Source of the DNA: Nitratireductor sp.
Lineage (GTDB): Bacteria; Pseudomonadota; Alphaproteobacteria; Rhizobiales; Rhizobiaceae
Reading direction: 5' to 3'
Length of the DNA: 64,000 bases
NCBI GenBank assembly: GCA_017854535.1
Contig: JAFMHL010000004.1
Span: 1-64,000, forward strand
The notes beneath the pieces are model-generated. The model saw nothing but the letters and a program-made list of their open reading frames with translations, was not told where the DNA came from and searched no databases. Shown here piece after piece: positions 1 to 64,000 of this stretch (position 1 is the stretch's first letter; each line of letters begins with the position of its first letter). The position numbers were made by a program, and so were the translations under genes.

Positions 1-66
1 CTGGCGGCATGACGTAAGAACTCGCTTCGCGAGTTGGCATCTTAGCCTAACTGCTGAATAATTAGG
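1..66. other. Left edge, no gene assignable
   Basis: No gene can be assigned here. A short hairpin (19-25 with 29-35, arms aactcgc/gcgagtt, loop ttc) and a weaker one (cctaa/ttagg) lie just before the terminator at 67-92. This may be the 3' end of a structured RNA or the 3' UTR of a gene whose body lies to the left. A plus-strand reading frame could end at the stops at 10-12 or 15-17, but too few codons are visible to decide. Confidence 0.3.
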
Positions 67-92
67 AAGGCCGTCCCTCGGGGCGGCCTTTT
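67..92 (+). terminator. Rho-independent terminator
   Basis: A 10-bp GC-rich stem (67-76 with 81-90, one G-U pair) with loop ctcg is followed by a short T-run. It ends whatever transcript enters from the left edge. Confidence 0.75.
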
Positions 93-121
93 GGCATGTA
101 TAACCAAGATATGTATTTCGT

Positions 122-160
122 TGAAATAGTGAACAGTGCGTTCTTGTTCGCTGTATTTCA
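122..160. promoter_or_regulatory. Dyad upstream of doxX gene
   Basis: This is a two-part inverted repeat. The outer arms are tgaaata (122-128) and tatttca (154-160). The inner arms are gaaca (131-135) and tgttc (145-149). It lies about 60 bp before the DoxX start codon, where a repressor operator would be expected. No regulator is assigned; it could also fold as an RNA hairpin. Confidence 0.35.
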
Positions 161-217
161 CTTTACAATCATATCGACTATTATGTAATCATCTTATTCA
201 AACAAAGGGGAAAACAC

Positions 218-601
218 ATGAACAACAATATTGCACTTCTAATCGGCCGGATCTTGCTGGCTGCTATGTTTATTATGGCTGGCTTGATGAAGTTTGGAGG
301 CATTGCCGGAACTGCAGGATATATCGCATCCAAAGGCCTACCAGCGCCAACGATCCTTGCTTGGCTAACAGCTATTTTTGAAGTCGCGGCTGGCGTTGCC
401 ATCCTTGTTGGCTTTCAAACCAAATTAGCCTCTTATGCATTAGCGGCTTTCTGCATCCTTGCAGGATTTATCTTCCATTTTGATCCTGCAGACCAAGTGC
501 AATTCACGATGTTCTTGAAAAACATCACGATCGCTGGTGGCTTCCTTGCCCTGTCTGTTGCAGGTGCTGGCAGCTACTCGGTGGATGCTCGCCGCAGCTA
601 A
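218..601 (+). CDS. DoxX family membrane protein
   Basis: This is a 127-residue hydrophobic protein with about four membrane segments, the usual size and layout of the DoxX/DUF417-like family. The N-terminal part (IGRILLAAMFIMAGLMKFGG) is the family signature helix. Family members sit in the inner membrane, and some are tied to redox or thiol stress, but the substrate is unknown. The ATG is preceded by a good ribosome binding site (aaagggg). It is a single-gene unit: a dyad lies upstream at 122-160 and a strong terminator follows at 658-696. The family is clear from the sequence; the function is not. Confidence 0.8.
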   Translation: MNNNIALLIGRILLAAMFIMAGLMKFGGIAGTAGYIASKGLPAPTILAWLTAIFEVAAGVAILVGFQTKLASYALAAFCILAGFIFHFDPADQVQFTMFLKNITIAGGFLALSVAGAGSYSVDARRS

Positions 602-657
602 GCTTCCGACCCACTTCCCCCATGCGGTGAGGCTATGCCAAATCGCATGAACAGAGA

Positions 658-696
658 CCGCCTGATTCACCCACAACAATCAGGCGGTTTTTCTTT
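658..696 (+). terminator. Rho-independent terminator after doxX
   Basis: A 10-bp perfect stem ccgcctgatt (658-667) pairs with aatcaggcgg (678-687) and is followed by ttttttcttt. It separates the DoxX gene from the converging his genes. Confidence 0.9.
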
Positions 697-710
697 GTCT
701 AATTTTGAAT

Positions 711-1412
711 TTATTTAAGAGATTTGCTCACAGCGGCGCAGACTTCTTTCAAGGTCGCGCGATCTTCTCTCGATAATTTCGCCTTACGCGATGCAATCAA
801 ATTGGCCTCTGAGCGAAGAATAATACCATCACTGAGAATTTTAAGATGGTTGGCAACCAAGGTCGATCCGGTTGAAGTAATATCGACGATGACATCCGCT
901 GTTCCTGCCGCCGGCGCGCCTTCTGTTGCGCCCAAACTTTCCACGATCCGGTACATGGCAATTCCGTGATCGGCAAACCAGTTTTGCGTCAGTTGCCAGT
1001 ATTTTGTGGCAATACGTAATTGGCGATGATGGCGCTGACGAAATTCGGCTGCTACGTCATCCAGATCAGCCATGGTGTCCACATCAATCCAGCTTTCGGG
1101 AACGGCAACAATGACATTGGCCCCGCCAAAGCCGAGCTTGGCTTTGAATTCCAGATAGGCGTCCGCATCGGCAATCGCTTCGCGGGCCAAGTCTTCGCCT
1201 GTTACACCGAGCGCGATGTTTCCAGCGATCAATTCGCGGGCGATTTCAGAGGCGGATAGAAATGCGATTTCAACATCATCCATGCCTTTGACCGTGCCGC
1301 GATAAGAGCGCTGATCTTTTGGCAATTCGATCTTGTATCCAGCCTTGGCAAAAGCTGCGATGGCATCTTCTTTTAGACGACCTTTGGAGGGAAGTGCTAT
1401 TGTAAGCGTCAT
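711..1412 (-). CDS. hisG: ATP phosphoribosyltransferase, short form
   Basis: It catalyses the first step of histidine synthesis, joining ATP and PRPP to give phosphoribosyl-ATP in the cytoplasm. At 233 residues it is the short form, which lacks the C-terminal regulatory domain and depends on HisZ. The start [12 protein letters not shown] and the PRPP-binding loop [14 protein letters not shown] (about residues 173-186) are typical. Its ATG overlaps the hisZ stop by 4 bp, so the two are translationally coupled and made together, as the HisG-HisZ octamer requires. It is the last gene of the hisS-hisZ-hisG run. Confidence 0.95.
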
Positions 1413-2521
1413 GCTGCACCTCTTGGACCAACAACCCGGTCGACATAGACTGCAAATCCTATGGCAGGGGTTTTTGCTTTAGAGCCTAGGACCGTCAACA
1501 GACCATCATAGCGCCCGCCACCTGCAAGAGGTTTGGCAGCTGACTTTCCAACACCATTCACCTCAAAGACGAAGCCCGTATAATAATCCAGGCGTCTTCC
1601 GAAAGCTGATTTATAGCGGATAGCAACATTTTCCAAACCAAGTTTATCAATCGCAACAATGCGCTTGTGAAAATCTTCCAACGGATCGCCCAAGGGAATG
1701 TTAAACTTGCGCGCGAATGACCAGAGTTTCCGGTCTGCGTTTTTCAATCTTAGATCAAGGGCCAAAAACGTTTCCAGAACTTTGCGCTTATCGTCACTCA
1801 AATGGGTTTCAGCAAGCTCGGCTTTTTCCATCATCCGCTTGGCGATCTCATCGCTGCTGCGCCCATGTTGGGAAGACATGCTGGCTTTAGCCATTTCACT
1901 TTCGATGAAGGTCGTAAGCGTCAAGCTGTCTTTTTCGCGAATGGCCTGGATGATATCAACTGGCAAGTCGGCGGACTGTTCGCTCGTTTCACCTGACAAT
2001 CGGTCTAGGTCTGCGCTCAAACGCGTTTTATCACCAAAGGCACGGAGCAGTCTTTCACGCCAGGTTTTCGGCAGACCAAGAGAGGTAAGCACAGCTTCGA
2101 AAATGGCCTGATCGCCAATCGTAACGGAAAGACGGTTTTTGCCAAGCATCCGCAATAGCTCGATGGATTGAAGGAGGCTTTTTGCGTCAGCCGCAATGGC
2201 ATTAGCCGCGCCAATATCCTCTATACCCGCCTGCATAAACTCGGCTGGTTCGTCAGCCCGTTGGCGGAACACTTTGCCCACATAGGCATAACGCATTTTT
2301 TCTTTGGTGCTTTGCAAATGATCGAGGCAAACAGGAATTGTGAACTCAGGGCGCAGACATAGATCACGGCCAAGCTGGTCATTGGTCATGAAAATACGCC
2401 GACGAATGTCTTCACCCGCCGCGTTGAGAATCGGATCAGCAGGTTGCAGCATACCAATGTCTGGCAGCGCGCATTTACGCTCCTTGAAAAAGGTTTCGAT
2501 CTTAAGGGTCGTTGCTGTCAT
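1409..2521 (-). CDS. hisZ: ATP phosphoribosyltransferase regulatory subunit
   Basis: This is a histidyl-tRNA synthetase paralogue that has lost aminoacylation and acts as the allosteric, histidine-sensing partner of short HisG. At 370 residues it keeps the class II fold, including [13 protein letters not shown] and GGGRYDGLL, but it has no C-terminal anticodon-binding domain, unlike the 525-residue HisS encoded just upstream. The start ATG at 2521 lies against the repeat element at 2531-2662, so the gene's ribosome binding region borders that insertion. It may be transcribed with hisS through the repeat. Confidence 0.93.
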
Positions 2522-2530
2522 GGGAGACTA

Positions 2531-2662
2531 TACCCCCCTCTGTCCTGTCGGACATCTCCCCCCAAGGGTGGAGATAGTATTTGGCGAAATATCGCGTACG
2601 GCGTATCTCCACCCCCCGTTTGTTTTGGTGGGGGAGATGTCACGAAGTGACAGAGGGGGGTA
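2531..2662. repeat. Palindromic intergenic repeat (RIME/MITE-like)
   Basis: This is a 132-bp imperfect palindrome that fills the hisS-hisZ gap. The 14-bp outer arms are perfect: tacccccctctgtc (2531-2544) and gacagaggggggta (2649-2662). Further inward, gacatctcccc (2551-2561) pairs with the gggagatgtc region (2632-2641), and tggagata (2569-2576) with tatctcca (2604-2611). From memory, C-rich palindromes of this kind, with arms reading CCCCCCTCTGTC, are dispersed in Hyphomicrobiales genomes. No second copy was seen in this window. In RNA it would form a long hairpin between the two genes. Confidence 0.75.
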
Positions 2663-2665
2663 ATA

Positions 2666-4243
2666 TCAGCCATTAATTCGTTCCGCTGCCTGCTCTGCCA
2701 ATAGTTTTTGAATTTCCGCTACCAAATCCTTTTCATCAATCTCAAACTGACCGGGCCTGGTCTCGCGCCACTCTTCATTGGACGCAATCGCAGCAGCTTG
2801 TTTTCGACCCTCGATCATATCCTTGATTTGCAGCTTGCCAGCGGTGCGTTCATCGGTTCCCTGAATGATCGCAATCGGGCAATCGCGGCGGTCGGCATAT
2901 TGCAATTGCTTACCGAGTTTTGCGTTGGCATTGCCCTGATACATTTCTGCTCTGATACCCGCATTGCGAAGCGACTGAACCAATTTTTGATAATTGCCGA
3001 GGGCATCGATATCCTTGTCCATGACAGTCACAATAACGGGCGCGGTTTTTTCCGAGCCTTCGAGTTTGCCAAGGTTTTTCAGCGCCGTCATCAAGCGGGA
3101 CACACCGATGGAAAATCCCGTTGCCGGAACAGGTTGACCCATGAAGCGGGAAACCAGACCATCATAACGCCCGCCGCCGCCAACAGAACCAAAGACGACC
3201 TCTTGGCCTTTTTCATTGGTCACAGGAAAGGTTAGTTCCGCTTCATAGACAGGGCCAGTGTAGTATTCGAGACCACGAACGCAGGACTGATCAATTTGAA
3301 TTCGGCCATCATTGTAACTAGCTGCATCGAACAATGCTTTCATCGAAGTAAGTTCGAAAATGCCATCGTTGAATTTTTCGTTTTCGTTCTGTGAAATTCC
3401 ACCGACGCTACTAAGTCCTTCATCGCTTTGCCCAACTATGCCAGCAGAAATATAAGATACCACAGAATTGATAGCTTTCTGATCAAGCCCAACACCTTTG
3501 GTGAAATCGCCTTCTCCTTCTTTGCCGCCATCCCAGCGACCGGACCCCAACAACAGCCGAACACCTTCAACACCAAATTTGTCCAGCTTATCAATCGCGC
3601 GCATGACGTTGAGGCGTTTGTCTGCATTCTCATCACCGCCAAGGCCGATGGCTTCCATAACCCCGTCCAGCACTTTGCGGTTGTTGACGCGGATAACATA
3701 GTCGCCGCGCTTGATGCCCAAGGCTTCCATCACATCGGCCATCATCATGCACATCTCTGCGTCCGCCTGAACGCCCGGCGCGCCAACCGTATCAGCATCG
3801 AACTGCATGAACTGGCGGAAGCGGCCCGGACCAGGCTTTTCATTTCTGAACACCCAGCCATTGCGATAGGTGCGATATGGCATTTGGATGTCGTTGAAAT
3901 TTTCCGCCACATGGCGGGCAAGCGGCGCGGTCAAATCATAGCGCAGGCTCATCCATTGATCGTCATCATCGATGAGTGAAAACACGCCTTCATTGGGACG
4001 ATCTGCATCGGGCAAGAATTTACCCAAGGCATCGGTATATTCGAACATCGGTGTTTCCACCGGATCAAAGCCATAACGCTCATAGACTTCGCGTATTTTG
4101 GCAACCATCAAATCCGTTGCGCGGATATCGTCGGGCGAACGGTCCACAAAACCGCGAGGCAGACGTGCGCGCAGCTTTTGCGGCTTAACTTTTTTCTTGT
4201 CTTTTTTCGGCTGCTGGTTTTGCGCTGGGTTCTGTTCGGACAT
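2666..4243 (-). CDS. hisS: Histidyl-tRNA synthetase
   Basis: It charges tRNA-His with histidine. It is a class II synthetase: motif 2 includes [12 protein letters not shown], the histidine-binding signature is VRGLEYYTG, motif 3 is GGGGRYDGL, and a C-terminal anticodon-binding domain follows. I start at the ATG at 4243 (MSEQNPAQ, 525 residues); an in-frame TTG at 4252 would add three residues. The Lys/Gln-rich N-terminus (about residues 8-25) is an extension. Many Hyphomicrobiales carry a HisRS suited to a tRNA-His without G-1, and such a tRNA is encoded at 32904-32980. The enzyme is certain; membership of that divergent class is inferred. Confidence 0.95.
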
Positions 4244-4393
4244 AACGATCAATCACAATTTGATGGCGCTTAAGGTGCGCTGGAGCAAAGAATGCGAAAC
4301 GCAAATTTGCCAAGGGTTGAAACTCACGCTTACCTAACCGATAGATGTTTTGGTAACAAGACCAAACGACACCCTCATTTCAGGAATAATATC

Positions 4394-4939
4394 TTGGCAG
4401 CAACGCATTTACACCTTTTTGACACCCCGCTTGGGCGATGCGGAATCGCATGGGGCGACAAAGGCGTGATGGCGGCAAGCTTTCCTGAAGCGGATGATGG
4501 CCTGACCCGCAAACGTTTGTTGAAACGTGCGCAAGATGCAGAGGAGGCCACCTCGCCACCGCCTCATATTCTGGAAGCAATATCTGCCATTGTCCGATTG
4601 ATGCAGGGCGAACCAGAGACACTGGAAGATATTCAGCTGGATTTGTCAGGCATCAGCGCGTTTGAACAGCAGGTCTATGCCTTGTCGCGGGCGATTGAGC
4701 CGGGCAAAACGCGCACCTATGGCGATTTGGCAAAAGATCTGGGCGATGTGGCTTACTCCCAGCGGGTTGGGCAATCGCTTGGGCGCAATCCAATTCCGAT
4801 CATCATCCCTTGCCACAGGATTGTGGGAGTCGACAATAAGATGACAGGCTTTTCTGCGCCGGGCGGCATTGATACCAAACGCGCTCTATTGAAAATTGAA
4901 GGCGCAATCGGGCCGGACTTATTCGACTTTATGGATTAG
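4394..4939 (+). CDS. ogt: Methylated-DNA-protein-cysteine methyltransferase
   Basis: It removes alkyl groups from O6-alkylguanine by irreversible transfer to its own cysteine. The active-site motif IPCHRIVG places the acceptor at about Cys140, followed by the usual GFSAPGGIDTKRALLKIE tail. I choose the TTG at 4394, preceded by cagga at a normal distance, giving 181 residues, the usual length. An upstream ATG at 4292 would add 34 residues with no family resemblance. It is transcribed away from hisS from the shared region 4244-4393. Confidence 0.88.
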   Translation: MAATHLHLFDTPLGRCGIAWGDKGVMAASFPEADDGLTRKRLLKRAQDAEEATSPPPHILEAISAIVRLMQGEPETLEDIQLDLSGISAFEQQVYALSRAIEPGKTRTYGDLAKDLGDVAYSQRVGQSLGRNPIPIIIPCHRIVGVDNKMTGFSAPGGIDTKRALLKIEGAIGPDLFDFMD

Positions 4940-4981
4940 CAATACTTTGCCATTGGTCAAAACCAAGCAGTGGAGCCTGCC

Positions 4982-5404
4982 CTATCTAGCGGCTTCGTCA
5001 CCAGCATAAAACGGCGAGACACATTGGGTTCTTGTGCCTGAAAATTGAAGATAGGTGTTGTCTTCAAACCGATATGATCCGTATTTTCGTACGCAATAGG
5101 CGTAATGTCTTGGTGAAACATCAGGCCTTCCAAGTCCGCCAATATCCAGCGATTTGGCACCGCCCAGCATTTGACCGATGAGAGCAGCATTTGGATTATA
5201 CTTGTTTCTTGCATCTCTTTGGCTCTGCCTGATTTCACTAGAGCTTGCGGTTTGGATGATACGTTGCTCGAATGATTGACTTTTTGAGCTCTGAATATTT
5301 ATTTGTGCTGGCACTGTCATTGCATTGGCTGCAACCGCACTAGCAGACACAAGCACCAGCGCACCCATCATTGATATGGCAAAATTACTGGTATGTTTGG
5401 TCAT
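4982..5404 (-). CDS. BA14K family secreted protein
   Basis: This 140-residue protein has an N-terminal signal peptide (about residues 1-28, hydrophobic core and Ala-rich end ASAVAANAM) and a C-terminal BA14K-type motif of about 35 residues (YAYCVRKYGSYRFEDNTYL, then CVSPF). The Brucella founder is a lectin-like, immunoreactive 14-kDa protein, and the family is largely confined to Hyphomicrobiales. The middle (residues 30-95) is Ser/Gln-rich and low in complexity. The exact role is unknown. It stands alone between ogt and the DUF1801 gene. Confidence 0.72.
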   Translation of the reverse strand: MTKHTSNFAISMMGALVLVSASAVAANAMTVPAQINIQSSKSQSFEQRIIQTASSSEIRQSQRDARNKYNPNAALIGQMLGGAKSLDIGGLGRPDVSPRHYAYCVRKYGSYRFEDNTYLQFSGTRTQCVSPFYAGDEAAR

Positions 5405-5508
5405 TTTATTACTCCAAAACCATCAAGGAAAGACGTCGCTATCGTATCTGTTACTTAGTGCTGACCTTAAAGATATTCCAGGCAATTTGATAACAAACCG
5501 CTGAAAAC

Positions 5509-5913
5509 TTATAAAAGCCGATAGGTTAGCGCCATGGCGATGCAGTGTTTGACTGCATCTATTGGAAAATCCTTTTCTACTTCGAACAATATCGCGCGGT
5601 TTCCTTCAAATGTCAGTTGACCGCCATATTGCTCACGAAACTGCTGGACCAAAGTTGTCGTGCAAATGAAATAAAGCGCATAGCCCGTTTCGCTGTTTTT
5701 AACGGGGGCCATTCTGACTGGGCTGCCTGTTTTAGGGTTTGTTGCCTCAAAGCTTGGTTGCCCCCACTTTAAACTTTCGGAAATTTGGTTGACTCCTTTT
5801 AACCCATCACCGACTTCCATAACCGTCTGGCGCAGTTCTGCCAAAGCCGCTTTTTGAGCCTTTGAACCATTGATCGTATAAAGGAAATTTGCTTGTTCCT
5901 TCATGGCATTCAT
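5509..5913 (-). CDS. DUF1801 domain protein
   Basis: This 134-residue protein belongs to the DUF1801/YdhG-like family. The signature region reads SLKWGQPSFEAT near residues 47-58, with strands matching the conserved YALYFICTTTLVQQFRE segment. Related proteins include Bacillus iron chaperones, but no function is established for this branch. It is cytoplasmic with no signal peptide. The start at 5913 has gaagag upstream; a second ATG at 5904 is possible. It is divergent from the EamA pseudogene. Confidence 0.7.
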   Translation of the reverse strand: MNAMKEQANFLYTINGSKAQKAALAELRQTVMEVGDGLKGVNQISESLKWGQPSFEATNPKTGSPVRMAPVKNSETGYALYFICTTTLVQQFREQYGGQLTFEGNRAILFEVEKDFPIDAVKHCIAMALTYRLL

Positions 5914-5986
5914 ATCTCTTCACAAAACTGTGCAGTTGGTATTTGCTACGTCCATGGTAAGGCGATGGTTTCATCTGGACAAGACC

Positions 5987-6847
5987 ATGCGCCTATTTCT
6001 ACTAACACTTTTGACCATGACTGCGTTTGCTGCAAATTCGGTTTTCGGCAGACTGGCGCTTGATAGCTCAACTGGTGATATGGCTATCGATCCGGCAAGC
6101 TATTCGCTCATCCGCCTTGCAAGTGGTGCAATCATGCTTCTGCTGCTGGTTCGTTTTACCTCGAAAAGCACAAAGCCGCACAAACAGGCTAGCGGCAACT
6201 GGGTTTCTGCTTTTGCATTATTTGCTTATGCTGCTGCATTTTCTTTCGCCTATGTATCATTGGAAACTGGCATGGGAGCATTGATATTGTTTTCCTGCGT
6301 CTAAGGCACCATGATTGGTTGGGCAATTTACAGCGGTGATAGGCCAACGCTATTTGAACTTACGGGCATGACTATCGCTTTTGGCGCTTTCCTTTGGCTG
6401 GTTTCGCCCGGCCTTTCAGCCCCTAACCCAATTGCGGCAGGTTTGATGGCCCTTTCAGGAATTGCGTGGGGTATTTATTCATTGCGAGGAAAAAACGCCG
6501 CAGATCCTTTGAGTGCCACCAAGGGTAATTTTATCCGCGCTGTGCCCTTTGCATTATTGTTAGCTCTGCTGGCAATCCAACATCTAACTGTCAGTCTGTT
6601 TGGCATAGTAATGGCCGTCGCGTCAGGCGCTATCAGCTCTGCCATGGGATATGCGCTTTGGTATGAGGTGTTGAAGAATCTGAAATCCACTCAAGCGGCC
6701 ATTGTTCAGCTTTCAGTGCCAGTAATTGCTGGCATCGGCGGATTACTATTGTTGAATGAACCGATAACGCAACGCTTTGTCATCGCGTCAGTTCTCATCC
6801 TTGGGGGTATTGCCATTGCAATACTTGCCAAAAACAAACGCGTTTAA
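5987..6847 (+). pseudogene. EamA/DMT transporter gene with one internal stop
   Basis: Ten-helix drug/metabolite transporter of the EamA superfamily, about 286 residues if read through. A single TAA at 6302-6304 splits it. The reading frame is unchanged on either side: codons before it end GALILFSCV, and codons after it begin GTMIGWAIYSGDRP. In relatives this position falls in a segment like GAVQATMI, where Gln stands at the stop, so one C-to-T change (CAA to TAA) explains it. Both halves keep good hydrophobic helices and no other lesion, so the loss is recent or the base is a sequencing error. An in-frame ATG at 5954 is an alternative start. Confidence 0.82.
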
Positions 6848-6850
6848 AAC

Positions 6851-7489
6851 CTATAATATTGGGCGCGGCAAACCATTGCGTTTGGCCTCGGTGATTTCGC
6901 GACAATGACATCCCTCGATGTGATCATTGACGAGACCCATGGCTTGCATGAAAGCATAAACCGTTGTTGGCCCCACAAAAGACCAGCCACGTTTCTTTAG
7001 ATCTTTCGATATTTTCGTTGATACATCTGAAAAGGTGTTTGCGAACGCCCATTCAATGGTCATCTTTTCTGGACGTTGATCTTTGCCCGGTTCAAAGCTC
7101 CAGAAATAAGCGGCGAGAGAGCCAAACTCATTCTGCAGTTCCAATGCCCTATTGGCATTGTTGATGGTCGATACAATCTTGCCACGATGGCGCACAATAC
7201 CAGCATCCAGAACCAGCCGTTCAATATCGTTGTCGTCAAACTTGGCTACTTTGTTAATGTCAAAATTAGCAAAGGCCTTTCTGAAATTCTCCCGCTTGCG
7301 CAGAATTGTTAGCCAGGAAAGGCCTGATTGAAATCCCTCAAGACATATCTTTTCAAACAAGCGCGTATCATTTGTAACGGGATGGCCCCATTCGTTGTCG
7401 TGATACTCCAAATAGCCTTCCTGATTGCCATGCCACCAGCATCTGGTCTTTCCATCTTCACCAAGAAGTAAACCTGTCTCTTTGCTCAT
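6851..7489 (-). CDS. tag: DNA-3-methyladenine glycosylase I
   Basis: It excises 3-methyladenine from alkylated DNA. The zinc-binding residues expected for Tag are visible: RCWWHG near residue 15, HDNEWG near residue 30, and a C-terminal HIEGCHC. The core SGLSWLTILRKRENFRKAF is the family signature. I start at the ATG at 7489 (MSKETGL, 212 residues), preceded by aaggaattta; an upstream in-frame codon at 7564 would add 25 residues of unrelated sequence. Its stop lies 3 bp from the EamA stop on the other strand. With ogt nearby, the region holds two alkylation-repair genes, though not in one operon. Confidence 0.92.
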   Translation of the reverse strand: MSKETGLLLGEDGKTRCWWHGNQEGYLEYHDNEWGHPVTNDTRLFEKICLEGFQSGLSWLTILRKRENFRKAFANFDINKVAKFDDNDIERLVLDAGIVRHRGKIVSTINNANRALELQNEFGSLAAYFWSFEPGKDQRPEKMTIEWAFANTFSDVSTKISKDLKKRGWSFVGPTTVYAFMQAMGLVNDHIEGCHCREITEAKRNGLPRPIL

Positions 7490-7647
7490 TAAATTCCTTT
7501 TCCTTTTTGGGTTCGATGGTATTAAAGTTGGTATCGGCCTAGCATAGAACACTGTTTGGCCCAAACCTGTCAGTAGTCATACCAAGACAGCTTTGTTTGT
7601 TAGGTAGAATTGACCTGAAAATACCTGTTGGTCGCTGAATTTGGAAT

Positions 7648-8376
7648 ATGCCTGTGATACGAAACTGCATTGTCAGGTCATTTGAGTTTGTTTGCTTCAG
7701 CATCATCATGCTGGCAATGCTGTTTTCGAACGCAAAAGCGGCAAGCGACGCAGAAATTATTCGTGGCTTTAATCTGACCGTTTTTGGTGCTGAATTTGCT
7801 CCATTCGGCATTCAGTCGAATTACGTGCGCAAATTTAATGGTCCAGTACGCATCAAAATCCATAACCTGTCCACGAAAGATCGTACAAATAGCGTGCGCG
7901 GTTTTATCAAGTATTTGAATAGGTCTGTTAGCGGCCTATCGGTCGCCACCACTAAGAATGCTGCCTTAGCTAATTTCAATGTCTATGTGGTTGACCGTGC
8001 GGATTATGTAAAAATTGCGCGCCAAAAAGTTTACCGTCGCCCCACCGCGCAAGTTCCTGGAAAATGCATCGTGCGCTCGGTTTTTTCCCTCGCGGGCATT
8101 ATAATCAGATCAGACGCGGTTATTGTTTCAGATGGAGGCGAAGCTTTATTTAAACGCTGTATGGCTGAAGAAATTCTTCAAGGGCTTGGCCCTTTGAACG
8201 AACACCCGACCCTTAGCGAAAGCATGTTTAATGACGGATCAAAACATACGAGATTTACCCGTTTTGATCGAACCATCATGAACATGCTGTATGATCGCCG
8301 CATTAAAAATGGTGCTACAATAGAAGCTGTACAAAGCGTGCTGCCAAGCGTTTTGGCGGACGCAAAGCGGCGCTGA
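7648..8376 (+). CDS. Secreted DUF2927 protein
   Basis: This 242-residue protein has a signal peptide (hydrophobic stretch about residues 12-31, cleavage near NAKAAS) and a DUF2927 domain. The recognisable segment is CMAEEILQGLGPLNE near residues 170-184, followed by ESMFNDG. The family is widespread in alphaproteobacteria and resembles distant metallopeptidase folds, but the usual HExxH zinc motif is absent and no activity is established. It is a single gene, divergent from tag, and probably periplasmic. Confidence 0.72.
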   Translation: MPVIRNCIVRSFEFVCFSIIMLAMLFSNAKAASDAEIIRGFNLTVFGAEFAPFGIQSNYVRKFNGPVRIKIHNLSTKDRTNSVRGFIKYLNRSVSGLSVATTKNAALANFNVYVVDRADYVKIARQKVYRRPTAQVPGKCIVRSVFSLAGIIIRSDAVIVSDGGEALFKRCMAEEILQGLGPLNEHPTLSESMFNDGSKHTRFTRFDRTIMNMLYDRRIKNGATIEAVQSVLPSVLADAKRR

Positions 8377-8600
8377 CGGCACGTCTTACCGCCCGTATCA
8401 GGGCAAAAATCTTCTAGATTCATACTTGATTAACTGTCCTTATCAACGGGGCAGTTACCATGAATCATTCAAATTTTAACGAAACTGCTTTGATTCATAA
8501 TTCAGTTGCCAATCAACGCGCATGATAGGGCAAGTGAAGCGGCGCGTTCTAACTTACGCACCTTTTCTACCACCGTATGCAATAATGTAGTGAGTTTGAT

Positions 8601-9368
8601 ATGCGTAACATTCTGGTAATTCTCTCAGCGGCAACTGCCTTGTCGCTTTCTGCTGCCCCGTCTTTTTCCGGGTCAAGATATTCCACACCACCAGCAACTG
8701 TTTTGTCCGGTGACCTAGCATCACCCTGGATATTGCAATTGCGAAACAACCAGCAATACCAAAAATTGATGCAGCGCAATGCGGCTATCCGCCAGCAACT
8801 TGCTACACAACCAAAAAGACAAAAAGCAGTGAGATCGGTCGCTCTTATCCGCCCGGCTGCACGGACGCAAGCCAGTGCGCCAGCACCTGTATCAGCGCCA
8901 AAAGAAGGTCTTGATGCGAAGTTCTTGCCGCAATTGGTAGCCTATTCCGGCAATCAACAGCCAGGAACCATTGTGATCGATACCAACAGACGTTTCCTGT
9001 TTCTGGTTGAAGCAGATGGCATGGCACGGCGCTATGGCGTTGGTGTTGGCAAAGAGGGATTTGAATGGTCAGGTACCGAGAAAATTACCCGCCGCGCTGA
9101 ATGGCCCGATTGGCGTCCGCCAGAAGAAATGCGCCAGCGTGAACGGGCCAAGGGTCGCGAATTACCTGTCGTTATGGCTGGAGGCCCCGAAAATCCATTA
9201 GGGGCCCGCGCTTTGTATCTTGGAAGTACATTATACAGAATACACGGCACAAACAGGCCTGACACTATTGGCAAAGCGATGTCTTCTGGCTGTATCCGTA
9301 TGCGTAATGAAGACGTTACCGATCTTTATCAACGGGTTAAAGTGGGTACTAAGGTGGTTGTACTTTAA
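8601..9368 (+). CDS. L,D-transpeptidase (YkuD), copy 1
   Basis: Exported enzyme that makes 3-3 crosslinks in peptidoglycan or attaches proteins to it. It is 255 residues with a signal peptide (about 1-25, ending SAAPSFSG), a Pro/Ala/Gln-rich linker (50-110), and a YkuD domain (about 118-255). The catalytic motif is HGTNRPDTIGKAMSSGCIRM with the nucleophile at about Cys231. The same domain is repeated in the next gene. Close relatives in Brucella and Agrobacterium link outer-membrane proteins to the wall, so that role is possible here by inference. Paired hairpins follow at 9409-9466. Confidence 0.9.
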   Translation: MRNILVILSAATALSLSAAPSFSGSRYSTPPATVLSGDLASPWILQLRNNQQYQKLMQRNAAIRQQLATQPKRQKAVRSVALIRPAARTQASAPAPVSAPKEGLDAKFLPQLVAYSGNQQPGTIVIDTNRRFLFLVEADGMARRYGVGVGKEGFEWSGTEKITRRAEWPDWRPPEEMRQRERAKGRELPVVMAGGPENPLGARALYLGSTLYRIHGTNRPDTIGKAMSSGCIRMRNEDVTDLYQRVKVGTKVVVL

Positions 9369-9408
9369 ATTTTCAACTGAATTGCCTGTATAATAGGCAA
9401 TTCACATA

Positions 9409-9466
9409 GAATTAGATATCGATCCCGTGAAGTATTTTATCTAATTCGCGGGATTGTTGCTTTTTT
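9409..9466 (+). terminator. Interleaved hairpins with T-run after ldt copy 1
   Basis: Arm gaattagata (9409-9418) pairs with tatctaattc (9438-9447), and arm atcccg (9422-9427) pairs with cgggat (9449-9454). The order is left 1, left 2, right 1, right 2, so the two helices are either alternatives or a pseudoknot. A run of six T follows at 9461-9466. A separate 9-bp hairpin lies just before (9379-9403). Simplest reading: the terminator of the first transpeptidase gene. Confidence 0.5.
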
Positions 9467-9503
9467 CCAACAGTCTTCAAAAAATTCTAAATTTTTGACG
9501 TAA

Positions 9504-9528
9504 TTGTCCAAAATGTGAACTTGGACAA
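9504..9528. promoter_or_regulatory. Operator-like dyad before ldt copy 2
   Basis: Perfect 8-bp arms ttgtccaa (9504-9511) and ttggacaa (9521-9528) are separated by 9 bp. The right arm can serve as a -35 (TTGGAC) with TAATAT at 9542-9547 as a -10, so a bound protein would block the promoter. The regulator is unknown. Confidence 0.45.
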
Positions 9529-9612
9529 ACTTGCTTTTCAGTAATATTTCCTTCACCTTGCGGCAGAAGCTTCGATATGCCCTTTGAAGCTGTAGAAAAT
9601 ATGGGAAATCAA

Positions 9613-10317
9613 ATGTTTACGAGGATTGGACTTTCATTGATCATCGCCCTTGGAACCTTTATTGGTGCCAATACGATGGCAGTATCAGATGCGCAGGCGC
9701 GTTATTTTGACATTAATAGCGGCCGCTGGCTGGAAGATCCGCCAGTTAAACGCAGAATTGATCAGCGTAAAGTCCCTAAGAAATTCAACCGTCGCACGGT
9801 TTCCATCAAGACCAGTCAGGCTCCTGGGACGGTCATTATTCATACAGATGAAAAATTTCTTTATTACGTGACGGGCACAAACAAAGCCATTCGCTACGGT
9901 ATTGGCGTTGGGCGTGAGGGTTTTGGTTGGAACGGTGAAGTTTCAATCAAACGCAAAGCTGAATGGCCAACATGGACGCCGCCTGCGGAAATGCGTGTTC
10001 GTGAGCGCGAGCAGGGCCGTGAATTGCCTGCAAGCATGAAGGGCGGCATAGAAAACCCATTGGGCGCACGTGCATTGTATCTTTATAAAGGCAACCAAGA
10101 CACGCTGTATCGTATTCATGGCACTAACCAACCTTGGTCAATCGGTCTAAACCTGTCATCAGGTTGCATCCGCATGAACAACAAGGATGTTGAGCATCTC
10201 TATGAATTGACCAGCATTGGAACCAAAGTGATTGTTATTGGCCCTGGCCAAAGTCCAGCTCCCTATTTCACCCCGGTCAACAATCCATTCATGGCTTTGT
10301 TCAACAAGAAAAACTAA
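9613..10317 (+). CDS. L,D-transpeptidase (YkuD), copy 2
   Basis: Paralogue of the preceding gene, 234 residues from the ATG at 9613, which has a gggaaatc ribosome site and leads into a clean signal peptide (about 1-28, cleavage near SDAQA). Earlier in-frame ATGs at 9577 and 9601 would only lengthen the N-terminus. The YkuD domain spans about residues 75-215, with catalytic [20 protein letters not shown] and nucleophile near Cys185. A 15-residue tail follows the domain. Unlike copy 1 it has no long Pro/Ala linker. It has its own promoter region with a dyad at 9504-9528 and a strong terminator at 10341-10369. Confidence 0.9.
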
Positions 10318-10340
10318 TTTGTTGCTAACAATTTAAATTG

Positions 10341-10369
10341 AAAAACCCGCTTTGAGAGCGGGTTTTTTT
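10341..10369 (+). terminator. Terminator after ldt copy 2
   Basis: An 11-bp perfect stem aaaaacccgct (10341-10351) pairs with agcgggttttt (10357-10367), with a 5-nt loop and T-run. The flanking A-run lets it work for glcF on the minus strand as well. Confidence 0.9.
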
Positions 10370-10410
10370 ATGCGCAATTTTTCAAGGATCATTGGCGGTA
10401 AAATAGACGA

Positions 10411-11757
10411 TTACTCGGCGGCAACCATTTGCTTGTGTGTTTTGTCAAACGAATGACCCGCGAGTTTCACAGGTCGCTCCCCGCCATGGGCCCAGTTTAA
10501 CAATTCAACGGTATGTATGATTGGAATGCCCGTCCCACTGGCGATTTGGGTAATGCATCCAATATTACCTGCTGCAATCAAGTCTGGTTTCATTTTTTCA
10601 ATATTTGCCACCTTTCGATCTTTCAGTTGTTCTGAAATTTCAGATTGCAAAATATTATAGGTACCTGCCGATCCGCAACACAAATGTCCTTCTGGAACAT
10701 CAACCACTTTAAAGCCTGCATTGGCTAAAAGGTTCTTCGGTTCATCTTTGATCTTCTGGCCATGCTGCATGGAGCACGCGGAATGATAGGCCAAGCGAAT
10801 GCCGTTGCCAGTGGTTGATGGCTGCAATTCCAGCGTTGCCAAATATTCCGTAATATCTTTGGCAAGCGCTGAAATAGTAGCGGCTTTTTCCGCATATGCT
10901 TTGTCCTCTCTCAGCATGTGCCCATAGTCTTTGACCGTGGTGCCACAGCCAGATGTCGTGATGATAATGGCGTCCAAGCCACCATTATCGATTTCACCCA
11001 TCCATGCATCAATGTTTTGTTTGGCCGCAGCATGGGAATCTGCTTCGCGACCCATATGGTGGACAAGCGCTCCGCAACACCCCTCACCTTTTGGCGTGAC
11101 AACTTCAACGCCAAGACGTGTCAAAAGATCAATGGTTGCCTTATTAATTTGTGGATCAAGAACCTTTTGGGCGCAGCCTGACAACATCGCTACACGGCCT
11201 TTTCGCTGGCCTTCTGCCTGATGTTTTTCTTTTGCCAAAGATGGATCAGCCTTTGCCAGTTTGGAAGGAGCCAATGCCAACATCGCAGCCATTGGTTTTC
11301 CACCTGGAAGTTTGCCTAACAAACCTGCAAACGGTTTTCCGAGGCGCGCCGCAGAGAGAGCAAATTTGAACCTAGCTGGATATGGCAACACAGCGGCAAG
11401 AACCACTCTGTACATACGATCCATAAAAGGCCGTTTATAGGTCTTTTGGATATGAGCCCGCGCGTGATCAACCAGATGCATATAATTGACGCCAGACGGA
11501 CAGGTTGTCATGCAAGCAAGACAGGACAGGCAGCGATCAATATGCTTTACGACTTTCTCATCGGCAGGTTTATCATTTTCCAACATATCCTTGATGAGAT
11601 AAATCCGCCCCCGTGGGCTATCCAACTCATCGCCTAAGGTCAGATAGGTAGGGCAAGTTGCGGTACAAAAACCGCAATGGACACATTTGCGAAGGATTTT
11701 TTCTGAATGGGAAACATCCGGATCAGCCAGTTGAGCGAGGGAAAAATTGGTTTGCAT
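10411..11757 (-). CDS. glcF: Glycolate oxidase iron-sulfur subunit
   Basis: Electron-transfer subunit of the membrane-associated glycolate oxidase complex GlcDEF, 448 residues. Two [4Fe-4S] motifs sit near the N-terminus: CVHCGFCTATCP (about residues 25-36) and CLSCLACMTTCP (about 76-87). Two Cys-rich CCG domains follow, with EGCCGALVHH and HLCCGSAGTY. This matches GlcF in order and length. It is last in glcD-glcE-glcF, with 3-bp gaps, so the three are co-transcribed. Electrons would pass to quinone. Confidence 0.93.
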   Translation of the reverse strand: MQTNFSLAQLADPDVSHSEKILRKCVHCGFCTATCPTYLTLGDELDSPRGRIYLIKDMLENDKPADEKVVKHIDRCLSCLACMTTCPSGVNYMHLVDHARAHIQKTYKRPFMDRMYRVVLAAVLPYPARFKFALSAARLGKPFAGLLGKLPGGKPMAAMLALAPSKLAKADPSLAKEKHQAEGQRKGRVAMLSGCAQKVLDPQINKATIDLLTRLGVEVVTPKGEGCCGALVHHMGREADSHAAAKQNIDAWMGEIDNGGLDAIIITTSGCGTTVKDYGHMLREDKAYAEKAATISALAKDITEYLATLELQPSTTGNGIRLAYHSACSMQHGQKIKDEPKNLLANAGFKVVDVPEGHLCCGSAGTYNILQSEISEQLKDRKVANIEKMKPDLIAAGNIGCITQIASGTGIPIIHTVELLNWAHGGERPVKLAGHSFDKTHKQMVAAE

Positions 11758-11760
11758 GAC

Positions 11761-12978
11761 TTATGCCCTCTCTTTTGTCATAGCAGAAAATGGCGCCATC
11801 AAACCGCGGTTTAAAATACCCGCTGGATCAAATTGTAGTCTGAGATTTTGCGAAATGGTTGCAATACGGTTTGGCTCAGGATGGAAACTTTCAATTTCGA
11901 TATCCGAATCAGAAGCACGGCGTATTAAGGTCGCATGGCCGCCGAAACTATCAACGCTCTTACGAATTTGTTTGGCATCATCCAACGATCCACTATCGAC
12001 CAGTAACCAGATTAAGCCGCCACCCCAATCAAACTGCACTTCGAGTTCCATCTGTTTTGATAATTCGCCAACAAGTTTTGGCCCATCACTTGGTTTTACA
12101 GACACGCGCCAAACCGCGCCTTCACGACCTTGAAAGGCTTCAATATCGCGTATTGCGTTCCATTGTTTCCTAGTTGAGACAGGATCGATATCGATATTGA
12201 TTTCCGCTTGTGAAGGCAGGGTGGGAGCGATCAGTTTTTTGAGTTCTTCGGTGCGATATTTGATCGATTCAGTGAATCCTTCCACACGGACAAGCGTTAG
12301 TGGATTGCCATTAGCATCTTTTTGAAGATGGGCTGCGCCGGATACATCAAAAGGCGATGATAACGCTTTGGCAAGAACCGACACCGCTTCGCTATCCTCC
12401 AAACCAGATATAAACACCGAACCAGTCAGTTCAGGCTTGGGCAATACTTTGAACGATACTTCGCTCAACACGCCAAGGGTTCCATAGCTTCCAGTCATCA
12501 GTTTGACCAAATCATATCCGGTCACGTTTTTCATGACACGGCCACCATTCTTGATGATGTCGCCGTCACCGCTGACAAAGCGAACGCCGATCAAGCTGTC
12601 ACGACAGGCACCGGTTTGGATCCGGCGCGGGCCTGATACAGCTGCAGCAACAACGCCGCCAATGGTAGATTTGGATTTTATACCAAACAGACCGGCATAA
12701 TTGGCTGGTTCAAAAGGAAGGTGTTGGTTTTCCTTTGTCAGCGCCTTTTCAATTTCTTCAAGGGGGGTTCCTGCTTTGGAAACAATCGTCAGAGCGCCCG
12801 GCTCGTAGAGTGTGATGCCCGTCATCGAGGTTGTCGCAAGAACTGCGTCGGCAGATACAGGATTACCTATTGGACGAGTTCCGCCGCCTTTGATGGACAA
12901 AACCTGTCCTTTGGCTTTGGCAGACTTGATGATCTCAGCTAGGTCTTCTTCGCTCTTGGGCAATTGTGCTTTCGCCAT
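11761..12978 (-). CDS. glcE: Glycolate oxidase FAD-binding subunit
   Basis: Second flavin subunit of glycolate oxidase, 405 residues. The N-terminal FAD_binding_4 region carries LSIKGGGTRPIGNP and, further on, SVGYDLV-like NVTGYDLVKLMTGSYGTLGV (about residues 150-169), as in GlcE. It has the shortened C-terminal domain compared with GlcD. It lies between glcD and glcF with only 3 bp on each side. No irregularities were seen. Confidence 0.92.
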   Translation of the reverse strand: MAKAQLPKSEEDLAEIIKSAKAKGQVLSIKGGGTRPIGNPVSADAVLATTSMTGITLYEPGALTIVSKAGTPLEEIEKALTKENQHLPFEPANYAGLFGIKSKSTIGGVVAAAVSGPRRIQTGACRDSLIGVRFVSGDGDIIKNGGRVMKNVTGYDLVKLMTGSYGTLGVLSEVSFKVLPKPELTGSVFISGLEDSEAVSVLAKALSSPFDVSGAAHLQKDANGNPLTLVRVEGFTESIKYRTEELKKLIAPTLPSQAEINIDIDPVSTRKQWNAIRDIEAFQGREGAVWRVSVKPSDGPKLVGELSKQMELEVQFDWGGGLIWLLVDSGSLDDAKQIRKSVDSFGGHATLIRRASDSDIEIESFHPEPNRIATISQNLRLQFDPAGILNRGLMAPFSAMTKERA

Positions 12979-12981
12979 TCT

Positions 12982-14445
12982 TCACGCCACCTTTTTTGTA
13001 TTGCCATTGCGGCGGGTGTGGCTTGTTGCCATTGGGAAAACCTTGGCTGGATTTAGCAACCAAGCAGGGTCGAAAACGTCTTTAACCCGCATTTGAATTT
13101 CAAGGTCTGCGTCGTTGAACTGGTGGATCATTAGATCACGTTTTTCAATGCCAACACCATGCTCGCCAGTCAGGCAACCGCCAACCTCAACGCATAGTTT
13201 CAAGATGTCAGCGCCAAAGGCTTCACATTTTTCCAGATCGCCTTCTTTATTTGCATCAAAGAGAATAAGGGGATGTAAATTGCCATCTCCAGCATGGAAA
13301 ACATTGGCAACACCAAGACCATAGTCTTTCGACATTTCCTGCATCCGGCGCAAAACAAATGGCAATTGGGAAGTCGGGATTGTTCCATCCATACACATAT
13401 AGTCGGCCATTTGTCCCATTGCGCCGAAAGCCGCTTTGCGCCCTTTCCAAATCAAATCTGACTGGACGGTTGAGCTGCTTTCGCGCATGACTTTTGGATT
13501 GTGTTTGATGGCAATTGCCTTGATTTTTTCAAGCTGTTCGGCAATCTCAATTTGTGAGCCTTCAACCTCGACAATGAGCAAGGCTTCCACATCCATGGGG
13601 TATCCTGCTTTGGCGAAATTCTCACAAGCAATAATGGCGAGCTTGTCCATGAACTCCATGGCAACAGGCAGTACACCTGCTTTGATAATATCCGAGACAC
13701 AGGCGCCTGCCACTTCATTTTCATCAAAGCCAAGCAGGATTGGCCTTGCGCCTTCTGGCTTGCGAAGTATTTTCAAAGTCGCTTCAGTAACAATCCCGAA
13801 TTGACCTTCTGAGCCACAAATAACGCCCAATAGATCAAGGCCTCCACTATCCAAATGCGCACCGCCCACTTCGATAATTTCGCCATCCATCATGACCATA
13901 GTTACGCCCAACAAGTTATTTGTAGTCACGCCGTATTTGAGGCAATGAGCGCCTCCAGAGTTCATCGCAATATTGCCTGCAATCGCACAGGCAAGCTGGC
14001 TAGAAGGATCGGGTGCATAGAAGAACTCAGCTTCAGCAACATTGCCGCTAACACCCAAATTGGTGATGCCTGACTGCACCTTGATAAAGCGGTTGTCGTA
14101 ATCAACTTCGAGTACTTTATTGAGGCGAGAGACCCCGATCACGATTGAGTCTGCTGTAGGCAAAGCCCCTCCGGCCAAAGATGTGCCAGACCCTCTTGGC
14201 ACAACCGGCAAGCCATAGGCCGAACAAATTTTTAGAATGGTGGCGACTTCTTGCGTTGTTGCAGGCAGACAAACCGCCAGAGGCGGGCAACGATAAGCCG
14301 TTAAGGCATCGCATTCATAGGCAATCGTTTCTTCCGGCTCAAAAATCACCCCCCGATCGCCAATGGCAGCAATCATTTCTGCAACCACTTTGGCCTTTAG
14401 CGCTATCAGCGACTGGCTTGGCTTTGGCATTTCGATTGTAGACAT
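12982..14445 (-). CDS. glcD: Glycolate oxidase subunit GlcD (FAD-linked)
   Basis: Catalytic subunit that oxidises glycolate (and in some relatives D-lactate) to the 2-oxo acid. It has 487 residues from the ATG at 14445, chosen because ggagg lies 7 nt upstream; a codon 12 nt earlier is in frame but inferior. The FAD_binding_4 domain (about 50-190, with VPRGSGTSLAGGA) is followed by the FAD-oxidase C domain with FHAGDGNLHPL and GEHGVGIEKR. It heads glcDEF and is divergent from gntR-lutABC across a 241-bp region containing a perfect dyad. Given lutABC next door, D-lactate is a real alternative substrate. Confidence 0.9.
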   Translation of the reverse strand: MSTIEMPKPSQSLIALKAKVVAEMIAAIGDRGVIFEPEETIAYECDALTAYRCPPLAVCLPATTQEVATILKICSAYGLPVVPRGSGTSLAGGALPTADSIVIGVSRLNKVLEVDYDNRFIKVQSGITNLGVSGNVAEAEFFYAPDPSSQLACAIAGNIAMNSGGAHCLKYGVTTNNLLGVTMVMMDGEIIEVGGAHLDSGGLDLLGVICGSEGQFGIVTEATLKILRKPEGARPILLGFDENEVAGACVSDIIKAGVLPVAMEFMDKLAIIACENFAKAGYPMDVEALLIVEVEGSQIEIAEQLEKIKAIAIKHNPKVMRESSSTVQSDLIWKGRKAAFGAMGQMADYMCMDGTIPTSQLPFVLRRMQEMSKDYGLGVANVFHAGDGNLHPLILFDANKEGDLEKCEAFGADILKLCVEVGGCLTGEHGVGIEKRDLMIHQFNDADLEIQMRVKDVFDPAWLLNPAKVFPMATSHTRRNGNTKKVA

Positions 14446-14503
14446 GACTTCCTCCAATTAACTCGCTAAATCGCAACAAATTCTTGATATAAGCTCTTCA
14501 ATA

Positions 14504-14532
14504 AAAATTGGTAAACTATATTTACCAATTTT
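14504..14532. promoter_or_regulatory. 29-bp perfect dyad in glcD-gntR divergent region
   Basis: The 12-bp arms aaaattggtaaa (14504-14515) and tttaccaatttt (14521-14532) are perfect, with spacer ctata. It lies 59 bp before glcD and about 155 bp before gntR. FadR-subfamily GntR proteins bind TGGT/ACCA half-sites, which both arms contain, but the usual spacing is shorter. It is the natural candidate operator for the neighbouring GntR protein. Confidence 0.6.
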
Positions 14533-14686
14533 GCAACGCCAAAATGGATCGCTGGCAAATTTACTCATTTTTATATCAATTTCAGCCAAGTCCAAACTTA
14601 AACACCAATATCTTACTCGCAGACGGTAAGAATAATTGACCATTTATACATTTTGATTTACTTCTAGGACAGTTCAGGGATATAGT

Positions 14687-15451
14687 ATGAGTGTTTTCGA
14701 ACAAATCAAGCAAAGCCGTTCATCGGATGATGTGGCCCACCAAATTGAAGCTTTGGTGCTGGAGGGCGTTTTACGCTCGGGAGATCAATTGCCGCCGGAG
14801 CGCGATCTTTCGATTGATATGGGTGTTTCGCGTCCAGTGTTACGCGATGCGATCGAATTATTGGAAAGTCGTAAAATCCTTCAACGACGTCAAGGGGATG
14901 GAACCTTTGTGTGCGATATCATCGGGCAGGTGTTTTCTGACCCTATAGCCTCCTTGCTCCCGCTTCATCGCAAAGCAACCATTGATTATCTGGAATATCG
15001 CCGCGAGATCGAGGGCATTGCAGCCAGCTTTGCCGCAGAACGAGCAACCAGTTTCGATAAAGACATGCTTGAAAAATGTGTTGCCAGAATGCGCCTTGCC
15101 CATGAAAGTGAAAACTTCAAGGAAGAAGCCCTGGCTGATGTGGAGTTTCATTCACTGATTGGCGAAATGGCCCATAATCTAGTCCTGCTTCATACGTTGC
15201 GGTCCTGTTATAAATTATTGTCGGAAGGCGTGTTTCAAAACCGTAGCAAATTGTATGAAAAAGCAGGCGGACGCCAACATCTATTCGAGCAGCATATGGC
15301 GATTGCCGATGCGGTTTTTGCCGGTAACAGCGAACTGGCAGCTAAAGCTGCTCGAGATCATATGACTTATGTTATGGAAAAAAGCACCGAACTAGAAAAT
15401 GAGGTGGAACGGGAGCGCATTTCCAGTCTACGTTTTCGCCAAAGATCATAA
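14687..15451 (+). CDS. GntR-family regulator, FadR/LldR type
   Basis: Transcription factor of 254 residues. An N-terminal winged helix (about 12-80, with SGDQLPPERDLSIDMGVSRP) is followed by an all-helical FCD ligand-binding domain (about 95-235), whose metal/ligand residues are of the usual D-x3-H...H pattern (ADVEFHS, FEQHMAIADA, ARDHM). This resembles LldR, PdhR and GlcC, which sense lactate, pyruvate or glycolate. It is the first gene of a run with lutABC and is divergent from glcDEF, so it probably controls both. The ATG has caggga 6 nt upstream. Confidence 0.88.
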   Translation: MSVFEQIKQSRSSDDVAHQIEALVLEGVLRSGDQLPPERDLSIDMGVSRPVLRDAIELLESRKILQRRQGDGTFVCDIIGQVFSDPIASLLPLHRKATIDYLEYRREIEGIAASFAAERATSFDKDMLEKCVARMRLAHESENFKEEALADVEFHSLIGEMAHNLVLLHTLRSCYKLLSEGVFQNRSKLYEKAGGRQHLFEQHMAIADAVFAGNSELAAKAARDHMTYVMEKSTELENEVERERISSLRFRQRS

Positions 15452-15501
15452 CTCAATCAACACACCACCTCACAAAGACAACAAGAAGAAAGTAAAGCAC
15501 T

Positions 15502-16263
15502 ATGAATGAACCGGTTAGAGTAGGCTTGTTTGTCACTTGTCTTGTGGACTTATTCAGACCTAGCGTGGGATTTGCTGCGGCAAAACTTTTGGAAGAAGCG
15601 GGATGCGAAGTATACGTCCCCGTTTCACAAACTTGTTGCGGCCAACCAGCTTGGAATTCAGGCGACAAAGCCGACACGGCAGATATTGCTAAAGACGTGA
15701 TCAAAGCGTTTGAAGAATTTGACTACATCGTCGCTCCGTCCGGCTCATGTGCAGGAATGCTATCAAAACACTATCCCGAGCTGTTTGCCGACAATATTGC
15801 CTGGAAAGAGCGCAGCACGAAATTTGCCATGAAGGTCTTCGAGCTGGTCAGCTTTTTGACCGATGTGTTGAAAGTCGAGAGGGTCGAGGCTGCTATCAAC
15901 GCAAAAATCACCTATCACGACTCTTGCTCTGGCCTTCGCGAATTGAACATCAAAAACCAACCACGGAAATTATTGAATTCTATAGAAGGTGTCACATTGA
16001 GCGAAATGAAGAACCCGGATGTGTGTTGCGGATTTGGCGGAACTTTTGCCGTAAAATATAGCGATATTTCCAACTCCATCGTAACCGAAAAAATTGAGAA
16101 TGTGGAAAATGCAGAGGCAGATCTTTTGCTTGCTGGTGATCTCGGTTGCCTTTTGAATATGGCAGGAAAACTTCGCAGAACAGGCGCGAAAACCGAAGTG
16201 CGGCATGTGGCAGAGGTTCTTGCTGGCATGACGGACACGCCGCCGATTGGGGGGAAAGCATAA
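15502..16263 (+). CDS. lutA: Lactate utilization protein A
   Basis: Subunit of the LutABC iron-sulfur L-lactate oxidase (also called LldE or YkgE), which converts L-lactate to pyruvate. It is 253 residues with two Cys-rich CCG domains: SQTCCGQPAWNSGD near residues 44-57 and DVCCGFGGTF near 173-182, plus conserved SGSCAGML and DSCSGLRE. It lies 50 bp after gntR and 3 bp before lutB, so the four genes form one operon. Confidence 0.92.
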   Translation: MNEPVRVGLFVTCLVDLFRPSVGFAAAKLLEEAGCEVYVPVSQTCCGQPAWNSGDKADTADIAKDVIKAFEEFDYIVAPSGSCAGMLSKHYPELFADNIAWKERSTKFAMKVFELVSFLTDVLKVERVEAAINAKITYHDSCSGLRELNIKNQPRKLLNSIEGVTLSEMKNPDVCCGFGGTFAVKYSDISNSIVTEKIENVENAEADLLLAGDLGCLLNMAGKLRRTGAKTEVRHVAEVLAGMTDTPPIGGKA

Positions 16264-16266
16264 GCC

Positions 16267-17718
16267 ATGCAGATCACCAGCCCAACCTTCAAAGCAAATT
16301 CCAGCGGAGCGCTCAAGGATCCACAGCTTCAAAAAGCGTTGAAGCACGTAAAAAGTAACTTCATTGAAAAACGCGCTAGTGCTGTGGAAGCACTTCCAGA
16401 GTTTGATGCGTTACGCGATTCAGCTGTCAGCATTAAAAATCATGTTCTGGAAAATTTGGACATTTATCTGGAGACCTTCGAAAAGAATGTCACCAAGAAT
16501 GGCGGCCATGTTCACTGGGCAGCAACAGCTAGTGATGCACGCGGGCAAATTCTTGATATCTGTCGACGGGTTGGCGCTAAATCCGTCACCAAAGGCAAAT
16601 CCATGATCTCAGAAGAGATCGGACTAAACGAGTTCCTTGAAGCCAGCAGTATACCGCCGATTGAAACGGACCTCGGCGAATATATTATTCAACTTCGTGG
16701 CGAACATCCAAGTCATATCATCGCGCCAGCGGTTCATCTGAATATGGATCAGGTGCGCGAAGAGTTTCAGAAAAAACATACCCATTTGCCAGCTGACCGC
16801 GAATTGAGCGAACCGGAGAGCCTGCTTAAAGAAGCACGCGGTATCCTACGCGATAAATTCCAACAAGCCGATGTTGGGATAACGGGAGCGAATTTCCTGA
16901 TTGCTGAAACGGGCTCCACTATCATTGTGACCAATGAAGGCAATGGTGATCTGACTCAGTCGCTGCCAAAGGTTCATATCGTTATCGCATCGATCGAAAA
17001 GATCGTGCCTACTTTGGAAGACATGAGCCAGTTCGTTCGTATTCTTGCGCGTTCTGCAACAGGGCAGGAAATGTCGGTTTATACGACGCTGTCCACAGGT
17101 CCGAAACGCAAGGGCGATCCAGACGGACCGGAAGAATTCCACGTTATTTTGTTGGATAATGGCCGCTCTGGTATGATTGGCACGGAGTTCCAAGATATGT
17201 TGCGCTGCATTCGATGCGGTGCCTGCATGAACCATTGCCCTGTCTATCATGCTGTTGGTGGTCATGCCTATGGATGGGTATATCCCGGCCCCATGGGATC
17301 GGTCCTTACGCCACAATTCATCGGCGTTGATCAAGCAGGACATTTGCCCAATGCCTCAACCTTTTGCGGGAGATGCGAAGCTGTATGCCCCATGAAAATT
17401 CCATTACCACGCATGATGCGCCATTGGCGGGAACAGGAATTTGAGAAACATCTTTCTCCCCCCAGCCATCGCAGAAACCTTTCTCTTTGGGCATGGTTGG
17501 CCAAACGTCCGAAACTATATCGGATTTCAACGGCGCTTGTTGCGCGCGGGCTTTGGTTGTTGGGCGGTTTTAAACGCCGCACGAGTTTCTTGCCCTTTGC
17601 TGGCGCTTGGACAAAACACCGCGATATGCCAACCCCCCAAGGCGGAACATTTGTTGTTCAATGGAATCTTGGAAAGCGTCCACCTCGCAGTATCGAGACT
17701 TGGAGGCGCGTGAAATGA
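16267..17718 (+). CDS. lutB: Lactate utilization protein B
   Basis: Iron-sulfur subunit of LutABC, 483 residues. A large LUD domain (about residues 65-300, with ITGANFLIAETGS) is followed by two ferredoxin-like motifs, CIRCGACMNHCPVY (about 315-328) and CGRCEAVCPMKIPLP (about 365-379), and a C-terminal tail ending in basic residues. This is the LutB/LldF/YkgF architecture at its usual length. Its stop overlaps the lutC ATG (ATGA), so translation is coupled. Confidence 0.93.
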   Translation: MQITSPTFKANSSGALKDPQLQKALKHVKSNFIEKRASAVEALPEFDALRDSAVSIKNHVLENLDIYLETFEKNVTKNGGHVHWAATASDARGQILDICRRVGAKSVTKGKSMISEEIGLNEFLEASSIPPIETDLGEYIIQLRGEHPSHIIAPAVHLNMDQVREEFQKKHTHLPADRELSEPESLLKEARGILRDKFQQADVGITGANFLIAETGSTIIVTNEGNGDLTQSLPKVHIVIASIEKIVPTLEDMSQFVRILARSATGQEMSVYTTLSTGPKRKGDPDGPEEFHVILLDNGRSGMIGTEFQDMLRCIRCGACMNHCPVYHAVGGHAYGWVYPGPMGSVLTPQFIGVDQAGHLPNASTFCGRCEAVCPMKIPLPRMMRHWREQEFEKHLSPPSHRRNLSLWAWLAKRPKLYRISTALVARGLWLLGGFKRRTSFLPFAGAWTKHRDMPTPQGGTFVVQWNLGKRPPRSIETWRRVK

Positions 17719-18377
17719 CCAAGAGCTTTATTCTTGAAAAACTCAAAGCCCAAATTAATCCGAGCCTTTCGGACGAAACGCGGCGCATGGCTGTTGCAGA
17801 CAGACTTTCAAAACATGCAACGGGTGTCTTGCCTGCTATGCCTGCAACGCGGATAAAACGGGTCAACAAATTCATTGAGAAAGTCATTGCATCGCAAGCA
17901 ACGATAGAACAGATTTCCAGGCGCAATGCTTCGCAAGCAATCAGTGAGTATTTGCGCTCGCACAATCTTCCAGGCGAAATTCGCATGGGAAAAGACGAAC
18001 GACTTAAAATTATTCGTGACGATGCAAAAGGCTTGTTAATCAAAGACGGTCGCAGTGACGGGCAGGATCTTGCAAGTTTCAGCCATGCAGAGGCAGGTGT
18101 CGTAGAAACAGGAACGTTGGCGCTTTTTTCAGGCCCGGACAATCCAACGACATTGAATTTTCTACCTGAAAATCATATCGTGATGATCAGTGAGAATGAC
18201 ATTGTTCCCCATTACGAAGATGTTTGGAAAGTTGTGCGTTCGCGCTATGGCGAGGGACAAATGCCCCGTACCCTAAACTTTATTACGGGTCCATCACGAT
18301 CAGCAGATATCGAACAGACATTGCTTCTGGGTGCCCATGGCCCCATCCGGTTGCATGTATTGTTGACACGCGATTAG
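17715..18377 (+). CDS. lutC: Lactate utilization protein C
   Basis: Third LutABC component (LldG/YkgG), 220 residues, a single LUD domain. The recognisable core is FSHAEAGVVETGTLAL with HIVMISENDIVPHYED and the C-terminal GAHGPIRLHVLLTRD. I start at 17715, where the ATG overlaps the lutB stop; a longer in-frame reading from 17607 lies inside lutB and is rejected. It ends the gntR-lutABC operon, although the broken gene 5 bp downstream may be co-transcribed. Confidence 0.92.
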   Translation: MTKSFILEKLKAQINPSLSDETRRMAVADRLSKHATGVLPAMPATRIKRVNKFIEKVIASQATIEQISRRNASQAISEYLRSHNLPGEIRMGKDERLKIIRDDAKGLLIKDGRSDGQDLASFSHAEAGVVETGTLALFSGPDNPTTLNFLPENHIVMISENDIVPHYEDVWKVVRSRYGEGQMPRTLNFITGPSRSADIEQTLLLGAHGPIRLHVLLTRD

Positions 18378-18381
18378 GGCG

Positions 18382-19035
18382 ATGGGTTTACAAAACCGAG
18401 TTAGTCCTGATGATTCGCTTCATAGCAATGATGCCCGCGGAATGTTTACGGGTAACCGCGGCATCATTCATGATCCTGACACCAAACAACTGCTTGGACG
18501 ACGGTGGTCGACCTCAGCATGGATTTGCTGCTCCCTTGAATGGAAGGGGCGCAGACGAGATGTATGGGGACGGAATTATCAGAAAAAGACCGGAGAGAAA
18601 GTTGCAGGATAGTCCGAGCTATTTTTTCTCGATGAAGTAAGTGCCTTGGCAGCAGGTCATAGGCCTTGCCATACCTGCCGCAACAAGGATGCGAAGCGGT
18701 TTCATGAGGCCTATTGTGCAGGCAATGGCATTGCGAACGCTTCAACAAAAAACAAACAACTCCATGCACAGCGTTGGTATTCTGCAAAGCAGACCCCAGA
18801 ACCTCTTGCAAAAAATGAGATTGACGCCTTACCCGATGGCACCATTATACAAAGTGAAGATGCATTTTATGCCATCAAAAATCACACGCTTCTAAACTGG
18901 ACATTTACTGGGTATGAAAAGCCTATTGGATTTGATCGACTAAATGACAGCACGGTATATTGCGTCACGCCAAAGGCCATGGTTGCAACTCTGGAGCAAG
19001 GTTATCTTCCTTTGTGGCATTCCACTGCCTCTTGA
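18382..19035 (+). pseudogene. Conserved hypothetical gene with one internal stop
   Basis: About 217 codons in one frame interrupted by a TAG at 18610-18612. The upstream part ends VWGRNYQKKTGEKVAG, and after the stop the frame continues SELFFLDEVSALAAGHRPC. From memory, an alphaproteobacterial family of unknown function shows the same order: MGLQNRV, IHDPETR, RRW...WICCLLEFKGRRR, then FFLDEATALAAGHRPC with a paired-Cys CxxC. Here CHTC supplies that pair. In this family the stop position fits a Trp (TGG to TAG) or Gln, again one transition. It lies 5 bp after lutC. Read through, it is otherwise intact. Confidence 0.75.
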
Positions 19036-19066
19036 AATCAACAGATGATTGCGCCAAAGCTGAACC

Positions 19067-19807
19067 ATGGAACGCTATGATTTTAAGACCCAACGACTTT
19101 TTGTCGACCAAGCTCTAAACGCAGGAAAAGCGCTTGAGGTCGATAGAACACAAGCCAATTACCTCCTGAACGTATTGCGATTGAAAGCTAGAGCCAGTGT
19201 GCTTGTTTTTAACGGTAAGGATGGCGAATGGCTGGCAGAGCTTGAGCCTACAGGGCGCAAATCCTGCCAATTGAAATTGAGGCAACAAACACGGGCTCAA
19301 CCGAAACCATATTCACTAATCTATTGCTTTGCGCCGTTAAAGCAGGGCCGTTTGGATTATATGGTACAAAAAGCAGTTGAGATGGGTGCTGGCATTCTTC
19401 AGCCAGTAATTACCCACCACACGCAAGTTACCAAGCTCAATTTGGATAGGGTGCGAGCGAACGCGCTGGAAGCAGCCGAACAATGCGGAATTCTTTCTAT
19501 TCCAACCTGCAATGAGCCGGTTCGCTTGGCGCAATTGTTGAAAAATTGGACATCTGACACGAAATTGATCTTTGCTGATGAAAGCGTCGGCGACAGCAAC
19601 CCGGTTTCTGCACTTCAAAACATTCCCGACCTCACCAAAAAGGCTGTTCTTATTGGCCCAGAAGGCGGTTTTTCCCAAGATGAGCGAGACTTACTGCTAT
19701 CAAAAGAGTTTGTAATTCCGATTTCATTGGGCCCAAGGATCTTGAGGGCAGACACAGCGGCAGTTGCGGCTTTAGCTGTTTTACAGGCTGCAAATGGCGA
19801 TTGGTGA
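19067..19807 (+). CDS. rsmE: 16S rRNA (uracil-1498-N3)-methyltransferase
   Basis: It methylates U1498 of 16S rRNA using S-adenosylmethionine. It is 246 residues: an N-terminal PUA-like domain (about 1-70) and a C-terminal SPOUT knot domain. The knot motifs are clear: [16 protein letters not shown] (about 192-207) and [20 protein letters not shown] (about 222-241). It lies upstream of gshA with a 122-bp gap. Confidence 0.94.
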
Positions 19808-19929
19808 CGATCACAAAATCGGCATCAACCAAAGGACTGCATTAAATTAGAAAAGTTTTTCTTGCGCAGTTGGAATATGGTTCCTAGAGATTTGCCAAGG
19901 ATGAACGAAAGTTAGAAAGCATATTTTAA

Positions 19930-21303
19930 ATGGCTAGAGATACAGTGGACGAGCGCCCGTTAGAGGGTATTGATCAAATGATTGCGTGGTTCACCAAAGG
20001 CAATAAGCCCAAGGCCGATTGGCGTATTGGCACAGAGCACGAAAAATTTGCTTTTTATACTGATGATTTTTCGCCGGTTCCTTATGAAGGTGACCGCGGC
20101 ATTGAGGCTCTGCTGAAAGGTATGCAGACAGAACTTGGTTGGGAAGCCATTACCGATGAAGGTCGCATCATCGGGCTTGCTGGACCAGCAGGCGCGGGAG
20201 CCATATCTATTGAACCTGGCGGGCAGTTTGAGCTGTCCGGTGCGCCGCTCGAAACCATCCATCAGACATGTCGCGAATCGAACCAACATCTATCCGCTGT
20301 AAAAAATGTTGCCAAAGAATTTGGCATGAGTTTTCTTGGAACTGGCTCAAGCCCGGTTTGGAGTTTGGCAGAAACGCCAGTCATGCCAAAAAGCCGATAT
20401 AAAATTATGACCAATTACATGCCGAAAGTCGGCACGCGCGGGCATGACATGATGTATCGAACTGCAACGGTGCAGGTGAATCTCGATTTTTCAGACGAGC
20501 GCGATATGCAGAGAAAACTGCAAACATCGCTAAAATTGCAGCCACTCTCTTCGGCCTTATTTGCAAACTCTCCGTTTACTGAAGGCAAACCGAATGGAGA
20601 ATTGTCCTGGCGTTCTGGTGTGTGGTTAGATGTCGACAATCAACGCGGCGGGTATCACCCGGAAATGCTTGATCCCAATTTTGGTTTTGAAGATTATGTC
20701 AAATGGTGCCTTGATCTGCCAATGTATTTCATCATTCGTGATAGCAAATATATTGACATGACTCATATGACTTTCCGCCAGTTCATGGACGGGAAAGCAG
20801 CTAAGGAACTTCCAGGCGTTCACGCGACCATGGGTGACTGGTCCAACCATGTCAGCACGGTTTTTCCAGATGTGAGATTGAAACAATTTCTGGAAATGCG
20901 TGGTGCTGATGGCAGCCCGTGGCGTGGCATTTGTGCCCTACCCGCATTCTGGGTTGGTTTAATATATGATGAGACCGCCTTGGACGAAGCCGAGGCGCTT
21001 GTGAAAGACTGGACGGCAGAACAGGTTGGTCTGTTGCGAAACGATGTGCCTGCGCAGGGACTTCAGGCAAAGATCAACGGTCATACAATGCTGGACATCG
21101 GCCGTGAGGTTTTGAAAATTTCAAAGGGCGGATTGCATAGGCGAGCAAGGCTGAACAAAGAAGGCTTTGACGAGCGGCTGTTTTTGGTTCCTTTAGAAGA
21201 GATCATTGCGGCTAAACGCACGAATGCAGAGCACCTGCTTTGGATGTATAACGGTCCTTGGCAACAAGACATCAACCGCGTTTATGAAGAGATGGCGTTT
21301 TAA
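19930..21303 (+). CDS. gshA: Glutamate-cysteine ligase, alphaproteobacterial type
   Basis: First step of glutathione synthesis: ATP-dependent joining of glutamate and cysteine. At 457 residues it belongs to the GCS2/plant-like class found in alphaproteobacteria, not the E. coli class. Diagnostic segments are RIGTEHEKFAFY (about 36-47), IEPGGQFELSGAPLET (about 95-110) and TVQVNLDFSDERDM (about 181-194). It is cytoplasmic. No upstream regulatory motif was recognised, and it appears to be a single gene. Confidence 0.94.
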   Translation: MARDTVDERPLEGIDQMIAWFTKGNKPKADWRIGTEHEKFAFYTDDFSPVPYEGDRGIEALLKGMQTELGWEAITDEGRIIGLAGPAGAGAISIEPGGQFELSGAPLETIHQTCRESNQHLSAVKNVAKEFGMSFLGTGSSPVWSLAETPVMPKSRYKIMTNYMPKVGTRGHDMMYRTATVQVNLDFSDERDMQRKLQTSLKLQPLSSALFANSPFTEGKPNGELSWRSGVWLDVDNQRGGYHPEMLDPNFGFEDYVKWCLDLPMYFIIRDSKYIDMTHMTFRQFMDGKAAKELPGVHATMGDWSNHVSTVFPDVRLKQFLEMRGADGSPWRGICALPAFWVGLIYDETALDEAEALVKDWTAEQVGLLRNDVPAQGLQAKINGHTMLDIGREVLKISKGGLHRRARLNKEGFDERLFLVPLEEIIAAKRTNAEHLLWMYNGPWQQDINRVYEEMAF

Positions 21304-21330
21304 AACGCGTGGACAATTAGATACAGTTTC

Positions 21331-21357
21331 AAAAAAAGAGGGCTGATACCAGCCCTC
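21331..21357 (-). terminator. Terminator for the desaturase gene
   Basis: Stem gagggctg (21338-21345) pairs with cagccctc (21350-21357), loop atac. On the minus strand it is followed by seven T (21337-21331). It lies 28 bp beyond the desaturase stop and converges with gshA. Confidence 0.8.
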
Positions 21358-21384
21358 AAACTCTGTCTGCAATGTTAGCTCATA

Positions 21385-22452
21385 TCAGGCAGTTGCCAAT
21401 TGGCGCCGTCTTAGCTTTCTAAACGAAATCATTTCACGCGAAGCCTCGTCCCACAATGCAAGCGGCACACATTTGATGCTTTCCAAAAGTGTCAAACGGC
21501 CGATCTGGCGCAATTCAGGATAGTCTCGAATAATCTTCGGAAGCCTATGGAATGGAACTGACGCAGACAAATGATGTACGTGATGAATGCCTATATAACC
21601 AGATAGCCACATGAGCGGCTTTGGCAAATCGTAAAACGAACTGCCATAAAGGGCAGCGTTTTCGCGTTTCCAGTCCTTATGGCGATCCCATCTTGTGTCT
21701 TCAAACTGGTGCTGCACATAGAATAGCCAAACACCAGCAGATGCGGCAACCAGGACAACCGGAATTTGAATGATTAGAAAATCTTTCCAACCGATGAAAT
21801 AAATCATCGCCGTTGAAACAAGCGCCACAAACAGATTGGTTCCAAGTGTGCTTAGCCAAGGCTTTGCTCCCTTGCCCAGCATTTCAAATGGCAAGCGTTG
21901 TTTCAAAAAGAATACATAAGCGGGACCTACTCCAAACAACACGATGGGATGGCGATAAGCGCGATATCTCAAACGACCCCAAAAAGTCAGAGCGTTATAT
22001 TCTTCCACAGTAATGGTATCGATATCCCCGAACCCGCGACGGTCCAGATTACCTGAACTAGCATGGTGCAAAGCATGGGAATGTCGCCAATATTCATAAG
22101 GTGTCAAAGTAAGAATACCGAGGCTGCGCCCGATCCAATCGTTGATCGCTTTTTTGCCAAACAATGAGCCATGACCGCAATCGTGTTGGATTGCGAATAG
22201 GCGAACCAGTAGTCCACCTGCTGGTATGGTCAATAATAGCCCGAGAATAACGGAATATTGCAGTGCAAACCAAGCAACGAACCAAGCAATTGCAAAAAGA
22301 GCGAGAGTCAAAGCAGTTTCAAAATATCCTCTCAAATCGTTTTCAGATTTGTATGCAGATATCCGTGCTATCCAATTGATTGGTTCTGCTCGAAGTGTTT
22401 GCTTGTTGGTACCGCAGTTATCGACTGCAGACCCGCCAATTTGCATATTCAT
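21385..22452 (-). CDS. Membrane fatty acid desaturase
   Basis: Integral-membrane di-iron desaturase, about 355 residues. The three histidine boxes are HDCGHG (about 88-93), HSHALHH (about 123-129) and HHVHH (about 285-289), with four to six membrane segments. Spacing resembles delta-12/omega-6 acyl-lipid desaturases, but related di-iron hydroxylases cannot be excluded. I start at the ATG at 22452 with gagggg upstream; an in-frame GTG at 22473 would add seven residues. It is monocistronic with its own terminator. It probably modifies membrane lipids. Confidence 0.82.
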   Translation of the reverse strand: MNMQIGGSAVDNCGTNKQTLRAEPINWIARISAYKSENDLRGYFETALTLALFAIAWFVAWFALQYSVILGLLLTIPAGGLLVRLFAIQHDCGHGSLFGKKAINDWIGRSLGILTLTPYEYWRHSHALHHASSGNLDRRGFGDIDTITVEEYNALTFWGRLRYRAYRHPIVLFGVGPAYVFFLKQRLPFEMLGKGAKPWLSTLGTNLFVALVSTAMIYFIGWKDFLIIQIPVVLVAASAGVWLFYVQHQFEDTRWDRHKDWKRENAALYGSSFYDLPKPLMWLSGYIGIHHVHHLSASVPFHRLPKIIRDYPELRQIGRLTLLESIKCVPLALWDEASREMISFRKLRRRQLATA

Positions 22453-22605
22453 AGAAACTAATGCCCCTCGCACGACTAAATTTTTCTGTGTCTAGCAGGT
22501 GGGGCGGGAATAGGAAAACAAATTTCTGTCACTAAAGCTATTTGCCGCATGGTGTGGATTAGCGGCAACAAACTTTAACGAAGTATTTTTATGGAGTAAT
22601 GAGCC

Positions 22606-22974
22606 TTACCGGCAGCTGACAAAATCTCTATAACGCACGTTTTCTTCGCGTTCGATGAAGCTAACCTTCACTGAATTGCCTTTTCTGAGCATTACCTTGC
22701 ATGTGAAACGCACACTATCAGGTTCAATGAAGAGCAGAAACTGGTCAGGAATTCCCATCAAACCCGAAACTGTTAATTGAGCCCCGTCTGTTGAAAACTC
22801 GCGCAATTGGCAATGAAACCCCTGCGTTTGGCCATCGACTACGAGCCAGGCAAGGCGATTCGCGCGACTTAATTCGCTCCGCTTCGAATCATTTTTAAGG
22901 CGGCGTGCCACCAATGATTGGGCGACAGGTCTTTTTTCTAAAAGATTATTTGTTGTTATAGCTGAATTGAGCAA
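22606..22974 (-). CDS. PilZ domain protein
   Basis: A 122-residue cytoplasmic protein with a PilZ-like fold. The N-terminal basic segment (ARRLKNDSKRSELSRANR, about 24-41) corresponds to the RxxxR stretch, followed by the REFSTDGAQLTV segment (about 58-69) matching the D/NxSxxG motif, and IPDQFLLFI. PilZ domains bind cyclic di-GMP, but here the RxxxR is imperfect and the aspartate is replaced (EFS instead of D-x-S), so binding is uncertain. TTG start with agga upstream. A CtrA box precedes it at 23020-23038. Confidence 0.6.
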   Translation of the reverse strand: MLNSAITTNNLLEKRPVAQSLVARRLKNDSKRSELSRANRLAWLVVDGQTQGFHCQLREFSTDGAQLTVSGLMGIPDQFLLFIEPDSVRFTCKVMLRKGNSVKVSFIEREENVRYRDFVSCR

Positions 22975-23019
22975 TTATTTGTTCCTGTATTAGAAATTAC
23001 CTGATCAGGCTAACCCAGC

Positions 23020-23038
23020 ATGGTTAATGCGGTCTTAA
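23020..23038 (-). promoter_or_regulatory. CtrA-box match before PilZ gene
   Basis: On the minus strand the site reads TTAAGACCGCATTAACCAT, an exact TTAA-N7-TTAAC with the extended TTAACCAT half. It is 46 bp before the PilZ start codon and also 67 bp before the divergent DUF937 gene. CtrA is the master cell-cycle and motility regulator of alphaproteobacteria. Confidence 0.6.
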
Positions 23039-23104
23039 ACTGATCTAAATATCGAAATAGAATTCAATTTTTGGCATTAGGCGCCGCAATATCAGGAGAT
23101 TACT

Positions 23105-24082
23105 ATGAATCCATTGTTTGACATGCTGGCTAATATGCAGACAGGCGCAAAGCAAAACGATATTACTGCGCAAATGGCAAAACAATTTGGCCTGCAGCAG
23201 CAACAAGCCCAGAGCGCCATAGAAGCGCTAATGCCAGCTTTTACTCAAGGTTTGAAACGCAACGCTGCCGCATCTCCTGAGGGACTGGCTTCGTTTATGC
23301 AAGCATTGGCATCAGGCAACCATGCCCAATATATGCAAGACCCAATGAAAGCGTTCAGCCAAAATGGCTTGAGCGAAGGCAATGCTATTTTGGGTCATTT
23401 GTTTGGTAATAAAGAAATCAGCCGCGCAGTTGCAAAACAAGCCGAGGCCACAAGCGGTGTATCTGAGGCGGTCTTAAAACAAATGCTCCCTGTCCTTGCA
23501 CCAATGGTAATGGGAGGCCTGTTTAAACAAATGACAGGTCAAGCCAGCGCCCCTGCGGCTGCACCTCAAATGCAACATGCATTTGGCGGTAGCGGCGGTA
23601 TATTGGGCCAAATTTTACAGGAAATGATGAAAGGCGGACTTGGCCAGTCGACTGGGCAAACGCGTCAGCAACCCCAAGCTAAAAATCCACTTGAGCAAAT
23701 TCTGGAACAAATGACTGGACGCAGCTCCGGAGGAACGCAATCCTCTGACAACAATTCTGGTGGCAGTTTAGGTGATATATTCAATGAAATGTTGAAAAAC
23801 GGACCTATGGGGCAAATGAACCCAATGAATCCATCAGGAGACAACCAACCTGTTGATCCCTCGCCCTATGACGCGCCGAAGCAAGCAGATGAAACACTAA
23901 ATGACATCTATGGCCGTCGTGAAAGCGCGCCAGAACCAGAGGCGGAGCCAAAAGGTTATCCAAAGGGCACAGGTCTCGAGGATTTGTTTGGTGATTTATT
24001 CAAGCCGACAAAAACCGGCGCTCCACAATATGATAAAGCTATCGAATCTATCTTTGATCAATTCATGAAGCCACGGAAATAG
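23105..24082 (+). CDS. DUF937 domain protein
   Basis: This 325-residue protein has an N-terminal DUF937 domain (about residues 1-150; LFDMLANMQ, then KQMLPVLAPMVMGGLFKQM) and a long low-complexity tail (150-325) rich in Gln, Gly, Ser, Pro and Met with short hydrophobic helices repeated, such as ILGQILQEMMKGG and LGDIFNEMLKNG. Related domains (YidB family) have no settled function. The repeated amphipathic GxxILxxML segments suggest oligomerisation. It is divergent from the PilZ gene across a region with a CtrA box. Confidence 0.75.
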   Translation: MNPLFDMLANMQTGAKQNDITAQMAKQFGLQQQQAQSAIEALMPAFTQGLKRNAAASPEGLASFMQALASGNHAQYMQDPMKAFSQNGLSEGNAILGHLFGNKEISRAVAKQAEATSGVSEAVLKQMLPVLAPMVMGGLFKQMTGQASAPAAAPQMQHAFGGSGGILGQILQEMMKGGLGQSTGQTRQQPQAKNPLEQILEQMTGRSSGGTQSSDNNSGGSLGDIFNEMLKNGPMGQMNPMNPSGDNQPVDPSPYDAPKQADETLNDIYGRRESAPEPEAEPKGYPKGTGLEDLFGDLFKPTKTGAPQYDKAIESIFDQFMKPRK

Positions 24083-24153
24083 AAATTCATCTCTTCTATT
24101 CTGTGAATTTTGCTATACTCCGGACGCGCTTCCTAGATCGATTAAAAACAAAC

Positions 24154-24182
24154 AAAGGCGTTTACTATCCCTAAACGCCTTT
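24154..24182. terminator. Hairpin between DUF937 and ureohydrolase
   Basis: An 11-bp perfect stem aaaggcgttta (24154-24164) pairs with taaacgccttt (24172-24182), loop ctatccc. The + side has only the ttt inside the stem, while the minus side continues gtttgttttt. It may end the DUF937 transcript or be the first hairpin of the ureohydrolase leader. Confidence 0.5.
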
Positions 24183-24188
24183 AAACTA

Positions 24189-24244
24189 TTGTTCCCCAAT
24201 GAATATGGCTGAGATCAGCCTTTCTTGCGCTATTTGGGGAACAA
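24189..24244 (+). promoter_or_regulatory. SD-sequestering leader stem of ureohydrolase gene
   Basis: The 11-bp perfect arms ttgttccccaa (24189-24199) and ttggggaacaa (24234-24244) enclose 34 nt that hold a second perfect hairpin ggctga-ga-tcagcc (24207-24220). The right arm contains gggga, the only good ribosome binding site for the ATG at 24247. Folded, the leader would hide it. No known riboswitch class is recognised. Confidence 0.5.
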
Positions 24245-24246
24245 GC

Positions 24247-25209
24247 ATGGACAATTCTTATTTTCATCCGGTTTCGGGCATGGACCTTCCGCGTTTTGCC
24301 GGTGTTGCTAGTTTCATGCGCTTACCGCAAATCCAGTTGGATGACCCAAAACTTGCCGATGTTGAGATCGGTTTGATTGGTGCGCCTTGGGATGGGGGGA
24401 CGACCAACCGCCCCGGTCCGCGCCACGGACCGCGCCAAATCCGTGATTTCTCAACCATGATCCGCGCCGAAAACGGACATACAAGAATTCGCCCTTTTGA
24501 ATTGGCCAATTGCGCTGACTTAGGCGATGTTGGGCCCAATCCTGCCAGCGTTGATGACAGTCTTGTGCGCTTTGAAGCGTTTTATTCGAAAGTCAAAGCT
24601 GCGAAAATCATGCCAATGACCGTTGGGGGCGATCATTTATGTTCCTTGCCAATTCTTCGCGCTTTGGCGAAAGACAAGCCATTGGGCATGATCCATTTCG
24701 ACAGCCATACGGATTTGTTTCACTCCTATTTTGGCGGTTTCAAATATACCCATGGCACGCCATTCCGCCGCGCTGTGGAAGAAGGTTTGCTTAACCCTAA
24801 ACGGGTTTGCATGATTGGCATCAGAGGTTCTGCTTATGATTGGGAAGACCGCGATTTTGCCGAAAGCGTCGGTATTCGCGTTATCCCTATCGAAGAATTT
24901 TTTGCCCGCGGCATTGATGATGTTATGGGCGAGGCGCGGGAAATAGCTGGCGATGATAAAACCTATGTTTCCTACGATATCGATTTTGTTGATCCAACAT
25001 TTGCGCCGGGAACTGGAACGCCTGAAATAGGCGGACCAAACTCGTTTCAAGCCGTCGAAGTTGTTCGTCATCTAAAAGGACTCAACTTTGCTGGGGCTGA
25101 TCTTGTTGAGGTCTCCCCGCCATTTGACACATCCGGCGGCACAGCATTTCTCGCAGCAACACTCGTGTTTGAGTTGTTATGCGTCATGGCACCAAGCTTC
25201 AAGAAATAA
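24247..25209 (+). CDS. speB: Agmatinase-family ureohydrolase
   Basis: Mn-dependent ureohydrolase of the arginase/agmatinase family, 320 residues from the ATG at 24247 (ribosome site gggga). Metal-binding motifs are GGDHL (about 127-131), FDSHTDL (about 149-155) and YDIDFVDP (about 241-248), at usual spacing. The default product is agmatinase, releasing urea from agmatine to give putrescine. Guanidinobutyrase and guanidinase belong to the same family and cannot be separated by eye, and no polyamine genes flank it. An upstream in-frame ATG at 24199 lies in the leader stem and lacks a ribosome site. The stem at 24189-24244 suggests translational control. Confidence 0.85.
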   Translation: MDNSYFHPVSGMDLPRFAGVASFMRLPQIQLDDPKLADVEIGLIGAPWDGGTTNRPGPRHGPRQIRDFSTMIRAENGHTRIRPFELANCADLGDVGPNPASVDDSLVRFEAFYSKVKAAKIMPMTVGGDHLCSLPILRALAKDKPLGMIHFDSHTDLFHSYFGGFKYTHGTPFRRAVEEGLLNPKRVCMIGIRGSAYDWEDRDFAESVGIRVIPIEEFFARGIDDVMGEAREIAGDDKTYVSYDIDFVDPTFAPGTGTPEIGGPNSFQAVEVVRHLKGLNFAGADLVEVSPPFDTSGGTAFLAATLVFELLCVMAPSFKK

Positions 25210-25245
25210 TTCTAAAAATCATTCAGACAATCTGGAGACTATCCT

Positions 25246-26016
25246 TTGACCCATTCGGCACTAAGCATTCGCAATTTGAGCAAGACCTATACAAGGCCTG
25301 CTGTTAGCGATTTGAATCTTGAAATCAAAGCTGGCGAGTTTTACGCGCTTTTGGGACCTAATGGTGCTGGTAAAACCACCACGCTGAAAATGGTTGCAGG
25401 GCTTTTGCAGGCAGACAAAGGCGATATTCATATCTTTGGACATAATGCTAAGACGGATCCATTGGGCGCTAAACAGATTACCGCTTGGGTGCCAGATGAA
25501 CCGATGATTTACGATCGTTTGACACCACTGGAATATCTGGAATTTGTTGCTGGTTTGTGGGAGGTGCCGGGCGACCTTGCGGCCAAACGCGCAGAAGAAA
25601 TTCTCGATACATTAGGCCTGGAACCACACGCCCATGAACGCTGCGAAGGATTCTCCAAAGGTATGCGCCAAAAGGTGGCTTTGGCTGGTGCGCTGATTCA
25701 CGATCCAAAATTGATTATCCTTGATGAGCCACTTACAGGTCTTGATGCAGGATCAGCGCGTATGGTCAAAGACGTGTTGCTCAAGCGTGTGGATGATGGC
25801 TGTACGGTCATTCTCACCACGCATATTTTGGAAGTTGCCGAGCGCATGGCCCAACGTATTGGCGTTATTGCCGAAGGTCGTTTGGTTTGCGAAGGCACAT
25901 TGGCTGAATTGCGTGCAGCAAACACAACCGGCAAGTCCGGGGAACAAAGTCTTGAAGAAATTTTCTTAGATGTGGTTGACCGCAGTAAAGAGCAAAATCA
26001 GGAAGTAGCAGCATGA
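25246..26016 (+). CDS. ABC transporter ATP-binding protein
   Basis: Nucleotide-binding subunit, 256 residues. Walker A is LGPNGAGKTTT (about 35-45), the ABC signature is FSKGMRQKVALA (about 137-148), and Walker B is KLIILDEP (about 155-162), followed by a switch histidine in LTTHILE. It resembles exporters of the CcmA/ABC-2 class. TTG start with ctggaga upstream. Its stop overlaps the start of the permease gene by 4 bp, so the two form one transporter. The substrate is unknown. Confidence 0.9.
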   Translation: MTHSALSIRNLSKTYTRPAVSDLNLEIKAGEFYALLGPNGAGKTTTLKMVAGLLQADKGDIHIFGHNAKTDPLGAKQITAWVPDEPMIYDRLTPLEYLEFVAGLWEVPGDLAAKRAEEILDTLGLEPHAHERCEGFSKGMRQKVALAGALIHDPKLIILDEPLTGLDAGSARMVKDVLLKRVDDGCTVILTTHILEVAERMAQRIGVIAEGRLVCEGTLAELRAANTTGKSGEQSLEEIFLDVVDRSKEQNQEVAA

Positions 26017-27569
26017 GCCGCACCGCATCCTATCGCTGGTTTGCAGAACATGAGTTTCGCCTGGCGTGGCGTGATCTTTATGGAATGATGTCTGGCAATC
26101 GTCCAGGACGCGGCAAGCGTATCTTTATTGTCTCGCTGATCATTAGCCTTGGCCTGCATCTTCTTGCATGGGCAGCTCTTAAATCAACCATTGCCCATGG
26201 CATCACTAGCGATGTGCCGACCCTTTTGATGGTTAGCGGTTTTCTGCTGCTTCCAGTGTCGCTTATGGCATCGCAAGCGATGGAAAGTATAACGCGAGCT
26301 TTCTATACGCGCTCTGACCTTGAATTGATCCTTGCGTCCCCTGCCCCTGCGACAAAGCTTTTTGCTGTGCGGATGGTAGCAATTGCTTTGACAACAGCAA
26401 CCCTTACGCTTCTGGTAACAGCCCCTGCCATCAATGTATTGGCGCTAACAGATAATGCAGGATGGTGGTTTGCCTATCCTGTTGTGTTTGCATTTGGCAT
26501 GATGGCAACAAGTTTCGCGATCCTGTTGACCATGGGTTTGTTCACCATCATTGGCCCGTCAAAAACACGATTGGCTGCACAAATTGTTGCCGCTGTTGTT
26601 GGCGCTGGATTTGTGATTGGCATTCAACTAGTCGCCATTATTTCCATCGGCTCAATTTCCCGTTTGCAGCTATTGCAGTCTGATTTTTTGTTGGCCCGCG
26701 CGCCAGAAATCTCAAGTTCCTGGTGGCTTCCGGCCATGGGCGCAATGGGTGATGGTGTTTCCGCCATGACACTATTTGTTATCGGCGTATTGGTCTTTGC
26801 TGCCACATTGGTAATGACGGCAGGAAGCTATGGCAAAGTGGTCCTGAAGGCAGCATCAATTGATCTTGCTTCCGGCCCGAAGAAACAAAGCAAAGTTGCG
26901 TTCAGAAAAATGAGCGCTGCAGCCATGTTGCGCCGCAAAGAGTGGAAACTTTTGCGCCGTGACAAATGGTTGATGTCGCAAACGCTGATGCAATTGCTAT
27001 ATCTCATCCCGCCAGCCTTCATGCTTTGGCATAGTTTTGGTCAAGGCAGCAGCATGACCATGGTGATTGTACCCGTCATTGTCATGGCGGCAGGGCAATT
27101 GGCAGGCGGTCTATCTTGGCTCGCGATCTCCGGCGAAGATGCGCCGGAACTGGTGACAACTGCACCCGTCTCCGCTGGTCAAGTTGTTCGGGCAAAAGTC
27201 GAAGCGATCCTAATCAGCGTTTCGTTTGTTGCAGCGCCGCTCATTCTCGCGATTGCTTTATTGTCCGTTCATAGCGCGCTGATCGCCGTCGTTTGTGTTG
27301 CCGCTTCAGTTATTTCTGCAACGGCCATTCAATTGTGGTTCAAGGCACAGGCTCGGCGCAGCAATTTCCGTCGTCGTCAGACATCATCTCGAGTTGCAAC
27401 CATGGCAGAAGCTTTCTCGTCCATCCTTTGGGCAGGCACTGCGGCCATCTGGATTGTCGGATCTTGGGCAGCGGTAATCGTCGCCCTTCTGGTTTTAGCG
27501 ATCCTGGCTTTTACCTGGTGGATGAGCCCTGCGCGGCAAAGCCAAATGCCTATGACCGATTCAATTTAA
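26013..27569 (+). CDS. ABC transporter permease
   Basis: Membrane subunit paired with the preceding ATPase, 518 residues with about 10-12 hydrophobic segments, more than the six of a simple ABC-2 permease, so it looks like a fused double-length subunit. A basic cytoplasmic stretch (about 285-325, including MLRRKEWKLLRRDKW) separates the two halves. The ATG overlaps the ATPase stop. Its last 20 bp overlap the 3' end of the MerF-like gene on the other strand. I cannot name a substrate. Confidence 0.85.
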   Translation: MSRTASYRWFAEHEFRLAWRDLYGMMSGNRPGRGKRIFIVSLIISLGLHLLAWAALKSTIAHGITSDVPTLLMVSGFLLLPVSLMASQAMESITRAFYTRSDLELILASPAPATKLFAVRMVAIALTTATLTLLVTAPAINVLALTDNAGWWFAYPVVFAFGMMATSFAILLTMGLFTIIGPSKTRLAAQIVAAVVGAGFVIGIQLVAIISIGSISRLQLLQSDFLLARAPEISSSWWLPAMGAMGDGVSAMTLFVIGVLVFAATLVMTAGSYGKVVLKAASIDLASGPKKQSKVAFRKMSAAAMLRRKEWKLLRRDKWLMSQTLMQLLYLIPPAFMLWHSFGQGSSMTMVIVPVIVMAAGQLAGGLSWLAISGEDAPELVTTAPVSAGQVVRAKVEAILISVSFVAAPLILAIALLSVHSALIAVVCVAASVISATAIQLWFKAQARRSNFRRRQTSSRVATMAEAFSSILWAGTAAIWIVGSWAAVIVALLVLAILAFTWWMSPARQSQMPMTDSI

Positions 27570-27756
27570 ACCAAACACCTGCCAACAAAATAACGATGAA
27601 AATTGTCAAGGCAGGCAGCAGAACTAGGTCAAGATAACCAATTAATGCCGACAAACCTAAAAGAGCAAATAGCCAAACCAGCGCGGGAGTAAAGCAACAA
27701 ATTGCGGTGACAACCGTCCCGATAAGGCCAATCTTCAGCAACTTATCCGATTTCAT
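27550..27756 (-). CDS. MerF-like small membrane protein
   Basis: A 68-residue protein with two membrane helices. The first contains AICCFTPALVWL (about 18-29), the vicinal Cys pair before a Phe-Thr-Pro that marks MerF, and the second is LSALIGYLDLVLLPALTIFI (about 35-54). MerF carries Hg(II) across the inner membrane, but the C-terminal CC motif of classical MerF is missing here. There is no merR, merA or merP nearby, so it stands alone. It overlaps the ABC permease tail-to-tail by 20 bp. Family call good; mercury transport only inferred. Confidence 0.68.
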   Translation of the reverse strand: MKSDKLLKIGLIGTVVTAICCFTPALVWLFALLGLSALIGYLDLVLLPALTIFIVILLAGVWFKLNRS

Positions 27757-27885
27757 TGACTTCCCTCCAAGAAGTTTGCTTAGCCTACAAGGCGACCTGG
27801 ATCAAAACACTATTTCGGCATTTTTCCTTCCACCCTTGACAAAATCTGGTATGGCTTGGCTTGATCTAACAATCAGGCCAGATTC

Positions 27886-29499
27886 TTGACCAGCGAATTT
27901 TTTGACAGCGAAGACGATGATGCAGCCCCTGCCGCATCAAATGTGATGGAACTTTCCGTCACGGAGATTTCCGGCAAGCTGAAGCGCATGGTCGAAGATA
28001 CGTTTGGCCGGGTTAGAGTGCGTGGTGAAATAGCTGGCTATCGCGGACCGCATTCCTCGGGCCATATGTATTTTTCTCTTAAAGATGAAAAAGCCCGGAT
28101 TGAAGCGGTTGTCTGGCGCGGGGTAGCGGGAAAATTAAAGCATCGCCCTGAAGAGGGCATGGAAGTCATTGCCACTGGCAAACTGACCACCTATCCCGGT
28201 TCTTCAAAATATCAAATTGTGATCGAGCAGATTGAGCCGGCGGGCGCTGGTGCGCTGATGGCCTTGCTGGAAGAGCGCAAGAAAAAGCTTGAAGCAGAAG
28301 GTTTGTTTTCCCCAGAGCGCAAACAATTGCTCCCCTATATGCCGCTTGTGGTTGGGGTAATCACCTCTCCAACGGGCGCAGTTATCCGCGATATTTTGCA
28401 CCGGATTGCAGATCGGTTTCCGCTGCATGTTATTGTTTGGCCTGTTCGTGTTCAAGGTGACACAGCAGGAAAGGAAGTGGCTTGGGCGATCAACGGGTTT
28501 AATGCACTTGATGAAAATGGCAGCGTTGCCAAACCGGATGTGCTGATCGTTGCGCGCGGCGGCGGATCCGTCGAAGATTTATGGGGCTTTAACGATGAGG
28601 CCGTGGTTCGTGCTGCTGCCAATTCGATGATCCCAATTGTTTCAGCGGTCGGCCATGAAACCGACTGGACACTGATTGACATGGCAGCCGATGTGCGTGC
28701 GCCGACGCCAACAGGTGCTGCTGAAATGATCGTGCCCGTTAAGGCCGATCTGGAAGCGCATTTGGCAACTCTAGGTGCGCGCCTAAGGGCCGGATTATCG
28801 CGAACGCTGGATAGCGCAAAGACCAGTTTACGGGCGGCGATGCGCGGTCTTCCAACCCCTGACAGCCTGTTTGCAGTGCAAAGCCAACGCTTTGACAGCG
28901 TTGCCAGTCGATTGTCACGCGGACTGGTTTCTGCATTACAAACCAAACAATTGGAATATCAACAAAAAGCTGGCAAGCTGACACCCTCTTTACTCGGTGC
29001 GCCCGTTGAGCAAAAGAGACAAAAACTGGGTTATGCCGAGAACAGGCTTAAAACCGCAAGCCGCAGCCAGATCGAGTTCAAATCAAACGCTTTGGCAAAG
29101 GCTCGTTTATCGCCAAATCTCATTCAACCATCGATTACAGATGCCAAGCGGCGTTTTGATTATACCATCCGGAGTCTCGAAGCCGCCCAAACCAATCGAA
29201 GTCAAACGCTTCGCCAGAAGCTGGATCAAGCTTCACGCCTGTTAAATTCCTACAGCCATGAAAAAACTTTGGAGCGTGGGTTCACTTTGGTGCGGGATAT
29301 AAATGGTAAGATCATCACAAGTGCGGAACAAACCGCTTCTAATACTGCCTATGAAATTGAATTTGCTGATGATCGCATCGGCGTTATTCGTAATGACAGC
29401 GCCAAAGTTGGTGGGACGCCTTCCAAACAAAGCCCGAGGAAAACCAGCGGTAAATCTGATGAAGCCCCGCCGCCTGCAAAACAAGGCAGCCTGTTTTAA
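27886..29499 (+). CDS. xseA: Exodeoxyribonuclease VII large subunit
   Basis: Catalytic subunit of exonuclease VII, which degrades single-stranded DNA and works in mismatch repair. It is 537 residues: an N-terminal OB fold (about 20-120, with VRGEIAGYRGPHSSGHMYF), the catalytic core (about 140-330; GVITSPTGAVIRDI, ARGGGSVEDLWGFNDE, PIVSAVGHETD), a long coiled-coil arm (about 300-460) and a small C-terminal domain. A Lys/Ser/Pro tail (about 500-537) is longer than in E. coli. TTG start at 27886. A TTGACA -35-like element lies at about 27836. The small subunit is not in the window. Confidence 0.93.
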   Translation: MTSEFFDSEDDDAAPAASNVMELSVTEISGKLKRMVEDTFGRVRVRGEIAGYRGPHSSGHMYFSLKDEKARIEAVVWRGVAGKLKHRPEEGMEVIATGKLTTYPGSSKYQIVIEQIEPAGAGALMALLEERKKKLEAEGLFSPERKQLLPYMPLVVGVITSPTGAVIRDILHRIADRFPLHVIVWPVRVQGDTAGKEVAWAINGFNALDENGSVAKPDVLIVARGGGSVEDLWGFNDEAVVRAAANSMIPIVSAVGHETDWTLIDMAADVRAPTPTGAAEMIVPVKADLEAHLATLGARLRAGLSRTLDSAKTSLRAAMRGLPTPDSLFAVQSQRFDSVASRLSRGLVSALQTKQLEYQQKAGKLTPSLLGAPVEQKRQKLGYAENRLKTASRSQIEFKSNALAKARLSPNLIQPSITDAKRRFDYTIRSLEAAQTNRSQTLRQKLDQASRLLNSYSHEKTLERGFTLVRDINGKIITSAEQTASNTAYEIEFADDRIGVIRNDSAKVGGTPSKQSPRKTSGKSDEAPPPAKQGSLF

Positions 29500-29642
29500 A
29501 GCGATAACAAGTTTCCCCACAAAGAGACTAGACTAAGCACACCAATTGCTTTGCCATACTTTAGCGATATATATCAGGCAGTTGGAATGATCGAATTTGC
29601 TCAAAGGTTGTTCCTAAAACAAAAAATCTCAGCATTTTTTGA

Positions 29643-29658
29643 TTAACGCTTTGTTAAC
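29643..29658. promoter_or_regulatory. CtrA-box match before NUDIX gene
   Basis: TTAACGCTTTGTTAAC is an exact TTAA-N7-TTAAC, 40 bp before the ATG at 29698. A possible -10, TATATG, lies at 29664-29669. A spare TTAACC half-site follows at about 29682. Confidence 0.6.
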
Positions 29659-29697
29659 TACTTTATATGGAGAATGCCGGATTAACCGGAAACGAAT

Positions 29698-30207
29698 ATG
29701 ATCACCCAAACCAGTTTAACCAGCCCGTTTCGCGCGATCAGGCAATTTTTTGATTTGATGTTTCGCCGTCCGCCACGCACCCAGTTGGCGGCGCTGTGTT
29801 ATCGTCTTTCAGACAATGGTCCTGAAGTCTTGCTCATTACAAGTCGCAACACAAAACGCCTGATTATTCCAAAAGGCTGGCCTATGGCGAAACTGTCTGC
29901 GCGGAAAACGGCCAAGCGTGAAGCCTATGAAGAAGCTGGCATCATTGGGAAAGTGGCCAAAGAACCGATAGGCGAGTTTCCATCTTCAAAAGGTTTAGGC
30001 AATGGCTTTAAAGTCAAAACCAATGTCATCGTTTTCCCACTTGCTGTTGAAGAACAGATAAACGAATTTCCAGAAATGGGCCAAAGAGAACTGCTTTGGA
30101 TGCCGCTTGATCGGGCGATTGACAGTTGTCAGGAAGAGGGACTGCGCCATTTGTTGAAATCTGAGGCAGTAAATTCCCTGTTGATGGACCCTAAAACACC
30201 AGCCTAG
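29698..30207 (+). CDS. NUDIX hydrolase
   Basis: This 169-residue pyrophosphatase has the PKGWP entry segment of diadenosine/diphosphoinositol polyphosphate hydrolases and a NUDIX box in KTAKREAYEEAGI (about 73-85). The G-x5-E position holds Leu in place of Glu, a variation I recall in related alphaproteobacterial proteins, while the catalytic REAYEEAG is intact. The substrate is a nucleoside-diphosphate-linked compound, not determinable here. A CtrA box sits upstream at 29643-29658. The next gene, pit, starts 63 bp downstream. Confidence 0.82.
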   Translation: MITQTSLTSPFRAIRQFFDLMFRRPPRTQLAALCYRLSDNGPEVLLITSRNTKRLIIPKGWPMAKLSARKTAKREAYEEAGIIGKVAKEPIGEFPSSKGLGNGFKVKTNVIVFPLAVEEQINEFPEMGQRELLWMPLDRAIDSCQEEGLRHLLKSEAVNSLLMDPKTPA

Positions 30208-30270
30208 AAGTTTCCGCGGAAAATAAACTCTGCTATCCATCCGGCAGAAACATTTCCCGGGGAACTTATT

Positions 30271-31761
30271 ATGGAAACCAAAAAACCAACCCTAGACAAA
30301 GATCTAGACAAGATTGCCTATGTGGAAGAGGCGACCGGCGTGTTGGCGCGTGGTTATGTTGCGCCCGGCATCGCCCTGCTTTTCATCATAGTCGTCATGG
30401 TTGTTGCGACAGCATTCGTTGCTGGTGAAACCGGCGCGTGGATCATTGTCGCGGCGGCTGCTATTGGAGGCTATATGGCGCTGAATATCGGCGCGAACGA
30501 TGTGGCTAATAATGTCGGCCCTGCAGTTGGCTCCAATGCCATGACTATGGGGACTGCCCTGATAATTGCCGCGGTCTTTGAAAGCGCGGGAGCCTTGATC
30601 GCAGGCGGCGATGTGGTGGGTACCATCTCAAAAGGTATCATCAATGTTGATGCGGTTTCTGATAAAAATATTTTCATTGCCGCTATGATGTCGGCCTTAG
30701 TCGCTTCTGCCCTTTGGGTCAATTTAGCAACCTGGGTTGGTGCACCCGTTTCAACCACACACTCAATTGTTGGTGGTGTGATGGGCGCAGGCATTGCTGC
30801 AGCAGGATTTGGAGCTGTCATCTGGCCAACCATGGGAGCCATCGCTGCAAGCTGGGTTATTTCTCCGTTATTAGGCGGCGTGATTGCTGCACTTTTCTTG
30901 TTTTTCATCAAAGAGAAAATCATCTATCAGGACGACAAAATCGCCGCATCGAAAAAATGGGTCCCAGTGCTTATAGCCATTATGGCAGGCACATTCTCTG
31001 CCTATCTTGCGCTTAAAGGCATCAAGAAAATCATCAAGTTGGATATGAGTACAGCTATCTTGATTGGTATCGGTATCGGGATATTAACTTGGGTCGTTAC
31101 GAAGCCATTGATCGCTAAACAGGCTGAGGGTTTAGAAAATCGTAACCAGTCAATCCGCAAATTGTTTGCCATCCCATTGGTTTGTTCTGCGGCTTTGTTG
31201 TCATTTGCTCATGGTGCAAATGATGTTGCCAATGCGGTTGGTCCATTGGCAGCTATCGTCCACACGGTGGAACTGGGCGATGTAGCCTCCAATGTTAGCA
31301 TTCCACTTTGGGTGATGTTTGTCGGCGCTGTGGGCATTTCGATCGGACTGCTGCTATTTGGGCCAAAGCTCATTCGCATGGTGGGACAACAAATTACCAA
31401 GCTAAACCCGATGCGCGCTTATTGTGTTGCCCTTTCTGCAGCGATCACGGTGATTATCGCTTCTTGGCTTGGCCTTCCAGTTAGCTCAACGCATATTGCG
31501 GTGGGCGCTGTGTTTGGTGTCGGCTTTTTCCGCGAATGGTATACGGGTAAATCAAAAACCCGCAGGGCCTATGTACAGGCGCATGAATCGCGCCATGAAA
31601 CGAAAAGCATAGAGCCAAAAGACAAAGCGGAAATCACCCGCAGAAAGCTGGTTCGCCGTTCACATTTTATGACTATCGTTTCAGCGTGGATCATTACAGT
31701 GCCAGCCGCAGCAGTGCTATCCGGCATTCTATTTTTCCCATTGTCAGCAGTGCTTAAATAA
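30271..31761 (+). CDS. pit: Inorganic phosphate transporter, Pit family
   Basis: Low-affinity inner-membrane phosphate (or metal phosphate) symporter, 496 residues. Both inverted-repeat halves carry the family signature: GANDVANNVGPAVGS (about 72-86) and GANDVANAVGPLAAI (about 314-328), each followed by a helix with PVSTTHS or PVSSTHI. The loop between the halves and the basic C-terminal cytoplasmic segment (about 425-470) are longer than in E. coli PitA. A perfect 12-bp palindrome, tttccgcggaaa (30211-30222), lies 49 bp before the ATG and could be an operator. Confidence 0.93.
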   Translation: METKKPTLDKDLDKIAYVEEATGVLARGYVAPGIALLFIIVVMVVATAFVAGETGAWIIVAAAAIGGYMALNIGANDVANNVGPAVGSNAMTMGTALIIAAVFESAGALIAGGDVVGTISKGIINVDAVSDKNIFIAAMMSALVASALWVNLATWVGAPVSTTHSIVGGVMGAGIAAAGFGAVIWPTMGAIAASWVISPLLGGVIAALFLFFIKEKIIYQDDKIAASKKWVPVLIAIMAGTFSAYLALKGIKKIIKLDMSTAILIGIGIGILTWVVTKPLIAKQAEGLENRNQSIRKLFAIPLVCSAALLSFAHGANDVANAVGPLAAIVHTVELGDVASNVSIPLWVMFVGAVGISIGLLLFGPKLIRMVGQQITKLNPMRAYCVALSAAITVIIASWLGLPVSSTHIAVGAVFGVGFFREWYTGKSKTRRAYVQAHESRHETKSIEPKDKAEITRRKLVRRSHFMTIVSAWIITVPAAAVLSGILFFPLSAVLK

Positions 31762-31786
31762 AATTTGGGTTGGAAGCCTCAATTTA

Positions 31787-32713
31787 TCAGGCTTCCAACT
31801 CGCTTCTCCATGGAGAATTCGAACCGGCTTTTGCGACCGTCATTGCGGCAACTTTGGCGGCCAGATTGCCGGCATTCAGCAATTGATCCTTGCTTGCTGA
31901 AGCCAGTGCAGACTTGGCAAGTATGCCTTGCTCTTCAAGTCCGCCAAGAAAACCTGCGTTAAACGTATCTCCAGCGCCCACCGTGTCGACGACCTCTGCC
32001 TTTACAGGAAGCACAGAAATCTCACCGTTTTTGGTATAAAGCGATGCACCTTCTGCGCCCCGTGTCATGATCACAACAGAACACCCATTAGCCAACCAGT
32101 GTTGAAGCAGGCCATTTTCATCGGCGCCATTTGCGATCCAAGCAAGATCCTCATCTGAAACTTTGATGATGTCTGACATGGCAGCCATGCGCTCCATGCG
32201 GGCGCGATGAGCCTCAACATCTGTAATAAAACTCGGGCGGATATTGGGATCAAAAGAGATAACCAGATTTGGCGAGTGCTGACTCATAAGGGTTTCATAA
32301 GTGCTTCCACAAGGTTCTGGGATCAAACTGATCGCCCCAAAATGCATGGCCTTTGCATCGCTCGGAATTTCTGGAATTTCAGAGTATTCCAGCAAGCGCC
32401 CGGCGCTGTTTTCATCATAGAAGGAATATTCCGCGTGGCCATTGGTGAGTTTGACGAATGCCAATGTGGAAGGTTTGTCCTTACGAACGCAATATTTTAT
32501 CGAAACGCCAGACTGTTCCAGACTTTCAATCAACTGGTCGCCAAACATATCTGCAGAGACACCTGAAACAAAGCCTGTGGAAAATCCTAACCGTCCAAGA
32601 GCAATTGCAGTATTAAAAATCGCTCCACCAGAAACAGGCAAGAACACATTGCTGCCATCGGGCAATTGCCTTGGCAACATATCGATCAGCGCTTCACCGC
32701 AACATAAAATCAT
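31787..32713 (-). CDS. PfkB-family sugar kinase (fructokinase-like)
   Basis: Ribokinase-fold kinase of 308 residues. The N-terminal signature GGAIFNTAIALGRLG (about 29-43) and the C-terminal signature DTVGAGDTFNAGFLGGL (about 243-259, catalytic Asp in GAGD) are complete. The closest named group is fructokinase, with other 2-keto sugars possible. It converges with pit, and its last codons take part in an 11-bp hairpin (31769-31799) without a T-run. It has no sugar transporter beside it. Confidence 0.85.
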   Translation of the reverse strand: MILCCGEALIDMLPRQLPDGSNVFLPVSGGAIFNTAIALGRLGFSTGFVSGVSADMFGDQLIESLEQSGVSIKYCVRKDKPSTLAFVKLTNGHAEYSFYDENSAGRLLEYSEIPEIPSDAKAMHFGAISLIPEPCGSTYETLMSQHSPNLVISFDPNIRPSFITDVEAHRARMERMAAMSDIIKVSDEDLAWIANGADENGLLQHWLANGCSVVIMTRGAEGASLYTKNGEISVLPVKAEVVDTVGAGDTFNAGFLGGLEEQGILAKSALASASKDQLLNAGNLAAKVAAMTVAKAGSNSPWRSELEA

Positions 32714-32903
32714 GAAACTGACTTTCCCAAACTAGAACTACTGAGCTTTAGCATTTCTGCCGAGGCCCAAAAAACTGGGTTCCGAATAGCTTGTTTGGAG
32801 TTAAAAATCCACAAGGCACCTGCAGGTATGAGAATTTTTATCCAATTGGAGAAAAATTCCCACCGCAGACACAATTATCACCGATCAAGTTTAGGGAAAA
32901 TAA

Positions 32904-32980
32904 TGGTACGGTTGGAAGGAATTGAACCATCGACCTCTTGCGCCACAAGCAAGCGCTCTAACCAACTGAGCTACAACCGC
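32904..32980 (-). tRNA. tRNA-His (anticodon GUG)
   Basis: A 77-nt cloverleaf with encoded CCA (32904-32906). Acceptor gcggttg/caaccgt, D-stem gctc/gagc, anticodon stem cttgc/gcaag with loop ttgtggc (anticodon GTG), T-loop ttcaatt. The T-stem gatgg/ccttc has one U-U mismatch. The discriminator is A73, the terminal pair is G1-U72, and the base before G1 is T, so no G-1 is encoded. Canonical tRNA-His needs G-1:C73; many alphaproteobacteria lack it. Confidence 0.93.
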
Positions 32981-33294
32981 ACATTCCAGAGCACCCTATT
33001 TCGTTAGCCAAAGACTTTGGCCAAAGGATGATGCCGGACGATGCTGGAATAAGGAGAAGTCCGACGTTTTGCAAGTCTCTTTTCCAATTTTTGAAACGGA
33101 ATCTGCCAAGTGCCCTCTAAAATCAGATTTTACCAACTATTTGAGCTGAATCTGGATCAAATCCCATCTATTGGCGGCGCTGCCATTAACTGTCTTAAGC
33201 GAATTTACCCTCTCCAATGGCCCAAAAGCTGGACCGGAATAGGCAAAACAGATATTAATCTTTCGTTAACTTAGCCGGCTGGCCGCCCCAATCA
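32981..33294. other. Gap between tRNA-His and kinase; CtrA box inside
   Basis: No gene is recognised in these 314 bp. It holds the promoter of tRNA-His on the minus strand and a CtrA-box match at 33255-33270, described separately. Confidence 0.6.
33255..33270. promoter_or_regulatory. CtrA-box match before PdhS-like kinase
   Basis: TTAATCTTTCGTTAAC is an exact TTAA-N7-TTAAC, 24 bp before the first ATG of the kinase gene at 33295. If it marks the -35, transcription would begin close to that ATG, so the true start codon may be 33310 or 33349. Confidence 0.65.
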
Positions 33295-36200
33295 ATGTCT
33301 GTATTGCGTATGAACCGTTCAGAATATTCCTATTTAGACCTCACAGTGATGCCTTTCTTACAAAGGAAGGTGATCTCTAGTGATGCAGCTATTTTATTCG
33401 ATGAAGACGTCACCAAAGTGCTTTGGGCCAATGCGGTCGGGACAGAATTGTTTGGCGGAAGCGGTATTTTTGGCCTGTTGGACTTAGAACTTTCAGAAAA
33501 GCATAGCCTAGTTCGTCAGCTGAAAAATGCTGCGAGGCAGATCAATGACCGTGATCCGGTTGAGCGCGGGTTTAGAGTGGCGCGTGGTCTGAAATCAGAA
33601 TTGATGCAAGGCGAACTGACCAAAACCTTGCTGCCCAATGGCGAGGAATCTCTTCTGTTGGTTTTTGGAGCTCATGGCAAAGCCACAAAAATGCGGGAAC
33701 ATGAATTGGCCGTTATGGCTGTTGATGCGCTGGATGACTTTGCAGATGCAGCAGCCATAGTGGATGAATATGGTTTGGTGTTGGCCTCCTCCGCTGGCTT
33801 CGACACCTTGGACATCGACGCTGACACGCTTGAAACTTTGATTGGCGTCGTTGCCCGTGAAGATGACCGTTTGGTCAAACGCAAAATTGAAATCGGTTCA
33901 GGTCATCATGCAGCAGCCGGTCTAGGACGTATCCGTGACACACCAGGACGGTTCCTGATTGTTATTGCGGACACCAATGATCAGCTGGACGAAGGGGATG
34001 AGGGCGTTGTAAGTAGTGATCCTGCTCAAGAACCGGAAATGCGTGGTTTGCTTTTTGATAACCATAGCGATGGCGAGAAAGACGACTTTCTGGAAGACAA
34101 GGTTGATGACGAGCCATTACCGCCGTGGTTGGAAGAAGACGAAGTAATCCATGGAGACAGCTCAATTGATGCCCCAAATAATGCGGAAGTGGAAACTTCC
34201 AAAACAGTTACCGAACCAGCGTCCGCAATTGATCTCTCGGACAAGGAAGAGGCTAGTGCACCCACGCCAGCTAAAAGTGAATTTGTAAGCCAGCAAGCCA
34301 AGACAAAAGAAAGCGGATCGCTGCTGGATCGTTGGTATTTTTCTGGCAATACGGAAAAAAGTATTTCCCCAAAGGCAAAGCCTCCAAAGGACAATCAGGA
34401 TACTGCTTTTGATAATGAACAGAAACAAGAAGCAGATATTTTCGAAACTAGCGCCAATCTCGAAGGGGAAACAAACACCGAAGAAAAAGTAACAAATCAG
34501 ATTTTCGATCCTACTTTGTCTGACCTGCCGGCACTTGCAGCAACTAATGCTTCTAAGGCTGACGATGATATAGTTGAACAGAATGGTTCTGCTTCAAGCG
34601 AAGAAGCGCCAGTCATAAGCGAAACGCCTTTTCAACAACCTCGCCGTTTTGCGTTTTCTATTGATCGTTTTCAGGTCATCAAATCTGTTTCGCCCGAACT
34701 AGCTGCTGCCGTTGGAGAACATTCCGGCAATATTCTTGGTAAGCATTGGAAAGCAATTTCCAAGGAGCGCGGATTTGATGAGAATGATGCCATCCTCAGC
34801 GTGTTGGAGAAGGCGGACACCTGGTCTGGCAAGAGCGTTTTATGGCCAGTTGACGAAACCGACATGGTTGTTCCTGTGGATCTGGCAGCGCTTCCTATTT
34901 TCGATCGCGAGCGTAATTTTGATGGATTTAGAGGATTTGGCGTTATCCGGATGGACGACGCGATAGTCGATCCAAATGGTATTGGTTTTCAGATCGCTCC
35001 AGAAACTGCTCCCGACGAGCTTGCAAAAGACGTTGATGCAAAGACTTCCCAGTCCGACAAAGACGACGACAGTACATTCGCAAGACCTGTTTGGGGAACT
35101 AATCTTGACGTAGAAGATAGCATTAAATTTTCCGCTGAACCCATCGAGGACGAAGCAAAAGCTCCAGCCTCAGATTCATGGCAACAACCCAAAGCTGATA
35201 ATGTCTTCCAGCTTTCTTCAAGTCGCAAACCTGCTGCTAGCGAAAACCGCGATATTGAACCAACAGTTAATGATGGCAGCGACGAACAACTATCTGGAAA
35301 AGAGCAGCGAGCTTTTTCCGAGATAAGCCGTTCTTTGAGTGAAAAAACCCAAATTGAAGATGTTTCTGAAGATGAGACAAAGCTGGCGTCACCAAAAGAA
35401 AACTCTCCTTTAGCATCAGCGCCACTTTTAGAAACTCTGCCTGTACCTCTATTTGTTTATCGCGCAGAAAAAACACTATTTGCCAATGAAGCCCTGTTAA
35501 ATCTGACCGGATATGCTTCTACCCAAGAGATTGCCGATGCCGGCGGTATCGAAGCACTATTGTCAGATCGCAATGCCCTAAACACATCTGATGCAAAGGG
35601 TATGAAACTGATCAAAAAGGATGGGGTAAAAATTGATGTTCGCTCCCGCCTTACCATCATTTCATGGGAAGATGAAAAAGCCTTTTGCCTTACGTTTGCT
35701 GAAATCCTGGGGGGTCCCATCGAGGAAAAAGCCGCATTGGACATGATCCGAGTTTCAGAGCTGGAAAACATTCTTGAGACTGCAGCAGATGGTATTTTGG
35801 TTATTGATCAGGATGGCAAAATTGAATCGCTAAACGCTTCAGGAGAAGCTCTTTTTGGACTTGAACAGAAAAATGTCATTGGCAAATCATTTGGGAAACT
35901 GTTTGCCACAGAAAGCCGGCAGGCACTTGAAACCTATATTCGTGATTTAAACGCACCAGGTGTTTCCGGCGTCATGAACCAAGGCCAGCAGGTCATTGGG
36001 GTAGAAGCTGGCGGTGGCCTGATTCCGCTTTTCGCTACACTTGGGCGGGTTGGAAATTCAAACCGCTATTGCGCGGTTCTACGTGATCTTACCCAATGGA
36101 AAAAGAACGAAGAAGAATTGGTTGAAGCCAAGCGTAATGCTGAAACAGCTAGTGAGCAAAAAAGTGAGTTCCTATCGCGGATCAGCCATGAAATACGCGA

Positions 36201-36858
36201 GCCTTTAACAGCCATTATTGGCTTTTCGGATGTGATGATCGAAGAGCGGTTTGGCAAAATCGACAATGAGCGCTATCGCGAATATCTAAAAGACATCAAT
36301 CGGTCTGGCATTCATGTTTTGGATTTAGTCAATGATTTGCTGGATATTTCCAAGATTGAAGCGGGAAAACTGGAACTGTCTTACGAAGCCGTTGACCTGA
36401 ACCAGCTCGCTGCTGAAACCGTTGCTTTGCTGCAACCGCAAGCCAACAACAAAAGAATTTTGATCAGAACATCGCTTTCACGGGCAGTTCCTAAGGTGGT
36501 TGCTGATGCACGAAGCGTCAGACAGATTATTCTTAATCTGGTTTCAAACGCTATCAACCACTCGCCGAAAAACAGTCAGGTGATTGTCTCGACCACATTT
36601 GAAGAAAATAGCGAAGTTGGCTTGCGTATCCGTGACACCGGAGAAGGCATGAGCGAAAAAGAAATTCAACGCGCATTGCAGCCATTTACCCAAGTAGGCA
36701 GCAGCAATAAGGCCGGTCATTCAGGTTCAGGATTGGGATTGCCGCTAACAAAGGCTTTGATTGAAGCAAACCGGGCCTATTTTGAATTGGAAAGCACCCC
36801 TGGCGAGGGTACAATTGCCCATATTCAATTTCCATCCCAGCGGGTACTCGCAGACTAA
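33295..36858 (+). CDS. PAS-domain sensor histidine kinase, PdhS/CbrA-like
   Basis: Soluble sensor kinase of 1187 residues with no membrane segment. A PAS-like N-terminal region (about 20-220) is followed by an acidic, low-complexity linker (about 225-445), three PAS domains (about 450-560, 710-810, 820-940), a HisKA domain with ISHEIREPLTAIIGFS (phosphorylated His about 965), and an HATPase_c domain (N box NLVSNAINHSP near 1082, DTGEGM, GSGLGL). The dimerisation sequence RYREYLKDINRSGIHVLDLV matches the PdhS, CbrA, DivJ and PleC group, which act on DivK and so on CtrA. Brucella PdhS marks the old pole. Naming it pdhS would need an orthology test. Start codon uncertain (33295, 33310 or 33349). 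Confidence 0.85.
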   Translation: MSVLRMNRSEYSYLDLTVMPFLQRKVISSDAAILFDEDVTKVLWANAVGTELFGGSGIFGLLDLELSEKHSLVRQLKNAARQINDRDPVERGFRVARGLKSELMQGELTKTLLPNGEESLLLVFGAHGKATKMREHELAVMAVDALDDFADAAAIVDEYGLVLASSAGFDTLDIDADTLETLIGVVAREDDRLVKRKIEIGSGHHAAAGLGRIRDTPGRFLIVIADTNDQLDEGDEGVVSSDPAQEPEMRGLLFDNHSDGEKDDFLEDKVDDEPLPPWLEEDEVIHGDSSIDAPNNAEVETSKTVTEPASAIDLSDKEEASAPTPAKSEFVSQQAKTKESGSLLDRWYFSGNTEKSISPKAKPPKDNQDTAFDNEQKQEADIFETSANLEGETNTEEKVTNQIFDPTLSDLPALAATNASKADDDIVEQNGSASSEEAPVISETPFQQPRRFAFSIDRFQVIKSVSPELAAAVGEHSGNILGKHWKAISKERGFDENDAILSVLEKADTWSGKSVLWPVDETDMVVPVDLAALPIFDRERNFDGFRGFGVIRMDDAIVDPNGIGFQIAPETAPDELAKDVDAKTSQSDKDDDSTFARPVWGTNLDVEDSIKFSAEPIEDEAKAPASDSWQQPKADNVFQLSSSRKPAASENRDIEPTVNDGSDEQLSGKEQRAFSEISRSLSEKTQIEDVSEDETKLASPKENSPLASAPLLETLPVPLFVYRAEKTLFANEALLNLTGYASTQEIADAGGIEALLSDRNALNTSDAKGMKLIKKDGVKIDVRSRLTIISWEDEKAFCLTFAEILGGPIEEKAALDMIRVSELENILETAADGILVIDQDGKIESLNASGEALFGLEQKNVIGKSFGKLFATESRQALETYIRDLNAPGVSGVMNQGQQVIGVEAGGGLIPLFATLGRVGNSNRYCAVLRDLTQWKKNEEELVEAKRNAETASEQKSEFLSRISHEIREPLTAIIGFSDVMIEERFGKIDNERYREYLKDINRSGIHVLDLVNDLLDISKIEAGKLELSYEAVDLNQLAAETVALLQPQANNKRILIRTSLSRAVPKVVADARSVRQIILNLVSNAINHSPKNSQVIVSTTFEENSEVGLRIRDTGEGMSEKEIQRALQPFTQVGSSNKAGHSGSGLGLPLTKALIEANRAYFELESTPGEGTIAHIQFPSQRVLAD

Positions 36859-36938
36859 TATTTATCGGTTAACCTGGTCGTGACGTTTCACCACCAGTTT
36901 TGCTTGACCCGTGAACATGTTTCTGCACAAAACGAACA

Positions 36939-38639
36939 ATGACAACGGTAAAAAACCCAAGTGAAATAAAACCGTCCAGCCGCGCCCTGCGACCAACTGG
37001 CCATTTGGGTAAGCCCTGGACTATTCTGGTATTTTTAACCGTCGCTTTCACACTTTTGCCATTGCTGGCACTGACATGGCAGGCCACGGGAAGTTCCGAC
37101 GGTGTTTGGGCGCATTTGATCGCCAATGTCCTCCCGCAATCTTTGGCAGTAACCTTCACATTACTGATTGGTGTGGGACTTGGAACGTTCATTGTGGGAT
37201 CAGGTACAGCGTGGCTGGTCAGCAGATATCAGTTTCCTCTTAGAAATATATTGCAATGGGCACTCATATTGCCACTCGCCGTGCCAACCTATATTTCGGC
37301 TTATACTTGGACTGAGTTTGCTGGCTATACTGGTCCGTTGCAGGAATGGACACGGATTTTAGGCGGCTTTGAAACGTCGCGCGATTATTGGTTTCCAGAT
37401 ATCAGGTCCACGACCGGCGCAGTTTTGTTGATATCATTGGTACTATTTCCCTATGTTTATTTGCCTTCGCGGCTGTCCTTCAGCGTTCAAAGTTCAAATC
37501 TGTTCGATGTGGCGAGACTGCTCGGCGCAGGACCGATAAGGCTGTTCCTTCGGGTGGCATTGCCAGCAGCACGTCCGGCCATTGCTATTGGCGTTATCCT
37601 CGCGCTGATGGAAACCATGAATGATATTGGTGCGGTGGAGCATTTGGGAGTGCGAACATTGACCTTCTCTGTGTTCGATACCTGGCTTAATCGCTCCAGC
37701 CTGGCAGGCGCTGCGCAGTTGTCGCTGCTGTTGATGGTTTTGGTATTTGGATTGATGGCAATGGAACGCCATATGCGAAGCAAACAAAGCTATCACGGGC
37801 GCAGCCAAAGCAATGCCATGCAGGTTAGAATTTCACTAACTGGCGCCAAAGCTTTTACGGCATGTATTACCTGCCTCCTGCCAGTGCTGCTGGGCTTTGG
37901 GGTACCTTTATTCCAGTTGCTGCATTTTACATTTGCTTCGCCTGCACAGCTTGGTGATACAGCGCTTTATTCTGCGGCCATCAATAGCATCAATGTTGCC
38001 GTTGCCAGTGCTTTGATCTGCATATTGGCGGCATTTGTGATAGTTTATGCAGCGCGGCGATCATCCTCACCGCTTTACATCCATGCCAGCCAGATCTCTA
38101 CCTTGGGATATGCTGTGCCGGGAACGATTTTGGGCCTTGGCATCCTTGTTGCCATGACAAGTTTCGACAATTGGCTGTCATCATGGATGCAATCAATTTT
38201 CGATATTCGCACTGGTCTGCTTATTTCAGGATCGCTGGCGATTGTTATTTTTGCTTGTTCTGTCCGATTTCTGGCAATCGCAATCGGCAATATTGAAGCG
38301 GGTTATGCGAAAATCACACCAAATATATCAGAAGCAGCAAGAACTTTGGGGCATAGTCGCGCTAGCGCCCTTTGGTTTGTGGAACTACCCATGATCAGCA
38401 AGGCTGCAGGAATTGCAGGGGTTTTGGTATTTGTTGAGAGCATGAAAGAACTGTCTGCAACGCTATTACTGCGTCCGTTTAATTTCGACACACTTTCTAC
38501 CTATGTCTATACCCGTGCCAGCCGTGCCGTGTTTGAAGAAGCTTCCGTTGCGGCACTGATGATTGTGCTTATCGGTCTGGTTCCAGTGTATGTGTTAACA
38601 ACGATGATCATTTCGGAACAAAACGCAAAGTCCCGTTAG
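36939..38639 (+). CDS. Iron(III)-type ABC transporter permease
   Basis: Double-length permease of 566 residues with two BPD_transp_1 domains (about 75-280 and 345-550) and about 12 helices, the FbpB/SfuB/ThiP architecture. Each half has its EAA loop, seen as ARLLGAGPIRLFLRVALPAARPAI in part and AARTLGHSRASALWFVELPM in part. These systems import ferric iron through a periplasmic binding protein. Neither that protein nor the ATPase is adjacent, so they must be elsewhere. It starts 80 bp after the kinase gene. Confidence 0.87.
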   Translation: MTTVKNPSEIKPSSRALRPTGHLGKPWTILVFLTVAFTLLPLLALTWQATGSSDGVWAHLIANVLPQSLAVTFTLLIGVGLGTFIVGSGTAWLVSRYQFPLRNILQWALILPLAVPTYISAYTWTEFAGYTGPLQEWTRILGGFETSRDYWFPDIRSTTGAVLLISLVLFPYVYLPSRLSFSVQSSNLFDVARLLGAGPIRLFLRVALPAARPAIAIGVILALMETMNDIGAVEHLGVRTLTFSVFDTWLNRSSLAGAAQLSLLLMVLVFGLMAMERHMRSKQSYHGRSQSNAMQVRISLTGAKAFTACITCLLPVLLGFGVPLFQLLHFTFASPAQLGDTALYSAAINSINVAVASALICILAAFVIVYAARRSSSPLYIHASQISTLGYAVPGTILGLGILVAMTSFDNWLSSWMQSIFDIRTGLLISGSLAIVIFACSVRFLAIAIGNIEAGYAKITPNISEAARTLGHSRASALWFVELPMISKAAGIAGVLVFVESMKELSATLLLRPFNFDTLSTYVYTRASRAVFEEASVAALMIVLIGLVPVYVLTTMIISEQNAKSR

Positions 38640-38645
38640 GTTGGC

Positions 38646-38745
38646 AAAAAAAATGGCGGATCCAAAGGATCCGCCAGTTACTAATCTTAAAAGGGGCATT
38701 TAACGTCGTATGAGCAGAATATCTGCTAAATTTGCTTGTGTTATC
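38646..38745 (-). ncRNA. Candidate small RNA with intrinsic terminator
   Basis: On the minus strand a 10-bp perfect stem (38676-38667 with 38663-38654, loop ttt) is followed by eight T (38653-38646), a textbook terminator, yet the next gene upstream on that strand is at 41498. Just before it lies a short hairpin agcaga-tat-tctgct (38727-38713) and a single-stranded pyrimidine stretch near aaatgcccctttt. A CtrA box at 38766-38781 sits where a promoter is expected. The 5' end near 38745 is inferred. Alternatively a 16-codon frame at 38750-38700 (MAITQANLADILLIRR) is translated. Confidence 0.45.
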
Positions 38746-38765
38746 GCCATAATGCCACCGAGATG

Positions 38766-38781
38766 TTAACAAATCCTTAAC
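38766..38781. promoter_or_regulatory. CtrA-box match in fbpB-asmA gap
   Basis: TTAACAAATCCTTAAC is an exact TTAA-N7-TTAAC on the plus strand and, being flanked by G, also on the minus strand. It lies just before the candidate small RNA and 326 bp before asmA. A further TTAACCAT half-site is at 38850-38857. Confidence 0.55.
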
Positions 38782-39106
38782 GCGCGTCTGAGAGGTTTAA
38801 CATTTATTGATACCTATTGCTTTACAGTTAATTTCGACTTTACGCATTGTTAACCATGTTCGTTAGTTTACTTGCATGCGTGCTAAACATGCTGTGTACA
38901 ACAAGACATTGCAAAACTGGAAATGTACTCCCGAGCTTGACTACACCCACATTTGACATGAGAAAATCCATTTTCATCTGGATAAGTGACCTATAGAAAC
39001 CATAATTTGCAAAATCGTTTGTAACCCTTTGCATTTTATGGAAATTTAAAACGAGAATTCCATGGTTTGCGGCAAATGGATTCACCAAGGCTAGCTGAAA
39101 GTATCT
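38782..39106. other. asmA upstream region
   Basis: A 325-bp AT-rich stretch without a convincing gene. It holds the TTAACCAT half-site at 38850-38857 and presumably the asmA promoter. An open frame on the minus strand at 38840-39088 has no ribosome site and no family resemblance. Confidence 0.5.
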
Positions 39107-40987
39107 ATGAAGAAACTCTTGTTTTCAGGACTGACCTTATTGGGTGTGCTGGTATTGCTGGCACTGGCTTTGCCATTTCTGATTTCCAGCGATGCTGTGC
39201 GCTCCAGCCTTTTGAACCGTGCACAGGAGATCACTGGTCGCGAAATGCAATTCAATGGAGATCCGCGAGTATCTTTCAGCCCTTTTTTAGGAATTGAAAT
39301 TCGCGACGTGGTATTCACATCTTACAACGCTGGATCAGATCAAAATCCAATCTTGCGGATGCCCATACTTAGAGCAAAGCTTAATTTTACCGCTGCACTT
39401 CGCGGGCAAGTCACTATCGACGAATTCCAGTTTATCCAGCCTGAATTCAATATCCGTATTTTTGCCAATGGCGAAACCAATTGGGCATTTCCAAATGGCA
39501 AAGTATGGAGAAGTTTGCAGGAAGCAAAGACAGTTCGCGAAACAACAGAGACAGGCACACAGCCGAAAATCGAAAACCTCACGGATCTTAACCTTGGGCG
39601 CTTCAGTGTTATCTCTGGCGTTATCAACTACCAAAATGACACGAGTGAACGCAATGAGACAATAACCAATTTCAATGGATCGTTACTTTGGCCCAACATA
39701 AAAGCTGGATGGACTTTTAATGGCGAAGGCATTTGGCGCGGTGATATCGTGAACATGAACCTCACCGCTGCAACGCCGGTTATGCTAATGGCCGGCGGCA
39801 GTTCAAAGCTAAATGCGCAAATTAAGTCAGAGACTATCAATGTCGACTTCGAAGGTGAAACCAACAGATTCTCTGATCTGTTTTTTATCGGTAAAGCCTC
39901 TGCAACGGCACCGTCTTTGAGAAAAATGATTGGTTTCTTTGGAGGTCAATCTGGCGTTGGTTCGAACCTTTTAGACTTCAAAGCAAGTGGCAATCTGTCA
40001 GGAACGTTAAAAGACCTACAAATTGAAAGCGCCGCGATATCCCTTGATGGCAATAGTTATTCCGGCGGGTTGCGATTTACGAACCAACTCAACAAAACCA
40101 ATAAAATTAGCGGCACGTTAGCCAGTCCGGTGCTTGATCTTACCCCTTATGTTACCGGACTGATGTCAGATGCAGGCCTTAAAGGTGTCTTTGACATTCT
40201 TAATCAGGCTGAAACAGATTTGAGGCTATCGGCCTCAACTATGCAGGTCGGCGGATTGAAGCTTTCAAACTTTGCCGGCGGGTTCATGGTTAAAGATAAG
40301 AATGTGAAACTGGATATTGGTAATGCTGGTATTGGCGATGGCATCATCGTTGGAAATCTTCAGGCTATTCAAAACGGTGATGTTTATGAGGTCAGCGCCA
40401 AGATAGATGCAGCGGCGATTGATATCGCTTCGATGGAGGCTCTCGAATTTATAAGCGGTATTCGTCCCGTCGGTAAATCCGACATTAAATTGCAGCTTAC
40501 TTCGAATGGTAAAGAATTTGCCGATCTGGCAAAAGAAACAAATGGCGATTTTTCAATTGGGATGAAGTCAGGACAACTTCTCGGATTGAATTTTGGTGAT
40601 ATTCGATCCTTGTTGAACGAAGCAACTGAAACACAAAGTAACATTCAAATCGGCAACTCACCAAAGCAAACGCAAGTATCCGATTTTGCATTGAATACTT
40701 TAATTAATCGCGGCGTGGGTTGGGTACATGACAGCCAATTCAAAGTTGATGAGTTTGATGTGAAAATGTCGGGAAAGGCAGACTTGCGATCCGGCAATTT
40801 GGCACTTTGGGGTATTATTGCAAAGCAAGATGCGAAAACACTCCCGGAAAGTTCGCAGTTCTTTCTCGGTGGAACTTTGGCTGAGCCACTTTATGTTCCC
40901 CAGTTCGGCTCTGCCCTGCCCGAAGAGCAAAATATAACAACCGTTGATCCGTCCAATAAGGCCAGCGAGCCGCGTACCACCAATTAG
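39107..40987 (+). CDS. asmA: AsmA family protein
   Basis: Large inner-membrane-anchored periplasmic protein, 626 residues, close to E. coli AsmA (617). One N-terminal helix (about 5-27) precedes the AsmA N-terminal domain (RVSFSPFLGIEIRDVVF, about 54-70) and the C-terminal AsmA_2-like part (about 400-600). AsmA-like proteins form long beta-grooves that carry phospholipids between the two membranes. It lies alone, with weak ribosome site and a long upstream region that contains CtrA-type half-sites. Confidence 0.87.
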   Translation: MKKLLFSGLTLLGVLVLLALALPFLISSDAVRSSLLNRAQEITGREMQFNGDPRVSFSPFLGIEIRDVVFTSYNAGSDQNPILRMPILRAKLNFTAALRGQVTIDEFQFIQPEFNIRIFANGETNWAFPNGKVWRSLQEAKTVRETTETGTQPKIENLTDLNLGRFSVISGVINYQNDTSERNETITNFNGSLLWPNIKAGWTFNGEGIWRGDIVNMNLTAATPVMLMAGGSSKLNAQIKSETINVDFEGETNRFSDLFFIGKASATAPSLRKMIGFFGGQSGVGSNLLDFKASGNLSGTLKDLQIESAAISLDGNSYSGGLRFTNQLNKTNKISGTLASPVLDLTPYVTGLMSDAGLKGVFDILNQAETDLRLSASTMQVGGLKLSNFAGGFMVKDKNVKLDIGNAGIGDGIIVGNLQAIQNGDVYEVSAKIDAAAIDIASMEALEFISGIRPVGKSDIKLQLTSNGKEFADLAKETNGDFSIGMKSGQLLGLNFGDIRSLLNEATETQSNIQIGNSPKQTQVSDFALNTLINRGVGWVHDSQFKVDEFDVKMSGKADLRSGNLALWGIIAKQDAKTLPESSQFFLGGTLAEPLYVPQFGSALPEEQNITTVDPSNKASEPRTTN

Positions 40988-41232
40988 TGTCATATCCGGA
41001 TTCGAGTGGACTGGAAAACTGCGCAGCAAGGACGACCGTAATTTGTACGGCAGTAAAAAACAGCCTATAAATCGAATCATTGCAGCGTTTTCGGTTCGTT
41101 TTTGAATAAACAGAAATTTGGCTGTAATGGTTGTAAAGGGCCCGAACTCTATCGTTAAATCGAAGAATTGGGTAAAGTTAATCAGACTTGGAGACAGGCT
41201 GGCTTGTCTTGATCGATTGGGCGCTGGGATAG

Positions 41233-41475
41233 ATGTTGAAACTGCTTTCGACCTTTGCGAAAATTGCAATCGCTTCCATTCTGACTGGCGTGGTTCTGGC
41301 CAAACTTAACCTGTCTGCTGAACAGATTTTACTTGAATTGGGGATGACTCCTGAAAATGTTATCCAATGGATGGAAAAAGGCATGACGTGGGCAGTACCT
41401 CATCTCATCCTTGGCTCCATGGTGATCGTCCCTGTTTGGCTTGTGGTTTACCTGTTTCGCCCGCCCCGCAGCTAA
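41233..41475 (+). CDS. Small membrane protein, DUF6460-like
   Basis: An 80-residue protein with two membrane segments (about 8-27 and 52-75) separated by a short polar stretch that contains LGMTPENVIQWMEKG. This order, ending in a VPVWLVVYLFRP helix, matches the alphaproteobacterial DUF6460 family. The function is unknown. It is convergent with the XRE regulator, 22 bp from its stop. The ATG has ggcgctggg upstream. Confidence 0.6.
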   Translation: MLKLLSTFAKIAIASILTGVVLAKLNLSAEQILLELGMTPENVIQWMEKGMTWAVPHLILGSMVIVPVWLVVYLFRPPRS

Positions 41476-41497
41476 CCAAACATTACCAACTCACTGA

Positions 41498-42919
41498 CTA
41501 CCTGAAGTCAAACACGCTTAATCCAGAGACAAATTCACCAAGCCCAGCAGGTCGCGCAATGGGTGGCTCAGATCTGGAAAGGCAGCCTTGGCGTTCGCAT
41601 AATCTGCAAATTGGGCCAATGGGCGTTGGTTTCATCGCACTTCCGCGCAGCATATCTCCATATACCGTTTGATCGATATAATTTGCTGAACAACCCAGCA
41701 TGACCGCCGTTCTTCGAACCCTTTCGTCAAAGGCGCCTTGTGGACCTTCAAGCGTTCGGGCAATGACCATAAACTGAGATGAATCAGGCATTTCCACATC
41801 TTCGACTAAAATTTTCCCAGGCTGGGAAAATGCTGCATGAATAGGAAGTTTTGGGCACGAGCCGCCAAATTGAGCTTGAGGGTAGCCTTGCGCACCAGCG
41901 CGACGGAACCGATTTCCAGCATGATCAATCTCAAGCATGAAGAACGGAATCCCATGCAAGCCCGATTTTTGTAGCATCGTCAGTCGGTTGGCAACCTGCT
42001 CAAAGGAAACCGAAAACCGCGAACGCAACACATCAATGTCATATCGGGTTCGAACCGCTGCTGAAATAAACGCTTCATAAGGCATCATCAATGCATGGGC
42101 TGCGTAACGCGCCAGCTCAAAACGCGCAATTCTGATTGCCTCATCATTAGTAAATTTCAGCTTGGCCAACTCTTCCTTGATTGCTTCAGACATGAACAAC
42201 AAGCAGGCTTCCATGGCGATTTCGCGTAATTGATCGAATGGTGAAAGGCGTTCGGAAAGAAACAAGCGCATTGAGTGTCTGTCAAAACGGCGGCGCCACA
42301 AGGGCATTGCATGAACCGGCAAAAGGCGAACGCTGATATTGTGTTCTTTACGCATCCAGTTTTTCAAACTACCGACAAATTCTGGGCCCGTTTCCAAAAT
42401 TTTGGCAAAGGCTTCTGCCCACTCCTCAATCAACGGAAAATAATTCGGCTTAGCTTCAAACTTCTCATGAACCTCGTCTACGGGACGCTTGTTTGAAGCA
42501 ATGACCCTTTCGCGGCCATCCTTTGCCAATAGGTCATTTAAATCTGAAAGACGCTGCTGGGATTCGCGATAGGCTCGATAAAGTTTCAGCACACCGCTGG
42601 CAGCATTTGGTGCTGCCTCTGCGATTTCGATCAGTTCCTGATCGCCCGGTAATTCATCAGACAAAAGCGGATCAGCAAACACCTCTTTTAGCGCCGCCTG
42701 CGAACCTGTGGCCTCGCTTTTCAACTCCTCAAGATTAAGATCATAGGTGGTGGCCAATTTCAGCAGCAACTGAACGGTTAATGGACGCTGATTGCGCTCT
42801 ATCAAATTCAAATAGCTCGGAGATATTCCCAATTCCTCTGCCATCGCCGTTTGCGTCAACGACATGGTGTTTCGAATTCGGCGAATGCGCGGACCGGCGA
42901 ATATTTTCTGTTCAGCCAC
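41498..42919 (-). CDS. XRE/RamB-type acyl metabolism regulator
   Basis: Transcription factor of 473 residues: an N-terminal helix-turn-helix (about 8-63; LTQTAMAEELGISPSYLNLI), an M78/IrrE-like middle domain (about 150-310) and a DUF2083 C-terminal domain ending with Cys motifs (PICRLCERQGCLSR). The HExxH zinc motif expected of a true M78 peptidase is absent, as is usual in the RamB/PccR/ScfR group. That group controls acetate, propionyl-CoA or short-chain acyl metabolism. Its upstream region holds repeated TTTACAA sequences (42945-43136), suggesting autoregulation. The neighbouring zwf-pgl-edd operon is not an expected target. Confidence 0.87.
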   Translation of the reverse strand: MAEQKIFAGPRIRRIRNTMSLTQTAMAEELGISPSYLNLIERNQRPLTVQLLLKLATTYDLNLEELKSEATGSQAALKEVFADPLLSDELPGDQELIEIAEAAPNAASGVLKLYRAYRESQQRLSDLNDLLAKDGRERVIASNKRPVDEVHEKFEAKPNYFPLIEEWAEAFAKILETGPEFVGSLKNWMRKEHNISVRLLPVHAMPLWRRRFDRHSMRLFLSERLSPFDQLREIAMEACLLFMSEAIKEELAKLKFTNDEAIRIARFELARYAAHALMMPYEAFISAAVRTRYDIDVLRSRFSVSFEQVANRLTMLQKSGLHGIPFFMLEIDHAGNRFRRAGAQGYPQAQFGGSCPKLPIHAAFSQPGKILVEDVEMPDSSQFMVIARTLEGPQGAFDERVRRTAVMLGCSANYIDQTVYGDMLRGSAMKPTPIGPICRLCERQGCLSRSEPPIARPAGLGEFVSGLSVFDFR

Positions 42920-42944
42920 TTTCTATCCCTTACAATCTGCAATA

Positions 42945-43136
42945 TTTTTACAAAATTTCAACAAACTCGGAAATTTACAAGATTTTACAGAATTACAGAA
43001 TAATTCTGAAAATTTCAAACTGTTTGACATGAATTCTTGCTATGCGGTGAGATAAAAGTTGCCAATTTGTTTGGGTGTGCGAGATTTGACCAAGATCGTT
43101 GTCCTAGTGACATCTTGAAACAGATTTTTACAAAAT
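42945..43136. promoter_or_regulatory. Repeated TTTACAA sites upstream of XRE regulator
   Basis: The gap to the next gene (42920-43275) holds four similar sites: tttttacaaaattt (42945-42958), tttacaa (42974-42980), ttttacag (42983-42990) and tttttacaaaat (43125-43136), plus a near-palindrome cagaataattctg (42996-43008). They resemble the TTTGCAAA-type sites of RamB/PccR regulators. No gene is seen in this 356-bp gap. Confidence 0.45.
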
Positions 43137-43275
43137 CCGACAAGATTTAATCTAGGGACAAAATGTCTGTTTTGGGGGCTAAACAAAACCCTTTGAATAG
43201 ACTATCAACACTGTAGAAATTTGTTTGAAGCCTTGTATCTCGTAGCGATCCATCAGCTTCTTTAAGGAGAAAATC

Positions 43276-43512
43276 ATGAGCACCAAACCACCTGTAAAAG
43301 AGCGCACCGAAGAAATGGCATCTGCAATGAACTCAGATGAGCAATCGGCTATTCGCATGGTCGCCAACGACTTACACCGTTTGAACCAATCAGTGATGAA
43401 GGCTGTGGAAGCAGGTGTTTCTGTGGAATTGATCCGCTCTGCCCGCCACCACGGTGGTAATGGTAATTGGGGTGATATGCTAACACCGATTATCGTGAAG
43501 CAAGGGCGCTAA
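43276..43512 (+). CDS. Small conserved-looking protein, unknown
   Basis: A 78-residue soluble protein with a strong ribosome site (aaggagaaaatc then ATG). Residues 15-60 are likely two amphipathic helices (SDEQSAIRMVANDLHRLNQ, then VEAGVSVELIRSARH), followed by a Gly/Asn-rich HHGGNGNWGDML segment. I do not recognise a family. The good start, helix pattern and dedicated terminator (43540-43586) argue that it is real. It is divergent from the XRE regulator. Confidence 0.65.
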   Translation: MSTKPPVKERTEEMASAMNSDEQSAIRMVANDLHRLNQSVMKAVEAGVSVELIRSARHHGGNGNWGDMLTPIIVKQGR

Positions 43513-43539
43513 GCCCTTCCGAAACAGTTCAAAGCATTT

Positions 43540-43586
43540 AAAGGCCATCTGAACCAAACCTAACAGTTTTCAGGTGGCTTTTTCTT
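43540..43586 (+). terminator. Terminator after 78-residue gene
   Basis: Arm aaaggccatctgaa (43540-43553) pairs with ttcaggtggcttt, with one bulge and one G-U pair, and is followed by tttcttt. Confidence 0.7.
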
Positions 43587-43766
43587 TGACGGTTATGAAA
43601 ACGTGACTTTTGCGCTGCCCTGATATCAGGGCTAATATTAATTGTCTTGCTAATTTAAATCGATTGAATTATTCGTTTCCCTCGTAATTAAGACCATTCC
43701 TGCCTTTTTTATGCACTTGGTGCCATGGCATGATTGATCCAGTTCTAAGTCGGGAAATGTGGGCCT

Positions 43767-45242
43767 ATGACCAGCCAAATTATACCTGTTGAAGCGTTTG
43801 ACTATGTCGTCTTTGGTGGCACAGGCGATCTTGCCGAGCGCAAATTGATCCCTGCTTTGTTTCGTCGCTACGCCGATGGACAAATTTTGGCCCAGTCCCG
43901 CATTATTGGCGCAGCGCGCGGCGAGATGGATCACGAGGAATATCGGTCTTTTGCACGAAATGCCCTTAAAACCCATATCAAAGAGGCCGAACTCGACGCC
44001 GACAAGATCAACGCTTTCATGGAAATGCTCTTTTATTGCTCTATTGATGCGAAATCTGACAAAGGATGGCCTGAGTTAAAGTCCATATTGGGCGATGAGG
44101 ATCGTGTTAGAGCGTATTATCTTGCCGTTGGGCCTGCAATTTTCGGAGACATCGCAGATCGATTACACAGCAATGGCCTGATCCGCGAGCGGTCACGTTT
44201 GGTAATTGAAAAGCCGATCGGCAAGGACCTTGCCAGTGCCCATGCGCTTAATGAAGTTGTTGGCAAACATTTTCGAGAAGACCAAATATTCAGGATCGAT
44301 CATTATCTCGGCAAGGAAACCGTTCAAAATCTGATGGCACTGCGTTTTGCCAATACACTTTTCCAACCTGTATGGAATGCATCCTATATTGACCATGTAC
44401 AAATAACGGTTGCTGAAGACCTTGGTGTCGAGGGCCGTGGAAACTACTATGACACGTCAGGTGCCATTCGCGATATGGTTCAAAACCACTTGCTACAACT
44501 GCTTTGCTTGGTTGCTATGGAGCCTCCAGCTTCGACAGATGCAAATGCCGTTCGCGACGAAAAGTTGAAAGTTCTTCGATCTTTGAAACCCATCGATGCA
44601 GAATCAGTAGACGCAAAAACGGTTCGTGGTCAGTACAAAGCTGGCGCTGCAAAAGGCAATCCCGTTCCGGCTTATCTTGATGAGGTGGATGATAAACAAT
44701 CTGACACTGAGACTTTCGTTGCTATCAAAGCTGAGATTGAAACATGGCGTTGGGCGGGTGTGCCGTTTTACCTTCGAACCGGCAAACGGCTTTCATCGCG
44801 CGTTTCTGAAATTATTGTCCAGTTCAAACCGGTTCCTCACAATATTTTTGGGGACGACGCCAAATCCATCAAAGCAAACAGATTGATTATCCGTTTGCAG
44901 CCAGACGAAGGCGTAAAGCAAGGCATTACGATTAAAGACCCGGGCCCAGGCGGAATGCGTTTGCGCGAGGTTGACCTTGATATGAGTTTTGCTGAGAATT
45001 TTGATGTTCATGCGCCTGATGCTTATGAGCGTCTATTGCTGGATGTCATACGCGGAAACCAGACACTGTTCATGCGCCGTGATGAAGTGGAAGCAGCTTG
45101 GAAGTGGATCGATCCGCTGATTGCAGGATGGGCGGACACCAATCAAAAAACTGCGAAATACACGGCTGGCACTTGGGGGCCGACTTCTTCGATCGCGCTT
45201 ATCGAGCGTGATGGCCGAACTTGGCATGACGGAGAGGCTTGA
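43767..45242 (+). CDS. zwf: Glucose-6-phosphate 1-dehydrogenase
   Basis: It oxidises glucose-6-phosphate to 6-phosphogluconolactone with NAD(P)+, the entry to the Entner-Doudoroff and pentose phosphate routes. It is 491 residues. N-terminal Rossmann motif VFGGTGDLAERK (about 16-27; the usual GASGDLA varies), catalytic RIDHYLGKETVQN (about 176-188) and TGKR. Its stop lies 2 bp before the pgl ATG, so zwf-pgl-edd form one operon. Confidence 0.96.
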   Translation: MTSQIIPVEAFDYVVFGGTGDLAERKLIPALFRRYADGQILAQSRIIGAARGEMDHEEYRSFARNALKTHIKEAELDADKINAFMEMLFYCSIDAKSDKGWPELKSILGDEDRVRAYYLAVGPAIFGDIADRLHSNGLIRERSRLVIEKPIGKDLASAHALNEVVGKHFREDQIFRIDHYLGKETVQNLMALRFANTLFQPVWNASYIDHVQITVAEDLGVEGRGNYYDTSGAIRDMVQNHLLQLLCLVAMEPPASTDANAVRDEKLKVLRSLKPIDAESVDAKTVRGQYKAGAAKGNPVPAYLDEVDDKQSDTETFVAIKAEIETWRWAGVPFYLRTGKRLSSRVSEIIVQFKPVPHNIFGDDAKSIKANRLIIRLQPDEGVKQGITIKDPGPGGMRLREVDLDMSFAENFDVHAPDAYERLLLDVIRGNQTLFMRRDEVEAAWKWIDPLIAGWADTNQKTAKYTAGTWGPTSSIALIERDGRTWHDGEA

Positions 45243-45244
45243 TC

Positions 45245-45928
45245 ATGCATTTTACGGCATTTGACGACAGTGATGATCTAGCGAAATGGCTTTCGGACCA
45301 TGTGGCATACGCTCTTTCAAAATCCATTGAAAGCAAAGGAAAAGCCAGTCTTGTCGTTTCAGGTGGGTCGACACCGGGTAAATTTTTCAAGGCACTGTCC
45401 GCCAAGGATATCGCCTGGGAACATGTTTCCATTTGCCTTGCTGATGAACGCTGTGTTCCAAAAAGTTCCAATCATTCCAATACCCGGATGATCACGCTGG
45501 AACTGCTCCAGAACAAAGCTGCAAAGGCCCATATGGTTCCTTTGTATGATGACGAAAGCGGAATTGAAAAACTATCAGACTTAGAATCTGAGATCAGATC
45601 ACTTTTGCCTTTCGATGTGGTGATTTTGGGCATGGGAAATGATGGCCATACAGCGTCTCTTTTTCCCGGCGCTGACAATCTTGGTCAGGCAACACAGGAT
45701 AATGACAAACATATTTTGGTTGCCATAAACGCTCCAGGAGCTGAAGAACCTCGCGTTACTTTGTCTGCTTCTGCCCTCACTTCTGCAGGAAATATTGTTT
45801 TGCATATCGAAGGCGCCAAGAAACGCGAAACGCTAGATCACGCCACAGAGGCTGGAGATCCGGCAAAAATGCCGATCCGGTATATTCTTGAAAAACGGCC
45901 AGACCTCCGGGTCATCTGGGCACCATAA
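45245..45928 (+). CDS. pgl: 6-phosphogluconolactonase
   Basis: It hydrolyses 6-phosphogluconolactone to 6-phosphogluconate. 227 residues from the ATG at 45245, which has ggagagg 7 nt before it; a TTG at 45239 would overlap the zwf stop. Family motifs [10 protein letters not shown] (about 38-47), CLADERCVP and [14 protein letters not shown] (about 129-142) are intact. Second gene of the operon. Confidence 0.94.
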
Positions 45929-45963
45929 ATCAAACTCTAGTTCACCATTGGATGGGAACAAAC

Positions 45964-47775
45964 ATGCACGTCAAAAAGACAATTGAAGCTGTGACCAAGC
46001 GCATTATTGAACGCAGCAAACCTGGCAGAGAAGCCTATCTTGCCCAGTTGGATTATCACGCAGGAAAAGGACCCCATCGCTCAGCGCTTTCCTGCAGCAA
46101 TCTGGCCCACGGCTTTGCTGCTTGCGGTACTGGCGACAAAGCGGCTCTGGCAGGTGATATTGTTCCCAATATAGGAATTATCACGGCTTATAACGATATG
46201 CTTTCAGCCCATCAGCCGTACAAAGATTATCCTGAGCAGATCAAAGAGGCGGCCCGTCAGGCAGGCGGTGTTGCTCAAGTCGCTGGCGGTGTTCCAGCTA
46301 TGTGTGACGGGGTAACCCAAGGCCAAACCAGCATGGAGCTTTCTTTATTTTCCCGTGACGTAATAGCCATGTCAGCCGCAGTTGGTTTATCGCACAACAT
46401 GTTTGATGCGGCATTGTTTTTAGGGATTTGCGACAAGATCGTTCCAGGTCTTGTTATTGCCGCGCTAACCTATGGCCATATTCCAGCAATCTTTGTTCCC
46501 GCCGGACCAATGCCATCGGGTATGCCGAATGATGAAAAAGCCAGAACGCGCCAACTCTATGCGGAAGGTAAGGTTGATCGTGCAGCTTTGCTGGCAGCCG
46601 AATCTGCATCCTATCATTCACCTGGAACCTGCACATTTTATGGAACTGCTAATTCGAACCAGATGCTGATGGAGATAATGGGACTTCACCTGCCGGGTTC
46701 CAGCTTTATTAATCCCGGCACACCTTTACGCGATGCTTTGACAGCGGAAGCTGCAAAACGGGCCTTGGCTATTACAGCGCTTGGAAACGAGTTTCTTCCA
46801 GCAGGTCGGGTTATTGACGAAAAGTCGATTGTTAACGGTGTTGTAGGGCTTCATGCCACTGGCGGTTCTACCAACCACACCCTGCATCTTGTTGCGATGG
46901 CAAAAGCTGCAGGGATTACGCTGACGCTGGAAGATTTTTCTGACTTGTCAGACACGGTGCCATTGTTGGCGCGGGTCTATCCAAATGGTCTTGCTGATGT
47001 GAACCATTTTCATGCAGCTGGCGGAATGCCATTTTTGATCCGAGAATTGATCGACGGAGGCTATTTGCATGCGGATGTGAAAACAGTGATGGGCGAAGGC
47101 CTAGCCTCCCATACGAAAGAGCCTAAGCTGAACAATGGTGAACTTGTTTTCGAAGACAGCCCTAAAATGAGTGGTAACGACAAGATCCTTACGAAACATT
47201 CAAAACCTTTTGCTGCAACAGGCGGACTGAAAATGATCCGTGGTAATATCGGAACTGCCGTGTCAAAAATCTCTGCGGTCAAAGAAGACAGACGCGTGAT
47301 CGAAGCTCCAGCCATCGTGTTCCATGATCAACATGAAATTCTCGATGCCTTTAAAGCCGGACAATTGGAAAAAGATTTTGTGGCCGTTCTTCGCTTTCAA
47401 GGACCAAAAGCCAACGGGATGCCTGAATTGCACAAGATGGTTCCTCCGCTTGGCGTTCTTCAGGACAGAGGTTTCAAAGTTGCGCTTATCACGGATGGCC
47501 GCATGTCTGGAGCCTCAGGCAAAATTCTTTCTGCCATTCATTTATCACCAGAGGCATGTGAAGGCGGACTAATCGGCAAAATCAAAGATGGCGACATCAT
47601 TCGCCTTGATGCTTCCAATGGGACGCTGGATGTATTGATTGATGCAACTGAATTTACCAATCGCGAAAACGCGCAGCCAGATCTATCTGCCAATGAGACC
47701 GGACTTGGACGGGAATTATTCGCCAATTTCCGGCGTAATGTGACCTCGTCGCTTGATGGGGCCAGCGCGATATAA
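45964..47775 (+). CDS. edd: 6-phosphogluconate dehydratase
   Basis: It converts 6-phosphogluconate to 2-keto-3-deoxy-6-phosphogluconate, the defining step of the Entner-Doudoroff pathway. An IlvD/Edd-family Fe-S dehydratase of 603 residues from the ATG at 45964; an ATG at 45952 would add four. Conserved segments: [28 protein letters not shown] and [12 protein letters not shown]. The partner aldolase gene eda is not in the window. Third gene of zwf-pgl-edd, with a 35-bp gap after pgl. Confidence 0.95.
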
Positions 47776-47786
47776 GCGCGTTGGTT

Positions 47787-48911
47787 TTATTGCTGTGTTA
47801 GGCGCAGCAGTCTTCCACCGCCGCCATCATCGACTTCATAAAGCGCCGCATCCGACCCCTGCTCCACTTCGCGAATTCTGGCGTCCCAGCTAAAGCGTTC
47901 GGCTTCGCTTGCGCTATCTCCATTGAGGTCAACGCGAATGAGCGCCTGCGATGCAAGACCGCCGATAAATGCATCCCCATTCCAATCGGGAAAAACATCC
48001 CCTCGGTAAATCACCAAGCCTGATGGGGCGATGGACGGAACCCAATAGGCTTTTGGTGTTTCAAATTCTGGTCTGGTATCATGGCTTGGAATAGGAAGGC
48101 CAGAATAATGGCTTCCCTCTGAAACCACAGGCCATCCGTAATTGGCTGCCTTTAGATTCAAATTCAGTTCGTCACCATTGCGCGGTCCCATCTCCGTTTG
48201 CCAGAGGTGTCCGTCTTGATCAAAAGCGATCCCCAATAAGTTCCTGTGCCCAATAGACCAGAAAGTCTTCGCAAGCTCGCCTTTGTCTTGAAATGGGTTG
48301 TCGTCTGGTAGTGAGCCATCGTCATTCAAACGGATTAACTTTCCAAGCGCAGAATCAAAATCCTGAGCCGGGTCAAGCTTTTGGCGATCACCTGATGTGA
48401 TGAACAGTTTACCGTCCGGCCCAAAGACTATTCTGTGACTGTAATGGCCTCGCCCCGTGACTTTTGGAAATTGCTCCCAGATTGTTTCGATGTTTTGCAA
48501 TGAGGCGTTGCCATCTTGTTCGATTAGTTGGGCTCGCGAAACAACAGCACCACGCGTTTTGCCTTTGCCTTTTTCGACATAGGAAAAGTAGACCAATCGG
48601 TTTTCAGAAAACTCGGGATGCAAGACAACATCGCCCATGCCACCCTGCCCGCCATAATCAACCTCTGGAAGGCCCCAGACTTGTGTCTGGTCTTTGCCAT
48701 TCGCGGAAACCAAAAGCATTTTGCCTGATTTTTCTGTCACCAACATCCGCGCATCCGGCAGGAATGTCATTGCCCATGGCTCGTGAAAAACAGAAATCTC
48801 TTCGACTTTAAGTGTCGTACCTGCGCTTCCTGTCACTTGAAAACTATCCCCAAAGGCGAGACCAACAGAGGAACTCAACATTAATATCGCAAGTAATTTG
48901 GATTTGAACAT
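47787..48911 (-). CDS. PQQ-dependent aldose sugar dehydrogenase
   Basis: Periplasmic beta-propeller sugar oxidase of the YliI/soluble glucose dehydrogenase family, 374 residues with a signal peptide (about 1-21). Family segments: [53 protein letters not shown] (the His of this segment is catalytic in the family), [12 protein letters not shown] and [14 protein letters not shown] synthesis genes are not nearby. It is convergent with edd (11 bp apart). The ribosome site agggag precedes the ATG. Confidence 0.9.
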
Positions 48912-48990
48912 GGTCTGCTCCCTAAGTTAAACGTTGGTGTTCTATAAATAGGGCGGCAGATCGGCTTTTTCAAAACTGGTAATATTGCAT

Positions 48991-49019
48991 TAAGTTGTAT
49001 CGTATAATAATACAACTTA
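48991..49019. promoter_or_regulatory. Inverted repeat at lipoprotein start
   Basis: Perfect 10-bp arms taagttgtat (48991-49000) and atacaactta (49010-49019), loop cgtataata. The right arm overlaps the A of the probable start codon at 49019, so it can act as an operator or as an RNA hairpin that covers the start. Confidence 0.45.
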
Positions 49020-49522
49020 TGAGAACTGTTGATTCGATATGTACACCTTTAGCTTTAGTGATTTCACTCGCGTTTGTTGGCGGATGCACTTCATTGGACG
49101 CTTCGCAATCCGGGTTTGGCAAAGATGCTAGTATGGACGGAGCTTTTGACCGGAAAGAAAACCCGCTAGTGGTGGCGTTTCAACAATCCTGTTTGTCAGG
49201 CCTAGAGATGCCGATGGAAATTTCTGATTTGGCTTCAGCTAATGGTTGGCAACCTGCGCAAGAAACCGATCTGCAAACTTCCGGATTAGTGCCATTGCGA
49301 AAAATGATTTTGGAAACACCGGGCGGCGGCGGTAGATTTAGCGAAGAACAATATTTGTTCTCACGTCCTGCACAGATCGGGTTCGAAATTTTGAATGTTG
49401 AAAGACGGTATTTTCAACAACAAACATTGGCCACGCAATGTGATATTTACGGCTCTTATGACTTTTTGCAAAACTGTGAAGCACTTGGTAAATTATTAGA
49501 AAAAGCCCCAGACCATAATTAG
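49019..49522 (+). CDS. Probable lipoprotein, unknown
   Basis: This 167-residue protein has a lipoprotein signal: hydrophobic core then FVGGC near residues 20-24, with the modified Cys about 24. The mature part has no family I recognise; it contains four more cysteines (SCLSG, QCDIY, NCEAL) and would be in the periplasm or on the outer membrane. I start at 49019; an ATG at 48995 is in frame but adds a non-hydrophobic tail. No clear ribosome site. Hairpin arms overlap the start. Confidence 0.65.
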   Translation: MRTVDSICTPLALVISLAFVGGCTSLDASQSGFGKDASMDGAFDRKENPLVVAFQQSCLSGLEMPMEISDLASANGWQPAQETDLQTSGLVPLRKMILETPGGGGRFSEEQYLFSRPAQIGFEILNVERRYFQQQTLATQCDIYGSYDFLQNCEALGKLLEKAPDHN

Positions 49523-49763
49523 ACATACAAACACAATGGCGCTCATTTCATCCGTTGGAATATTGCCCTTAATGGCAAAAATGTTGTTGTAAGCTGCGAT
49601 AAGTTACCCGCGACCTCATCCTCGTTGCAGTCTAACATTTCACTAAGTTTGAAAATCGATCACTCCGTTTCAACCAAACCCAAAATCCGTTTGGCCAAAT
49701 TTGATAAGACGGACAAGTAGGTTCGTTTTTAGTTTCTACCTATGTAATTTTTGGAGAAATATT

Positions 49764-50009
49764 GTGGGAATCAATCAAAAAACAACTCACGAAGCCAGCT
49801 GTAATAGTTCGCTGAACTTTCTAAAACTTCAAAGCGAAATCTGCCCAAGGTGTTTTGGTGCCGAAACAGTATTTGTTTGCCCAACTTGGACAACAAGCAA
49901 TATGATGTGCTGCCCTGATGGCAGCATTGTCTCAGGATGCCCCGGTAAGTCCATCCAATGTGGTTGTGCATCTGATGATCGAACGAAAAGACCGACTGTG
50001 ATCATTTGA
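49764..50009 (+). CDS. Small Cys-rich protein, possible zinc ribbon
   Basis: An 81-residue reading frame from a GTG at 49764 with ggag 7 nt upstream. It has nine cysteines in 81 residues, including CPRC (about 27-30), CC (about 48-49) and CGC (about 68-70), and no membrane segment. The pattern suggests metal binding, but I recognise no family. A weak hairpin (49992-50020) with ctttctttt follows. The frame continues upstream to 49701 only with a TTG start. No gene is seen in the 241 bp before it (49523-49763). Confidence 0.45.
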   Translation: MGINQKTTHEASCNSSLNFLKLQSEICPRCFGAETVFVCPTWTTSNMMCCPDGSIVSGCPGKSIQCGCASDDRTKRPTVII

Positions 50010-50049
50010 GAGCAAGTCGGCTTTCTTTTCAAAACAGTTGCGAGCTCAA

Positions 50050-50955
50050 TTAGTAACTCGGCGCATCAACGCCAGCTTCACGACAAGCAGAAGCCAATGT
50101 ATTTGCCATCAACATGGCAATCGTCATCGGCCCAACGCCGCCCGGAACCGGGGTGATTGATCCGGCGTTTGTCGCGGCGCTGTCATAGGCAACATCGCCA
50201 ACCAAACGAGTTTTACCTTCGCCTTTTTCCGGTGCATCAATTCGGTTGATGCCAACATCAATTACGCAAGCGCCCGGCTTGACCCAATCACCTTTGATCA
50301 TTTCAGGACGCCCCACTGCAGCAACCAGAATATCGGCGGTTCTTGCCAAAGCTGGTAAATCAGGTGTTCTGGAATGGGCAATGGTGACCGTTGCGTTTGC
50401 GGCAAGCAAAAGATTCGCCATCGGTTTTCCAACGATGTTAGAACGCCCAACAACTACTGCCGTTAAGCCTGACAAATCAGATTTGCCAAGAGCACGGCGA
50501 ATAAGCACCATAGAGCCTGCTGGAGTGCAGGGAATAAATGCCTTATCTATTTCGCCTGTTCCCAACATACCCACGTTAATGAAATGGAAGCCGTCAACAT
50601 CCTTTCCAGGATCAATTGCCTGAATTATTTTCCCCTCATCGATGTGTTTAGGCAAAGGTAACTGCACCAAAATACCATGAATTGCAGGATCAGCGTTTAG
50701 GTCTGCGACCTTTGCAAGCAGATCAGCTTCTGCCGTATCAGCCGGCATGGTATATGTTTCAGAGTGAAAGCCACAATCATGGGCCTTCTTGCCTTTGGAA
50801 CGTACATAAACCTGACTGGCAGGATCTTCCCCAACGATGACTACAGCGATGCCTGGCACAACACCCGTTTTTGCTACCAGTTTGGCAGTGGCATCTTTAA
50901 CAATTGCAACAACATCTTCGGCGACCAATTTACCGTCAATCACATTCGGGGTCAT
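50050..50955 (-). CDS. folD: Methylenetetrahydrofolate dehydrogenase/cyclohydrolase
   Basis: Bifunctional one-carbon enzyme that interconverts 5,10-methylene- and 10-formyl-tetrahydrofolate with NADP. 301 residues. Signature [13 protein letters not shown] (catalytic Lys about 56), [27 protein letters not shown], and the C-terminal [14 protein letters not shown]. The ATG has aggag 8 nt upstream. It stands alone on the minus strand. Confidence 0.95.
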
Positions 50956-51309
50956 CCAGATTCTCCTGATTTCTTTGGTTTCGATGTTCCCTAGTCCATT
51001 TGACCTTCAACGGACATCGATAAACGGCCATTTTCTTTTCGATTTTCGCCATCAGGCCAAATGCAGATGAATGCTGGCTAAGAAAAAGGCCGTTGCAAAC
51101 CTATGCAAGATTTTTAACGACTTGTTCATTTCTCTCTGACAGAATTATGGAGTTGGAGAACTGTCTTTGGGGTATTGAAGTTCTTCTGGCGAAAGGTGTG
51201 AGAAGCATACTCATCCATTGTGATCTTACGATGTATCATGGTGTATGATGTGGTTGGGGCCGATGCTTTTCACACCTTGTCGCCATCCAACCAATTACCC
51301 TCGAAAATT
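50956..51309. other. folD upstream gap
   Basis: No gene is seen in these 354 bp. The part near 50956 carries the folD ribosome site and presumably its promoter; the part near 51309 is the 3' side of cysQ. I found no clear operator or terminator. Confidence 0.5.
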
Positions 51310-52107
51310 TCACTTCATTTCATATTCGACGCCTTCTGCACCGGCGATGAACCAAGGGTTTCGAAACTCTTTCTTAGCGTAGCGAAATGGCGAGCCATCA
51401 AGGTTTTTCACAAAGCCACCAGCGGCTGACAATACTGCATGTCCTGCCGCCGTATCCCATTCCATAGTCGGCCCAAAGCGTGGGTATAGATCAGCTTCTC
51501 CTGTCGCCAGCAAACAAAACTTCAAAGATGAACCCGCGCTCTTCATATCAACGACTGGGTGTGCATCGATAAAATCCTGCGTTTCGGTGGACAAATGAGA
51601 ACGACTGGCAACCACCCTTAGTGCATGGTTATCCGGCATCGAAACATTGATAGGTTTTGATCCATGATTGTTGAGGTCAATTTCAAATGCACCTGATCCA
51701 ACAATACCGACAAAGCTGCGCCCGATTGCTGGTGCACAAACAACGCCAGCGATTGGATTGCCATTTTCTAGCAAAGCAATATTGATTGTGAATTCATCCC
51801 GCTTGTTGATAAATTCTTTTGTTCCATCAATAGGGTCAACGAGAAAGAACAACCCTGTGCTGACGTTTAAGTCATGGGAGCCAGCACGCTCTTCCGTTAC
51901 AACTGGAATATCAGGAAAAGATGTTTTGAGAGCATTTCCAATATAGGCATCAACAGCAAGATCAGCTTTGGTCAACGGGCTATCATCATCCTTATGCATC
52001 ACCCCTGTTTCTTTGTCGAAAGAACGATAATGTTGCATAGCAATAGCAGAAGCCTCACGCATCCAAGCATGAGATAACTCAATGAATTTTTCTGAAATTG
52101 TAGACAT
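51310..52107 (-). CDS. cysQ: 3'(2'),5'-bisphosphate nucleotidase
   Basis: It converts the sulfate-assimilation by-product 3'-phosphoadenosine 5'-phosphate to AMP. An inositol monophosphatase-fold protein of 265 residues from the ATG at 52107; an in-frame upstream codon at 52173 would add 22 unrelated residues. Metal-binding motifs: VTEERAG (about 71-77), DPIDGTKEF (about 89-97) and WDTAAGHAVL (about 215-224). Sulfur genes are not adjacent, but a sulfotransferase-like gene is divergent from it, 145 bp away, which is consistent with its product being used together. Confidence 0.9.
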   Translation of the reverse strand: MSTISEKFIELSHAWMREASAIAMQHYRSFDKETGVMHKDDDSPLTKADLAVDAYIGNALKTSFPDIPVVTEERAGSHDLNVSTGLFFLVDPIDGTKEFINKRDEFTINIALLENGNPIAGVVCAPAIGRSFVGIVGSGAFEIDLNNHGSKPINVSMPDNHALRVVASRSHLSTETQDFIDAHPVVDMKSAGSSLKFCLLATGEADLYPRFGPTMEWDTAAGHAVLSAAGGFVKNLDGSPFRYAKKEFRNPWFIAGAEGVEYEMK

Positions 52108-52252
52108 AGACTTTACCCGCCAACATATGAATATTGCGGTTATGGGCCTATAGCGTTTTATCGCGATTGCCAATGTTTGAATTCGGTGCTTTTTTGATTA
52201 TTGAAATTAGAACGAACGCGCAAACATCTACACATTAGAAAGAGATTCCCCA

Positions 52253-52978
52253 ATGATAATTGCAATGTGGTCCGGGCCGAGAAATTTGTCCACCGCGATG
52301 ATGAGAAGCTTCGGGGCAAGAACTGATTGCTCAGCAATGGACGAACCATTCTATGCTGCATATTTGAAAGCCACGGGTCTTGAACATCCTATGCGCGATG
52401 AAATCATCCAGGCAGGCGAAACAGACAGCGCTTCTGTAGTTCAACAATGCATTCAACCGCCAAAACTTCCAAAAACTTTGGTGTACCAAAAACACATGAC
52501 CCACCACATGCTAGATGCATTTGACATTTCCTGGGTTGGCGAGGTTACCAATATTTTTCTCATCCGCGAACCAAAGAAAGTACTCGCCAGCTATTCGGCA
52601 AAGACCGAATTGCTTTCCAGTGAGGATATTGGATTTCGCAAACAAAGAGAATTATTTGACTTGGCAACCAAAAAGCAGGGAAAGGCTCCTGCCGTAGTTG
52701 ATGCAAATGACATTCGCGCAAATCCGAAAAAGGTTCTAAAAGTTCTGTGCGACAAGGTCGGTCTGGAATTTTCCGAAGAGATGCTTCAATGGGAAAAAGG
52801 AAAAAAACCTGAAGACGGTATTTGGGCAAACCATTGGTATGACGCGGTGTGGAATTCCACTGGGTTCGCTCCGCCCGAAAAGGAAAAACCCTTCGATCTC
52901 CCACCTCATCTAAAGGCAATAGAGAGCGAAGTGATTGACGACTACCGATTCATGCAGCAGTTTTGCATCAAGGGCTGA
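52253..52978 (+). CDS. Sulfotransferase-like protein
   Basis: This 241-residue cytoplasmic protein begins with MWSGPRNLSTAMMRSFGAR, a P-loop-like PAPS-binding loop of the sulfotransferase superfamily, followed by FLIREPKKVLASY (about 102-114), the expected 3'-phosphate-binding segment. Its relatives are annotated variously as sulfotransferase or branched-chain aminotransferase-associated protein; no substrate is known. It is divergent from cysQ, whose enzyme removes the product of PAPS-dependent sulfation. Confidence 0.72.
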   Translation: MIIAMWSGPRNLSTAMMRSFGARTDCSAMDEPFYAAYLKATGLEHPMRDEIIQAGETDSASVVQQCIQPPKLPKTLVYQKHMTHHMLDAFDISWVGEVTNIFLIREPKKVLASYSAKTELLSSEDIGFRKQRELFDLATKKQGKAPAVVDANDIRANPKKVLKVLCDKVGLEFSEEMLQWEKGKKPEDGIWANHWYDAVWNSTGFAPPEKEKPFDLPPHLKAIESEVIDDYRFMQQFCIKG

Positions 52979-52981
52979 CAC

Positions 52982-53761
52982 TCACTTTTTTGAGCGAATT
53001 TTTTCAAAATTGGCGCTAAGCCCATTGGCCGCAGACATTAGCAGGGATTGATCTGATCCAACGGCCACAAATGTGTATCCCATTTTGATATAGTCTTTTG
53101 CACGCTCTGGATTGAACGATAAAATGCCTGCAGGTTTTCCGGCTTTCTTGATGCGTTTTGCAGCCTCGGCGATTTTCGCTTGGACATCGGGATGATCAAA
53201 ATTGCCCAAATGCCCCATGGAAGCAGCTAAATCTGCTGGCCCAACAAAGATTGCGTCCACGCCATCGACTTTAGCAATTTCCTCAATTTGATCTATCGCG
53301 GCACATGTCTCCACCTGAAGAATTACACAAAGTTCCTTGTGAGCATTCTTGTGATAATCGGTGATAGCACCAAATTTCATGGCACGATTTCCACCTGCAA
53401 CGCCACGAACGCCTTCTGGCGGATATCGCGTTGCGGCCAAGGCCGCCCGCGCCTCATCACCATTTTGAATATAGGGGATAACCAATGATTGCACGCCTGC
53501 ATCCAAAAGCCGTTTCATGATCACAGTATCATTCCAAGGCGGTCGAACGATTGGAGAAACATCATAGCCGTTGTTGGCTTGAAGCTGACGAACGACATCC
53601 AGAACATCATTCGGCCCATGCTCCATATCAAACAAAAGCCAATCGAATTTGGTATTGCTCAATGCTTCTGAGACCATCGGGCTTACGAAATTTGACCACA
53701 GACCCAATTGCAACTGGCCTTTTTTCAAGGCTGCTTTCAATTTATTTTTAGGTATTTTCAT
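52982..53761 (-). CDS. HpcH/HpaI-family aldolase
   Basis: Class II (metal-dependent) pyruvate aldolase, 259 residues from the ATG at 53761 with aggggag upstream; an earlier in-frame codon at 53788 is less likely. Key segments: LLFDMEHGPNDVLDV (metal-binding Glu/His region, about 40-54), VRPPWND (about 70-76), QVETCAAIDQIEEIA, and VGPADLAASMG (about 178-188). Members cleave 4-hydroxy-2-oxo acids; the substrate here is unknown. It converges tail-to-tail with the sulfotransferase-like gene (3 bp). Confidence 0.88.
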   Translation of the reverse strand: MKIPKNKLKAALKKGQLQLGLWSNFVSPMVSEALSNTKFDWLLFDMEHGPNDVLDVVRQLQANNGYDVSPIVRPPWNDTVIMKRLLDAGVQSLVIPYIQNGDEARAALAATRYPPEGVRGVAGGNRAMKFGAITDYHKNAHKELCVILQVETCAAIDQIEEIAKVDGVDAIFVGPADLAASMGHLGNFDHPDVQAKIAEAAKRIKKAGKPAGILSFNPERAKDYIKMGYTFVAVGSDQSLLMSAANGLSANFEKIRSKK

Positions 53762-53799
53762 CGCCCATTCTCCCCTAACCATTTTCATCGCTGAATGGA

Positions 53800-54624
53800 T
53801 CAGCTTTCAATTATTTGTTCAATGCCGAAATCAGTTTTTACAGTTTTATTGACTCTGGTTGCTTCAATCATCGCCATATTTTTCTCACGTATTTCTTTGC
53901 TCTTGTAACCTCTGGCATGGTCAAGATGAAGACAGATTGTAGAGTATCGGATTACCTTAGGAAGAATACCTAAGTGCTCGAGCCGATAGCCAAACTCTCT
54001 ATCGCCACCACCATATAAGATCCGATTGTCAAAGCCGTTTATCGCAATCGCATCTTCGCGAAAGCAAGATGAATTGTTGCCATTGAAAGTCTTTGCGGCT
54101 GGTGTAACTTTATCAAGAAATCCATTTATACCCCATTTGAGCGCAAGAATTTTGAGCCATTTTGGGGTGAAGCTGAACCCGTTTTTACGCAACCAATTCA
54201 CGCTGAAAATATCACCCGAGAAGATGTTTTCTTTCGATATCGCTAGGCTGGTTTTCATGGGTAGCTTACAATAGCCGCCCGACAGAAAGCGGCCTTTTTC
54301 AGCGAATTGCAGGTGGGTTTCAAGCAGGCGAGAATGCGGAACGCAGTCACCGTCGGTGAAGATCAAGTAAGAACCCGTTGCTTCAGCGATTGCCTTGTTG
54401 ACGATGTTCCACTTCCGAAAACCTTTATCTTCATGCCAAACGTGACGTATTAAAAAACCAGCTTCATTGCGGAATTGGTTGATCAATTTCTTGGTTTTAT
54501 CACCCGAACCATCATCGGCAATTACAATCTCAAAGCCTTTTAAAGACTGGCACGCATAGCCCCACAAAACTTTTTCAAGCCATTTAGGTGAGTTGTAAGT
54601 TGAGATGATAACTGAAATCTTCAT
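53800..54624 (-). CDS. Family 2 glycosyltransferase
   Basis: GT-A-fold sugar transferase, 274 residues. The N-terminal SVIISTYNSPKWLEKVL (about 4-20) and DDGSGD (about 36-41) are the nucleotide-sugar region, and FTDGDCVPH (about 93-101) has the metal-binding D-x-D. The C-terminal part with YGGGDREFGYRLEHLGI (about 217-233) is of the galactosyltransferase C type. It transfers a sugar to an unknown surface glycan. No other polysaccharide genes surround it except the next one. Confidence 0.85.
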   Translation of the reverse strand: MKISVIISTYNSPKWLEKVLWGYACQSLKGFEIVIADDGSGDKTKKLINQFRNEAGFLIRHVWHEDKGFRKWNIVNKAIAEATGSYLIFTDGDCVPHSRLLETHLQFAEKGRFLSGGYCKLPMKTSLAISKENIFSGDIFSVNWLRKNGFSFTPKWLKILALKWGINGFLDKVTPAAKTFNGNNSSCFREDAIAINGFDNRILYGGGDREFGYRLEHLGILPKVIRYSTICLHLDHARGYKSKEIREKNMAMIEATRVNKTVKTDFGIEQIIES

Positions 54625-54802
54625 TTTGATAGTTTAGCGAAATTCGGCATGTCGACTAACACACTTGGCGTTGGCCGAACCAGCATCTCATCCTTGTAGC
54701 GATGGCTATTTGCCATTAAACCTGTTTCCCTTACCTACTTGTTTCTTGGCATTAGCGCGCGTGAGACGTAAATTAAAGAAAAAAATCCAGGGCTGATAAA
54801 AT

Positions 54803-55834
54803 ATGAATGAAACTTCTGCTCATCCGCCCCAACCTGCTGGCCAAAACATAACTGTCATAATGCCTTCTTCCCGAAATGGTCGTCGGTTTGCGCTCGTTTC
54901 AACTTTATTGTCCGAGATGAAATACGCTCATACGGCTGTCTTTCCGCCTTTGAGGCGTTTGAAACTGAAAGGGCTGGAAGCAAAGGCCGTTAGCTCGACA
55001 TTTTGCAACTTGGCCTGGCGCAATCCAAAGCGGTCGGATGTGTTGATTACAGATCAAAACATCAAAAACGAAAACGGCAAAACCATTCAGATATCCTATG
55101 ACTTTATGGCGGCTTTGAAAGAGGAAACGCAGCCTGACACGCTGTTTCTCCCGATTTTGTTTCATCCCAGTCTTCTAAATCGAGCCAATTACTTGAAAGC
55201 GGAGCAACTTTCCAAAAACATGGATCGTCCTATCGGTGTTTTATTTGCGGGAAATTGCGACCCAAAGACCTATGACAATAGCCGTATTGGTAGCCTATAC
55301 AATTTAGCCAATCGTCACGAGCTGTTTGAATATGTGAAGTCGCTTCCTCCTGAACTGGTATTCATCCCTAAAACCAAAGAGGCATTTACCGAAGCTTTAG
55401 AAAGTGGTTCTTTGAAGAATAAGTTCGTGTGGATTGATACGGAAGCCTTCAGAATCCCACAAAATGAATGGTTCGAACTGCTGGCGAAATCACGCTACTT
55501 TTTCTGCACACCCGGCGTTCATTATCCATATTGCCAAAACCATAATGAGGCCGCCGCATGTGGCGCCGTCCCTATTTTGCAATATCTGGATTTCTACAAA
55601 CCCGGTCTCATCAACGGCGAGAACTGTTTGGCTTTTCGAGAAATAAATGAAATCGAAAAACTTTTAGCTAAAGCCCTTAGTGCCGAAAACCATAGTGCAT
55701 CCGTCCATCAATCAACATCAATCAACAACTGGCACAAGGCACATATGAGCCTTGAATATGCGACAAAACAATTATCCGATTTCCTAAGTGATCCAGAACG
55801 CAAACACATGACTTGGATCTTAGCTGGAAAATAG
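54803..55834 (+). CDS. Putative exostosin-like glycosyltransferase
   Basis: This 343-residue cytoplasmic protein has no membrane segment. Its C-terminal part (about 225-275) has KSRYFFCTPGVHYPYCQNHN then EAAACGAVPILQYLDFY, which resembles the nucleotide-sugar site of exostosin/GT47-type enzymes. The N-terminal half is unplaced. The start at 54803 is followed by a Pro-rich stretch (about 5-12). It is divergent from the GT2 gene. Family call is tentative. Confidence 0.5.
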   Translation: MNETSAHPPQPAGQNITVIMPSSRNGRRFALVSTLLSEMKYAHTAVFPPLRRLKLKGLEAKAVSSTFCNLAWRNPKRSDVLITDQNIKNENGKTIQISYDFMAALKEETQPDTLFLPILFHPSLLNRANYLKAEQLSKNMDRPIGVLFAGNCDPKTYDNSRIGSLYNLANRHELFEYVKSLPPELVFIPKTKEAFTEALESGSLKNKFVWIDTEAFRIPQNEWFELLAKSRYFFCTPGVHYPYCQNHNEAAACGAVPILQYLDFYKPGLINGENCLAFREINEIEKLLAKALSAENHSASVHQSTSINNWHKAHMSLEYATKQLSDFLSDPERKHMTWILAGK

Positions 55835-55893
55835 CAAATAAGCTCAATTAGACGCTAAATGGTAATGAAATGAAAAGACGTCATTTTCAAAAA

Positions 55894-55929
55894 TTTACCA
55901 ATTGATAAATTTTCTGACTTGCCTATACT
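55894..55929 (+). promoter_or_regulatory. RutR-like operator and promoter of preT
   Basis: TTTACCA-AT-TGATAAA (55894-55909) matches 11 of 14 defined positions of the RutR operator TTGACCA-N2-TGGTCAA. It overlaps a -35 TTGATA (55902-55907) that is 16 bp from a -10 TATACT (55924-55929). A bound RutR would block this promoter. Confidence 0.6.
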
Positions 55930-55996
55930 CACCTTTAATGGAGAGGTTTGAAGCTTGGCGCTGTTCGGCGTTTTTGCTTTTCAAGGGAGAAGTTGG

Positions 55997-57358
55997 ATGG
56001 CTGGAAAGCAGTTGGACGATGGTATTGTTTCAGGGCGCTTGAACACGAAAGCCTTGGACGAGAACTTTTCAGACCTCCACCCGTTACTTGATAATCATGA
56101 AGCGCTGGTAGCCTCTGACCGATGCTATTTTTGTTATGATGCGCCTTGTGTCACTGCTTGCCCGACAGACATTGATATCCCAATGTTTATCCGTCAAATT
56201 TCTACCGGAAACACGATTGGCGCTGCCAAAACGATTTTTGACCAGAATATTCTCGGCGGCATGTGTGCCCGTGTCTGTCCAACGGAAACCCTTTGCGAAC
56301 AAGCCTGCGTGCGGGAATTGGCGGAAGGCAAGCCCGTTAAAATCGGTCAATTGCAACGCTTCGCTACAGACGAAGCCATGGATCAAGGCAAGCAATTTTA
56401 TGAACGGGCCAAAGAGAGCGGTAAAAAAATCGCTGTTGTTGGCTCTGGCCCTGCGGGCCTTGCTTGCGCCCATCGCCTTGCCATGCACGGCCATTCAGTT
56501 ACGGTGTTTGAGACCAGAAAAAAAGCTGGCGGCCTAAATGAATACGGGATTGCTGCTTATAAAACCGTCGATGATTTTGCGAAAAAAGAAGTCAACTATA
56601 TCGCTTCAATTGGAGGCATTGAATTTGTGCACGGGAAGAAATTTGGGTCGGATATAGCTCTCAAGGGTTTGAAAAGCGAGTTCGACGCAGTCTTTCTGGG
56701 TATCGGTCTTTCTTCCGTAAATGATTTGAATTTGAGTGAAAAAGACCCAGAAGGATTGGATGATGCGGTTGATTTCATCGCCAAGCTTCGTCAGGCAAAA
56801 AACAAGACGAAGCTACCCATCGGGCGAAAAGTTGTTGTTATCGGCGGGGGTATGACCGCTGTGGATTGCGCTGTTCAAGCAAAATTGCTGGGAGCAGAAG
56901 AAGTAACGATTTGTTATCGCCGTGGTCAGGATCAGATGAACGCATCTCTCTTTGAACAGGACCTTGCCGCCGCCAAAGGCGTGACCATTCGCCATTGGCT
57001 ACAACCAGTGAAAATCAAATCTTCAAAAGGCAAAGTTACAGGCATCCACTTTGAATACACGCAGTTGCAAAGCGGCAAATTGGTCAGAACAGGCAAGAAA
57101 CTGAAGCTTGAAGCTGATCAGATATTCAGTGCTATAGGCCAGAAATTGACTGAGAGCGATATTGGCTCGGATAAGAATATCAAACTATCGGGTGGACGCA
57201 TCATGATTGATGATGAAGGAAAAACGTCGCAAAAAGGCGTTTGGGCTGGAGGTGATTGCACGGATCGGGGCGAAGACCTGACCGTTACCGCCGTTGCCCA
57301 AGGCCGTGATGCGGCGGAGAGTATTCACCGCAGCCTTTCTTCCGGCAAAGCAAAATAG
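55997..57358 (+). CDS. preT: Dihydropyrimidine dehydrogenase subunit PreT
   Basis: NAD(H)-binding flavoprotein that with PreA reduces uracil and thymine to the 5,6-dihydro forms. 453 residues from the ATG at 55997 (agggaga upstream; a TTG at 55955 is poor). N-terminal Fe-S helical domain with CYFCYDAPCVTACP (about 33-46) and GGMCARVCPTETLCEQAC (about 80-97), then FAD motif GSGPAGLACAHRL (about 148-160) and NAD motif VIGGGMTAVDCAVQA (about 285-299). It is 15 bp before preA and has a RutR-like operator at 55894. Confidence 0.93.
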   Translation: MAGKQLDDGIVSGRLNTKALDENFSDLHPLLDNHEALVASDRCYFCYDAPCVTACPTDIDIPMFIRQISTGNTIGAAKTIFDQNILGGMCARVCPTETLCEQACVRELAEGKPVKIGQLQRFATDEAMDQGKQFYERAKESGKKIAVVGSGPAGLACAHRLAMHGHSVTVFETRKKAGGLNEYGIAAYKTVDDFAKKEVNYIASIGGIEFVHGKKFGSDIALKGLKSEFDAVFLGIGLSSVNDLNLSEKDPEGLDDAVDFIAKLRQAKNKTKLPIGRKVVVIGGGMTAVDCAVQAKLLGAEEVTICYRRGQDQMNASLFEQDLAAAKGVTIRHWLQPVKIKSSKGKVTGIHFEYTQLQSGKLVRTGKKLKLEADQIFSAIGQKLTESDIGSDKNIKLSGGRIMIDDEGKTSQKGVWAGGDCTDRGEDLTVTAVAQGRDAAESIHRSLSSGKAK

Positions 57359-57373
57359 GACAGGAGCGAGACC

Positions 57374-58684
57374 ATGGCAGACATTCGTAATAATTTCGTC
57401 GGCATCAAATCGCCAAACCCGTTCTGGCTAGCCTCGGCTCCGCCTACAGACAAAGCCTATAATGTGGAGCGCGCGTTCAAGGCCGGATGGGGCGGTGTTG
57501 TTTGGAAAACGCTTGGTGAAGCAGGCCCTCCCGTTGTAAACGTAAACGGTCCGCGATACGGAGCGATTTGGGGTGCGGACAGACGTCTTCTCGGCCTTAA
57601 TAATATCGAGTTGATCACTGACCGCGACTTACAAACCAATCTGCGCGAGATCAAGCAGGTTAAGAAAAACTGGCCTGATCGGGCGATGATCGTTTCGATC
57701 ATGGTTCCTTGTGAGGAGGCATCATGGAAAGCCATTCTTCCGCTTGTCGAAGAGACTGGCGCAGACGGGATTGAGCTGAATTTTGGTTGCCCCCATGGGA
57801 TGAGCGAGCGCGGCATGGGCGCTGCTGTGGGTCAGGTTCCTGAGTATATAGAAATGGTATCGCGCTGGTGCAAAGCGACAACGCGCATGCCAGTAATCGT
57901 GAAGCTTACGCCCAATATCACTGATATCCGCTACCCTGCCCGCGCGGCGAAAACAGGCGGCGCTGATGCGGTCTCATTAATCAACACGATTTCCTCCATC
58001 ATATCCGTGGATTTGGACAATTTCTCGCCAGAACCATCCATCGATGGCAAGGGCTCACATGGTGGCTATTGTGGTCCTGCGGTGAAACCGATTGCGCTCA
58101 ACATGGTCGCTGAAATCGCACGCGACGCCGAAACCCGCGGCATGCCAATATCAGGCATTGGTGGCATCACTACTTGGCGCGATGCTGCCGAATTTCTGGC
58201 GCTTGGGGCAGGCAATGTGCAGGTTTGCACTGCCGCTATGACCTATGGGTTCAAGATTGTGGAAGAAATGGCCGCCGGTCTTTCCAATTGGATGGACGAA
58301 AAAGGCCACAAAACGCTGGATGATGTGATCAGCCGCGCAGTGCCTAATGTGACCGACTGGCAATATCTCAACCTTAATTATATTGCCAAAGCCAAAATCA
58401 ATCAGGACTCTTGCATCCAATGTGGTCGCTGTCATATCGCCTGCGAGGACACCTCCCATCAGGCAATTACCAACATGCTGGACGACAAACGTCATTTCGA
58501 AGTTATCGAGGAAGAATGTGTTGGCTGTAATTTATGCGTGAATGTTTGCCCAGTCCAAGACTGCATCACGATGGAACCCTTGTCGGCGGGAGTTCTGGAC
58601 AAACGCACTGGTAAAAAAGTGTTGAAGAAATATTCAAATTGGACTGAGCATCCAAACAACCCATCAAAGGTTGCGGCCGAATGA
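57374..58684 (+). CDS. preA: Dihydropyrimidine dehydrogenase subunit PreA
   Basis: Catalytic FMN subunit of the PreTA enzyme, 436 residues. A TIM-barrel dihydroorotate-dehydrogenase-like domain (about 1-330; ELNFGCPHGMSERGMGA carries the catalytic region, and GGITTWRDAAEFL the FMN phosphate site) is followed by a two-cluster ferredoxin domain: CIQCGRCHIACED (about 344-356) and CVGCNLCVNVCPVQDC (about 379-394). Substrate uracil or thymine. Co-transcribed with preT and ended by the terminator at 58721-58766. Confidence 0.95.
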   Translation: MADIRNNFVGIKSPNPFWLASAPPTDKAYNVERAFKAGWGGVVWKTLGEAGPPVVNVNGPRYGAIWGADRRLLGLNNIELITDRDLQTNLREIKQVKKNWPDRAMIVSIMVPCEEASWKAILPLVEETGADGIELNFGCPHGMSERGMGAAVGQVPEYIEMVSRWCKATTRMPVIVKLTPNITDIRYPARAAKTGGADAVSLINTISSIISVDLDNFSPEPSIDGKGSHGGYCGPAVKPIALNMVAEIARDAETRGMPISGIGGITTWRDAAEFLALGAGNVQVCTAAMTYGFKIVEEMAAGLSNWMDEKGHKTLDDVISRAVPNVTDWQYLNLNYIAKAKINQDSCIQCGRCHIACEDTSHQAITNMLDDKRHFEVIEEECVGCNLCVNVCPVQDCITMEPLSAGVLDKRTGKKVLKKYSNWTEHPNNPSKVAAE

Positions 58685-58720
58685 GCCGAGTGCTTAGGTG
58701 AATTAGGTTTCCTCTCGGAT

Positions 58721-58766
58721 GGGGCGGGACAATGGTGCAAGTGCATCGTATCCCGCCCCTTTTTAT
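58721..58766 (+). terminator. Terminator after preA
   Basis: Stem ggggcggga (58721-58729) pairs with tcccgcccc (58751-58759), followed by tttttatt. The eamA gene starts 13 bp later, so expression of eamA must read through or start in this gap. Confidence 0.85.
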
Positions 58767-58778
58767 TAAGGTATCAGA

Positions 58779-59705
58779 TTGGCCGTCTCAAAACCGCAAA
58801 ACGCTCAAAACCTAGCTGTTGGCCGTGAAAAACTGCTTGGCCATTTGGCCATGTTGCTTTTTGCCGCTTTGATTGCAGGCTCGTTTTCTATCGGTGATCT
58901 TGCTGTCCCTTTTCTGGCGCCCGCAGCGCTTAACTCGCTCCGCTTCTTTCTGGCCTGTATCTTGATGGCGGTTGTGGTGTTTGCTGTTACAGGTGCTTTT
59001 CCGAAATTTCCTGAAGCACCCGGCCGGTTTTTCATTCTTGGCGGATTGATGGGGCTCTATTTTGTCCTGATGTTTGTGGCGCTCAAGATATCAAGCCCTG
59101 TTTCGACTGGCGCTGTTTTCACATTGATCCCAATGATGAGCGCTGCTTTTGGCTGGTGGTTTATCGGTCAAACAACACGGCCCATTGTATTGTTGAGCTT
59201 GCTTATCGCCGCGGCTGGGGCCGTGTGGGTTATCTTCAAAGGAGATATCAACGCGATCTTGAATTTCGAAATCGGAAAAGGCGAAGCCCTGTTTTTCATC
59301 GGTTGTGCTGGCCATGCTGCCTATGCACCCTTGGTGAAGAAATTTTCTCGCGGTGAACCAGCAAGTCTGTTTGCTTTCTATTCCCTGTCCGCCACATGGT
59401 TCTGGATCACCTTAGTAGCTATTCCAGATATTTTTGGTACTGATTGGACCGCACTTCCATCAATCGTCTGGATTGGCATCGCCTATCTGGTGATTTTCAC
59501 AACGGCGACAACCTTCTTTTTACTACGCTATGCGGCCGTCAGACTGCCTGCATCGAAAGTACTTTCTTATGGCTATCTCACCCCAAGCTTTATCATCCTG
59601 ATCGAAGGGCTGATCGGCCATGGTTGGGTTAGCTTGTCCGTTATGGCTGGGGCGCTGGTTACTGCATTGGCGCTAGCTGTGGTTGCCTTGTCCCCCGACA
59701 GTTAA
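58779..59705 (+). CDS. EamA/DMT family transporter
   Basis: Inner-membrane transporter of 308 residues with ten predicted helices in two EamA repeats (about 15-150 and 165-300). TTG start with aagg upstream. The substrate is unknown; its place between preTA and rutR suggests import or export of a pyrimidine catabolite, but EamA proteins are diverse. Its last 4 bp overlap the 3' end of rutR, tail-to-tail. Unlike the EamA gene at 5987 it is intact. Confidence 0.87.
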   Translation: MAVSKPQNAQNLAVGREKLLGHLAMLLFAALIAGSFSIGDLAVPFLAPAALNSLRFFLACILMAVVVFAVTGAFPKFPEAPGRFFILGGLMGLYFVLMFVALKISSPVSTGAVFTLIPMMSAAFGWWFIGQTTRPIVLLSLLIAAAGAVWVIFKGDINAILNFEIGKGEALFFIGCAGHAAYAPLVKKFSRGEPASLFAFYSLSATWFWITLVAIPDIFGTDWTALPSIVWIGIAYLVIFTTATTFFLLRYAAVRLPASKVLSYGYLTPSFIILIEGLIGHGWVSLSVMAGALVTALALAVVALSPDS

Positions 59706-60376
59706 TCAGCTTTCAGGCCGTGCACGAATAGCTGGTCAAGATAGCGGGCAGCATCTTCAAAGCGACCGTCGCCATTGGCTTTTTTCCCAAGAACTGCCTG
59801 CACCTGAACATCAAAATCGGCGTAATGTTGGGTGGTTGACCAGATGGAAAAGATCATATGATAGGGATCGATTTTTCTCATCCTTCCCTGGTCCATCCAT
59901 TTTTTGAAAACCTTGGCTTTTTCATCAACCAGATTTTTAAGATCGTTCAACTCATCCTGTATACGCGGTGCGCCTTGTAAAATTTCGTTAGCAAACAGAC
60001 GCGACTCGCGCGGATAGTCCCTTGCCATTTCCAACTTGCGCCGAATATAGCTTTTTATCTCCACAAGTGGCTCTCCGGTTTCATCGATTTCACGCAATGG
60101 ATCAAGCCATGTGTCCAAGATTTGATCGATCAGCAAGCGATGGATCGCTTCCTTGGTGGGAAAATAATAAAGCAGATTGGGTTTTGACATGCCTGCCTGT
60201 TCGGCAATTTGATCAATGGTTGCGCCCCGAAACCCGTGATTGGCAAACACTTCGAGAGCCGCTTCGAGAATAACTTCTTCTTTTTCCAGCTGAATGCGGG
60301 TGCGGCGTTTGGTTTGGGCAGCGCGTGGAAGGGTCAATGCTCTTTGCCTTTTCTCCATCAGGTAGAAATCAAACAT
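59702..60376 (-). CDS. rutR: TetR-family pyrimidine regulator RutR
   Basis: Transcription factor of 224 residues. N-terminal TetR helix-turn-helix (about 30-80; GFRGATIDQIAEQAGMSKPN then LLYYFPTKEAI) and a YcdC/RutR C-terminal domain: SRLFANEILQGAPRIQDEL (about 115-133) and DPYHMIFSIWSTTQHYADF (about 163-181) closely follow E. coli RutR. RutR releases DNA on binding uracil or thymine. Its start is 60376 or 60358; neither has a strong ribosome site. It is divergent from the cupin-amaB-hydA run, and an operator lies between them. Confidence 0.92.
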   Translation of the reverse strand: MFDFYLMEKRQRALTLPRAAQTKRRTRIQLEKEEVILEAALEVFANHGFRGATIDQIAEQAGMSKPNLLYYFPTKEAIHRLLIDQILDTWLDPLREIDETGEPLVEIKSYIRRKLEMARDYPRESRLFANEILQGAPRIQDELNDLKNLVDEKAKVFKKWMDQGRMRKIDPYHMIFSIWSTTQHYADFDVQVQAVLGKKANGDGRFEDAARYLDQLFVHGLKAD

Positions 60377-60476
60377 GTAATAGTAAATCTGCCCAATAAG
60401 ATAAACCGAAATGGCATCAGAAAAGTAGTGCTAAATTTGATTTTTATCCTTGAGACTCTTTCAGGAACCTGTAATC

Positions 60477-60492
60477 TTTACCAAGCGGTCAA
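60477..60492. promoter_or_regulatory. RutR operator candidate before cupin gene
   Basis: TTTACCA-AG-CGGTCAA matches 12 of 14 defined positions of TTGACCA-N2-TGGTCAA. It lies 17 bp before the cupin start and 100 bp from rutR, and it overlies a plausible start site, with TTGAGA and TAATCT as possible -35 and -10 elements (60450-60477). Confidence 0.7.
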
Positions 60493-60509
60493 ATTTTTTG
60501 GAGACCAGT

Positions 60510-60800
60510 TTGTCAAAGCGCCTATCCGCCATAGCGACAGTACTCGTTGATGACGATAAAGTTTGTGTAACACGTTTCGATTTTGAGCCAGGGGCTGAAA
60601 CCGGATGGCACATTCACGGCCATGACTATGTGGTTACCCCCATTACCCATTGTGATTTTCTGTTGGAAGAGCCGGGAGGCGAGACCAGAAAAGTCTCTAT
60701 GGCGCCCGGAGAAGCCTATCGCAGAGCTGTGGGCGTTGAGCATAATGTCATCAATGGCGGGGACAAACCTATGTCTTTTGTAGAAGTTGAATTGAAGTAG
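60510..60800 (+). CDS. Cupin-domain protein
   Basis: A 96-residue single-domain cupin from a TTG at 60510 with ggag 6 nt upstream; longer readings enter the operator region. The metal-binding pattern GWHIHGHDYVVTPITHCDF (about 28-46; motif 1) and the later AVGVEHNVIN (about 74-83; motif 2, His) is recognisable. Small cupins in such operons are often binding or regulatory proteins; its ligand is unknown. First gene of cupin-amaB-small protein-hydA. Confidence 0.72.
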   Translation: MSKRLSAIATVLVDDDKVCVTRFDFEPGAETGWHIHGHDYVVTPITHCDFLLEEPGGETRKVSMAPGEAYRRAVGVEHNVINGGDKPMSFVEVELK

Positions 60801-60811
60801 GGAGACGATTA

Positions 60812-62077
60812 ATGGCAGCGCAAAGTTTGGCTCGAGGTGGTGAGAATTTGAAAATCAATGGTGATCGGCTTTGGGATTCGATCCATGAAATTGCCAAGAT
60901 AGGTCCTGGCATTGCTGGCGGATCCAATCGTCAAACGGTCACCGACGAAGATGCCGAAGGGCGTGCGCTGTTTAAACAATGGTGTGATGAAGCGGGATGC
61001 GTTATGGGCGTTGATCAGATGGGCACCATGTTCATGACACGGGCCGGCACTGACCCAGATGCCCTGCCCGTCTATGTTGGCTCACATCTTGATACGCAAC
61101 CAACGGGCGGGCGCTATGATGGTGTGCTTGGTGTGTTGGCCGGATTGGAAATTGTTCGGACGCTAAACGATCTCAATATCAAGACGAAACACCCGATTGT
61201 GGTAACCAACTGGACCAATGAAGAAGGCACCCGGTTCGCCCCGGCCATGATGGCGTCTGGCGTGTTTGCAGGAATTTTCACGCAGGAATGGGCCTATGAT
61301 AAAAAAGACGCGAAGGGTCTCTCCTTTGGTGACGAGCTAAAGCGCATTGGCTGGATGGGCAAGGAAGAAGTTGGTGCTCGCAAAATGCATGCCTTCTTCG
61401 AATTGCATATCGAGCAAGGCCCAATTCTGGAGGCTGAAGGAAAAGATATCGGTGTCGTCACCCACGGACAAGGGCTGCGCTGGATTGAAGTTACCGTAAC
61501 TGGCAAAGAAAGCCATACAGGTTCAACGCCGATGCCTATGCGCAAAAATGCAGGACGCGGATTGGCGCAGATTACCGAACTGGTTCACACTATCGCCATG
61601 GACAACGCACCGAACGCGGTTGGCGCTATCGGCCATGTGGATGTCTATCCGAATTCGCGAAACATTATTCCGGGCAAGGTTGTCTTCACCGTTGATTTCC
61701 GCAGCCATGAGATTGATACGCTGACAGGCATGGTCGAGAGGCTAATGGCAGAAGCGCCGAAACTCTGCGCTAATCTTGGCGTTGAATTTTCCGCAGAGAT
61801 TGTCGGCCAGTTTGATCCACCCGAATTTGACAAGAACTGCGTCAAGGCAATCCGCGATGCGGCTGAACGGTTGGGATACTCCCATGTGGATATCATTTCC
61901 GGCGCGGGTCATGATGCCTGCTGGGTCAACCGCGTTGCACCAACGGCGATGGTCATGTGTCCATGCGTTGATGGGTTATCACACAATGAGGCGGAAGAAA
62001 TATCCAAGGAATGGTCAACGGCTGGCGCGGAAGTGCTGTTCCATGCGGTAGTTGAGACAGCGGAGATTGTTGGGTGA
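60812..62077 (+). CDS. amaB: N-carbamoyl-amino acid hydrolase / beta-ureidopropionase
   Basis: Zinc-dependent amidase of the M20/hydantoinase-carbamoylase family, 421 residues. It hydrolyses N-carbamoyl-beta-alanine (third step of reductive pyrimidine catabolism) or N-carbamoyl amino acids. Motifs: SHLDTQPTGGRYDG (about 90-103), TNEEGTRFAPAMMAS (about 129-143), HIEQGPILE (about 199-207), and GAGHDACWVNR (about 362-372). The pyrimidine role follows from the linked preTA and rutR. The 88-residue gene overlaps its stop. Confidence 0.93.
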   Translation: MAAQSLARGGENLKINGDRLWDSIHEIAKIGPGIAGGSNRQTVTDEDAEGRALFKQWCDEAGCVMGVDQMGTMFMTRAGTDPDALPVYVGSHLDTQPTGGRYDGVLGVLAGLEIVRTLNDLNIKTKHPIVVTNWTNEEGTRFAPAMMASGVFAGIFTQEWAYDKKDAKGLSFGDELKRIGWMGKEEVGARKMHAFFELHIEQGPILEAEGKDIGVVTHGQGLRWIEVTVTGKESHTGSTPMPMRKNAGRGLAQITELVHTIAMDNAPNAVGAIGHVDVYPNSRNIIPGKVVFTVDFRSHEIDTLTGMVERLMAEAPKLCANLGVEFSAEIVGQFDPPEFDKNCVKAIRDAAERLGYSHVDIISGAGHDACWVNRVAPTAMVMCPCVDGLSHNEAEEISKEWSTAGAEVLFHAVVETAEIVG

Positions 62078-62340
62078 AAGTATTTCTTAAATCTGAACCA
62101 TCACGTCGCGCATATAAGCGCCCCTACAAAGATGGTCGACCGCCAAAATTTCGTGCGTTTCCGCCAGCCACTAGCCTTCAACCTGAAGAAGAAGCCTTTG
62201 AAACCGAAGAAGAGCTAGCTTACTTTTTGCAACGCAATCCGATTTGGAAGCCTGTTGTGAAAACGCCTGGAAAACAAGACGGACATGTTAATACTGGCAT
62301 CATTATAGAGGGTAAGATCGACCTAGCAAAGCTTAGGTAG
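62074..62340 (+). CDS. Small protein in the hydantoinase operon, unknown
   Basis: An 88-residue soluble protein starting at a GTG that overlaps the amaB stop (GTGA), so it is translated by coupling. The first 30 residues are basic and Pro-rich (RRAYKRPYKDGRPPKFR); the middle is acidic (EEEAFETEEELAYFLQRNP, about 38-56), and the end is WKPVVKTPGKQDGHVNTG. I recognise no family. Position between amaB and hydA, with a 22-bp gap to hydA, implies a role in the same pathway, perhaps as an assembly or binding factor. That is inference. Confidence 0.72.
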   Translation: MKVFLKSEPSRRAYKRPYKDGRPPKFRAFPPATSLQPEEEAFETEEELAYFLQRNPIWKPVVKTPGKQDGHVNTGIIIEGKIDLAKLR

Positions 62341-62362
62341 GATAAACTTATTGGAGAAACCT

Positions 62363-63817
62363 ATGACCACAGTCATTAAAAACGGAACCATCGTCACCGC
62401 TGACTTGACCTACAAAGCTGACGTTAAAGTCGACAAAGGTGTGATTGTCGAAATCGGACCGAACCTAAAAGGTGACAAGGAACTGGATGCAACAGGCTGC
62501 TATGTGATGCCCGGAGGGATCGACCCCCATACGCATTTGGAAATGCCGTTTATGGGGACCTATTCCAGCGATGATTTTGAAAGTGGAACCCGCGCCGCCC
62601 TTTCCGGTGGCACAACCATGGTTGTCGACTTCGCCTTGCCTGCCCCCGGCCAATCGCTGCTAGAAGCGCTGCAAATGTGGGACAATAAATCGACCCGTGC
62701 GAATTGTGACTACTCCTTCCATATGGCGATTACCTGGTGGAGCGAGCAGGTTTTCAACGAAATGCAAACCGTCGTGCAAGAGCGCGGTATCAATACGTTC
62801 AAACATTTCCTCGCCTATAAAGGCGCGCTGATGGTCAATGATGATGAATTATACGCTTCGTTCTCACGTTGTGCCGAACTCGGCGCTATCCCCATGGTAC
62901 ATGCGGAAAACGGCGATGTGGTTGCCGAATTGTCTGCCAAGCTTTTAGCCGCTGGAAACAACGGACCTGAAGCCCACGCCTATTCCCGCCCGCCGCAAGT
63001 GGAAGGCGAAGCAACTAATCGTGCGATCATGATTGCGGATATGACAGGCGCACCTCTCTATGTGGTGCATACCTCTTGCGAGGATTCCCACGAAGCAATC
63101 CGCCGCGCCCGCGCTCAAGGAAAGCGGGTCTGGGGTGAGCCGCTCATTCAACATTTGACGCTGGATGAAAGCGAGTATTTCGACAAGGATTGGGATCATG
63201 CTGCGCGGCGCGTGATGAGCCCGCCTTTCCGCAATAAACAACATCAGGATTCGCTGTGGGCAGGGCTTCAGTCGGGTTCATTGTCAGTGGTGGCGACCGA
63301 TCACTGTGCTTTTACCACGGAACAAAAACGTTACGGCGTTGGTGACTTTACCAAAATTCCAAATGGTACGGGCGGACTTGAAGATCGCATGCCGATGTTA
63401 TGGACCTATGGCGTTGCTACTGGCCGGATTACCATGAACGAATTTGTGGCTGTCACGTCGACAAACATCGCCAAGATCATGAATATGTATCCGAAAAAGG
63501 GCGCTATTCTGGTTGGAGCAGATGCGGATATCGTTGTCTGGGATCCTGCTAAAGAAAAAACCATCGCTGCCAAAAACCAGCAATCGGCTATCGACTACAA
63601 CGTGTTTGAAGGCAAACATGTAAAAGGCCTGCCGCGCTATACGCTATCGCGGGGTCATGTTTCCGTTGTGGACGGCGAAGTGAAAACCGAGGAAGGCCAT
63701 GGCAAATTTGTCAAACGTGAGGCTAATGGTTCAGTAAACAAGGCGCTATCGACTTGGAAAGAACTAACCAATCCCCAGCCGATCAAGCGTACAGGTATTC
63801 CGGCAAGTGGAGTTTAA
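62363..63817 (+). CDS. hydA: Dihydropyrimidinase / D-hydantoinase
   Basis: It opens the ring of dihydrouracil or dihydrothymine to the N-carbamoyl-beta-amino acid. Amidohydrolase of 484 residues from the ATG at 62363 with ggagaaa upstream; a TTG at 62351 is less likely. Metal motifs: GGIDPHTHLEMPFMG (about 51-65), the carboxylated-lysine segment TFKHFLAYKGALMV (Lys about 154), and VVHTSCE (about 239-245); ATDHCAFT carries the catalytic Asp. Last complete gene of the operon. Confidence 0.95.
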   Translation: MTTVIKNGTIVTADLTYKADVKVDKGVIVEIGPNLKGDKELDATGCYVMPGGIDPHTHLEMPFMGTYSSDDFESGTRAALSGGTTMVVDFALPAPGQSLLEALQMWDNKSTRANCDYSFHMAITWWSEQVFNEMQTVVQERGINTFKHFLAYKGALMVNDDELYASFSRCAELGAIPMVHAENGDVVAELSAKLLAAGNNGPEAHAYSRPPQVEGEATNRAIMIADMTGAPLYVVHTSCEDSHEAIRRARAQGKRVWGEPLIQHLTLDESEYFDKDWDHAARRVMSPPFRNKQHQDSLWAGLQSGSLSVVATDHCAFTTEQKRYGVGDFTKIPNGTGGLEDRMPMLWTYGVATGRITMNEFVAVTSTNIAKIMNMYPKKGAILVGADADIVVWDPAKEKTIAAKNQQSAIDYNVFEGKHVKGLPRYTLSRGHVSVVDGEVKTEEGHGKFVKREANGSVNKALSTWKELTNPQPIKRTGIPASGV

Positions 63818-63822
63818 GAAGA

Positions 63823-64000
63823 ATGAGCCCCCGTTGGATTTTAGGAATTGCGGTAATTATAACTTTGGTGATTGCAGTTGCCGCGAAAGATTTAGCAGCC
63901 AGCTATGTTGCAATAATTTGTGGTGCAATTGTCTATCTGCTGCACACGATAGAATTTAAATTAAACAAATTGCTTACTGAAAATGACATTACTATCTGGG
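63823..64000 (+). CDS. Partial membrane protein at right edge
   Basis: An open frame from an ATG at 63823, 3 bp after the hydA stop, still open at the window end after 59 codons. It begins with a membrane segment (about residues 5-20, ILGIAVIITLVIAVA) and a second hydrophobic stretch (about 27-41). No family is recognisable from the visible part. It is probably co-transcribed with hydA. Confidence 0.55.
   Translation, partial: MSPRWILGIAVIITLVIAVAAKDLAASYVAIICGAIVYLLHTIEFKLNKLLTENDITIW

Follow-up and report, generated by a model that had tools for sequence, protein, structure and literature searches.

When transcription from outside reads into the transposase gene of IS10, the resulting RNA folds over the ribosome site. 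Phage T4 provides two further precedents. The long early RNA of gene e, which encodes lysozyme, is silenced, and the RNA from late promoters, which lacks the 5′ strand of the stem, is translated (PMC3014915). Similarly, long I-TevI transcripts from upstream promoters have their ribosome site sequestered by a stem in the leader, and the transcript from the gene's own promoter lacks the 5′ strand (PMC2988022). A different kind of leader RNA precedes genes of guanidino-compound or polyamine metabolism: guanidine-I riboswitches stand before permease-guanidinase clusters (PMC11410670), and variant SAM-I riboswitches, those for spermidine, are associated with speB (PMC10853860).

We analyzed the leader of a ureohydrolase gene in a 64,000-nucleotide stretch of the genome of Nitratireductor sp. 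(contig JAFMHL010000004.1, positions 1 to 64,000), hereafter the window. The layout predicted in the window is the same as that of gene e and I-TevI, with a ribosome-site stem in the long RNA only. However, the arrangement is described as demonstrated in T4, whereas here it is a prediction that concerns a chromosomal metabolic gene and a candidate promoter. The IS10 case differs in that it belongs to a mobile element, whereas no transposase is involved at the window locus.

Inverted repeats in the ureohydrolase leader

The ureohydrolase gene is located between a DUF937 gene and a gene for an ABC transporter ATPase, and the leader, together with the flanking genes, comprises the following features.

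23105..24082, plus strand: upstream DUF937 gene (Pfam PF06078, E 5.5e-29)
24154..24182, strand not assigned: hairpin 1, a perfect palindrome with 11-bp arms and a 7-nt spacer, overlapping the promoter-like block
24189..24199, plus strand: 5′ arm of the long stem, TTGTTCCCCAA, an 11-bp perfect repeat
24199..24246, plus strand: in-frame upstream extension of 16 codons with AUGs at 24199 and 24205 (open frame 24199-25209)
24207..24220, plus strand: inner hairpin GGCTG-AGAT-CAGCC, with a 5-bp stem and a 4-nt loop (−6.8 kcal/mol)
24234..24244, plus strand: 3′ arm of the long stem, TTGGGGAACAA, which holds the ribosome site
24236..24240, plus strand: Shine-Dalgarno-like gggga within the 3′ arm, 6 nt before the ATG at 24247
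24247..25209, plus strand: ureohydrolase gene, 320 aa, guanidinopropionase-like, arginase family (PF00491, E 7.7e-85)
25246..26016, plus strand: downstream ABC transporter ATPase gene (PF00005), which directly follows the promoter-like block in genomes G004 and G002
26013..27569, plus strand: gene for a putative ATPase partner protein, a conserved neighbor without a Pfam or NCBIfam match

The best solved relative of the ureohydrolase is 3nip, a 3-guanidinopropionase (E 1.8e-115, aligned over residues 1-317), and its scores against the NCBIfam agmatinase models fall under the cut-offs. The enzyme is more likely to be a guanidino-acid hydrolase than an agmatinase. Among the seven genomes of the genus that were compared, the DUF937 neighbor is conserved in G001, G002, G004, G005, and G006. 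Two of these, G004 (contig 108: L080, L077) and G002 (contig 30: L082), have no ureohydrolase gene between DUF937 and the ABC ATPase, and both keep the flanking genes along with the promoter-like block described below. On the minus strand, at 22606-22974, the window also encodes a protein without a Pfam or NCBIfam match, which adjoins DUF937 in five other genomes of the genus at 38-62% identity.

The inverted repeats of the leader are real. The 11-bp hairpin that had been proposed at 24154-24182 is present as a perfect inverted repeat, with arms assigned by the repeat scan to 24154-24164 (AAAGGCGTTTA) and 24172-24182 (TAAACGCCTTT), and as RNA it would fold at −12.0 kcal/mol. The 11-bp perfect stem spanning 24189-24244, along with the second perfect hairpin enclosed in it, was likewise located correctly in the original prediction. 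The predicted fold of the leader reaches −37.2 kcal/mol, compared to −21.0 ± 3.1 for shuffled sequences (z −5.2; 0 of 200 shuffles as low), and a repeat arm as long as the window's at the start codon was obtained in 0 of 300 shuffles. The window is, nevertheless, generally rich in long perfect repeats, given that 7 of them, with arms of at least 11 and loops of 3-40 nt, were detected vs 0-3 per shuffle (20 shuffles). This general excess favors an explanation that we consider possible, if somewhat doubtful, namely, that hairpin 1 is a promoter or operator dyad that has become more symmetric by chance, whereas the long repeat is an accident of the lineage that has no effect, its 5′ arm being rarely transcribed.

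Hairpin 1 was considered as the terminator of DUF937 and is ruled out on the plus strand by the absence of a T run, the plus-strand tail, AAACTATTGT, having 4 T of 10. A T-rich tail, GTTTGTTTTT, with 8 T of 10, is found on the minus strand only. The long repeat was also evaluated as an operator and rejected, with TTGTTCCCCAA occurring at 2 other sites in the genome vs 1 for the reversed control pattern, that is, near chance. Furthermore, a single DNA-binding protein that would recognize the long-repeat arms is unlikely because these arms are wholly different between sister species.

The contrast between the two tails, combined with the two-hairpin fold of the minus strand (z −4.0), is what one would expect of a minus-strand small RNA antisense to the ureohydrolase leader, in which a stem-loop (24244-24189) would be followed by a terminator hairpin (24183-24153) and the T-rich tail. 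We nevertheless deem such an RNA very unlikely: neither of two scans detected a minus-strand promoter, the DNA search of 394 genomes of the family yielded no full copy, and palindromes fold on both strands regardless.

Comparable repeats are present elsewhere in the window. A perfect 10-bp repeat at 38654-38676, after a plus-strand frame that ends at 38639, has a T-rich tail on the minus strand only (TTTTTTTTGC), the same odd orientation as in hairpin 1. Two adjacent perfect repeats at 9378-9447, TGAATTGCCT/AGGCAATTCA and GAATTAGATA/TATCTAATTC, follow a frame that ends at 9368, and the first of these resembles, probably by chance, the repeat that precedes the ureohydrolase gene in G001 and G006.

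Predicted occlusion of the ribosome site

The gggga motif lies inside the right arm of the long stem, as originally proposed, but the spacer that separates it from the ATG at 24247 is 6 nt rather than 3 nt; the arm itself ends with 2 nt remaining before this ATG. When both arms are present in the RNA, the predicted fold pairs the ribosome site with a probability of 1.00, and opening of the start region would cost 12.6-15.4 kcal/mol. As in the long RNA of T4 gene e, the ribosome site is predicted to reside in a stable stem. The earlier suggestion that the stem holds translation off agrees with this predicted near-complete burial in the both-arm RNA, whereas the ligand switch that was part of the same suggestion is unsupported.

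With a 60-nt leader, the start-region opening cost is 15.2 kcal/mol in the window, 16.1 in G001, and 14.5 in G006, and does not exceed 11.8 in any of the 18 remaining orthologues of the 21; these groups separate less cleanly when the leader is extended to 160 nt (14.4 for L049 and 12.6 for the window). The genes of the window have a mean opening cost of 6.4 ± 3.0 kcal/mol (n = 48), and the value for the ureohydrolase at 24247 (15.2) is greater than all 48 first-ATG values, the largest of which, 12.8, comes from the ureohydrolase frame itself, measured at the AUG at 24199. When first-ATG values are compared with those of neighboring genes, the ureohydrolase ranks first among 19 genes in G001 and among 7 in G006. 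In G005, it is not the highest, with 7.9 vs a maximum of 15.0 among 18 genes. Once any in-frame start within the first 30 codons is admitted, a cost of at least 14 is reached by 6 of the 48 genes of the window, the ureohydrolase included, so that a high opening cost alone is not unique to this gene.

The very strong occlusion predicted for RNA that starts upstream is also compatible with a main mRNA that carries the whole leader, the stem being opened by a protein, a small RNA, heat, or a ligand, with no known aptamer involved, and a −10-like hexamer, TATACT at 24114-24119, would yield RNA of this kind. We regard this possibility as unlikely. No competing structure that would free the ribosome site was noticed in the leader, in a search that was not exhaustive; the one alternative pairing partner identified by eye, 24168-24175, would likewise bury the site; and the arms and loop of the window are absent from the leaders of the same genus.

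A riboswitch, more specifically, might be suspected from the stable structure that precedes a gene for an enzyme acting on guanidino compounds. The guanidine-I and spermidine riboswitches are similar to the window leader in preceding genes of guanidino or polyamine metabolism, but these have defined aptamers, whereas the window leader matches no Rfam model. Search of the whole window with the Rfam 15 covariance models at the gathering score retrieved only a tRNA at 32907-32980, and with E values up to 10, the only matches in the region 23950-24400 were to two microRNA models, with scores far short of the cut-offs; the spermidine riboswitch variant had no model of its own in this comparison. 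These results are in line with the initial view that the leader fits no recognized riboswitch class. A DNA search of the genome to which the window belongs (E up to 10) returned, besides the leader, 8 fragments 14-24 bases in length; a dispersed repeat or MITE is ruled out, given that this search gave no further copies. Across the 394 genomes of the family (E up to 0.01), only two short matches were obtained besides the window, one of 29 bases in coding sequence and the other of 26 bases over the inner hairpin, located on a contig other than that of the ureohydrolase gene of the respective genome. No shared aptamer-like sequence was seen by eye in 17 further leaders from the family or was retrieved by the DNA search, and the only leader block conserved in the genus is retained where the ureohydrolase is lacking. 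With no Rfam class, only short DNA matches, and repeats that are absent from three leaders of the same genus, neither a ligand-opened switch nor a riboswitch of a known or conserved kind is supported. Control by a ligand riboswitch is improbable, and the idea that a new riboswitch class binds a metabolite and controls the ureohydrolase seems to us to have hardly any chance of being correct. Our literature search retrieved no report of such a stem preceding a ureohydrolase gene, although one may exist.

A promoter-like block under hairpin 1

The leaders of G001, G005, and G006 have in common a 38-nt stretch, the first base of which is 66 nt before the start codon. When the core of this block was searched for in the seven genomes of the genus with up to 3 mismatches, G001, G004, G005, and G006 each yielded one copy, whereas G000 (the genome of the window), G002, and G003 yielded none. 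The ABC ATPase was identified in 6 of the 7 genomes, and in all six the block is present at the locus, in clear form in four genomes and in diverged form in the window and in G002. In the window, the features assigned to this block are as follows.

24159..24196, plus strand: counterpart of the 38-nt block, the best ungapped match, inside and just after hairpin 1
24187..24192, plus strand: predicted −10 element, TATTGT, chosen after the alignment had been seen
24199, plus strand: predicted transcription start, A, 7 nt after the predicted −10

The diverged copy in G002, at the same locus, was equaled by 0 of 1000 shuffles (first 17 columns). For the window, an earlier alignment of three relatives gave a non-significant match, with 78 of 400 shuffles as good; a profile of four relatives gave 18-104 of 1000, and one of five relatives, namely, the original three plus the copies from G004 and G002, gave 3-5 of 1000. 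Gapped scoring prefers a placement of the block that ends at 24224 (2/300 and 17/300 under two gap settings), and the placement at 24159-24196 is likely rather than certain. Sixteen of the 38 block columns are identical across the six genomes, including T-A-nnn-T at the −10 place (6 of 6), and the base that corresponds to A24199 is a purine in all six.

The block looks like a promoter, with an unclear and atypical −35, TTTAC, which precedes the chosen −10 by about 20 nt and was picked with the columns already in view. The leader gave no hit in a standard promoter scan, and when a rhizobial consensus was used instead, starts near 24125, 24145, 24213, and 24242 ranked above the candidate at 24199. 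Because G004 and G002 carry DUF937, the block, and the ABC genes without the ureohydrolase, the block is not tied to the latter. The accidental origin of the long repeat also gains from the block, which can be explained without any role for RNA.

The predicted start site is the first base of the AUG at 24199, and no sequence resembling a ribosome site was seen by eye before the upstream extension (24199-24246). A leaderless mRNA that yields an N-terminally extended product is therefore possible on the basis of the predicted start. Leaderless mRNAs are known in the alphaproteobacterium Sinorhizobium meliloti, with 171 start sites reported (PMC3616915).

The 5′ arm of the long stem (24189-24199) overlies both the predicted −10 and the predicted start site. 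In the window as well as in G001 and G006, 30 nt separate its start from the first base of the block, and the corresponding distance for the weak repeat of G005 is 32 nt. Given that the predicted start lies after or at the end of the arm, the 5′ arm would be missing from the gene's own mRNA and would be present only in RNA that reads through from DUF937. Shifting the 5′ end of the RNA to the predicted start reduces the opening cost, in kcal/mol, from 12.6 to 5.9 for the window, from 16.1 to 2.2 for G001, and from 14.5 to 3.8 for G006; in G005, it hardly changes (6.6 to 6.3). Read-through from DUF937 is plausible because no plus-strand terminator-like site was found in the window between this gene and the block, and the DUF937 gene is the likely source of the read-through RNA.

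Our preferred explanation is that the ureohydrolase and ABC genes have a promoter of their own, the block at 24159-24196. The RNA made from it would start near 24199, after the 5′ arm, and would leave the ribosome site as accessible as in the average gene. Conversely, RNA running in from DUF937 would carry both arms, form the long stem, and thus have the ribosome site buried. The stem would block translation of the read-through RNA, so that the promoter alone would decide when the enzyme is produced. The repeats, the predicted folds, the block common to the relatives, and its occurrence in two of them that lack the ureohydrolase are results of the analysis; within this scheme, we infer the promoter function of the block, the position of the start site, the existence of the read-through RNA, and the biological role. 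That the stem silences read-through RNA, as in the case of T4 lysozyme, is for us the best explanation, albeit one that we hold tentatively and at less than even confidence. An accidental repeat that happens to overlie an ordinary promoter is nearly as likely.

Ribosome-site stems in related leaders

A close ureohydrolase orthologue is encoded in 4 of the 7 genomes of the genus, that of the window included, and in 21 of the 394 genomes of the family (E up to 1e-150). Both window repeats are absent from the three orthologous leaders of the same genus, which follow the same DUF937 neighbor, so that the arms of the presumed switch are not conserved in these relatives, and the accident explanation gains accordingly. 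The covariation that had been put forward as a further check could be addressed in part: a consensus fold of the three relatives comprises 11 pairs, of which 2 are changed on both sides and 4 are broken in one sequence, changes that do not count as covariation because the sequences are too few.

We then compared the leaders for a perfect repeat with a 3′ arm extending into the 20 nt that precede the start, using 300 shuffles each. The comparison took in 30 leaders, 29 of them distinct (L044 and L050 are one record), and left out the lower-scoring ureohydrolase matches L012-L030, the own-genome paralogues L031-L033, and L046. Shuffles as good numbered 0 of 300 for the window, 2 for G001, 0 for G006, and 23 for G005; among the rest, two distant leaders were the best, at 14 and 17, and the best of 17 other leaders from the family stood at 52. 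G001 and G006 share the stem GAATTGCC/GGCAATTC, one base longer in G006, with a 3′ arm that ends at position −4; this stem is unrelated to the arms of the window. At random positions (1500 draws), arms of at least 8 so placed occur in 1.5% of the cases for the window, 1.9% for G001, and 2.5% for G006. Among the actual genes of these stretches, such an arm precedes a single gene out of 19 in G001 and out of 7 in G006, in both cases the ureohydrolase, and 3 of 48 in the window. The fold of the whole leader, equaled or surpassed by 10 of 200 shuffles for G001 and 2 for G006, stands out only modestly in these two genomes, and with 61 for G005 it is ordinary there.

The gene and the block are both present in G005, and the ribosome-site stem is absent: the repeat ends at −16, and the opening cost is 6.6-7.9 kcal/mol. 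Where the ureohydrolase is missing, no long stem precedes the ABC ATPase either, considering that its start is associated with a 4-bp repeat and a cost of 3.9-4.8 kcal/mol in G002, and with a 7-bp repeat and a cost of 9.2-9.6 kcal/mol in G004. G001 and G006 are close and were counted as one lineage, so that the stem recurs in two lineages of three, a recurrence that was noticed after the fact.

G005, with its gene and no stem, is compatible with an accident of the lineage. Conversely, a ribosome-site stem at the same distance from the block in two lineages, built from unrelated arms, is unlikely to arise by chance, an argument that is itself post hoc. Should the silencing of read-through RNA that we favor be correct, a broader scenario could be envisaged, which we consider rather doubtful. 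Lineages within a single genus would have independently rebuilt, from unrelated sequences, a promoter-anchored stem that insulates a guanidino-acid hydrolase from read-through, with selection acting on the architecture rather than on the sequence, perhaps complemented by the leaderless AUG.

The locus calls for caution, in that a stable ribosome-site stem recognized in DNA is to be taken for a riboswitch only once the mRNA has been shown to include the 5′ arm. If the silencing of read-through RNA proposed here is borne out, sequence-based RNA searches would miss such stems because their arms turn over. Moreover, translational insulation from read-through RNA, as known from phages and transposons, would then also guard a chromosomal metabolic gene.
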